Shown in pieces: positions 1-34,622 of a DNA stretch of 34,622 nt. The DNA is taken from assembly GCF_000299935.1 (NCBI RefSeq), contig NZ_AMRL01000032.1, positions 1 to 34,622 of the forward strand, in the 5' to 3' direction. The stretch comes from Oceanibaculum indicum P24. GTDB taxonomy: Bacteria > Pseudomonadota > Alphaproteobacteria > Oceanibaculales > Oceanibaculaceae. Under the pieces are notes generated by a model that was not told the DNA's origin, searched no databases, and worked only from the letters and a program-made list of their open reading frames with translations. How positions within the stretch are numbered: the first letter of the stretch is position 1; every line of letters begins with the position of its first letter. The translations under genes and the position numbers were made by a program.

Positions 1-273
1 GTCCGGGGCGGCCAGGGTCAGCAGCCGCGCGCCCAGCTTCTGCAGGGCCGCCACCTCGCGCTCGGCCGCCGCCCGGTTGGCGACCGCCAGCGGCTTGGTA
101 CGCCCACCCTGGCGGGCCAGCTCCGGCAGGGCCGCCAGCGCCGTCGTCGGGTCGCCGAAGCGCGCGACGAGCTGGCGGAAGGTGACCGGGCCGACATTCT
201 CCGTGCGGATCAGGCGCAGCCAGTCCAGCCTTTGCTCGGCGGTTGGCGGGGAGGGCAGGGCGCTGCGGGTCAT
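1..273 (-). CDS. dprA: DNA-processing protein DprA, N-terminal part (cut by window edge)
   Basis: The first 91 codons of a minus-strand gene that runs out of the window at base 1. The translation begins MTRSALPSPPTAEQRLDWLR and continues with an LRLIRTENVGPVTFRQLV segment followed by FGDPTTALAALPELA, the helix-hairpin-helix/SAM-like N-terminal region typical of DprA (Smf). DprA loads RecA on incoming single-stranded DNA during natural transformation. The Rossmann core lies outside the window, so the gene is identified from its N-terminus only. The ATG at 273 is the first in frame and follows no strong Shine-Dalgarno. It diverges from the VWA gene at 413 with a 139-base gap richer in A/T than either gene. 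Confidence 0.85.
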   Translation of the reverse strand, partial: MTRSALPSPPTAEQRLDWLRLIRTENVGPVTFRQLVARFGDPTTALAALPELARQGGRTKPLAVANRAAAEREVAALQKLGARLLTLAAPD

Positions 274-376
274 ACGCCAGCATGAGCGGGGCTTCACAGT
301 GGCGTCAAGCAAAGGTTGTGTTGTGTCACTCTATACACCTTTATATGCAGCCATTGAGGGTGATTCAGCTATCTTC

Positions 377-406
377 TTCAATTTATCGGTGCTGTTGTGG
401 TATTCT
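377..406 (+). promoter_or_regulatory. Possible sigma-70 promoter giving a leaderless VWA-kinase mRNA
   Basis: TTCAAT at 377-382 and TATTCT at 401-406 are separated by 18 bases. The ATG of the VWA gene begins 7 bases after the last base of the -10 box, so transcription would start at or next to the A of the start codon. No Shine-Dalgarno is visible in the bases before this ATG, which fits. This is read from geometry only; both hexamers are imperfect. Confidence 0.35.
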
Positions 407-412
407 CGGCCC

Positions 413-1144
413 ATGGCGCAAGATATGGTGGTTTCTTCCGGCTGGCGGATCGACAAGGCCATCGACGCGGAGTTCGTCGAGCTGGTCGGCGATGTCCGCG
501 ATTTTGCCGATAATCTGGAAACGCGTTGTCCGGTCGTGCTGGTGCTGGATTGCTCTGCCTCCATGGATGGCGCGCCGATTGCGGAGCTGAATGCCGGCAT
601 TGCCGCCTTCCTGTCCGACATCGCGGCCGATCCGCTGACCCGGCTCCGTCTCGACCTCGCCATCGTCACCTGCGGCGGCGGCATCGGTGTGGCCAAGGGC
701 TTTGCGCGCACCGCGGAGTTTACCGTGCCGGCGCTGGAGGCGGCAGGCGACACGCCGCTGGGTGGGGCACTGCTGGTGGCATTGGACATGATCGAGGCGC
801 GCAAGCGGCTCTATCGCGAGGCCGGCGTGCCCTATCACCGGCCCTGGCTGTTCGCGTTGAGCGATGGCGCGCCGACCGATGGCGAGGTATGGCGGGAGGC
901 GGCGGCGGCAATCCGGCAGGGCGAGCGGGAGAAGAAGCTGGCCTTCTTCGCGGTCGGCGTCGAGGGCGCCGACTTCGCGCTGCTGGCTGAATTGTCACCG
1001 CCCGACCGGCCACCGCTGAAGCTGAAGGGCGTGCGCTTCGGCGCGCTGTTCCGCTGGCTGTCCAGCTCGATGCGGCGGCTCTCCACCGCGCGGGTCGATC
1101 CCGACGATATCGACCTGCCGCCGGTCGAGGGCTGGGCCTGCTGA
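413..1144 (+). CDS. VWA-domain protein, TerY/YegL-like
   Basis: A 243-residue single-domain von Willebrand factor A protein. The MIDAS metal site is readable: D46-C-S48-A-S50 in VLVLDCSASM, T114 in AGDTPLGGAL and D151 in LSDGAPTD. The GDTPLGGAL and LSDGAPTDGE stretches resemble TerY/YegL proteins, known from tellurite-resistance-type operons as metal-dependent protein-interaction modules paired with a kinase and usually a PP2C phosphatase. No signal peptide or membrane segment is seen, so a cytosolic location is inferred. ATG 413 is preferred because the upstream extension runs antisense into dprA and through the intergenic region. The stop overlaps the kinase start by one base (TGATG), indicating translational coupling. 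The specific role is unknown. Confidence 0.85.
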   Translation: MAQDMVVSSGWRIDKAIDAEFVELVGDVRDFADNLETRCPVVLVLDCSASMDGAPIAELNAGIAAFLSDIAADPLTRLRLDLAIVTCGGGIGVAKGFARTAEFTVPALEAAGDTPLGGALLVALDMIEARKRLYREAGVPYHRPWLFALSDGAPTDGEVWREAAAAIRQGEREKKLAFFAVGVEGADFALLAELSPPDRPPLKLKGVRFGALFRWLSSSMRRLSTARVDPDDIDLPPVEGWAC

Positions 1145-2670
1145 TGCCGGTCGATGCCGCCACCGGCCTGCCGGTTACGCTGGGGGCGGTGCTGGCCGAA
1201 GGCGGGGAGGGGCGGCTGTGCGCCACCGATAGCCCGGGACAGGTGGCGAAGCTCTATCACCGGCTCGCCCCGGAACGCGCGGAGAAGCTGGCGGCGCTGC
1301 TGCGCCATCCGGCGCGGTCGTTGGAGGGCGTGGCCTGGCCATCCTCGGCGCTGCGGGACGAGGCGGGGCAGACCATCGGCTTCCTGATGCCGCGGGTCGA
1401 GGGGGCGCAGCCGCTCACCGTACTGGCCAATGCGCGGTTGCGGCTGGCCCACGCGCCCGGCTTCACCTGGTATCATCTGCATGTCGCCGCGCGCCGGCTG
1501 GCCGGTCTTGTGGGGCGGTTGCACGATTCCGGCATCGTCATCGGTGATCTGAAGCCGGAGAACCTGCTGATCGACGCCCGGGCAAGGCTGAGCCTGATCG
1601 ATGCCGATTCCGTGCAGTTCAGTCTGGCCGGCCAGGTGCATCGCTGCGCGGTGGGGGCGGAGGGCTTCGTGCCGCCGGAACTGGTCGGCCAGGACCTCGC
1701 CGCCATCGACCGCAGCCAGAGCCATGACCGTTTCGCGCTGGGCGTGCTGATCCACATGCTGCTGCTGGGGCATCACCCCTTTGCCGGGATCTGGCAGGGG
1801 CCGGACGATCCGCCGGCACTGGATGGGCTGGTGCAGGCCGGCCATTATCCGGGCCTTGCAATCAGTCCGCAGCGGCCCGGGCCGTTCGCGATGACGCCGA
1901 ACGCGCTGCATCCGGCACTGCGCGGGCTGGTGCGGCGCTGCTTCGTGGACGGGCACCGCCGGCCGGAGGCGCGGCCAAGCCCGGCGGAATGGGTAGCGGC
2001 ACTGGACGAGGCGCTTGGCGATCTGGTGCTGTGCGCCGACGATCCTGTTCATGTCATGGGGCACTTTCGGGCCGCATCTGCCGGGCCGTGCCCCTGGTGT
2101 GCGCGCCGCGCGGCGCTGGACATCGACAGCTTCCCCGCCTCGGACGCCGCGCCGGACTTGATTGCCGGCGATCTGCGCAAGGCGCTTCAAGCTGGCGACC
2201 TTATGCGGCAGGCCTTCCTGTGGTCCCACCATCCGTTGCTGTGGCAGCACACCGAGTTCTCAGGCGAGGCCGAGCGTCTGGGCCGGATGGCGGCGGCCCT
2301 GCCGGCGGTTATGCGGCTGAAGGCTGTGCTGGAACGCTCCCCCGACGATGCCGAGGCGCTGGTCGCTGCCTGGCACCGGCTGCCGGACCTTGAGGGCAAC
2401 CCCCTGCTGGAATCATTGCGCCTGCCGGATGGCCTGCCGCTGTCACAGGCCGTTGCCGAGGCAGAAGGGCGGCTGGAACGGCTGAAACGGCTGCGGGTCA
2501 GCTTCGCCGCCGGCCCGCCGACGCCGGAAACGGCCCCGGATCTGGTGGCGGCCTACCGGCTGGCGGCGGATGCCTTCGGGCCGGACAGCCGCTTCCTGCG
2601 GCCTTATGCAAGCCGTGCCGAGGCGGCCGCCGCGCTGATCGGGCAAGGTGCCGGTGGCGGCAAAGCGTGA
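1144..2670 (+). CDS. Serine/threonine protein kinase, YegI-like, with C-terminal CPWC motif
   Basis: 508 residues. Kinase landmarks in order: glycine-rich loop AEGGEGRL (19-25), VAK lysine K36, catalytic loop VIGDLKPENLLID (D135, N140; the usual HRD is IGD), a DFG-equivalent IDADS (D153), a PPE replacing APE (GFVPPEL, about 174-180), and SHDRFALGVLIHMLLLGHHPF (about 193-212). The metal and phosphate residues are present, so it is probably active. After the kinase domain a GHFRAASAGPCPWCARR segment carries the CPWC motif seen in YegI-type kinases, possibly a zinc site, followed by an unassigned helical tail. It overlaps the VWA gene by one base. The known E. coli analogue set yegI-yegK-yegL includes a PP2C phosphatase that is missing here. 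The substrate is unknown. Confidence 0.85.
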   Translation: MPVDAATGLPVTLGAVLAEGGEGRLCATDSPGQVAKLYHRLAPERAEKLAALLRHPARSLEGVAWPSSALRDEAGQTIGFLMPRVEGAQPLTVLANARLRLAHAPGFTWYHLHVAARRLAGLVGRLHDSGIVIGDLKPENLLIDARARLSLIDADSVQFSLAGQVHRCAVGAEGFVPPELVGQDLAAIDRSQSHDRFALGVLIHMLLLGHHPFAGIWQGPDDPPALDGLVQAGHYPGLAISPQRPGPFAMTPNALHPALRGLVRRCFVDGHRRPEARPSPAEWVAALDEALGDLVLCADDPVHVMGHFRAASAGPCPWCARRAALDIDSFPASDAAPDLIAGDLRKALQAGDLMRQAFLWSHHPLLWQHTEFSGEAERLGRMAAALPAVMRLKAVLERSPDDAEALVAAWHRLPDLEGNPLLESLRLPDGLPLSQAVAEAEGRLERLKRLRVSFAAGPPTPETAPDLVAAYRLAADAFGPDSRFLRPYASRAEAAAALIGQGAGGGKA

Positions 2671-2774
2671 CTTCCCGCCAAAGCGCGGTAAAATCATTTC
2701 CAACATCCAAGAGCGGCTACACATGCCGCCAACGGCTGCCTCCGCCCGGCGGAGGGCAAAGACAGGAACCGACA

Positions 2775-4130
2775 ATGTCCAGTGCCGGCGACTTGAAGAG
2801 CAATGGCGCCATGTCCCGGCAGCGCTATACGCAGGACGACCTTGTACCGATCCTGCAGCGGCACAAGCATTTCCTGGAGCGCAAGCGCGGCGGCATCCGG
2901 GCCAATCTGAAGATGGCCGACCTGTCCTATCTGGATTTCACCGGGGCCGACCTGTCTGATGCCGATTTGACCGGCGCCCGCCTGATCGGCGCCACGCTGA
3001 AGAACACCAAGTTCCACGGATCGGTGCTGTTTGCCGCCGATCTGTCGGAGGCTGACCTGACCGGCGCCGACATCAAGAAGTCGGACCTGCGCGGCATCCG
3101 CATGCGCAAGGCCAAGCTGATCGGCGCCCGGGTGATCGAATCCGACCTGCGCGACGGGATGCTGTTCCAGTCCAGCAAGGGCGAGCTGACGCCGATGGAG
3201 AAGGAGACCGGTACCGCCGCCGATGCCCGTTCCATCAATGCGCGCAGCGCCGACCTCAGCGGCTCCAAGCTGTCCAACGCCTTCATCATGCAGAGCGACC
3301 TGACCGACGCCATCATGCGCGGCGCCAAATTCATCCGCGCCGACATGTCGAAGGCGAACATGACCGGCTGCAACCTGCTGGGCGCAGACCTGTCGCACGC
3401 CAACCTCGAAGGCGCGATCCTGCATGGCGCGATCATGAGCCAGGCGACGCTGCTGTCCACCAACCTGAAGGATTCCGACCTGATGGGCGCGATCCTGGAC
3501 GCGGTCGATCTGTCCGTCGCCAAGACCGACAATGCCCGCATGGCGCGCCGGCTGGAGAATGCCTCGGTCAGCCTGAAGAATGCGGTCGAGGAGCATGTGC
3601 TGTGGATCGACAGCGGCGGGCTGGAAGGCAAGCGTGTCGATTTCTCCGAACTCGACATGACCGGCGAGAATATCAGCGACCTCAACCTCGCTGGCGGCAA
3701 GTTCACCTTCGTCGTTCTGAAGAAGGGCAATATGGCGAAGGTCGGCCTGATGATGGCCGATCTGTCCTTCGCTGACCTGCGCGAGACCGATCTGTCCTAT
3801 GCCGATCTGCGCGGCGTGAACCTGTCGCGGGCCACCTTGTCGGGCGCGAACCTGACCGGCGCGCGCCTCGGGCCGGTGCCGATCGAGGGGGCGACCATCG
3901 GTTACTGGCCGTCCAAGCTCAGCCATGCCCGGCTGGATAAGTGCGATTTCTCCGGCGCCGACCTGTTCGCCGCCGATCTGGAAGGGGCTGACCTCACCGG
4001 CGCCAACCTGCGCGGTGCCAACCTCAGCGATGCCGTGCTGCTGGACTCCAACATGACCGACGCCGACATTCGCGGGGCCAAGCTGAATGGCGCCGATGTG
4101 CGCGGCGTGGTCGGCCTGCCGCGCGGCTAG
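2775..4130 (+). CDS. Pentapeptide-repeat protein with two cap motifs
   Basis: 451 residues, mostly A(D/N)LxG-type pentapeptide repeats that should form a right-handed quadrilateral beta-helix. Repeats fill about 44-128, 157-250, 287-365 and 385-447. The breaks hold non-repeat loops (about 129-156, 251-286, 366-384). Two similar charged lead-in motifs precede repeat blocks: LQRHKHFLERKRGGIRANL (27-45) and VEEHVLWIDSGGLEGKRVDF (271-290), suggesting an internal duplication of solenoid caps. The start at 2775 is chosen for its AGGAAC ribosome site at 2764-2769; the longer frame runs back into the kinase gene. It is 104 bases downstream of the kinase and in the same direction, so it may be co-transcribed. 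No signal peptide is seen. Function is unknown; being a kinase substrate or scaffold is only a guess. Confidence 0.85.
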   Translation: MSSAGDLKSNGAMSRQRYTQDDLVPILQRHKHFLERKRGGIRANLKMADLSYLDFTGADLSDADLTGARLIGATLKNTKFHGSVLFAADLSEADLTGADIKKSDLRGIRMRKAKLIGARVIESDLRDGMLFQSSKGELTPMEKETGTAADARSINARSADLSGSKLSNAFIMQSDLTDAIMRGAKFIRADMSKANMTGCNLLGADLSHANLEGAILHGAIMSQATLLSTNLKDSDLMGAILDAVDLSVAKTDNARMARRLENASVSLKNAVEEHVLWIDSGGLEGKRVDFSELDMTGENISDLNLAGGKFTFVVLKKGNMAKVGLMMADLSFADLRETDLSYADLRGVNLSRATLSGANLTGARLGPVPIEGATIGYWPSKLSHARLDKCDFSGADLFAADLEGADLTGANLRGANLSDAVLLDSNMTDADIRGAKLNGADVRGVVGLPRG

Positions 4131-4269
4131 AACCCGGAACTCTGCCCGGCAATATTTGCCGCACAAGGGCTGGTCAGCGAGCAGAAAATGCCGGGATACA
4201 CCTGCCCGGGGCGCAACTTGCCGGCCGTCCCGTCCATTTAATTATCTGAAAATAAAGCGTTTTTGTAAC

Positions 4270-4285
4270 TGGCCCGCGCCTTGCT
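4270..4285 (+). promoter_or_regulatory. Sigma-54 (-24/-12) promoter of the hook operon
   Basis: TGGCCCGCGCCTTGCT matches the RpoN consensus TGGCACG-N4-TTGCW, with GG at 4271-4272 and GC at 4283-4284 exactly ten bases apart. Predicted transcription start is near 4295, leaving about 28 bases of leader containing GAGGTG before the ATG at 4323. Sigma-54 control of hook and late flagellar genes is established in alphaproteobacteria such as Caulobacter (via FlbD); its use here is inferred. The rest of the 4131-4322 gap holds no other gene I can support. Confidence 0.85.
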
Positions 4286-4322
4286 GCTGGAAGCCCGACT
4301 TTCATGTGCGAGGTGCGACCCG

Positions 4323-6254
4323 ATGGACCTGCAGAAGACCGACCGGCTTTATAGCGAGGCTGCCTCCTCCCTGTTCGCCCGGCGCGAGACGATGGCTCGC
4401 GACGAGGCGGAGCGCAGTGACGCGTTTCGCAGCTTCCTGAAGGACGCCGAAACACGCCGGGCGGAAGAGCGGCAATCGGCAAGTCGCCGCGAGGATGTGG
4501 CGGCTGCCCGCCGCGACCCGGCCCGCACTGACCGCGTCGAAGATCGTGCAGATCGCCGGGCTGAACACCGGGCCGATCAGCGGGCAGAAAAGCGCGCGGC
4601 AGCGGCGGCGAACGCCACCCCTCCGGCCGAGCGTCCGGCAGATACGACAGCTGCCCAGGCGTCGAAGCAGCCTCAGGACGCAGCCGCTGAAGTTCCGCAG
4701 GAAACCAAGCAGCCGACCGCTACCAAGGCCGCTGACACCAGCGACAATACTGCCAAGGCTGCAGGTCAGAACACGACAGCCCCTGAATCGGCACCGGCGG
4801 AGACGCAGCAGGCTGGTGCGCCTGCGGTGACGGATGCTGCCGAAATGCCCGGCGACATGCCGGAGGTTCCGGAAAGCACTCCGGCCCCGGTTGCGGTTGC
4901 TGCCGGCGACTCTGCCGAAGGCGAGGCCACGCAGGCCGAAGCCGCCGCAAAGACGGTTCAGGCGCCAGCTCCCGTCGCCGATCCGGCCGGGCAGAAAAAG
5001 ACCAAGGCCGACACTGGGGCCGAAACAGCAAATGCGACTGGCAATGCATCAGCCGGCACGGCGCAGGCTGCTGTGAAGGCCAGCGCTGGCGCTCAGAACG
5101 CTGCTGCTCAGGCGACGCCCCCCGCGACTGACGCTCAGGCCGGCGCGGTGGATGCGGCCGCCAGTGATGGCGCAACGAAGACAGTTCAGACGACGGCGCA
5201 GAATGCGGCCGTGCCGACGGTGGCAGGCGAGGCCAAAGAGCAGCCGGTGGAGGCCGCGTCAGCCGACGCGCGCCTCGCCGGTACGCCGCCGGTTCAGTCC
5301 CAGCCTGCAGAGCAGGGGACGCCGGCCCAGGCGCAGAATGGCGCCGCTACCGCCGCTGTTGCAATGGCTGCCGCTGACGGCACGCCGGAGCCGGGCCTCG
5401 AATCCCTGGCGGCGGATGCCGGGCGGAGTGCGCGTGGCGCGGGTGAACCCGCAGCACCTGCCGCTTCCGGCCAGGGCGCCGGCACGCCGGCTGGCGCATC
5501 CTCGTCCGGTGGTGCGCAGGCCAATGCCGGCGGTGGCGGCAACGCCAATGGCCAGGGCAACGGCCACGCCGCCGGCCAGAATGCCGCCGCCAATCAGCCG
5601 CAGCAGGCTGCCGGCGCGGACCGTCCGGGCATGGCCGGGACCACGGCAAATGACAGTTTCACCACCCTGCTGGCCAAGGCCCAGGGCGAGGCGCAGGGCG
5701 CCGAACCGATGGCCGCCGGCACGGCCCGTCCGGGCGAGGGCGTTGTCGCTACGCCGACGGCTTCCGGCACGCCGGGGACACAGGCCGCCAGTGCTGCCGC
5801 TGCCGCGCAGGCATCGGCGCCCGCAGCGCCACGCCCGCCGATGCCGGTCAGCAACCAGGTCGCCATCCAGCTGCACAACGCCGCCAAGGATGATGTGCGC
5901 AAGGTGACGATCCACCTGCGCCCGGAAGCCATGGGCAAGGTCGAGGTGAGCATGGAGGTCGATCAGGCCGGGCGGCTGCAGGCGGTGATCTCCGCCGACA
6001 AGGCGGAAGCGCTGGACTGGCTGCGCCGCGATGCGCACCACCTGGAGCGCGCGCTGCAGGATGCCGGCATGAAAATGGATCAGCAGTCGCTGAGCTTCAA
6101 CCTGAGGGGCGATGGCCAGACGGGTGAAGGCAGCGGCGGCAGCAAGGGCTCTGGCGGGCGCGGTGGCGTCCTCGGCCAGGGCGATGAAATGGTCGAGGCC
6201 CCGGCGGACGGCATCGTGCGTCGCCTGGATGCCCTCGTCGATGTCAGCGTTTAA
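4323..6254 (+). CDS. fliK: Flagellar hook-length control protein (FliK-like)
   Basis: 643 residues. The C-terminal region (about 510-610) is a recognisable Flg_hook domain: VAIQLHNAAKDDVRKVTIHL, then RPEAMGKVEVSMEVDQAGRL, then SADKAEALDWLRRDAHHLE. This domain of FliK switches the export apparatus from hook to filament substrates when the hook reaches its length. The long middle part is low-complexity Ala/Gln/Thr/Gly-rich, as expected for the extended ruler region, and the N-terminal part contains a charged run of RADRRAEHRADQRAEK type. ATG 4323 is chosen because it follows GAGGTG and lies downstream of the sigma-54 promoter; an alternative start at 4281 would sit inside that promoter. It is followed 14 bases later by flgD. 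The ruler segment is poorly conserved, so identity rests on the C-terminus and context. Confidence 0.9.
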   Translation: MDLQKTDRLYSEAASSLFARRETMARDEAERSDAFRSFLKDAETRRAEERQSASRREDVAAARRDPARTDRVEDRADRRAEHRADQRAEKRAAAAANATPPAERPADTTAAQASKQPQDAAAEVPQETKQPTATKAADTSDNTAKAAGQNTTAPESAPAETQQAGAPAVTDAAEMPGDMPEVPESTPAPVAVAAGDSAEGEATQAEAAAKTVQAPAPVADPAGQKKTKADTGAETANATGNASAGTAQAAVKASAGAQNAAAQATPPATDAQAGAVDAAASDGATKTVQTTAQNAAVPTVAGEAKEQPVEAASADARLAGTPPVQSQPAEQGTPAQAQNGAATAAVAMAAADGTPEPGLESLAADAGRSARGAGEPAAPAASGQGAGTPAGASSSGGAQANAGGGGNANGQGNGHAAGQNAAANQPQQAAGADRPGMAGTTANDSFTTLLAKAQGEAQGAEPMAAGTARPGEGVVATPTASGTPGTQAASAAAAAQASAPAAPRPPMPVSNQVAIQLHNAAKDDVRKVTIHLRPEAMGKVEVSMEVDQAGRLQAVISADKAEALDWLRRDAHHLERALQDAGMKMDQQSLSFNLRGDGQTGEGSGGSKGSGGRGGVLGQGDEMVEAPADGIVRRLDALVDVSV

Positions 6255-6268
6255 AGAGGAGAGTTGAG

Positions 6269-6949
6269 ATGGCTGTAGATGGCGTGAGCGGCACCAGCAC
6301 AACGACCGCGACCCGCGACAGTTCGATATCCCAGGCTCAGCTTGCGGATAATTTCGACACTTTCCTGACGCTGCTGACGACGCAGCTGCGCAATCAGGAT
6401 CCGCTGAACCCGATGGATACGCATGAATTCACCAATCAGCTGGTGCTGTTCAGTGGTGTCGAGCAGCAGATCCGGCAGAACCAGAACCTGGAATCGCTGA
6501 TTGCCCTGCAGGTGGTCGGCGAGCAGGCCTCGGCGATGACCTATATCGGCAAGTATGTGACGGCCGAGAGCCAGATCGCGGCCTTGCAGGAAGGCGAGGC
6601 GAACTGGACCTACGTCCTGCCGGAAGGGGCAATCAGCAACACGCTGCGGGTCGTCGACTCCGAGGGCAATGTGGTCCGCACGCTGGACGGCGAGTACGAG
6701 GCCGGCAGGCACGACTTCACCTGGGACGGCAAGGACGATGCCGGCAACCCGCTGCCTGACGGTGCCTATGCGCTGCGTGTCAGCGCGCTGGATCGTGACG
6801 GCAAGGCTGTCAGCGCCGCCATCGGCATGACCTCGCGCGTCACCGGCGTCTCCAAGGATCCTGATGGTCTGGGCCCGGTCCTGTCGCTGGGCGACGGCCT
6901 GAACATCCTGCTGGACAAGGTGATTTCAGTGAAGGAGTCGGCCGCCTGA
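6269..6949 (+). CDS. flgD: Flagellar hook capping/scaffold protein FlgD
   Basis: 226 residues. The N-terminal signature FDTFLTLLTTQLRNQDPLNP with MDTHEFTNQLVLFSGVEQQI is diagnostic of FlgD. The C-terminal half contains the FlgD Ig-like/FlgD-Tudor region (DFTWDGKDDAGNPLPDGAYA). FlgD caps the growing hook and promotes FlgE polymerisation outside the cell; it is exported by the flagellar type III apparatus, consistent with no cleavable signal peptide. A strong AGAGGAG ribosome site precedes the ATG. It lies between fliK and flgE in the same operon, the usual alphaproteobacterial arrangement. Confidence 0.95.
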   Translation: MAVDGVSGTSTTTATRDSSISQAQLADNFDTFLTLLTTQLRNQDPLNPMDTHEFTNQLVLFSGVEQQIRQNQNLESLIALQVVGEQASAMTYIGKYVTAESQIAALQEGEANWTYVLPEGAISNTLRVVDSEGNVVRTLDGEYEAGRHDFTWDGKDDAGNPLPDGAYALRVSALDRDGKAVSAAIGMTSRVTGVSKDPDGLGPVLSLGDGLNILLDKVISVKESAA

Positions 6950-7030
6950 GGCGGCGGTCGGAAGAGTTTTCGAGCAGAGCATGAGCATGGACGGCCGGAA
7001 ACCGTCCCTTGAGAGAAGGAGCAGAAGCAA

Positions 7031-8374
7031 ATGAGCGTTCTTGGTGGTCTCTATTCGGGTATCTCGGCGTTGAGCGCCCAGTCCCGCAATTTCGGCATCA
7101 TTTCCGACAACATCGCCAACGTGAACACGATTGGCTACAAGGAGGTCGAGGGCCGATTCTCCAACTTCGTCACCTCGAAGAGCGTGGCGCGTAATTTCTC
7201 GCCCGGTGGCGTGACGCTGCGGCCGTTCTATGACCCGCAGAAGCAGGGCCTGCTGCAGACGTCGGACAGCAAGACCGACATCTCCATCACCGGCAACGGC
7301 TTCTTCGTGGTGAACAAGGCGGCGAGCGCGGCGAACAATTCCGACAGCTTCCTGTTCACCCGCGCCGGTGATTTCACGGCGGACAAGGACGGCAATCTGG
7401 TCAATTCCGGCGGCTACTACCTGCAGGGCTGGCTGCTGAATTCGGATGGCACCATCGTCAATTCCACCAGCCAGGACCAGCTGACCAGCCTGCAGACGGT
7501 GAATGTGGCCGGCTTCTCCTCGGTCGGCCAGCCGACGCAGAATGTGTCGATCACCGCCAACCTGCCGGCAGGCCAGGACAACGCCGCGGTGACGCCGCAT
7601 CAATCGACCAACCTGTCGATCTTCGACTCGCTGGGCGCGCGGCAGACGCTGACCTTCCAGTGGGACAAGACGGCGAACGCCAACGAATGGACGATGACGG
7701 CCGGCATTACCGACAGCACCGGTACCTTCAACGCCATCGCAGGCGCGACCGCGACGGTGCAGTTCTCCGGCGCTGGCGGCCTTACCGGCCCGCTCAGCAC
7801 CGATGCCTTCACGGCGGTGGGTGCGGCCTTCACGCTGAACGCCGATGGTACGTTGGACATTACCATTCCGCAGGCCGACCTCGATGTCTCGGGCGCGGAG
7901 CTGCCGGACGATCTGCCGCTGACCCTTGATCTCGGCACGCCGGGGCAGGCGGATGGTCTGACCCAGTTCTCCGGCGGCTATGAGCTGAAGCTGGCCAACC
8001 AGGATGGCAGCGCGCCGTCCGGCCTGGATCAGGTGATCATCGACGAGAACGGCCTGGTGACAGGTGTGTTCGCCAACGGTCAGACCCGCGCGATCTATCA
8101 GATTCCGACCGCCACCTTCCCGGCGCAGGCGCGTCTGGACCGCGATAACGGCAACGCCTTCTCGATCACCTCGAACTCCGGTGACGTGGTGCTGAACCGG
8201 CCCGGTGTTGGCGCCCACGGCCAGTTGCGTCCGGAAACGCTGGAAAGTTCCACCGCCGATACGGCCGAGGAATTCGCCGACCTGATCATCGCCCAGCGTG
8301 CCTATTCGGCCGCGACCCGCATCGTCACCACCGGCGACGAGATGCTGGACGAAGCGATCCGTATGAAGCGGTAA
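7031..8374 (+). CDS. flgE: Flagellar hook protein FlgE
   Basis: 447 residues. The N-terminus MSVLGGLYSGISALSAQSRN plus IISDNIANVNTIGYKEVEGR is the conserved flagellar rod/hook motif. FTRAGDFTADKDGNLVNSGG with YYLQGW follows, and the C-terminus EEFADLIIAQRAYSAATRIV with TTGDEMLDEAIRMKR is the coiled-coil-forming D0 region. FlgE polymerises into the hook, the flexible joint between rod and filament. AAGGAGC before the ATG is a good ribosome site. The 81-base gap after flgD shows no clear promoter, so co-transcription from the sigma-54 promoter is likely. The gene ends 29 bases before a hairpin terminator. Confidence 0.95.
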   Translation: MSVLGGLYSGISALSAQSRNFGIISDNIANVNTIGYKEVEGRFSNFVTSKSVARNFSPGGVTLRPFYDPQKQGLLQTSDSKTDISITGNGFFVVNKAASAANNSDSFLFTRAGDFTADKDGNLVNSGGYYLQGWLLNSDGTIVNSTSQDQLTSLQTVNVAGFSSVGQPTQNVSITANLPAGQDNAAVTPHQSTNLSIFDSLGARQTLTFQWDKTANANEWTMTAGITDSTGTFNAIAGATATVQFSGAGGLTGPLSTDAFTAVGAAFTLNADGTLDITIPQADLDVSGAELPDDLPLTLDLGTPGQADGLTQFSGGYELKLANQDGSAPSGLDQVIIDENGLVTGVFANGQTRAIYQIPTATFPAQARLDRDNGNAFSITSNSGDVVLNRPGVGAHGQLRPETLESSTADTAEEFADLIIAQRAYSAATRIVTTGDEMLDEAIRMKR

Positions 8375-8403
8375 CCGCCGTCAGGAACGCTCTGCTCCTC
8401 CGG

Positions 8404-8431
8404 AACCCCCGGCCATCAGGCCGGGGGTTTT
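8404..8431 (+). terminator. Rho-independent terminator between convergent flgE and EAL gene
   Basis: An 11-bp perfect stem AACCCCCGGCC / GGCCGGGGGTT with an ATCA loop (8415-8418), followed by two further T's. It ends the hook operon. The A's on the left give the minus strand a short T run as well, so it may act both ways. The TGA stop of the EAL gene (8416-8418) lies inside the loop. Confidence 0.85.
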
Positions 8432-10107
8432 CCGTTTGCCTCAAGCCATTTGCGGAAGTCGGCCTCCGGCACCGGGCGGGAGATGTGGTAGCCTTGCGCG
8501 ATATCACAGCCCAATTGGCGCATTTCTTTCAGCACCTGTTCATTCTCGATCCCCTCGGCGACGATCTTCAGCTCCAGCTCATGTGCCATCCCTATCGTCG
8601 CCTGGACGATGTGGCGCTGCTTCGTGTCGGTGGCGATATCGACGCAAAAGCTACGGTCCAGCTTCAACGTTGCAGCCGGTAGATGGCGCAGGCAGGCAAG
8701 CGAGGAGTAGCCGGTACCGAAATCGTCTATGGCGATCTTGCATCCCATGCCGGTGAGCCGTTCGAGGAGCGGAATGACGGTCATGTAGGAGTGCATGACC
8801 GCGCTTTCCGTCACTTCAAGGATGAGGCGCGACGGGGCGACCTGAAAATCCCGCAGCAGCTGCTCGATCTCGTTCACCATGCGGGGATTGTCGAGATCAC
8901 GGGCCGACAGGTTGATGCTGATCGCTTGGCCGATACCAGCTTCCTGCCAGATTTTAAGCTGACGGATGGCTGTTCGCGCAACCCAGAGGGTCAGCGGCGA
9001 TATCATACCGGTCGCTTCCGCAAGCGAGATGAACTCGCCCGGCGGGATCATGCCGCGTGTCGGGTGGGACCAGCGCAGCAGCGCCTCGGTGCCGACACAC
9101 TGACCGCTGCCAAGGTCGATCATCGGTTGGTAATGCAGCATGAGCTGCGCAGTCCGCGGGGCCGCGCGCAGATCGGACAGCAGGAGCAGGCGGTTGCGGA
9201 AGTTCTCGCTCGTGGCTGGTTCGAAGACGAAATTGTCGAGATCGCGCGCAACGGCGATTTCCGCCGCCTGCGATACGGCGCGCAGCAGCTCGACAGCGGT
9301 TTGTCCATGGTCCGGGTATAGGGCAATGCCGATATGGGCGTCGACGGCCACCGGGATGCCCTCCAGAATAACCGGACGGCGGACGTCTTCCAGCAGTGCG
9401 TCGGCTGTGGCCTGTGCCTGCTCTACAGTTTCTGCCTCAATGATCGTCGCCAGCCGGCTTGGATTGATGTTGTAGATGCCATTCTTGCCTGCTGCTGTGC
9501 TTTCCAAGCGCGTTGCAAGCAGCTGCATAAGATGTTCGCCCTGATCGTAACCCAGTGTAGAGATGATTTCCTCGGTCTTGGTCAGGCGAACTTTCAGGAT
9601 GGCAAGCATGGTGGCGGCCTGCGGCCTGCGGTCGATCTGATCCGTCAACCGGTCGAGGAGGGCGGCACGGTTCGGCAGGCCGGTGGTCGGGCTATGGAGG
9701 GCGAAGTCCCGGAAGTTCTCCATATGCCGGGCAAATTGCCGGCTTATCAGTCCGGCAAGCCCGCCAATCAGCAGGAAGCCGCCGCCACGAATCAGCCAGT
9801 TGACCGTGTCCTGCGCGGTGCCCGCGTTGGCATCGAGCGGCATGAGCGGCCCGCAAGCGAGTCCGGCCAGCAGGGCCACGGCAATGCCGCCGGTCGGCCC
9901 GGACAGGAAGGCAGCGGACAAGATGGGAATATAATAGAGGTGCGGCGTGGCGCTCTGTGTGCCGCCCGCGAGATAGACGATCAGCGTGATCACGACCAAC
10001 AGGCACAGCACTATGGCGGCGGAAAAGAGCGGGTGATCCGCCAGCCTGCCTATCCCTGTCTTGACGTATGTCCGTCTTCTTGCGGATTGTGCCAGGTTGA
10101 TGCTCAT
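8416..10107 (-). CDS. Membrane c-di-GMP phosphodiesterase: degenerate GGDEF plus active EAL
   Basis: 563 residues. Hydrophobic segments at about 28-47, 57-88 and 105-122 form an N-terminal membrane sensor. A GGDEF-family domain starts at TTGLPNR (141), but the signature site reads NPSRLATIIE (about 215-224), so diguanylate cyclase activity is unlikely. The EAL domain keeps every expected ligand: E341 (TEALLRW), N399 (SINLSA), E434 (EVTES), D461-D462 (DDFGTGYSSL), K482 (LKLDRS) and E518 (AEGIE). It should therefore hydrolyse c-di-GMP, lowering the signal that suppresses motility. It converges on the hook operon and shares its terminator. ATG 10107 has a modest AGGGTGAG upstream, and the leader also contains a two-codon ORF. 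Confidence 0.93.
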   Translation of the reverse strand: MSINLAQSARRRTYVKTGIGRLADHPLFSAAIVLCLLVVITLIVYLAGGTQSATPHLYYIPILSAAFLSGPTGGIAVALLAGLACGPLMPLDANAGTAQDTVNWLIRGGGFLLIGGLAGLISRQFARHMENFRDFALHSPTTGLPNRAALLDRLTDQIDRRPQAATMLAILKVRLTKTEEIISTLGYDQGEHLMQLLATRLESTAAGKNGIYNINPSRLATIIEAETVEQAQATADALLEDVRRPVILEGIPVAVDAHIGIALYPDHGQTAVELLRAVSQAAEIAVARDLDNFVFEPATSENFRNRLLLLSDLRAAPRTAQLMLHYQPMIDLGSGQCVGTEALLRWSHPTRGMIPPGEFISLAEATGMISPLTLWVARTAIRQLKIWQEAGIGQAISINLSARDLDNPRMVNEIEQLLRDFQVAPSRLILEVTESAVMHSYMTVIPLLERLTGMGCKIAIDDFGTGYSSLACLRHLPAATLKLDRSFCVDIATDTKQRHIVQATIGMAHELELKIVAEGIENEQVLKEMRQLGCDIAQGYHISRPVPEADFRKWLEANGKPPA

Positions 10108-10122
10108 TTTCTCACCCTGGGG

Positions 10123-10131
10123 TCACTGCAT
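10123..10131 (-). promoter_or_regulatory. Two-codon leader ORF (ATG CAG TGA) with strong ribosome site
   Basis: On the minus strand AGGAGG (10141-10146) stands 9 bases before ATG CAG TGA, which lies in the frame of the EAL gene and ends 15 bases before its ATG. The ATG also sits in the loop of a small CACTG/CAGTG hairpin. The best ribosome site in this leader thus serves a Met-Gln-stop unit, not the main gene. It could be a regulatory mini-ORF, or a remnant of a longer N-terminus closed by a nonsense change. Confidence 0.4.
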
Positions 10132-10233
10132 CAGTGCGTTCCTCCTAACAATATATAACAGAATGATTTTCACAATTAATAGGAAGTGCGGCCCGCTTGC
10201 CTGCCCTGCGCTTGACGTTTGCCAGAGGGGGGT

Positions 10234-10422
10234 GTGAGTTTGTTCGATTTCCGTCCCGACTGGCACAGTATCGCCCTGCTGGCGATTGTGATTCTGCTGG
10301 TGCTGCTGCGATTCCGCTTCCTGAAGAGCGCCTATTTTCGGGATCGTCCCATGCTGGGCTACGCGCTGGCGGGCGGGCTGGCGCTGCTCGCCGTCCTCCT
10401 GATGATGCATCAGGGCATCTGA
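10234..10422 (+). CDS. Small two-helix membrane protein, unknown
   Basis: A 62-residue ORF starting MSLFDFRPDWHSIALLAIVI with GTG at 10234, preceded by a GAGGGGGG ribosome site. TTG at 10240 would be an alternative with more normal spacing. Two hydrophobic segments (about 11-25 and 41-58) flank a basic loop RFRFLKSAYFRDRP, so an inner-membrane hairpin is predicted. It is divergent from the EAL gene (126-base gap) and convergent with plsY. I do not recognise a family. Coding is supported by the ribosome site, the clear membrane pattern and a hairpin just after the stop. Confidence 0.55.
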   Translation: MSLFDFRPDWHSIALLAIVILLVLLRFRFLKSAYFRDRPMLGYALAGGLALLAVLLMMHQGI

Positions 10423-10442
10423 TCATTCCGTTTTCGGAATGA
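10423..10442 (+). terminator. Hairpin after the small membrane gene
   Basis: TCATTCCG / CGGAATGA with a TTTT loop begins directly after the stop codon at 10420-10422. No T run follows on either strand, so it is a weak terminator candidate or an mRNA 3'-end protector between two convergent genes. Confidence 0.35.
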
Positions 10443-10493
10443 AACTCAGGCTTGAAACGGCAAATGCGGTTTCGCCGGCCAGGTGATAGTGGC

Positions 10494-11114
10494 TTAGCCC
10501 TTCTTGCCGAGGTTGATGCGGCTTTCCTGCCCGCGCAGCAGGCGGACGATGTTGCTGCGGTGGCGCAGCCAGACCAGAAAGGCGATGAACAGCGCCAGCT
10601 GCATGCGCTGCGGATCGGCCAGATACCAGGCATAGAGCGGTGCCAGCGCCAGCGCCGCCAGCGCGGCCAGCGAGGAATAGCGGAACAGCGCCGCCACCGC
10701 CAGCCATGTCGCACAGGCCAGCAGGCCAACCGGCCAGGCGATAGCGATCAGGATACCCAGCGCCGTCGCCACGCCCTTGCCGCCATTGAATTTCAGCCAG
10801 ATCGGGAAGCAATGCCCCAGCATGGCGCCGGCGGCTGCCAGCACCGCCATGTCCGGCCCCCAGATGCCAGCAATAAGCAACGCCACGGCGCCCTTCGCCC
10901 CATCCAGCAGCAGCGTGGCGGCGGCCAGCTTCCTGCTGCCGGTGCGCAGCACGTTGGTGGCGCCGATATTGCCGGAACCGACCTTGCGGATATCGCCCAG
11001 CCCGGCCAGCTTTGTCAGCACCAGCCCGAACGGGATGGAGCCCAGCAGATAGCCGAACAGCGCCGCCGCGTAGAACGGCCAGGTATAGGAGAGATCGCCC
11101 AAAGGGTCCGGCAT
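10494..11114 (-). CDS. plsY: Glycerol-3-phosphate acyltransferase PlsY
   Basis: 206 residues, a polytopic inner-membrane enzyme that moves an acyl group from acyl-phosphate to glycerol-3-phosphate, the first step of phospholipid synthesis. The family motifs are present: GYLLGSIPFGLVLTK at the N-terminus, VGSGNIGATNVLRTG (phosphate-binding), and GHCFPIWLKFNGGKGVATAL. Length is normal for the family. It lies 10 bases after pyrC on the same strand, so it is probably the last gene of a pyrB-pyrC-plsY transcript. The plsX acyl-phosphate synthase is not in the window. Confidence 0.95.
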   Translation of the reverse strand: MPDPLGDLSYTWPFYAAALFGYLLGSIPFGLVLTKLAGLGDIRKVGSGNIGATNVLRTGSRKLAAATLLLDGAKGAVALLIAGIWGPDMAVLAAAGAMLGHCFPIWLKFNGGKGVATALGILIAIAWPVGLLACATWLAVAALFRYSSLAALAALALAPLYAWYLADPQRMQLALFIAFLVWLRHRSNIVRLLRGQESRINLGKKG

Positions 11115-11124
11115 GGCAGTTGCC

Positions 11125-12408
11125 TCAGGCGTCCAGCTCGAAGATCGTCTTGCCGTTCACCATGGTGCGCAGGGCGCGGCCCTGTACCGGCAGCGTGTCG
11201 AACGGGCTGTTCTTCGACTTGGACCGGAATTTCGCGGCCTCGATGCGCCAGGGCCGGTCGAGATCGACCAGCGCCAGGTCGGCCGGCCAGCCTTCCTGTA
11301 GCTGGCCCAGCTTCAGCCCCAGGATCGAAGCCGGCTTGCAGGTGAGCGCCGCCAGCACGGCCATCAGCTTCATCTTGTTCTGATGCACCGGTGCGAGGGT
11401 CAGCGCCAGCAGCGTTTCCAGCCCCACCGCGCCGGCCTCCGCCTGGGCGAAGGGCAGGCGCTTGGAATCCTGGTCATGCGGGCTGTGGTCGCTGGCAATC
11501 GCGTCGATGGTGCCGTCGGCGATGCCATCCAGCACCGCCTGGCGGTCGGCCTCGCTGCGCAGCGGCGGGGACAGCTTGGCGAAGGTGCGGTAGTCGCCGA
11601 CGGCGGTCTCATTCAGCGTGAAATAGGGCGGGGCAGTGTCGCAGGTGACCTTCAGCCCGCGCGCCTTGGCCTTGCGGATCGCCTCGATGGCGGCGGCGGT
11701 CGAGACATGGGCGAAATGCAGCCGGCTGTTGGTCAGTTCCAGCAGGCGCAGGTCGCGTTCCACCATGATGGTCTCGGCGGCGGCCGGAATGCCGGGCAGG
11801 CCGAGACGCGTCGCCCATTCGCTTTCATTCATGCCGGCCTCGTTGGTGAGGCTGGGTTCTTCCGGGTGCTGTACAATCAGCTGGTCGAAGGTCCGGGCAT
11901 AGGACAGGGCCAGCCGCATGACCTGCGCGCTGGCTATTGCCTTCACCCCATCGCTGAAGCCGACCGCGCCGACGCCGGTCAGCAGGCCCATCTCGGTCAG
12001 TTCCTTGCCCTGCAGCCCGCGTGTCGCGGCGGCGTAGGGGAAGATCTTCACCAGGCCGATCTTGCGGGCCTCGCGGGCGATGAATTCCACCAGCGATTGG
12101 TCGTCGATCACCGGCTGGGTGTTGGGCAGCATGGCCAGGCTGGTGATACCGCCGGCCGCCGCCGCATGGGCAGCGCTGGTCAGGTTCTCCTTGTGCTCCT
12201 CGCCGGGCTCGCGGATCTGCACGCGCATATCGACCAGCCCCGGCATCAGCACCTTGCCGCCGCAGTCGATCACCTGATCGGCCATGGCACTGTCCAGCGT
12301 GCCGATGCCGGCGATGACCTCGCCCTCGACCAGCAGGTCGCCGGGCCGGTCCAGCCGGCTTGCCGGGTCGATCAGCCGGGCGTTCTTGAACAGGATGCGC
12401 TTGCTCAT
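11125..12408 (-). CDS. pyrC: Dihydroorotase-like protein PyrC', probably non-catalytic
   Basis: 427 residues with the amidohydrolase layout of class I dihydroorotase. The near-invariant metal-binding DxHxH of the first strand, normally DMHVHLREPG, reads [10 protein letters not shown] (R62, Q64), and the FSDDG-type segment reads GFSDGV with one Asp fewer. H182, H235 and D308 (ASDHSPHD) remain. Pseudomonas and several alphaproteobacteria have such a pseudo-dihydroorotase, which is structural, forming a complex with aspartate transcarbamoylase. The 4-base overlap with pyrB supports that role here. A catalytic dihydroorotase would then be encoded elsewhere. Automatic annotation would simply say dihydroorotase. 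Confidence 0.88.
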
Positions 12409-13418
12409 TTAAGGCCAGTCCCCGATTTCGGGCTGTTCGGCTTGTTGGCCAGGAAGGCGGCGTGGTTCTGCGCCAGCACATCCAGGCAGGCCATGCGCAC
12501 CGCCACGCCCATCTCCACCTGCTGGTGGATCAGCGAGCGGTCGATATCGTCGGCCACGTCGGTGTCGATCTCCACGCCGCGATTCATCGGCCCCGGATGC
12601 ATGATGAGGGCGTCCGGCTTGGCGAGGCCCAGCTTCTCGTAATCCAGGCCGAAGAAGTGGAAATATTCGCGCTGCGAGGGGACATAGGCACTCTTCATCC
12701 GCTCGGTCTGCAGGCGCAGCATCATCACGATGTCGCAGCCGGCCAGCCCCTCGCGCATGTCGTGGAACACCTCGACGCCCAGCCGGTCGATGGCGGTCGG
12801 CAGCAGCGTCGGCGGCGCGATCACGCGCACGCGCGCGCCCATGGTGGTCAGCAGATGAATGTTGGAGCGTGCGACGCGGCTGTGAGCGACATCGCCGCAG
12901 ATGGCGACCTGCAACCCGTCGATACGGCCCTTGCGGCGGCGGATGGTCAGCGCGTCCAGCAGGGCCTGGGTCGGGTGCTCATGGCTGCCGTCGCCGGCAT
13001 TGATGACGGCGCAGTTCACCTTCTCCGACAGCAGCTTCACCGCCCCCGATTCGCCGTGCCGGATGACCAGCACGTCGCAATGCATGGCGTTCAGCGTCAT
13101 CGCCGTGTCAATCAGCGTCTCACCCTTCTTCACCGAGGAGGAGGCGACCGACATGTTGATGACATCGCCGCCCAGCCGCTTGCCGGCCAGCTCGAAGCTG
13201 GTGCGGGTACGCGTCGAATTCTCGAAGAACAGGTTGATCAGCGTGCGGCCGCGCAGGATGGCGGATTTCTTCTCCGGCCGGCGGCTCTGCTCGACATAGG
13301 AATCGGCGAGGTCCAGGAGACCGGCGATCTCCGGCGGGTGGAGCCCTTCGATGCCCAGCAAATGGCGATAGCGGTAGAAGGCGCAGGGTTCGGTAGGAGC
13401 GTCTGTTTCGGCGGTCAT
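12405..13418 (-). CDS. pyrB: Aspartate carbamoyltransferase catalytic subunit
   Basis: 337 residues. The carbamoyl-phosphate site [20 protein letters not shown] (65-84), the [10 protein letters not shown] loop, [14 protein letters not shown] and the C-terminal [13 protein letters not shown] are all canonical. It condenses carbamoyl phosphate with aspartate in pyrimidine synthesis. There is no pyrI regulatory subunit; the adjoining pyrC-like gene overlaps by four bases and probably supplies the structural partner. No Shine-Dalgarno precedes the ATG at 13418, and a good promoter ends 8 bases before it, suggesting a leaderless message. Confidence 0.96.
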
Positions 13419-13426
13419 GAGCCGCG

Positions 13427-13455
13427 ACTATAGGCAGAGCGCAGGCCCGCCGCAA
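13427..13455 (-). promoter_or_regulatory. Sigma-70-type promoter directly abutting pyrB
   Basis: On the minus strand TTGCGG (13450-13455) and TATAGT (13427-13432) are exactly 17 bases apart. The pyrB ATG begins 9 bases after the last base of the -10 box, so the predicted transcription start falls 0-2 bases before the start codon. The absence of any purine-rich ribosome site in the 8 bases between fits leaderless translation. Confidence 0.55.
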
Positions 13456-13510
13456 GCGGCGCTTTCCGATGCCGCGCCCCGAAAATCCGCAATGCCGGGA
13501 ACCCTCGTAA

Positions 13511-13523
13511 AACGGTAACCGTT
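13511..13523. promoter_or_regulatory. Perfect 13-bp palindrome, possible operator
   Basis: AACGGTAACCGTT reads as AACGGT-A-ACCGTT, an exact inverted repeat with one central base. It lies in the 150-base region between divergent pyrB and the DUF6445-like gene, about 56 bases upstream of the pyrB -35 box and 45 bases before the GTG at 13569. It is placed where a dimeric repressor or activator of the plus-strand gene could bind. The regulator is unknown. Confidence 0.4.
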
Positions 13524-13568
13524 CTGCTGTATCAGCCCGCTTCCAGGGGCTTTCTCGCAGGTGCCATC

Positions 13569-14189
13569 GTGCTGCTGAACACCATCATCATCGACGATTT
13601 CTACACCAACGCGCTGGAGGTCCGCGCGCAGGCGCTCTCCATGACCTACCCGAAGCCGGAAGGGACCGTGTTCTACCCCGGCAAGAATTCGCGGGAATCG
13701 ATGCTGCCGCCGGAAACCGACCGGATGTTTAGCCAGATCCTGCATGAGCCGGTCGTCGGCAACCGCCGCATGGCGCACGGCCGCTGCCGCATCGCGCTGG
13801 CCGGCGACCCGCGCCCGGCGGAAATCCATGTCGATCCGAACTGCGTGTGGGCCGGCATCGTCTATCTCACCCTGCCGGAACATTGCCAGGGCGGGACGGA
13901 GTTCTACCGGCACAGGGAATATGGCACCGAGCGCGCGCCGGTCAGCGACGAGGAAGCGCAGCGTGTCTATGGCATGCCGACGCGGCAGACGGCGGTGGAC
14001 ACGATCATCGGGCGGGACGGCAACGATTTGTCGAAATGGGAGAAGATCCTGACGCTGCCGATGCGCTTCAACCGCTGCGTCCTGTTCCGCCCCTTCCTGT
14101 GGCACACCAGCGGCATCGAGTTCGGCACCACACCGGAGAATGGCCGGCTGATCCAGCTGCTGTTCTTCCAGCCTGCGCCGAAGCAATAG
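13569..14189 (+). CDS. DUF6445-like protein, possible 2OG-Fe(II) oxygenase fold
   Basis: 206 residues, read from GTG at 13569 with a modest CAGGTG upstream. The sequence opens IIIDDFYTNALEVRAQALSM, as prolyl-hydroxylase-like proteins often do. It contains H87-V-D89 (EIHVDPN) followed by WAGIVYLTLPEHCQGGTEFY, a distal H179 (FLWHTSG) and R193 (GRLIQLLFF). HxD...H...R with a YLxxP...GGT strand pair is the pattern of double-stranded beta-helix Fe(II)/2-oxoglutarate dioxygenases. No substrate can be named. There is no signal peptide. It is convergent with the Rid gene, whose stop is 3 bases away. The match to DUF6445 is from memory of the family and was not searched. Confidence 0.7.
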   Translation: MLLNTIIIDDFYTNALEVRAQALSMTYPKPEGTVFYPGKNSRESMLPPETDRMFSQILHEPVVGNRRMAHGRCRIALAGDPRPAEIHVDPNCVWAGIVYLTLPEHCQGGTEFYRHREYGTERAPVSDEEAQRVYGMPTRQTAVDTIIGRDGNDLSKWEKILTLPMRFNRCVLFRPFLWHTSGIEFGTTPENGRLIQLLFFQPAPKQ

Positions 14190-14192
14190 GGC

Positions 14193-14579
14193 TCACACGC
14201 CGGCGGCGACGCCCTCGATCTCGATCAGGAAATCCGGGGTGACGAGGCCCGCCACGATCATCAGGGTGGAGGCGATCTGGGCATCGCCCAGCACGCGCTT
14301 GCGCACGGCGCGGTAGGCCGGCACATCTTCCTGCCGGGTCATCAGGATGGTGACCTTCACCAGATCGTCCAGGCTCATGCCGGCGGCTTCCAGGCAGGCG
14401 ACAAGGTTCTTCAGCGCCTGCTCGCACTGCGCCTCGAAGCCTTGCAGCAGGGTGCCGTCCGGCGTCACGCCGACCTGGCCGGAGATATGCAACCAGCGCG
14501 GACGGTCGCGCACCTCAACCATCTGCACATAGCTGCCGACCGGGGCCGGAACGCTCTTCGGATTGTGCTTCACCAGCAT
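14193..14579 (-). CDS. Rid-family (YjgF/YER057c/UK114) protein without the catalytic Arg
   Basis: 128 residues of the chorismate-mutase-like Rid fold: HISGQVGVTPDGTLLQGFEA, then QALKNLVACLEAAGMSLDDL, then VKVTILMT, ending FLIEIEGVAAGV. Canonical RidA deaminates reactive enamine/imine intermediates using an Arg in a PARS-type motif. Here that stretch reads IASTLMIVAGL, so the Arg is absent, as in several non-RidA subgroups. Imine deaminase activity is therefore doubtful. It follows the CoA-transferase gene by 25 bases on the same strand with an AAGGGAGAG ribosome site, so the pair is probably an operon and the protein may act on that pathway's intermediates. Confidence 0.88.
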   Translation of the reverse strand: MLVKHNPKSVPAPVGSYVQMVEVRDRPRWLHISGQVGVTPDGTLLQGFEAQCEQALKNLVACLEAAGMSLDDLVKVTILMTRQEDVPAYRAVRKRVLGDAQIASTLMIVAGLVTPDFLIEIEGVAAGV

Positions 14580-14604
14580 GACGGCTCTCCCTTAATCGTA
14601 TCGG

Positions 14605-15843
14605 TTAAACCACGCCCTTCTCGCGCAGGGCGGCGATGTCCTCCGCCTTCATGTTCAGCATATCCGACAGGATGTCGTCGGTATGCTGGCCCAGCAGCGG
14701 CGGCGGCAGCCGGTAGGTCGCGGGCGTGCCCGACAGCTTCAGCGGATAGGCCAGCATCGTCACCGGGTCGGGTGACAGCGGATGGTCCATCTGCACGGTC
14801 AGGTCGCGCGCCTTCACCTGCGGGTCCTCGAACACCTGGTCGATACGGTTCACCGGGCTGCACGGCACGTTGCAGCGCTCCAGCCCGTCCACCCAGTAAG
14901 AGACCGGCTGGGTGGCGGTGACCGCCTGGATCAGCGGGATCAGTTCTTCTCGGTTGCGGATGCGGTCCGGGTTGGTCAGGAAGCGCGGGTCGCTCGCAAG
15001 ATGGTTGACCTGGGCAAAGTCACAGAAGCGCTGGTACTGCCCGTCATTGCCGCAGGCCAGGATGATGTAGCCGTCCGAAGCCTTGAACACCTGATAGGGC
15101 ACGATGTTGGGGTGCGCGTTGCCGCGCCGCACCGGCACCTGGCCGGAGACCAGATAGTTGGTCGCCTCGTTCACCAGCCAGGAGACCTGGGTGTCCAGCA
15201 GGCAGGCATCGATATGCTGGCCCTCGCCGGTAGCGTCGCGGTGGCGCAGCGCCGCCAGGATGGCGACGGCGGAATGCATGCCGCACATCAGGTCGGCGAT
15301 GCCGACGCCGACCTTCACCGGCTCGCCCTCGACCTCGCCGGTGATCGACATGATGCCGCCCAGCCCCTGCGCCACGAAATCGTAGCCGGCGCGCTCCGCA
15401 TAGGGGCCGGTCTGGCCGAAGCCGGTGACCGAGCAATAGACCAGGCGCGGGAATTCCTTTTTCAGGCTGGCATAATCCAGCCCGTATTTGGCGAGGCCCC
15501 CGGTCTTGTAATTCTCCACCAGCACGTCGCACTGGGCGATCAGCTTCTTCGCCAGCGCCTGCCCCTCGGGCTTCGAGATATCCAGCGTGACCGACCGCTT
15601 GTTGCGGTTGGCGCACAGGTAATAGGCACTCTCCGTGGTGTCGTTGCCGTCGGCGTCCTTGATGTAGGGCGGCCCCCATTTGCGCGTATCGTCGCCCTGT
15701 CCCGGCCGCTCGATCTTGATGATGTCGGCGCCAAGGTCGCCCAGCAGCTGCATGGCGCTGGGGCCGGCCAGGATGCGGGTCAGGTCGAAGACGCGGATGC
15801 CGGCCAAGGGCCCAGGGGTCGCGCCGGGAGTGGGGGTGCTCAT
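14605..15843 (-). CDS. CaiB/BaiF family (class III) CoA-transferase
   Basis: 412 residues. The family signatures are LAGIRVFDLTRILAGPSAMQ, LLGDLGADIIKIERPGQGDD, NRNKRSVTLDISKPEG, YDFVAQGLGGIMSITG and the catalytic aspartate D184 in VGIADLMCGMHSA (equivalent to Asp169 of formyl-CoA transferase). These enzymes move CoA between carboxylic acids, forming an aspartyl-CoA anhydride. Substrate specificity cannot be read; formyl/oxalate, succinyl/malate-type or carnitine-type activities are all possible. It heads a two-gene unit with the Rid protein. The upstream region contains TTGACG but no convincing -10. Confidence 0.93.
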   Translation of the reverse strand: MSTPTPGATPGPLAGIRVFDLTRILAGPSAMQLLGDLGADIIKIERPGQGDDTRKWGPPYIKDADGNDTTESAYYLCANRNKRSVTLDISKPEGQALAKKLIAQCDVLVENYKTGGLAKYGLDYASLKKEFPRLVYCSVTGFGQTGPYAERAGYDFVAQGLGGIMSITGEVEGEPVKVGVGIADLMCGMHSAVAILAALRHRDATGEGQHIDACLLDTQVSWLVNEATNYLVSGQVPVRRGNAHPNIVPYQVFKASDGYIILACGNDGQYQRFCDFAQVNHLASDPRFLTNPDRIRNREELIPLIQAVTATQPVSYWVDGLERCNVPCSPVNRIDQVFEDPQVKARDLTVQMDHPLSPDPVTMLAYPLKLSGTPATYRLPPPLLGQHTDDILSDMLNMKAEDIAALREKGVV

Positions 15844-15951
15844 GGAATGCCGCCGGATGTTTGGGTCGATTACAGGTCCGCGACGGTGGCCGAACCGGAA
15901 GGGGGCGTCAAGCCTGTGCGCGACCCCCTATGCTTAGGAGGTGAAGGGAAT

Positions 15952-15987
15952 ATGTTTAACTTCGGAATGTGCACTTGGGGACAATGA
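15952..15987 (+). CDS. 11-residue micro-ORF with near-perfect Shine-Dalgarno, at island edge
   Basis: TAGGAGGTGA (15935-15944) precedes ATG 15952, followed by MFNFGMCTWGQ and TGA. The ribosome site is the strongest I see in the window, yet it serves 11 codons that end exactly where the AT-rich patch begins. It may be the surviving 5' end of a gene cut by insertion of the AT-rich segment, a short peptide gene, or a chance ORF. Nothing on the right side of the patch continues it in an obvious way. Confidence 0.35.
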   Translation: MFNFGMCTWGQ

Positions 15988-15988
15988 T

Positions 15989-16507
15989 TTAATCTATTAT
16001 CTTGTAATCTGGAAAAAATTTATCTAATATTTCGTTCGTTATTTTAAGCATTTTTCCATATATTTCTTGTGAAAGAATGGCGTCTTTGCAAATTTTATTT
16101 ATATGCATACTTCTATCCTTGACCCTGTGAGAAGTTTTTTTCTCCACTAGCTCTAGTGATCTAAAAATAACAGTAGAGTCACTGACCCTTAAGCCAGAAG
16201 GGTAACAGTGAGATATAGTGTTTCTAGTTTTTAAAATTAATTCAATATCATTCAATAAATCAATTATTATATCATTATAACTAGATAAATCATCTATTTT
16301 AGAAATATTTTCCCTTATAAATTTAATTTTATATTTATTTAACCTGCCCATTTCTCCCATTTCGATATTGGTTTTGGGAAATTTATTAATAATTGTTTGC
16401 CATATATCTAATATGCTTTCTATTAATGACCAGGCTATGATCAAGCTTCCAATTGCTTTGGATAAAGCTTCAATATCATCACTTTTTAATGGAATTTCTT
16501 TAGACAT
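15989..16507 (-). CDS. HEPN-like protein with RNTISH nuclease motif, AT-rich, probably acquired
   Basis: 172 residues, nearly all predicted helical. R95-N-T-I-S-H100 (ILKTRNTISHCYPSG) is an exact Rx4H HEPN motif with the usual polar residue after Arg, placed after a long helical pair. The N-terminal helix SLIIAWSLIESILDIWQTII has the W..IE pattern common in small HEPN-like families. HEPN proteins are metal-independent RNases found as toxins, abortive-infection effectors and CRISPR-associated nucleases. No antitoxin-like gene is adjacent, so it may act alone or be inert. Composition is far from the chromosomal norm. ATG 16507 lacks a clear ribosome site, and no terminator is seen after the stop. 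The exact family is unassigned. Confidence 0.7.
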   Translation of the reverse strand: MSKEIPLKSDDIEALSKAIGSLIIAWSLIESILDIWQTIINKFPKTNIEMGEMGRLNKYKIKFIRENISKIDDLSSYNDIIIDLLNDIELILKTRNTISHCYPSGLRVSDSTVIFRSLELVEKKTSHRVKDRSMHINKICKDAILSQEIYGKMLKITNEILDKFFPDYKIID

Positions 16508-16588
16508 TTCATTTAACCAAAAATCTAATGTTATTTATAATATATTGATAATTTTTACTCGGTGAAATGTAAATATTGATTTTAGCTG

Positions 16589-17515
16589 TTACAGCAGCGC
16601 CATGACGATGAGGGGCAGGGTTGCGGCGGCGGCGATCACCTGCACGGTCAGGATGCCGGCCATCAGCTGATGGTCGCCGCCCAGCTGCCGGGCGAGGATG
16701 TAGGAGGAGGCCGCCGCCGGCGCCGCGCTGAACAGGATCGTCACCTTGGCGGTCACGCCTTCGACCCCGAAGGCGAGGCAGGCGAGCGCCGCCAGCAGCG
16801 GCAGTCCCAGCAGCTTCAGCAGGGTGGCCAGCACGATACCGGTGCGGCCGGCCTTCAGCGCGCTGAAATTCAGCCCCGCGCCGACGCAGAGCAGGCCGAG
16901 CGGCAGGGCGGCCTTGCCGATGATGTCCAGCGTCGGGCCAATCACCGGCGGCAGCCCGATGCCCAGCGCATTCAGCACCAGCCCGGCGCAGACCGACAGG
17001 ATGATCGGGTTGCTGGCCAGCGCCTTCGCCAGCGCGCGCGGCCCCGGATCGGCGGTGCCGATCAGCCGCGTCAGCAGTACGACGCACAGCACGTTCACGA
17101 AGGGCACGACCACGCCGATGGCGATGGCGACCAGCGTGTTGCCGGCGGCACCGTAGAGCCCGCCGGCGGCGGCCAGCGCGACATAGATGTTCGGCCGGAT
17201 CGTGCCCTGCAGGATGGAGGTGAAGCCCGGCGTGTCGATGGGGATGCGCTCGCGCATCACCAGCAGGCCGCCGATCATCAGCAGGATCGGTGCGGTCAGC
17301 GCGGCGGCCATCGGCACCACCTGCAGGTCGCCGATGCTGGCGGTCGCGGTGCGGGTCAGCAGCATCGCCGGAAACAGGATGAAGTAGGTCAGCCGCTCCG
17401 CCGCGTCCCAGAAGCCGTTGGTGAGGCCAAGATGCGCCATCAGCCCGCGCCGCAGCAGCGCGCCGAGCAGGATGATCAGGAAGATGGGGCCAAGGGCCGG
17501 CAGGACGGAAGACAT
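16589..17515 (-). CDS. AEC-family (auxin efflux carrier-type) transporter
   Basis: 308 residues with about ten hydrophobic segments. The N-terminus SVLPALGPIFLIILLGALLR followed by FWDAAERLTYFILFPAMLLT, the middle RPNIYVALA, and LPLGLLCVGAGLNFSALKAG are typical of bacterial AEC permeases. These are inner-membrane secondary carriers for small organic acids or related solutes; malonate and malate are known cases. The substrate here is not readable. It follows ruvX by 11 bases on the same strand and probably shares its transcript. Its stop codon marks the right edge of the AT-rich patch and the gene appears intact. Confidence 0.92.
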   Translation of the reverse strand: MSSVLPALGPIFLIILLGALLRRGLMAHLGLTNGFWDAAERLTYFILFPAMLLTRTATASIGDLQVVPMAAALTAPILLMIGGLLVMRERIPIDTPGFTSILQGTIRPNIYVALAAAGGLYGAAGNTLVAIAIGVVVPFVNVLCVVLLTRLIGTADPGPRALAKALASNPIILSVCAGLVLNALGIGLPPVIGPTLDIIGKAALPLGLLCVGAGLNFSALKAGRTGIVLATLLKLLGLPLLAALACLAFGVEGVTAKVTILFSAAPAAASSYILARQLGGDHQLMAGILTVQVIAAAATLPLIVMALL

Positions 17516-17526
17516 GGGATGACGGC

Positions 17527-18027
17527 TTAACGTGCCTGCCGCGCCGCGTCCAGTGCGCCTTGCAGGATGTAGGCGGCGGCCATCTTGTCCACCAGCTCGC
17601 CGCGCCGCTTGCGGGTCATGTCGGCGTCGATCATCAGCCGGGTAACGGCGGCGGTGGACAGGCGTTCGTCCCAGAAGCCATAAGGCAGGCCCAGCGGCTC
17701 GATGTTGCGGGCGAACTGCCGGGTGGACTGGCAGCGCGTCCCCTCGGTGCCGTCCATGCTGACCGGCAGGCCGATCACCAGCGCGCCGACCTCGCGTTCC
17801 TTGACGATCTTCCGCAGCGCCTCGATATCCTTCATCAGCTTGGTGCGGGCGATGGTTTCCAGCGGCGTGGCGATGGCCTGGCTGAAGTCGGAAATCGCCA
17901 GGCCGATGGTGGTGGAGCCGACATCCAGCCCCAGCAGCCGCTGGCGCGGTTTCAGCCCGGCGATCAGACGGGCGATGGCCGTTCCCGGCGTTTCCGGAAT
18001 TAGGGTGTCGGGGTTGCGGTGCGTCAT
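17527..18027 (-). CDS. ruvX: Holliday junction resolvase-like RuvX (YqgF)
   Basis: 166 residues from ATG 18027. RNase H-like features: LLGLDVGSTTIGLAISD (D35), VIGLPVSMDGTEG, FWDERLST (E121) and LVDKMAAAYILQG (D147). The YqgF/RuvX family is essential in many bacteria and is linked to 16S rRNA 5' maturation and recombination. The longer reading frame to 18363 is rejected because it runs antisense through gatC. It is divergent from gatC with an 81-base gap, an arrangement common in alphaproteobacteria. Confidence 0.93.
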   Translation of the reverse strand: MTHRNPDTLIPETPGTAIARLIAGLKPRQRLLGLDVGSTTIGLAISDFSQAIATPLETIARTKLMKDIEALRKIVKEREVGALVIGLPVSMDGTEGTRCQSTRQFARNIEPLGLPYGFWDERLSTAAVTRLMIDADMTRKRRGELVDKMAAAYILQGALDAARQAR

Positions 18028-18108
18028 GCCCGGTGCTACTTTCCGCCGCGTTTCATGAATCCCTGAATCCTGCGGCTTTCCGCCGTTTCCGCGAGGAAGA
18101 CTTACAGC

Positions 18109-18396
18109 ATGTCGATGGACAAGGCCACCGTCGCGAATGTCGCCCGCCTGGCGCGCATTAAACTCAACGAGGAAGAGCTGGACCTCTATACCAAGGAGCT
18201 GTCCGGCATCCTGGACTGGATCGAGCAATTGCAGGCCGTGAATACCGACGGCGTCGAGCCGATGAGCAGCGTCGTCGAGCGGCTGCTGCCCGAGCGCGAG
18301 GACGCCGTGACGGACGGCAACATCCAGGAGGATGTGCTGGCGAACGCGCCGGAAGCGGCGCATGGCTATTACGTGGTGCCGAAGGTGGTCGAATAA
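18109..18396 (+). CDS. gatC: Asp/Glu-tRNA(Asn/Gln) amidotransferase subunit C
   Basis: 95 residues. [40 protein letters not shown] and the C-terminal [12 protein letters not shown] are typical GatC. The subunit clamps GatA to GatB in the complex that amidates Glu-tRNA(Gln) and Asp-tRNA(Asn). GAGGAAG precedes the ATG. The TAA stop overlaps the gatA start by one base (TAATG). Confidence 0.96.
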
Positions 18397-19874
18397 TGGC
18401 GTCTCTTACCGGACTGACGATGGCAGAGGCGCTGGACGGCCTCGCCAAGAAGGATTTCTCCAGCACCGAGCTGACCGGCGCCTATGTGAAGGCGATGGAG
18501 CAGGCGCGCCACCTGAACGCTTATATCGTGGAGACGCCGGAACAGGCGCTCGACATGGCCAAGGCGTCCGACGCGCGCCGCGCCAAGGGCCATGCCGGCG
18601 CGATGGACGGGCTGCCGCTTGGCATCAAGGACCTGTACTGCACGAAGGGCGTGCAGACCACGGCGGGCAGCCACATCCTGGAAGGCTTCACGCCGACCTA
18701 CGAGTCCACCGTCACGCAGAAGCTGTGGGACGCCGGTGCGGTCATGCTGGGCAAGCTGAATCTGGACGAGTTCGCCATGGGCTCGGCCAACATCACCAGC
18801 CATTTCGGCAATGTGGAAAGCCCCTGGCGCAAGCCGGGCGACAACCGTCCGCTGGTGCCCGGCGGCTCCTCGGGCGGCTCGGCGGCTGCCGTGGCCGCGC
18901 ATGCCGCCATCGCCGCCACCGGCACGGACACTGGCGGATCGATCCGTCAGCCGGCTTCCTTCACCGGCATCGTCGGGCTGAAGCCGACCTATGGGCGCTG
19001 CTCGCGCTGGGGCATCGTCGCTTTCGCCTCCTCGCTGGATCAGGCCGGGCCGATGACCCGCAGCGTCACCGACGCGGCGGTCATGCTGGGCGTCATGGCG
19101 GGGCATGATCCGAAGGATTCCACCTCGGTCGATATCGCCGTGCCCGATTACCGCGCCGCTCTGGAAGGCTCGGTGAAAGGTCTGCGCGTCGGCATCCCGA
19201 AGGAATATCGCGTCGAGGGCATGCCGGCCGAGATCGAGCAGCAGTGGCAGCAGGGCATCGACTGGCTGAAGGCCGCCGGCATGGAGCCTGTGGAGGTCAG
19301 CCTACCGCACACCAAGCATGCGCTGCCGACCTACTACATCATCGCGCCGGCGGAGGCGTCGTCCAACCTGGCGCGCTATGACGGCGTGCGCTACGGGCTG
19401 CGCGTCGCGGGCGACACGCTGGACGGTCTCTATGAGAACAGCCGCGCCGCCGGCTTCGGGGCGGAGGTGAAGCGCCGCGTGCTGATCGGCACCTATGTGC
19501 TGTCGGCGGGCTATTACGACGCCTATTACCTGAAGGCGCAGAAGATCCGCACGCTGATCGCCGAGGATTTCCGCAAGGCCTATGAGCAGTGCGACGTCAT
19601 CCTGACGCCGACCTCGCCCTCGGCGGCCTTCGCCATCGGCGAGAAGATGGACGACCCAGTCGCCATGTATATGCAGGACGTGTTCACCGTGCCGGCGAAC
19701 CTGGCCGGCATTCCAGGCCTCTCCGTACCGTCGGGCGTTTCCGCCGACGGGCTGCCGCTGGGGCTGCAGGTGCTGGGCAAGGCCTTCGACGAGGAGACGG
19801 TGCTGAAGGTCGGACGGGTGATCGAGAAGGCGGCCGCGTTCGGCGCGAAGCCGGCCTTCCTGGCGGGAGAGTAA
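18396..19874 (+). CDS. gatA: Asp/Glu-tRNA(Asn/Gln) amidotransferase subunit A
   Basis: 492 residues of the amidase-signature family. The Ser-cisSer-Lys triad lies in [18 protein letters not shown] (Lys), [14 protein letters not shown] (cis-Ser) and [15 protein letters not shown] (nucleophile Ser). GatA releases ammonia from glutamine, which is channelled to GatB. The presence of the complete gatCAB set implies indirect synthesis of Gln-tRNA and/or Asn-tRNA, as usual in alphaproteobacteria. It overlaps gatC by one base and precedes gatB by 4 bases. Confidence 0.97.
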
Positions 19875-19878
19875 GAGC

Positions 19879-21336
19879 ATGAGCGGATTGCTGATCGAGG
19901 GACGCACGGGCACCTGGGAGGTCGTCATCGGCCTGGAAGTGCACGCGCAGGTCACCTCCAACGCCAAGCTGTTCTCCGGTGCCTCGGCGGCCTTCGGCGC
20001 GGAGCCGAACAGCCAGGTCAGCCTCGTCGATGCGGCGATGCCGGGCATGCTGCCGGTCATCAACAAGGTCTGCGTCGATCAGGCGATCAAGACCGGCCTC
20101 GGCCTGAATGCGGCGATCAACCGGACCAGCGTGTTTGCCCGCAAGAACTACTTCTATGCCGACCTGCCGCAGGGCTATCAGATCTCGCAGTATGAGAAAC
20201 CGATCGTCGGCGAGGGCATCGTGCTGGTCGATCTGCCGGACGGCACGACCCGGGAAATCGGCATCGAGCGGCTGCATCTGGAACAGGATGCCGGCAAGAG
20301 CCTGCATGACCAGCATCCGAGCAAGAGCTACATCGACCTGAACCGTTCCGGCGTGGCGCTGATGGAGATCGTCTCCAAGCCGGATCTGCGCTCGGGCGAC
20401 GAGGCGGCGGCCTATCTCACCAAGCTGCGTGCCATCCTGCGCTATCTCGGCACCTGCGACGGCAACATGGAGGAAGGCTCCATGCGCTGCGACGCCAACG
20501 TGTCGGTGCGCAAGGCCGGCGACCCCTTCGGTACGCGCTGCGAGATCAAGAATGTGAACTCGATCCGCTTCGTGAAGCAGGCCATCGAGTATGAGGCGCG
20601 CCGCCAGGTCGAGGTGATTGAGGAGGGTGGCACCATCAACCAGGAAACCCGCCTGTTCGATTCGCGTCAGGGTGTCACCCGCTCCATGCGCTCCAAGGAG
20701 CATGCGCATGATTACCGCTATTTCCCCGATCCCGACCTGCTGCCGCTGGTCCTGACCGAGGAGCGGATCGAGAAGATCAAGGCCAGCCTGCCGGAACTGC
20801 CGGACGCGAAGAAGCAGCGCTTCATGCAGGATTACGGCCTGTCGGCCTATGATGCCGGCGTGCTGGTGGCGGAGCAGGAGACCTCCGGCTTCTACGAGAA
20901 GGTCGTGACATCCAGCGGCGATGCCAAGCTGGCGGCGAACTGGGTCATCACCGAACTGTTCGGCCAGCTGAACACTGCCGGCAAGGACATCGCCGACAGC
21001 CCGGTCTCGGCCGAGGCGCTGGGCCGGATGATCGCCCGCATCAAGGACGGCACGATCTCCGGCCGCATCGCCAAGGACGTGTTCGCCGAGATGTTCGAGA
21101 CCGGCAAGGATGCCGATGCGATCATCGAGGAGAAGGGGCTGAAGCAGGTCTCCGACACCGGCGCCATCGAGAAGGTGATCGACGAGGTGCTGGCCGCCAA
21201 CCAGGACAAGGTGGCGGAATACAAGTCGGGCAAGGACAAGCTGTTCGGCTTCTTCGTCGGCCAGGTGATGAAGGCCAGCCAGGGCAAGGCCAATCCGGGG
21301 ATGGTGAACGAGCTGCTGAAAAGCAAGCTGGCCTGA
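19879..21336 (+). CDS. gatB: Asp/Glu-tRNA(Asn/Gln) amidotransferase subunit B
   Basis: 485 residues. [40 protein letters not shown] and [20 protein letters not shown] are hallmark GatB segments for the kinase/amidotransferase core. The C-terminal helical/YqeY-like tail ([23 protein letters not shown]) binds the tRNA elbow. GatB phosphorylates the misacylated tRNA and transfers ammonia. It is co-directional with gatC and gatA and followed after 5 bases by the HAD gene. Confidence 0.97.
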
Positions 21337-21341
21337 CGGCC

Positions 21342-22016
21342 ATGTCCACCACTGCCCTGAAGTTTGCGGTCTTCGACTGCGACGGCACGCTGGTCGATAG
21401 CCAGCATCACATCGTGGCGGCGGCGCAGGCCGCGTTCGCCCGCCACGATCTGCCGCCCCCGCCGGCGGAGCTGGTGCGCACTGGTATCGGCCTGCCGCTG
21501 CGCCAGGCGCTGGCGCGGCTGGCCCCGGATGGCGATGACGCGCTGCATGACGGGCTGACCGAGGCCTACAGGTCGGTCTTCTTCGAAATGCGCCACCGGC
21601 CCGACCATTGGGAACCGCTCTATCCCGGCGTCGTTGAAACACTGGACAGGCTGGCCGCCGTTGGCTGGCTGCTGGGCATCGCCACCGGCAAGGCAAAGCG
21701 CGGCCTGCTGGCGGTACTGGACATGCACGGGCTGCGCGACCGCTTCGTGGTGCTGCGCACCGCCGATGACGGGCCGGGCAAACCGCACCCTTTCATGCTG
21801 ACCTCCGCCATGTCGGAAATCGGCGTGGAAGCGGCGGATACGGTGATGATCGGCGATACCAGCTACGATATCGAGATGGCACGGGCGGCCGGCACACTGG
21901 CCGTTGGCGTGTCCTGGGGGTACCATTCGGCGGAGATGCTGCAGGCCGCCGGGGCGCACCATCTGGTGCATGACTATCCAGCACTGGCCGCCACCCTGCT
22001 AAACCGGGAGGACTGA
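21342..22016 (+). CDS. HAD-superfamily hydrolase, phosphoglycolate phosphatase-like
   Basis: 224 residues. HAD motifs: FDCDGTLVDSQ (D12, D14), ATGK (T114), GPGKPHP (K146) and MIGDTSYDIEMA (D171, D175), with a helical cap between the first two. It should be a cytosolic phosphatase for a small phosphorylated metabolite. Gph-type or pyrophosphatase-type substrates are possible and cannot be separated by eye. It starts 5 bases after gatB and ends 2 bases before the AsmA gene, so co-transcription is very likely. Confidence 0.9.
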   Translation: MSTTALKFAVFDCDGTLVDSQHHIVAAAQAAFARHDLPPPPAELVRTGIGLPLRQALARLAPDGDDALHDGLTEAYRSVFFEMRHRPDHWEPLYPGVVETLDRLAAVGWLLGIATGKAKRGLLAVLDMHGLRDRFVVLRTADDGPGKPHPFMLTSAMSEIGVEAADTVMIGDTSYDIEMARAAGTLAVGVSWGYHSAEMLQAAGAHHLVHDYPALAATLLNRED

Positions 22017-22018
22017 CC

Positions 22019-24022
22019 ATGCGCCTGAAGACCATCGCCAAGATCGTCGGCGTCCTGCTCATCGCACTGGTTGTCGCGGTGGTTGTCGTCGTCAAATCCA
22101 TCGATTCCGAGGATGTGAAGCGGCAGATCGCGGAGCAGGTTTCGGCTTCCACCGGACGGACGCTCGCCATTGCCGGCGACCTCGATGTCGGCATCTCGCT
22201 GACGCCGGTTCTAGCGGCCACATCGGTGACCTTCTCCAACGCCGAATGGGGTAGCCGTCCGGAGATGGCGCGCATCGGCGAGCTGCAGGTTTCGGTGGCG
22301 CTGCTGCCGCTCATCAGCGGCCAGGTCGATATCCGCGAGCTGGTGGTGCGCGACGCCGACATCCTGCTGGAGACCAACCGGCAGGGGCGTGGCAATTGGC
22401 AGTTCGGCGAGGCGAAGCCGGCCGGCCAGAATGGCACGCAGTCCGGCGGCGGGGCAGATATCGCCTTCCGTGACCTGACCATCGAGCGCAGCGTGCTGGT
22501 GCTGAAGGATGCCGCCACCGGCACTGAACAGAAGCTGACGGTGAACCGGCTGGCGCTGGAACCATCAGGCAATCTCAACAAGCTCGATCTCGATATCCAG
22601 TATCAGGAAATGGCGGCGGCGCTGTCCGGCACGGTCGGCAGCATCGACGCGCTGACGACGGGGCGTGCGGTTCCCATCGACCTGGAAGGCAGCGCGCTCG
22701 GCATCGACCTGGCACTCTCCGGCACGGCGGCGGCCAGTGCGAACGGGCCGTTCAACCTTTCTCTCTCTGCCAGCGGCAAGGATTTCGCCGGGCTGAAGCC
22801 GGTCGCAGGCGATCTGCCGCAACTCGGCGCGTTCGACCTGAAGGCGCAGGTCTCGGGCGACGGCAAGGCGCTGAAGCTGGAGCCGCTGTCGCTGAAGCTG
22901 GGCCGCACTGATCTGGCTGGCGGCCTGTCGGTGAAGCTGGGCGGTACCCGGCCCGCGCTTACCGGGTCGCTCGCCAGCGATGCGCTGGACCTTGCCCCCT
23001 TCATCGGTGGTGAGGATGCGCCCGCCGCTGGCACCTCGCCGGCTGCCGGCAGCGACGATGGAAGGGTGATCCCGGACGATCCGCTGCCGCTGGACGCGCT
23101 GAAATCGTTCGACGCCACTCTCGACTACAAGGCGGCGAAGGTGCTGCTGAAGAATGGCGAGATGACCGACCTGTCGGCGAAGCTGTCGCTGGCCAATGGC
23201 GACCTGAATCTGAAGCCGCTGGTTCTGACCGCCTTCGGTGGCAAGATCGAGCAGAATTTGCGGCTGAATGCTGCCGGCCAGACGCCGCAGCTGACCGTCG
23301 AGGGCAAGGTCGAGAAGCTGGATATGGGCGCGCTGCTGAAGGCCGCCGCCGACAGCGACATGCTGACAGCCAACACCGATGCCAGCTGGCAGCTTTCCGG
23401 GCGCGGGGCAAGCCCACGCGCCATCGCCGCCAGCCTGGACGGCCAGATCCGCAATATCCTGCAGGACGGCACGGTCAACAGTAAGTATTTCGAGCTTATT
23501 GCCGCCGATCTGGTGCCGAAGCTGCTGCCCGGCAACACGGCGCAGGAAGCCAACCTGAACTGCATTGTTACCCGCATCGACATTGCCAAGGGCGTGGCGA
23601 CCAACCGCGTCATGCTGATGGATACCAGCCGCGTCACCATTGTCGGCACCGGCACGGCCAATCTGGGGACGGAGCAGCTGGACATGAAGCTGACGCCCTC
23701 GCCGAAGGATAAGAGCCTCATCAGCCTGGCGACGCCGATCCTGATCAGCGGCAGCTTCGCTAATCCCAGCTTCTCGCCGGACCCGGTGGCGCTGGCGACC
23801 GGCGTCGCCGGTGCCGTGGCCGGCACCATGGTGAACCCGCTGGGCCTGCTGGTGCCGTTCCTGTCCTCCGGCAGTGGCGAGAGCCCTTGTGCGCAGGCCA
23901 TTGCCAATCTGGACAATCCGGACGCCGGCAAGAGCGGCAGTAGCGGCGGTACTCAGCAGCAGGACCAACAGCAGCAGCCGGGTAGCATCCCCGGCCTGTT
24001 CAAGAATCTGCTCGGCCGATAG
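22019..24022 (+). CDS. AsmA-family envelope protein
   Basis: 667 residues. One N-terminal transmembrane anchor (about 7-25, VGVLLIALVVAVVVVV) is followed by a long beta-rich periplasmic repeat region starting IAEQVSASTGRTLAIAGDLD and ISLTPVLAATSVTFSNAEWG. This is the AsmA/bridge-like lipid-transfer layout implicated in outer-membrane biogenesis and phospholipid trafficking. The C-terminus contains a conserved PCAQAIANL segment and a Gln-rich tail (GGTQQQDQQQQPG). GGGAGGA precedes the ATG 2 bases after the HAD gene. The precise member (AsmA, YhdP, TamB-like) is not assigned. Confidence 0.9.
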   Translation: MRLKTIAKIVGVLLIALVVAVVVVVKSIDSEDVKRQIAEQVSASTGRTLAIAGDLDVGISLTPVLAATSVTFSNAEWGSRPEMARIGELQVSVALLPLISGQVDIRELVVRDADILLETNRQGRGNWQFGEAKPAGQNGTQSGGGADIAFRDLTIERSVLVLKDAATGTEQKLTVNRLALEPSGNLNKLDLDIQYQEMAAALSGTVGSIDALTTGRAVPIDLEGSALGIDLALSGTAAASANGPFNLSLSASGKDFAGLKPVAGDLPQLGAFDLKAQVSGDGKALKLEPLSLKLGRTDLAGGLSVKLGGTRPALTGSLASDALDLAPFIGGEDAPAAGTSPAAGSDDGRVIPDDPLPLDALKSFDATLDYKAAKVLLKNGEMTDLSAKLSLANGDLNLKPLVLTAFGGKIEQNLRLNAAGQTPQLTVEGKVEKLDMGALLKAAADSDMLTANTDASWQLSGRGASPRAIAASLDGQIRNILQDGTVNSKYFELIAADLVPKLLPGNTAQEANLNCIVTRIDIAKGVATNRVMLMDTSRVTIVGTGTANLGTEQLDMKLTPSPKDKSLISLATPILISGSFANPSFSPDPVALATGVAGAVAGTMVNPLGLLVPFLSSGSGESPCAQAIANLDNPDAGKSGSSGGTQQQDQQQQPGSIPGLFKNLLGR

Positions 24023-24030
24023 GAGAGGGG

Positions 24031-24732
24031 TTGTTGAAGCGTTTCTACAAGCAGGCCGGCATCGCTTCGGCGGCAGACGGACATCGCGTCACGCTGGACG
24101 GCAAGCCGATCCGGACACCGGCCAAGGCGGAGATGGTATTGCCGACGGCGGCACTGGCCGAGGCAATTGCCGCCGAATGGCAGGCGCAGGCCGAGGAGAT
24201 CAGGCCGGGCGACATGCCGCTGACGCAGCTTGCCGCGACCGCCATCGACCGAGTCTCCAAGGAACGCGCGGCGGTGATCGAGGAACTGGTCGGCTATGCC
24301 GAGACCGACCTGCTCTGCTATCACGCGGAGGAGCCGGAGGATCTGGTGGCCCGGCAGGTGGCGACCTGGCAGCCGCTGCTGGACTGGGCGAACGAGACAT
24401 TCGAGGCGCCGTTCCAGGTGACCGCCGGCATCATGCCGGCGCGCCAGCCGGAACCGGCACTGATCGGTGTGCGCCGGGCGCTGGACACCCTGTCCGACCT
24501 GGAGCTGACAGCGCTGGCCAGCCTCACGGCGTCCTGCGGCTCGCTGATCGTGGCGCTGGCGGTGCGGCATGGCCGGATTTCCGCGGAGGAGGCGTTTTCG
24601 ACCTCGCAGCTCGACGAGACTTTCCAGATCGAGCAATGGGGCGAGGATGAGGAGGCGCGCAAGCGCCGCGCGCTGCTGATGCGCGATATCGAGGCGGCAA
24701 CGCTCTTCCTGTCGCTGTGCCGCCTGAGCTGA
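24031..24732 (+). CDS. ATP12-family F1-ATPase assembly chaperone
   Basis: 233 residues from TTG 24031; TTG 24034 is equally possible. AGGAGAGG lies immediately upstream. LKRFYKQAGI, VTLDGKPIRTPAKAEMVLPT, AIAAEWQAQAEEIRPGDMPL and TQLAATAIDRV are signature ATP12 segments, with DLLCYHAEEPEDLVARQ and QPLLDWANE later. ATP12 binds F1-alpha during ATP synthase assembly in mitochondria and is restricted to alphaproteobacteria among bacteria, so it is a useful taxonomic marker. It follows the AsmA gene by 8 bases. Confidence 0.95.
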   Translation: MLKRFYKQAGIASAADGHRVTLDGKPIRTPAKAEMVLPTAALAEAIAAEWQAQAEEIRPGDMPLTQLAATAIDRVSKERAAVIEELVGYAETDLLCYHAEEPEDLVARQVATWQPLLDWANETFEAPFQVTAGIMPARQPEPALIGVRRALDTLSDLELTALASLTASCGSLIVALAVRHGRISAEEAFSTSQLDETFQIEQWGEDEEARKRRALLMRDIEAATLFLSLCRLS

Positions 24733-24766
24733 ACTGTGAGCTAGACAAGGCCATCCGGGGATAGCC

Positions 24767-25051
24767 ATGCAGGAGCAGGCAGTCAGGCTGTCGATCCAGG
24801 GCCGGGTCCAGGGGGTCTGGTACCGCGCCTGGACGGTGCGCGAGGCGCAGGCGCTGGGCCTGCGCGGCTGGGTGCGCAACCGCCGGGACGGCTCGGTGGA
24901 GGCGGTGCTGGTCGGGCCGGCCTCGGCCGTCGAGGCGATGATCGAAGCCTGCCGGAAGGGCCCGCCTGCCGCCCGCGTGGACGAGGTCATCGTCACCGAG
25001 ACCGCCCCGACCGATGTCGGCACCGGCTTCGAGCAGCTGCCGACGGCATAG
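24767..25051 (+). CDS. acyP: Acylphosphatase
   Basis: 94 residues. RLSIQGRVQGVWYRAWTVRE places the catalytic R20 in the GxVQGVxYR phosphate cradle, and N38 lies in LRGWVRNRRDGSVEAV. It hydrolyses acyl phosphates such as carbamoyl or acetyl phosphate. GGGGAT lies upstream of the ATG. The 34-base gap after the ATP12 gene has no clear promoter, so it may still be in the same transcript. Confidence 0.95.
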   Translation: MQEQAVRLSIQGRVQGVWYRAWTVREAQALGLRGWVRNRRDGSVEAVLVGPASAVEAMIEACRKGPPAARVDEVIVTETAPTDVGTGFEQLPTA

Positions 25052-25058
25052 GAACCGC

Positions 25059-25508
25059 ATGGATATCCAGCCCCTTCTCGCAGCGCCCTCGCAGCGGCTT
25101 TGGCAGGAACGCCAGGCCTGGTTCCAGCGCCGGCTGGATGACGCGCTGGGGGATGAGGATACGGCTATCGGCGCGCCCATACCCATAGGCGCGCAGGCGG
25201 AGGCGCTGCTGATCGACCTGCAGCTTTCCTTCTGCGCCGGCGCCTGGGTGGCCGCCATCATCCTGGCTCAGACCGTGCTGGACGCCGACCTTGCCGACCG
25301 CGAGCTGGCGGGGGAGGAGACGGGGATTGCGCTGAACGATATCCGCTTCGGGCGCGACTATGTGTGGCTGCGCAACCGGCGCAACGATCTGGTGCATGAG
25401 GAAGGGCGGACGGCGCTGACCGTCCGCGACCAGACACAGGACCGCCAGCACCTCGAAGCCGAGGCGCGGCGGGCCGTGGAGCTGTTGTTTAAAGCCCTGA
25501 AGGGGTAA
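25059..25508 (+). CDS. Uncharacterised small helical protein with HEPN-like RNDLVH motif
   Basis: 149 residues from ATG 25059, 7 bases after acyP. Predicted all-helical. R108-N-D-L-V-H113 (VWLRNRRNDLVHEEG) is an exact Rx4H motif, the RNase signature of HEPN domains, located after two helices (SFCAGAWVAAIILAQTVLDA and the 100-107 segment) and before a final helix. Base composition matches the chromosome, unlike the other HEPN-like gene here, so it is probably a resident gene. It has no visible nucleotidyltransferase partner. Function is unknown; the motif could be structural. It converges on the Rid gene at 25518 with a 9-base gap and no terminator hairpin. Confidence 0.75.
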   Translation: MDIQPLLAAPSQRLWQERQAWFQRRLDDALGDEDTAIGAPIPIGAQAEALLIDLQLSFCAGAWVAAIILAQTVLDADLADRELAGEETGIALNDIRFGRDYVWLRNRRNDLVHEEGRTALTVRDQTQDRQHLEAEARRAVELLFKALKG

Positions 25509-25517
25509 CCGGAAGGG

Positions 25518-25985
25518 TTAGGCGAGCTCGAAGATCGCCTCGACCTCGGTCGCCACATTGCGCGGCAGCACATTGGCGCCGACCGCGAAGCGGGCGTGAC
25601 GACCGGCATCACCGAACACCTGAACCATCAGGTCCGACGCGCCGTTGATGACTTCCGGCTGGTCGGTGAAAGAGGCCTCACAGGCCACGAAGCCGCCCAG
25701 CTTCACCACGCGGACGATACGGTCGAGATCGCCGCCAGCGGCCTGGCGGGCCTGGGCGATAAGGTTCAGCGCGCACAGCCGGGCGGACTGCTGGCCCTGC
25801 TCGACGGTGATGTCGGTGCCGACCTTGCCCTTGAACTTGATATCGCCGTTCAGGACCGGGATCTGGCCGGAGACGAAGATCATGTTGCCGCTGACCACAT
25901 AGGGCACGTAGTTGGCCGCAGGTGCTGCGGCGGCAGGCAGTTCGATGCCGAGTTCCTTCAGGCGGGCGTCGATACGTCCGGACAT
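25518..25985 (-). CDS. RidA-family protein retaining the catalytic Arg
   Basis: 155 residues. MSGRIDARLKELGIELPAAA leads into the Rid fold (NMIFVSGQIPVLNGDIKFKG, SARLCALNLIAQARQAAGGD). R132 in HARFAVGANVLPRNVATEVE occupies the catalytic arginine position, so enamine/imine deaminase activity is plausible. It is distinct from the Rid protein at 14193, which has AST there. The extended N-terminus is typical of a common alphaproteobacterial subgroup. GAGGA precedes the ATG. It lies 51 bases downstream of the DUF2062 gene on the same strand. Confidence 0.9.
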   Translation of the reverse strand: MSGRIDARLKELGIELPAAAAPAANYVPYVVSGNMIFVSGQIPVLNGDIKFKGKVGTDITVEQGQQSARLCALNLIAQARQAAGGDLDRIVRVVKLGGFVACEASFTDQPEVINGASDLMVQVFGDAGRHARFAVGANVLPRNVATEVEAIFELA

Positions 25986-26036
25986 GGCAAATCCTCGTTC
26001 GTTTCTGTCTTCAGGAATCAGTGGCGACGGCTGCCG

Positions 26037-26657
26037 TCACTGTTCGTTGCGAAGGGCACCATAATCCCTCTGGCCGCGGGCTTCCAGCGTGCTGGCGACG
26101 GTCTGCTTCACCGCGTCCAGCCGCAGCTTGCGGCGCTGTGCCTGCCGTTCCTTCTTTGCCGCACGGTGGCGGACAACGAAGATCAGCGACAGCTTGTAGC
26201 CGACCAGGCCGAAAAAGATCACATAGGGGATGCAGCCGACCAGCATCGACTGGCCCCAGCTTGTCATCATGTCGGCGAAGCCCAGCACCGAATCCCACCA
26301 GCTGGTCGCCGTTGCGGCGGCTTCACTCTCATACTGCTGGGCGAACTGGTCATAGCCGGTGTTGTGCCCGTCGCGGCCGAGCAGGAATTCACCGGTCACA
26401 TAGAACAGGTAATAGGACGGCACCAGCGTTGCCACATTGGTGATCCAGGTCCAGGCCGCCGAGACGATCAGGCTGAACTCCCACTTGAAGCGGCGGGCGA
26501 TCAGCCAGGTCAGGAAGACGGTGAACATCTGCGCGCCGACCAGCGGCGTGAAGGCCCAGGCAAGACCGACGCCGACCGCGCGCGCGGTATATTCCGGCGG
26601 GTGCTGAGAACCGACGCGCTTCATCGGCACGACGAGCTTCATGCGCGCCGTCCGCAT
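26037..26657 (-). CDS. DUF2062 membrane protein
   Basis: About 206 residues from ATG 26657. The hallmark is a basic N-terminus, then PEYTARAVGVGLAWAFTPLV, GAQMFTVFLTWLIARRFKWE and several hydrophobic segments (about 40-60, 76-98, 140-165). The C-terminus is basic (VVRHRAAKKERQAQRRKLRL). DUF2062 proteins are inner-membrane proteins of unknown function. The start is uncertain: 26657 lacks a clear ribosome site, 26642 is an alternative, and the frame stays open upstream to 26897, where a basic WRRVLAKGRKQGWL stretch could belong to the protein if a non-ATG start is used. It is probably followed by the Rid gene in one transcript. Confidence 0.8.
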   Translation of the reverse strand: MRTARMKLVVPMKRVGSQHPPEYTARAVGVGLAWAFTPLVGAQMFTVFLTWLIARRFKWEFSLIVSAAWTWITNVATLVPSYYLFYVTGEFLLGRDGHNTGYDQFAQQYESEAAATATSWWDSVLGFADMMTSWGQSMLVGCIPYVIFFGLVGYKLSLIFVVRHRAAKKERQAQRRKLRLDAVKQTVASTLEARGQRDYGALRNEQ

Positions 26658-26958
26658 AAATCGGGTCAACCAGCCCTGTTTGCGTCCCTTGGCCAGGACA
26701 CGCCTCCATACCCCAGTTCGGGAAGGGTTTGCTTCGGTTCCTGCTTCTAAAATAGGGGAAGCATGGCCCCGCGCAATGGCGGATTCGGATGCTGCTGCGC
26801 AATATAATTCCGTTATGCGGAAAATGGCTTGAAAATCAAATCGCTGCGAAAAAAGCCGGGCAACGAAAAAGGGGGCCGCCATTCTGGCGGCCCCCATCCA
26901 GTGACGACAGAGGAGGCAATAAGGGGCTGCTGCGTCGCCGGAAATTCGTCCCCGCGCC
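26658..26958. other. Intergenic region between nrdJ and the DUF2062 gene
   Basis: 301 bases. It contains the nrdJ terminator at 26866-26895 and, nearer the DUF2062 gene, an A/T-rich stretch (about 26801-26860) with TATATT on the minus strand that could be a -10 box without a good -35. The N-terminal part of the DUF2062 protein may extend into its left third. No other gene is supported. Confidence 0.5.
26866..26895 (-). terminator. Rho-independent terminator of nrdJ
   Basis: An 11-bp perfect stem GGGGGCCGCCA / TGGCGGCCCCC with a TTC loop. On the minus strand it is followed by TTTTT (26866-26870). It lies 64 bases after the nrdJ stop and separates that gene from the DUF2062-Rid pair. Confidence 0.92.
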
Positions 26959-29900
26959 TTACGAGCAGCCGGTGGTGCCGCCGCAGGTGTCGCACTTCAG
27001 GCAGGTGCCGTTACGCACCAGCGTGAAGTTGCCGCATTCCGGGCAGCTGTCGCCTTCATAGCCCTTCATGCGCGCCTCGCGGATCTTGTCGAACTTCGCG
27101 TCCACCGCCTCGATCACCTCCTGGCTGACCGACACCGCCGCCGTGGTTCGCGTGGTGGTCGTGGCGAGGCCGTGATCGTGCCCGTGATGTCCATGGTCAT
27201 GGCCGTGGGCGTGATAGCCGTTGGTGCCGTTGGCCTTGGCGGTTTCCGTCAGGCCGCCGGTGAAGACGACGAGGTTGTTGCGCACGAAACCGCGGCTGGT
27301 CACCCGCTCGACGGCGGCAAGCGCCTCGTCCTCGGCGCGGGTCGCATCGCCGGTGCCGCGCCCCACCGTATCCGGCGCCAGGTCGGCCGGTTCGGCATGG
27401 GCAAGGTCGGTGCGGCTCAGATAGCTGACCGCCAGTTCCCGGAAGATATAGTCCAGGATGGAGGTCGCCATCTTGATCGCGTCATTGCCCTCGACCATGC
27501 CCGACGGCTCGAACCGGGTGAAGGTGAAGGCATCGACATATTCGTCCAGCGGCACGCCGTACTGCAGGCCGATGGAGATGGCGATGGCGAAATTGTTCAT
27601 CAGCGAGCGAAAGGCGGCGCCTTCCTTGTGCATGTCGATGAACACCTCGCCGAGGCGGCCATCCTCGTACTCGCCGGTGCGCAGATAGACCTTGTGGCCG
27701 CCGACGATGGCCTTCTGGGTATAGCCCTTGCGCCGGCCCGGCAGCTTCTCGCGGTTGATGACCCGCTCGACGATGCGCTCGACGATCTTCTCGGCGATGA
27801 CCGGTGCGCGCGCGGCGGCCGGTTGCTCGACAATCTCTTCGAACTCCTCAAGGTCCTCGGCGTCCAGCAGGGCGGCCGAGAGCGGCTGCGACAGCTTGGA
27901 GCCGTCGCGGTACAGCGCGTTCGCCTTGATGCCCAGCTTCCAGGACAGCAGATAGGCCTCGGCGCAATCCTCGACCGTCGCCGCATTCGGCATGTTGATG
28001 GTCTTGGAGATGGCGCCGGAGATGAAGGGCTGTGCCGCCGCCATCATGCGGATGTGGCTCTCCACCGACAGGAAGCGCTTGCCGATGCGGCCGCACGGGT
28101 TGGCGCAGTCGAACACCGGCAGGTGTTCGTCCTTCAGGCCGGGCGCGCCCTCCAGCGTCATGGCGCCGCTGCAGTAGGTGTTGGCGGCCTCGATGTCGGC
28201 CTTGGAGAAGCCCAGACCCGCCAGCATGTCGAAATTCATGTCGTCGAGCTGCGCCTGGGCGAAGCCCAGCACGTCGCGGCAGAATTCCTCGCCGAAGGTC
28301 CATTTGTTGAACACGAACTTGATGTCGAAGGCGCTGGCGAGGCTCGCCTCCAGCTTTTCCAGCGCCTCTTCGGTGAAGCCCTTGGCCTTCAGCTTCGCAT
28401 GGTCCACGCCAGGGGCGTTCTTCAGGCTCTGATGGCCAACGGCGTAGCGCACGATCTTCTCGATCGTGGCTTCGTCATAGCCCAGCACCTTCAGCGCCTG
28501 CGGCACCATGCGGTTGATGATCTTGAAGTAGCCGCCGCCGGCCAGCTTCTTGAACTTCACCAGCGCGAAATCGGGCTCGATGCCGGTGGTGTCGCAATCC
28601 ATGACCAGGCCGATGGTGCCGGTCGGCGCGATGACCGAGGTCTGCGCGTTGCGGTAGCCATGCGCCTCGCCCAGCGCCAGCGCGTCGTCCCAGGCCAGCT
28701 TTGCCGCGCGGACCAGCGCCTGGTCCGGGCAGTTGGCGGCATCCAGTGGGACCGGCGTCACTTCCAGCGCCTCATAGCCTTCGGTGGCGCTGTGCGCGGC
28801 CAGCCGGTGGTTGCGGATGACACGCAGCATGTGCGCGGCGTTCTTCTTGTAGCCGGGGAAGGCGCCCAGCTCCTGCGCCATCTCGGCGGAGGTGGCATAG
28901 GCACGGCCGGTCATCACCGCGGTCAGCGCGGCGCACAGCGCGCGGCCCTTGTCGCTGTCATAGCCGAGGCCCATGGACATCAGCAGGCCGCCGATATTGG
29001 CGTAGCCGAGGCCCAGCGTGCGGTACTCGTAGGACAGCTTGGCGATTTCCTTGGACGGGAACTGCGCCATCAGCACGGAGACTTCCAGCGTCAGCGTCCA
29101 CAGCCGTACTGCATGCTCGTAGCCGGCGATATCGAACCCACCATCCGCCTTACGGAAGGTCATCAGGTTCAGCGACGCCAGGTTGCAGGCCGTGTCGTCC
29201 AGGAACATGTATTCCGAGCACGGGTTGGAGGCGTTGATGCGCCCGCCTTCCGGGCAGGTATGCCACTCGTTGATCGTGCTGTCGTACTGGATGCCAGGAT
29301 CGGCGCAGGCCCAGGCGGCATAGCTGATGCGGTCCATCAGCTCCTTCGCCTTCAGCCGCTTGTGCAGCTTGCCGTCGGTGCGGCGCACCAGATCCCAGTC
29401 GCCGTCGGTCTCGACAGCGCGCAGGAATTCGTTGGTCAGGCGCACGGAATTGTTCGAGTTCTGGCCGGAGACGGTCAGATAGGCCTCGGAATCCCAGTCC
29501 GTGTCATAGGTGCGGAACTCCATGGCGGTGAAGCCCTGGCGCGCGAACTGGATGGTGCGCTGGATCATGTTCTCGGCGACCAGCGCGCTGCGCGCCTCGA
29601 AGATCGCCTTCTTCAGAACGCGGTTCTGCTTCGGATCGAAGCGCGAATCGTCGTCACCTTCCTGACAGGCAGCCATGACGGCGGTCAGGTGCTTCTGGTT
29701 GATCTTGGAGCCGGTCACCAGCGAGGCGACCTTCTGCTCCTCATTCACCTTCCAGTCGATATAGGCCTCGATATCGGGATGGTCGATATCGACCGTCACC
29801 ATCTTGGCGGCGCGCCGCGTGGTACCGCCGGACTTGATGGCGCCCGCCGCGCGGTCGCCGATCTTCAGGAAGCTCATCAGGCCGGACGACTTGCCGCCGC

Positions 29901-30639
29901 CGGACAGCCGCTCGCCCTCGCCGCGCAGCTTCGAGAAGTTGGTGCCAGTGCCGGAGCCGTATTTGAACAGCCGGGCCTCGCGGACCCACAGATCCATGAT
30001 GCCGCCGTCATTCACCAGATCGTCGCCGACCGACTGGATAAAGCAGGCATGCGGCTGCGGATGTTCGTAGGCGGAGTTGGACTTCACCAGCTTGCCGGAC
30101 TTGAAGTCCACATAGTGGTGGCCCTGCGCCGGGCCGTCGATGCCATAGGCCCAGTGCAGGCCGGTGTTGAACCATTGCGGGGAGTTCGGCGCCGCCATCT
30201 GGGCCGCCAGCATGAAGCGCATCTCGTCGAAGTAGGCGCGGGCGTCCTCTTCCGCATCGAAATAGCCGCCCTTCCAGCCCCAGTAGGTCCAGGTACCGGC
30301 CAGCCGGTCGAACACCTGCTTGGCGCTCTCCTCATGCGTGGTGCGGTCCTCGGGCGCCAGCGTGTCCAGCTTCTTGGCGTCCGGCGCCTTGCGCCACAGC
30401 CAGTCGGGAACGTCCTTTTCCACCACCGGGGTCAGCGCCACCGGTACGCCGGCCTTGCGGAAATATTTCTGCGCCAGGATATCGCAGGCGACCTGCGACC
30501 AGCTCTCCGGCACCTCGATATCCTTCAGCTGGAAGACGATGGAGCCATCCGGATTGCGGATTTCGCTGGTCGTCCTGCGGAAGGAAAGCGCGGCATAGGC
30601 ATCCTTGCCGGCCTCGGTGAAGCGACGTTCGATCTTCAT
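26959..30639 (-). CDS. nrdJ: Adenosylcobalamin-dependent (class II) ribonucleotide reductase
   Basis: 1226 residues from ATG 30639, preceded by GAGGGGAAC. The radical site is N472-P-C474-S-E476, within [32 protein letters not shown] supplies an upstream redox Cys, and the C-terminus carries CPEC, CLKC and a terminal CGGTTGCS pair expected for zinc binding and thiol exchange. It reduces ribonucleotides to deoxyribonucleotides using B12, with or without oxygen. Between the catalytic body and the zinc tail there is a His-rich stretch (residues 1143-1156, 8 His in 14). The in-frame extension to 30843 is rejected for lack of a ribosome site and non-conserved sequence. It has its own terminator. 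No recognisable B12 riboswitch is seen in the leader. Confidence 0.97.
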
Positions 30640-30982
30640 AATGTTCCCCTCGGTCCCCTCGGCACCCGCAGCGTCTCTCCGTGCCTGGATACGCTGCTGG
30701 TCCGTATGATCTGTCGTCCTGAATGGCGACCGACGGTTTCGATCGCCTCGTCGCCGGATGCGAGGCACCCTATATCTAGCGGCGGAGAACAAGTGTGCCA
30801 CAAGCGCTGGCGTGTTCAACTGCATTTTGTATGTTGACAGCAATTAACCACATCAGCTGGTTTCGCGTGATGGCAGGACTGGCGGATTATCGCCCCCTGC
30901 AGCGCCCGCCGGGCTGGACGGATGGCCGCGAGGGTGCAATATTCCGGGCACTTCGTTGCCTGCATGAAGGACGGACCAGATC
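30640..30982. promoter_or_regulatory. Divergent nrdJ / NDUFA12 regulatory region
   Basis: 343 bases with no supported gene. It must hold promoters in both directions. An AT-richer core lies at 30765-30860, including a TTGACA (30834-30839, plus strand) without a good -10 at 17 bases, and a TAGATA on the minus strand inside the NrdR-like site. The nrdJ leader from there to the ATG is about 125 bases. Confidence 0.55.
30767..30782. promoter_or_regulatory. Possible NrdR box upstream of nrdJ
   Basis: ACCCTATATCTAGCGG matches 12 of 16 positions of the NrdR-box consensus form ACACTATATATAGTGT. NrdR represses ribonucleotide reductase genes and normally binds two boxes about three helical turns apart. 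I could not find a convincing second box, so this is tentative. Confidence 0.3.
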
Positions 30983-31342
30983 ATGGCGGATATCGGCACC
31001 CGCTTGTACACGTGGCTGAACGGCGAAAAGGTCGGCGAGGACCAGTTCGGCAACCTGTATTATCGCGGCAAGAAGGCGGCCAACGGCCAGCGCGACAAGC
31101 GCTGGGTGGTCTATAAGGGCGAGCCGGAGGCCTCCAAGGTGCCGCCGGCCTGGCATGCCTGGCTGCATTACACGACCGATATCCTGCCGACCGGCGCTGA
31201 ACAGATGGCGAAGCCGTGGCAGAAGGAACATCTGCCGAATCTGAGCGGCACCGACCTCGCCTACCGTCCGCCCGGCCATGTGCTGAGCGGTGGCAAGCGT
31301 GACAAGGCCACGGGCGACTACGAGGCCTGGCGCCCGGAATGA
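30983..31342 (+). CDS. NDUFA12-family complex I accessory subunit
   Basis: 119 residues. IGTRLYTWLNGEKVGEDQFG, NLYYRGKK, RWVVYKGEPEASKVPPAWHA and WLHYTTDILP are the core of the NDUFA12/B17.2 family. This is a small peripheral subunit of respiratory complex I found in mitochondria and alphaproteobacteria. It is soluble, with no signal peptide. An AAGGACGGA lies upstream of the ATG with long spacing. It is followed by mlaD (46-base gap), a conserved alphaproteobacterial order. Confidence 0.95.
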   Translation: MADIGTRLYTWLNGEKVGEDQFGNLYYRGKKAANGQRDKRWVVYKGEPEASKVPPAWHAWLHYTTDILPTGAEQMAKPWQKEHLPNLSGTDLAYRPPGHVLSGGKRDKATGDYEAWRPE

Positions 31343-31388
31343 GGGCTTCGGACATTAAGATAGCGGGCAATACAGCGGGAGCGCGGCG

Positions 31389-31919
31389 ATGCATCGCAGC
31401 CTGATCGAGACGGTGATGGGCGCCGTCGTGCTGGTGGTTGCCGGCCTGTTCGTCGTTTTCGCCTTTTCCGCGGCCGATCTGCGGGCGGTCGGCGGCTATA
31501 TGGTCACGGCCTCCTTCGAGCAGACGACCGGCCTCAATGTCGGGTCGGATGTGCGCATCAGTGGCATCAAGGTCGGGTCGGTGGTGAGCCAGCAGCTCGA
31601 CCCCGAGACTTACCTCGCGCGCATCACGCTCAGCATCGACACGGCGGTGAAGCTGCCGCGCGACACCATCGCCAAGGTGGCGTCGGAAGGGCTGCTGGGC
31701 GGCAGCTACATGCAGCTTATCCCCGGTGGCGACGACCAGATGATCGAGGCGGGCGGCCGCATCGCCTATACCCAGTCCTCCGTCGATCTGATGGATCTGC
31801 TGGGCCGCTTCGTCTTCACCGCCGCCGAGAGCCAGGGCAGCAACCAGTCCGGTGGCGATCAGTCTGGCGGCAACCAGTCCGGAGGCAACACGCCCGTTCC
31901 CACCGCGCCGCTGAAATAG
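31389..31919 (+). CDS. mlaD: MlaD-like MCE-domain lipid transport protein
   Basis: 176 residues. An N-terminal anchor (about 9-28, VMGAVVLVVAGLFVVFAFSA) is followed by one MCE domain: GYMVTASFEQTTGLNVGSDV, RISGIKVGSV, then KVASEGLLGGSYMQLIPGG. MlaD forms the periplasmic hexamer that passes phospholipids between the MlaFE transporter and MlaC. The mlaE/F/C genes are not in the window, so they must be elsewhere. The tail contains three QSGG repeats. GGGAG precedes the ATG. It lies between NDUFA12 and DUF2155 and is likely co-transcribed. Confidence 0.9.
   Translation: MHRSLIETVMGAVVLVVAGLFVVFAFSAADLRAVGGYMVTASFEQTTGLNVGSDVRISGIKVGSVVSQQLDPETYLARITLSIDTAVKLPRDTIAKVASEGLLGGSYMQLIPGGDDQMIEAGGRIAYTQSSVDLMDLLGRFVFTAAESQGSNQSGGDQSGGNQSGGNTPVPTAPLK
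31842..31886 (+). repeat. Three 15-bp tandem repeats in the mlaD tail
   Basis: Three copies of a 15-base unit encode NQSGG, DQSGG and NQSGG. The units differ at a few third positions. The encoded stretch is a flexible, uncharged linker after the MCE domain and is likely to vary in copy number between strains. Confidence 0.7.
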
Positions 31920-31954
31920 CGGAACCGGCGGTCCACGGCATCGTTATCCAGCGC

Positions 31955-32377
31955 ATGTCCAACCCACTTCTGTCCTCTCTTCGCCGCCATTCCCTGCCTG
32001 CCCTGCTGGTCATGGCAGGGGGGCTGTGCCTCATGTCAGTGTCGGCGGCGGCGCAGGACCGGCCGACCTTCACCCCCTATCCGGTGGCGGTGCTGCAGGG
32101 GCTGGACAAGATCACCGCGCGGATATCCACCTTCGAGGCGCCGGTCGAGCAGCCTGTCGTCTTCGGCTCATTGGAGATCATGGTGCGGACCTGCCAGAAG
32201 CGTCCGCCGGAGGAACCGCCGGAGAGTGCCGCCTTCCTGGAGATCACCGAACAGAAGCCGGGCGAGGCGGCGAGCCGTCTGTTCACCGGCTGGATGTTCG
32301 CCTCAAGCCCGGCGCTGAACGGGTTGCAGCACCCGGTCTATGACGTCTGGCTGCTGGACTGCAAGAGGGCTGAATAG
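31955..32377 (+). CDS. DUF2155 exported protein
   Basis: 140 residues with a signal peptide (basic SLRRH, hydrophobic LPALLVMAGGLCLMSVS, likely cleavage after A33 in AAAQD). The mature part VAVLQGLDKITARISTFEAP, FGSLEIMVRTCQKRPPEEPP and FTGWMFASSPALNGLQHPVY with DVWLLDC is the DUF2155 core with two cysteines that may form a disulfide. It is periplasmic by inference and its function is unknown. It is regularly found beside mlaD and aat in alphaproteobacteria. There is no obvious ribosome site before ATG 31955. The last 40 bases overlap the end of aat on the other strand. Confidence 0.9.
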   Translation: MSNPLLSSLRRHSLPALLVMAGGLCLMSVSAAAQDRPTFTPYPVAVLQGLDKITARISTFEAPVEQPVVFGSLEIMVRTCQKRPPEEPPESAAFLEITEQKPGEAASRLFTGWMFASSPALNGLQHPVYDVWLLDCKRAE

Positions 32378-32988
32378 GCGTTGCGGACATCGCCGGTGGG
32401 AAAGCGCGCGGCCACGGTCAGTGCCTCGGCCAGCCGGTTCTTGTAATCCTCGCGCGGGATTTCCACGGCGCCGAAGCGCGTCAGGTGGCTGGTGACGAAC
32501 TGGGTATCCAGCAGCACGAAGCCGCCCATCTTCAGCCGTGCGACCAGATCGACCAGCGCCACCTTGGAGGCGTCGGTCTCGCGGCTGAACATGCTCTCGC
32601 CGAAGAAGGCGCCGCCCAGCGCCAGCCCGTACAGCCCGCCGACCAGCTTGCCATCGCGCCAGCTCTCCACCGAATGGGCGAGGCCCATGCGGCGGAATTC
32701 CAGGAACAGCCGGACGATCTCGTCATTGATCCAGGTGTCGTTGCGGTCTTCCGCCGGTTCCGCGCAGCCGCGCAGGACGCCCTCGAAATCGCTGTTGCAG
32801 CGCATCTCGAACACGCCCCGGCGCACCGTCTTGGCCAGGCTGCGCGGGATATGGAAGCCATTGAGCGGCAGGATGCCGCGCTTGCTGGGATCGACGAAGA
32901 ACAGCTCCGAATCGTCCCGTGTCTCGGCCATCGGAAACACGCCGATGGCATAGGCCTGTAGCACGAGTTCAGGCGTTAGCGGGACCAC
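32338..32988 (-). CDS. aat: Leucyl/phenylalanyl-tRNA--protein transferase
   Basis: 216 residues from GTG 32988, which lies 4 bases after the accC stop. LVLQAYAIGVFPMAE, LFFVDPSKRGILPLNGFHIP, WINDEIVRLFLEFRRMGLAH, SVESWRDGKLVGGLYGLALG and GAFFGESMFSRETDASKVAL are diagnostic of Aat. The enzyme adds Leu or Phe to N-terminal Arg/Lys of proteins, marking them for ClpS/ClpAP degradation. Its 3' end overlaps the convergent DUF2155 gene. Co-transcription with accB and accC is typical. Confidence 0.96.
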   Translation of the reverse strand: MVPLTPELVLQAYAIGVFPMAETRDDSELFFVDPSKRGILPLNGFHIPRSLAKTVRRGVFEMRCNSDFEGVLRGCAEPAEDRNDTWINDEIVRLFLEFRRMGLAHSVESWRDGKLVGGLYGLALGGAFFGESMFSRETDASKVALVDLVARLKMGGFVLLDTQFVTSHLTRFGAVEIPREDYKNRLAEALTVAARFPTGDVRNAYSALLQSSSQTS

Positions 32989-32992
32989 GCGG

Positions 32993-34342
32993 TTACTCTC
33001 GTTTGCCGCCGTCCATCCAGCGTTCGAGCCAGTGAATGTCGTAATCGCCGTCGATGAACGACTTCTCGGTCAGCAGCTTGCGATGCAGCGGGATCGTCGT
33101 CTTGATGCCGCCGATCACATATTCCTCCAGCGCCCGGCGCAGCCGCATCATGCATTCCGCGCGGTTGCGGCCATGCACCACCAGCTTGGACACCAGCGAA
33201 TCATAATAGGGCGGGATGGCGTAACCGGTATAGAGGGCCGAATCGACCCGCACGCCAAGGCCGCCCGGCGCGTGGTAATCCGTGACCTTGCCAGGCGAGG
33301 GCTGGAAGGTCAGCGGGTCTTCCGCATTCACCCGGCATTCGATGGCATGGCCGAAGAACTTGATGTCGGCCTGCGAGAAGCCTAGCGCCGCCCCGGAGGC
33401 AACGCGGATCTGTTCACGCACCAAGTCGATGTCGGTGATCATCTCGGTGATCGGATGTTCGACCTGCAGGCGGGTGTTCATCTCGATGAAGTAGAATTCC
33501 CCGTTCTCGTACAGGAATTCCAGCGTGCCGACGCTGCGGTAGCCCAGCTTCTCGATCGCCTTGACGACGATCTTGCCCAGCTTCTCGCGTTCCTCGGCGT
33601 TCAGCGCGGGTGAGGGGGCCTCTTCCAGCACCTTCTGGTGGCGGCGCTGCAGCGAGCAGTCGCGCTCGCCCAGATGCACGACATTGCCGTGATTGTCGGC
33701 CAGCACCTGCACCTCGATATGCCGGGGCTTGTCGAGGAACTTCTCCATATAGACTTCGTCATTGCCGAAAGCGGATTTCGCCTCCGACTTGGCGAGCTGC
33801 AGCGCCTGGGCGAGCTGGCTTTCGTCACGCGCCACCTTCATGCCGCGGCCGCCGCCGCCGCCGGTTGCCTTGATCAGCACCGGATAGCCGATGCTGGCGG
33901 CAAACTTCTTGGCCGCCTCCAGGCTTTCGATGGCGCCGTCGGAACCGGGCACGCAGGGCACGCCGGCCTCGATCATCGCCCGCTTGGCGGTGATCTTGTC
34001 GCCCATCATGCGGATATGGTCGGGCGAGGGGCCGACAAAGGTGAAGCCGTGCGCCTCCACGATCTCCGCGAAGCCCGCATTCTCCGACAGGAAGCCCACC
34101 CCCGGATGGATCGCGTCGGCTCCGGTGATGGTGGCAGCGGAGATGATCGCCGGAATGTTCAGGTAGCTCTGGTTCGGCGGCGGCGGGCCGATGCACACGC
34201 TCTCGTCGGCCAGCCGCACATGCATGGCGTTGGCGTCGGCCGTGGAATGGATGGCGACGGTGTGAATGCCCATCTCGCGGCAGGCGCGGTGGATGCGAAG
34301 GGCGATTTCGCCGCGATTGGCAATCAGGATCTTTTCGAACAT
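32993..34342 (-). CDS. accC: Acetyl-CoA carboxylase biotin carboxylase subunit
   Basis: 449 residues. [20 protein letters not shown] opens the biotin carboxylase N-domain. The ATP-grasp glycine loop is [34 protein letters not shown] follows, and [20 protein letters not shown] carries the catalytic Glu/Arg. It carboxylates the biotin on AccB, the first half-reaction of fatty acid synthesis. The start is ATG 34342, 24 bases after the accB stop. The gene has normal length and appears intact. Confidence 0.98.
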
Positions 34343-34366
34343 CTCTGCCCAGCTATCCGCCGTGGC

Positions 34367-34622
34367 CTACTCGATGACCATCAGCGGCTCGCCGAATTCC
34401 ACCGGCTGGCCGTTGCTGATCATGATCTTCGTCACCGTGCCGTCGCGCGGGGAGGGGATCGGGTTCATCACCTTCATTGCCTCCACGATGGCGATGGTCT
34501 GGCCCTTGCGGACCGCATCGCCCTGGCGCACGAAGGGCTCGGCCCCCGGCTCCGGCGTCAGATAGGCGGTGCCGACCATCGGCGAGGGCACCGTGCCCGG
34601 CAGGTCGCCGGCCGGCGCCGCC
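34367..34622 (-). CDS. accB: Biotin carboxyl carrier protein AccB, C-terminal part (cut by window edge)
   Basis: The C-terminal 84 codons of a minus-strand gene that enters from the right edge. The lipoyl/biotinyl domain reads PGTVPSPMVGTAYLTPEPGA, then VEAMKVMNPIPSPRDGTVTK, with the biotinylated lysine in EAMKVMN. The linker upstream is Ala/Pro/Gly-rich (AAPAGD), as usual. A GTG at 34591 is an internal codon and not the start. It carries the carboxyl group between AccC and the carboxyltransferase, and lies directly ahead of accC in one operon. Confidence 0.96.
   Translation of the reverse strand, partial: AAPAGDLPGTVPSPMVGTAYLTPEPGAEPFVRQGDAVRKGQTIAIVEAMKVMNPIPSPRDGTVTKIMISNGQPVEFGEPLMVIE

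Follow-up and report, generated by a model that had tools for sequence, protein, structure and literature searches.

A YegL/YegI-type VWA-kinase gene pair of Oceanibaculum without the PP2C phosphatase of related triads

What becomes of a VWA protein and its partner kinase when the PP2C phosphatase that accompanies them in relatives is missing, and does the pentapeptide-repeat gene that follows them take its place? These questions are raised by contig 32 of the alphaproteobacterium Oceanibaculum indicum P24 (genome of 3.95 Mb, 71 contigs, 98% complete), which was analysed entire and is called the window below (34,622 nucleotides). Among the genomes searched are four of the window's genus (G000-G003), which is the sole representative of its order there. 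The genes and elements considered are as follows.

About 1-273, - strand: N-terminal part of dprA, truncated by the contig end, neighbour outside the module (translation).
413-1144, + strand: VWA protein of the YegL/TerY type, 243 aa (Pfam VWA, YegL identity, alignment, dN/dS).
1144-2670, + strand: Ser/Thr protein kinase of the YegI type, 508 aa (Pfam Pkinase, YegI identity, invariant residues).
2032-2100, + strand: codons of C297/H307/C316/C319, a putative zinc knuckle including CPWC (invariance in 15 kinases, YegI).
2667-2694, + strand: promoter-like GTGACT-N16-TAAAAT over the kinase stop codon (consensus scan 9 of 12; spacing conserved).
2775-4130, + strand: pentapeptide-repeat protein, 451 aa, neighbour of the pair and no more than a possible member of the module (Pfam, adjacency, family tree).
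4270-4286, + strand: sigma-54-like -24/-12 element TGGCCCG-N4-TTGCTG, 5' of fliK (single exact site in the window).
4323-6254, + strand: fliK, start ATG 4323, neighbour outside the module (Pfam Flg_hook).
6269-6949, + strand: flgD, neighbour outside the module (Pfam FlgD).
7031-8374, + strand: flgE, neighbour outside the module (Pfam FlgE).

ORFs and Pfam matches recovered the arrangement given in a preliminary description of this DNA, namely a VWA gene, a kinase gene and a large pentapeptide-repeat gene in that order on the + strand, as well as the one-base overlap of the first two, where the TGA stop and the ATG start share one base in TGATG. The VWA gene is directly followed by the kinase gene in all four congeners. 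Although the Pfam VWA match (E=1.1e-4) falls just below the curated cut-off, the VWA protein shares 48.8% identity over 215 aa with E. coli YegL, and its MIDAS residues (D46xS48xS50, T114 and D151) align with those of all relatives. The kinase (Pfam Pkinase, E=2.2e-12) is 31.6% identical to E. coli YegI over 329 aa, and K36, D135, D153 and D195, its catalytic residues, do not vary among 15 aligned kinases. The intact MIDAS and the intact catalytic residues described previously were thus both confirmed, and so was the CPWC tail, which proved to be one half of a Cys-His-Cys-Cys set (C297-x9-H307-x8-C316-x2-C319) located behind the kinase domain, invariant in the same 15 kinases and also present in YegI; this Cys3-His set is a probable zinc-binding knuckle. 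Prediction gave no clear membrane helix in the kinase. Comparison with solved structures matched the kinase to generic eukaryotic kinases only and returned no match for the VWA protein.

The kinase was searched against 385 genomes of the class and the VWA protein against 398 of the phylum, after which the flanks were read. Beyond the genus, 22 comparable loci were found; VWA, PP2C and kinase genes stand together in 21 of them, bearing out the statement that such VWA genes are usually accompanied by both partners, and 20 of the 22 keep the order VWA-PP2C-kinase on one strand or nearly so. Departures are few: the triad of G456 runs VWA-kinase-PP2C, the kinase gene of G095 is divergently oriented, an extra gene separates PP2C from kinase in G352, and the 22nd locus, in G150, is a solitary kinase. 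The E. coli order is yegL-pphC-yegJ-yegI, pphC being yegK, and PphC is reported to dephosphorylate YegI (PMC13232886, citing Rajagopalan 2018). A peptide-pattern scan of genome contigs gave just two distant actinobacterial kinases.

No PP2C gene lies between or around the pair in any of the four congeners (0/4 with the triad). A search of their genomes with PF13672 (PP2C_2) found no PP2C of that family, and a relative's PP2C protein used as query found no homologue there; a single chance-level match, in G002 (E=0.157), was the only return of these searches, to which the control organisms responded and in which PF13672 recognised the relative's PP2C at E=2.7e-46. The pair contains no PP2C remnant: the VWA and kinase proteins align end-to-start with the separate genes of relatives. 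Each congener does encode one SpoIIE-type phosphatase (PF07228, PP2C superfamily), of which the G000 copy is a membrane HAMP-SpoIIE protein, a conventional sensor that is not linked to the pair. In a tree of VWA and kinase sequences the window's pair is nested among PP2C-bearing loci, which makes loss a more parsimonious account than independent gain. On the searches and this tree, the loss of a PP2C_2 phosphatase is genuine and dates to the ancestor of the genus. The preliminary description of a reduced TerY/YegL-type signalling module without a phosphatase therefore stands, both at the locus and, as far as PF13672 reaches, across the genomes of four species, in which that search gave no PP2C gene at another locus to complete it.

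We class the pair as a variant derived from the YegL-PphC-YegI (TerY-P-like) triad by loss of PphC, and not as a member of it, because the defining PP2C gene was sought in the cluster of the four congeners and is absent. The other two parts are present, namely a VWA protein with MIDAS and a Ser/Thr kinase in whose C-terminal region zinc ligands are predicted from sequence. The locus resembles E. coli yegL-pphC-yegI in its VWA-then-kinase order and in the C-H-CPWC set that YegI shares, but it has no pphC-type phosphatase and its kinase, at 508 vs 648 aa, is shorter and lacks a predicted membrane helix. Set against the TerY-P triad (Anantharaman et al. 2012, as described in PMC11090510), it has the TerY-like VWA protein with intact MIDAS and a Ser/Thr kinase whose C-terminal part bears a zinc-ligand motif; unlike the triad as portrayed in that account, it has no PP2C, a single Cys3-His set that is at most a putative zinc ribbon, and no restriction or tellurite-resistance genes near the pair. 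Curated defence models (PADLOC) matched neither the VWA nor the pentapeptide protein and gave generic kinase matches only for the kinase; the VWA and PP2C proteins of true triads are also matchless, and the library may not cover such systems.

It could be argued that the pair is a functionless remnant decaying since the phosphatase was lost, as the branch leading to the genus is long (0.94 changes per column) and the kinase tail, the least constrained part of the protein (50% identity between G000 and G003), is evolving fast. However, the frames are open in four species, the catalytic and MIDAS residues are all retained and dN/dS (YN00) is far below 1, at 0.04-0.08 for the VWA protein and 0.11-0.18 for the kinase, with 0.03-0.06 for the pentapeptide protein where computable. 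The VWA protein and the kinase are under purifying selection, which together with the conserved catalytic, MIDAS and Cys/His residues indicates that the pair is not decaying; we regard such a relic as highly improbable.

The closest relatives of the pair point to a possible client. In the VWA and kinase tree the window's genus falls in a clade with G237, G352, G095, G125, two f106 loci and G137 (support 90/96). The triads of G237, G352 and G095 lie within type VI secretion system (T6SS) clusters (TssB, C, E, F, G, K, L, M or A) and that of G125 adjoins vgrG, so that four of the seven outside members carry T6SS genes in or beside the triad; the other three have none within the stretch fetched. 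Membrane helices are mostly absent from the kinases of this clade and present in YegI and most kinases of the other group. All four congeners encode TssC, in a TssB-C-Hcp-E-F-G-VgrG cluster; neither a kinase nor a PP2C could be recognised among the ORFs of this cluster, nor any FHA protein by eye. The kinase gene of the window is not linked to T6SS genes, those of its own genome being on other contigs. We found no report in the literature connecting TerY-P with T6SS. In Pseudomonas, PpkA (kinase plus VWA domain) and PppA (PP2C) control T6SS via Fha1 (PMC3224232). This established set consists of a kinase, a VWA domain and a PP2C, and relatives of the window's pair likewise sit within T6SS clusters; the window's VWA protein differs in being a separate cytosolic protein, with no PppA and no linkage to T6SS genes. 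The T6SS-linked relatives, TssC in the congeners and the PpkA/PppA precedent are the reasons for which we propose T6SS, tentatively and by analogy, as the most likely client.

The pair might instead serve a YegI-like, self-regulating housekeeping kinase pathway unrelated to T6SS, in which the SpoIIE-type protein acts as the phosphatase. T6SS genes adjoin neither E. coli yegL-pphC-yegI nor most triads beyond the T6SS-linked clade, and a SpoIIE-domain protein is encoded in each congener. Nevertheless, the pair clusters with the T6SS-linked triads, no membrane helix is clearly predicted in its kinase, a trait shared with most of that group but not with YegI, and the SpoIIE protein is an ordinary membrane sensor unlinked to the pair. 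We consider such a pathway unlikely.

The pentapeptide-repeat protein (Pfam Pentapeptide, E=6.9e-71) contains 32 adjacent repeat pairs, compared with a shuffled mean of 0.4; among solved structures its matches were designed repeat proteins and pentapeptide proteins of cyanobacteria. The preliminary description had cast this solenoid as the third partner of the pair, standing in the phosphatase's place as substrate, scaffold or effector. Part of the neighbourhood survey agrees: in four of four congeners the pentapeptide gene adjoins the pair, with a gap of roughly 45-105 bases and no PP2C, although the DNA upstream of the pair varies among the species. Cyanobacterial kinases fused to pentapeptide repeats, such as SpkB (PMC2176072), also speak for a partnership, as does the nearest outside orthologue (G099, 52% identity, tree support 100), which adjoins another kinase-fold gene, a probable pseudokinase. 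The remainder of the survey does not agree, since beyond the genus a pentapeptide neighbour was found beside 0 of 21 triads (tblastn for the class triads) and PP2C in 21 of 22 loci; the association is confined to the genus, and no intact triad has such a neighbour. The family is moreover large and multi-copy, with at least four copies per congener. The window's protein shows full-length homology to alphaproteobacterial 450-aa pentapeptide proteins, including a subfamily beside mmcB-like genes, but occupies a separate branch of the family tree on which G099 is the sole outside member in the sample, and the genome of G099 gave no match to the kinase at E<=0.001.

The start of the pentapeptide gene also bears on its relation to the pair. 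ATG 2775, leaving a 104-base gap after the kinase gene, is the most likely start and is preferred over GTG 2667 because stop codons interrupt the GTG frame in both G002 and G003. The consensus scan recovered the promoter-like element at 9 of 12; three such sites were found altogether, with 0.2 expected per shuffle of the region. GTGACT-N16-TAnAnT has equal spacing in four of four species, while the remainder of the gap is poorly conserved. In G002 and G003 the element falls inside the 3' end of the kinase coding sequence and is read in a frame unlike that of G000, so that conservation seems to act on the DNA rather than on the protein. This suggests that it is the pentapeptide gene's own promoter.

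Three flagellar genes, fliK-flgD-flgE, lie 3' of the pentapeptide gene and were absent from the preliminary description; we found no report in the literature of this pentapeptide family near flagellar genes. The position of the sigma-54-like element before fliK is conserved in four species, and this element would mark the flagellar genes off from the pentapeptide gene. Read from these signals, the simplest arrangement would be three transcription units, one for the pair, one for the pentapeptide gene and one for the flagellar genes; transcription may also run on from the first unit into the second. Where contigs permit checking, fliK is as faithful a neighbour of the pentapeptide gene as the pair is, and the adjacency may therefore be inherited gene order. 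Given the element preceding the gene, its family and its orthologue's genome, the pentapeptide gene is probably a separately expressed neighbour and not a replacement of the phosphatase. A solenoid in the phosphatase's place is accordingly improbable, and slightly less probable still is its most specific form, a phosphatase-less switch with the solenoid as dedicated client or scaffold and a one-way mark on a DNA-mimic-like repeat protein; if true, one-way phosphorylation of the solenoid would stand in for the reversible three-part switch.

On the other side of the pair, dprA is upstream in G000 and G001, a GntR-type regulator in G002, and a coding sequence other than dprA in the short upstream stretch of G003. 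The hint of a link to DNA uptake or stress drawn from dprA is not sustained: linkage to dprA, as a competence module would have it, is present in two of the four species only, and as dprA is not kept upstream in G002 and G003 the adjacency appears accidental.

Taken as a whole, the explanation that we favour, with some reserve, is that the pair is a remnant of the YegL-PphC-YegI triad working as a one-way or slow switch, with T6SS as its likely client and the pentapeptide gene separate. The middle gene, PP2C, would have been lost in the ancestor of the genus. The kinase, predicted to be soluble and carrying a putative Cys3-His zinc knuckle, would phosphorylate Ser/Thr residues on itself and on client proteins, and the co-translated VWA protein would bind kinase or client through its Mg-dependent MIDAS face and so control activity. 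With no dedicated phosphatase, the mark would fade slowly, through dilution or the action of an unrelated phosphatase, making the switch one-way or slow. The most likely client would be the T6SS machinery encoded elsewhere in the same genomes, and the pentapeptide protein would be a neighbour with a separate promoter. Against this explanation stand the moderate support of the T6SS-linked clade and its three outside loci with no T6SS gene in the stretch fetched, the distance of the pair from T6SS genes in its own genome, and the SpoIIE-type phosphatase of each congener, which could substitute.

The VWA-PP2C-kinase triad is highly constant over the sampled loci, yet even its E. coli version has no clear function. 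Loss of the phosphatase alone, with the other two genes under selection, amounts to a natural deletion experiment, and the genus offers a way to learn whether reversibility requires the phosphatase or the VWA protein alone is able to restrain the kinase. The T6SS-linked relatives also supply a concrete candidate client.

Adjoining the orthologue of the pentapeptide gene in the outside genome G099 is a gene for a kinase-fold protein that misses the usual catalytic residues, with HGG in place of HRD, and whose orthologue was found shortly past the T6SS cluster in O. indicum P24 (G000) and its congener G001.

Features of the window and of other loci (L numbers)
L083:10002-12017 (G099) and L126:8573-10618 (G000 contig 35), kinase-fold protein, 670-680 aa
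L099:7202-9015 (G000 contig 30), paralogous pentapeptide subfamily locus
Window 15989-16507, low-G+C stretch with a 172-aa ORF on the minus strand
Window 26959-32377, DUF2155, MlaD and B12-dependent ribonucleotide reductase genes
L040:10734-16000, triad region of outside genome G108
L037:5982-7031 (outside genome G352), Fic-like gene
L044:6111-8084 (outside genome G150), YegI-type kinase

The gene of the paralogous pentapeptide subfamily is followed by an MmcB-like gene in G000, an order that recurs in at least two other families (L084 and L085). Within the window, the stretch with a G+C of 0.45, versus about 0.65, is perhaps acquired DNA.

Counterparts of the window's DUF2155, MlaD and ribonucleotide reductase genes adjoin the G108 triad. 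In the T6SS-linked triad of G352, PP2C and kinase are separated by an inserted putative Fic-like gene, named by sequence reading alone. No VWA or PP2C gene was found within the 15-kb stretch around the G150 kinase; this lone kinase is a second reduction of the triad, independent of that in the window's genus.
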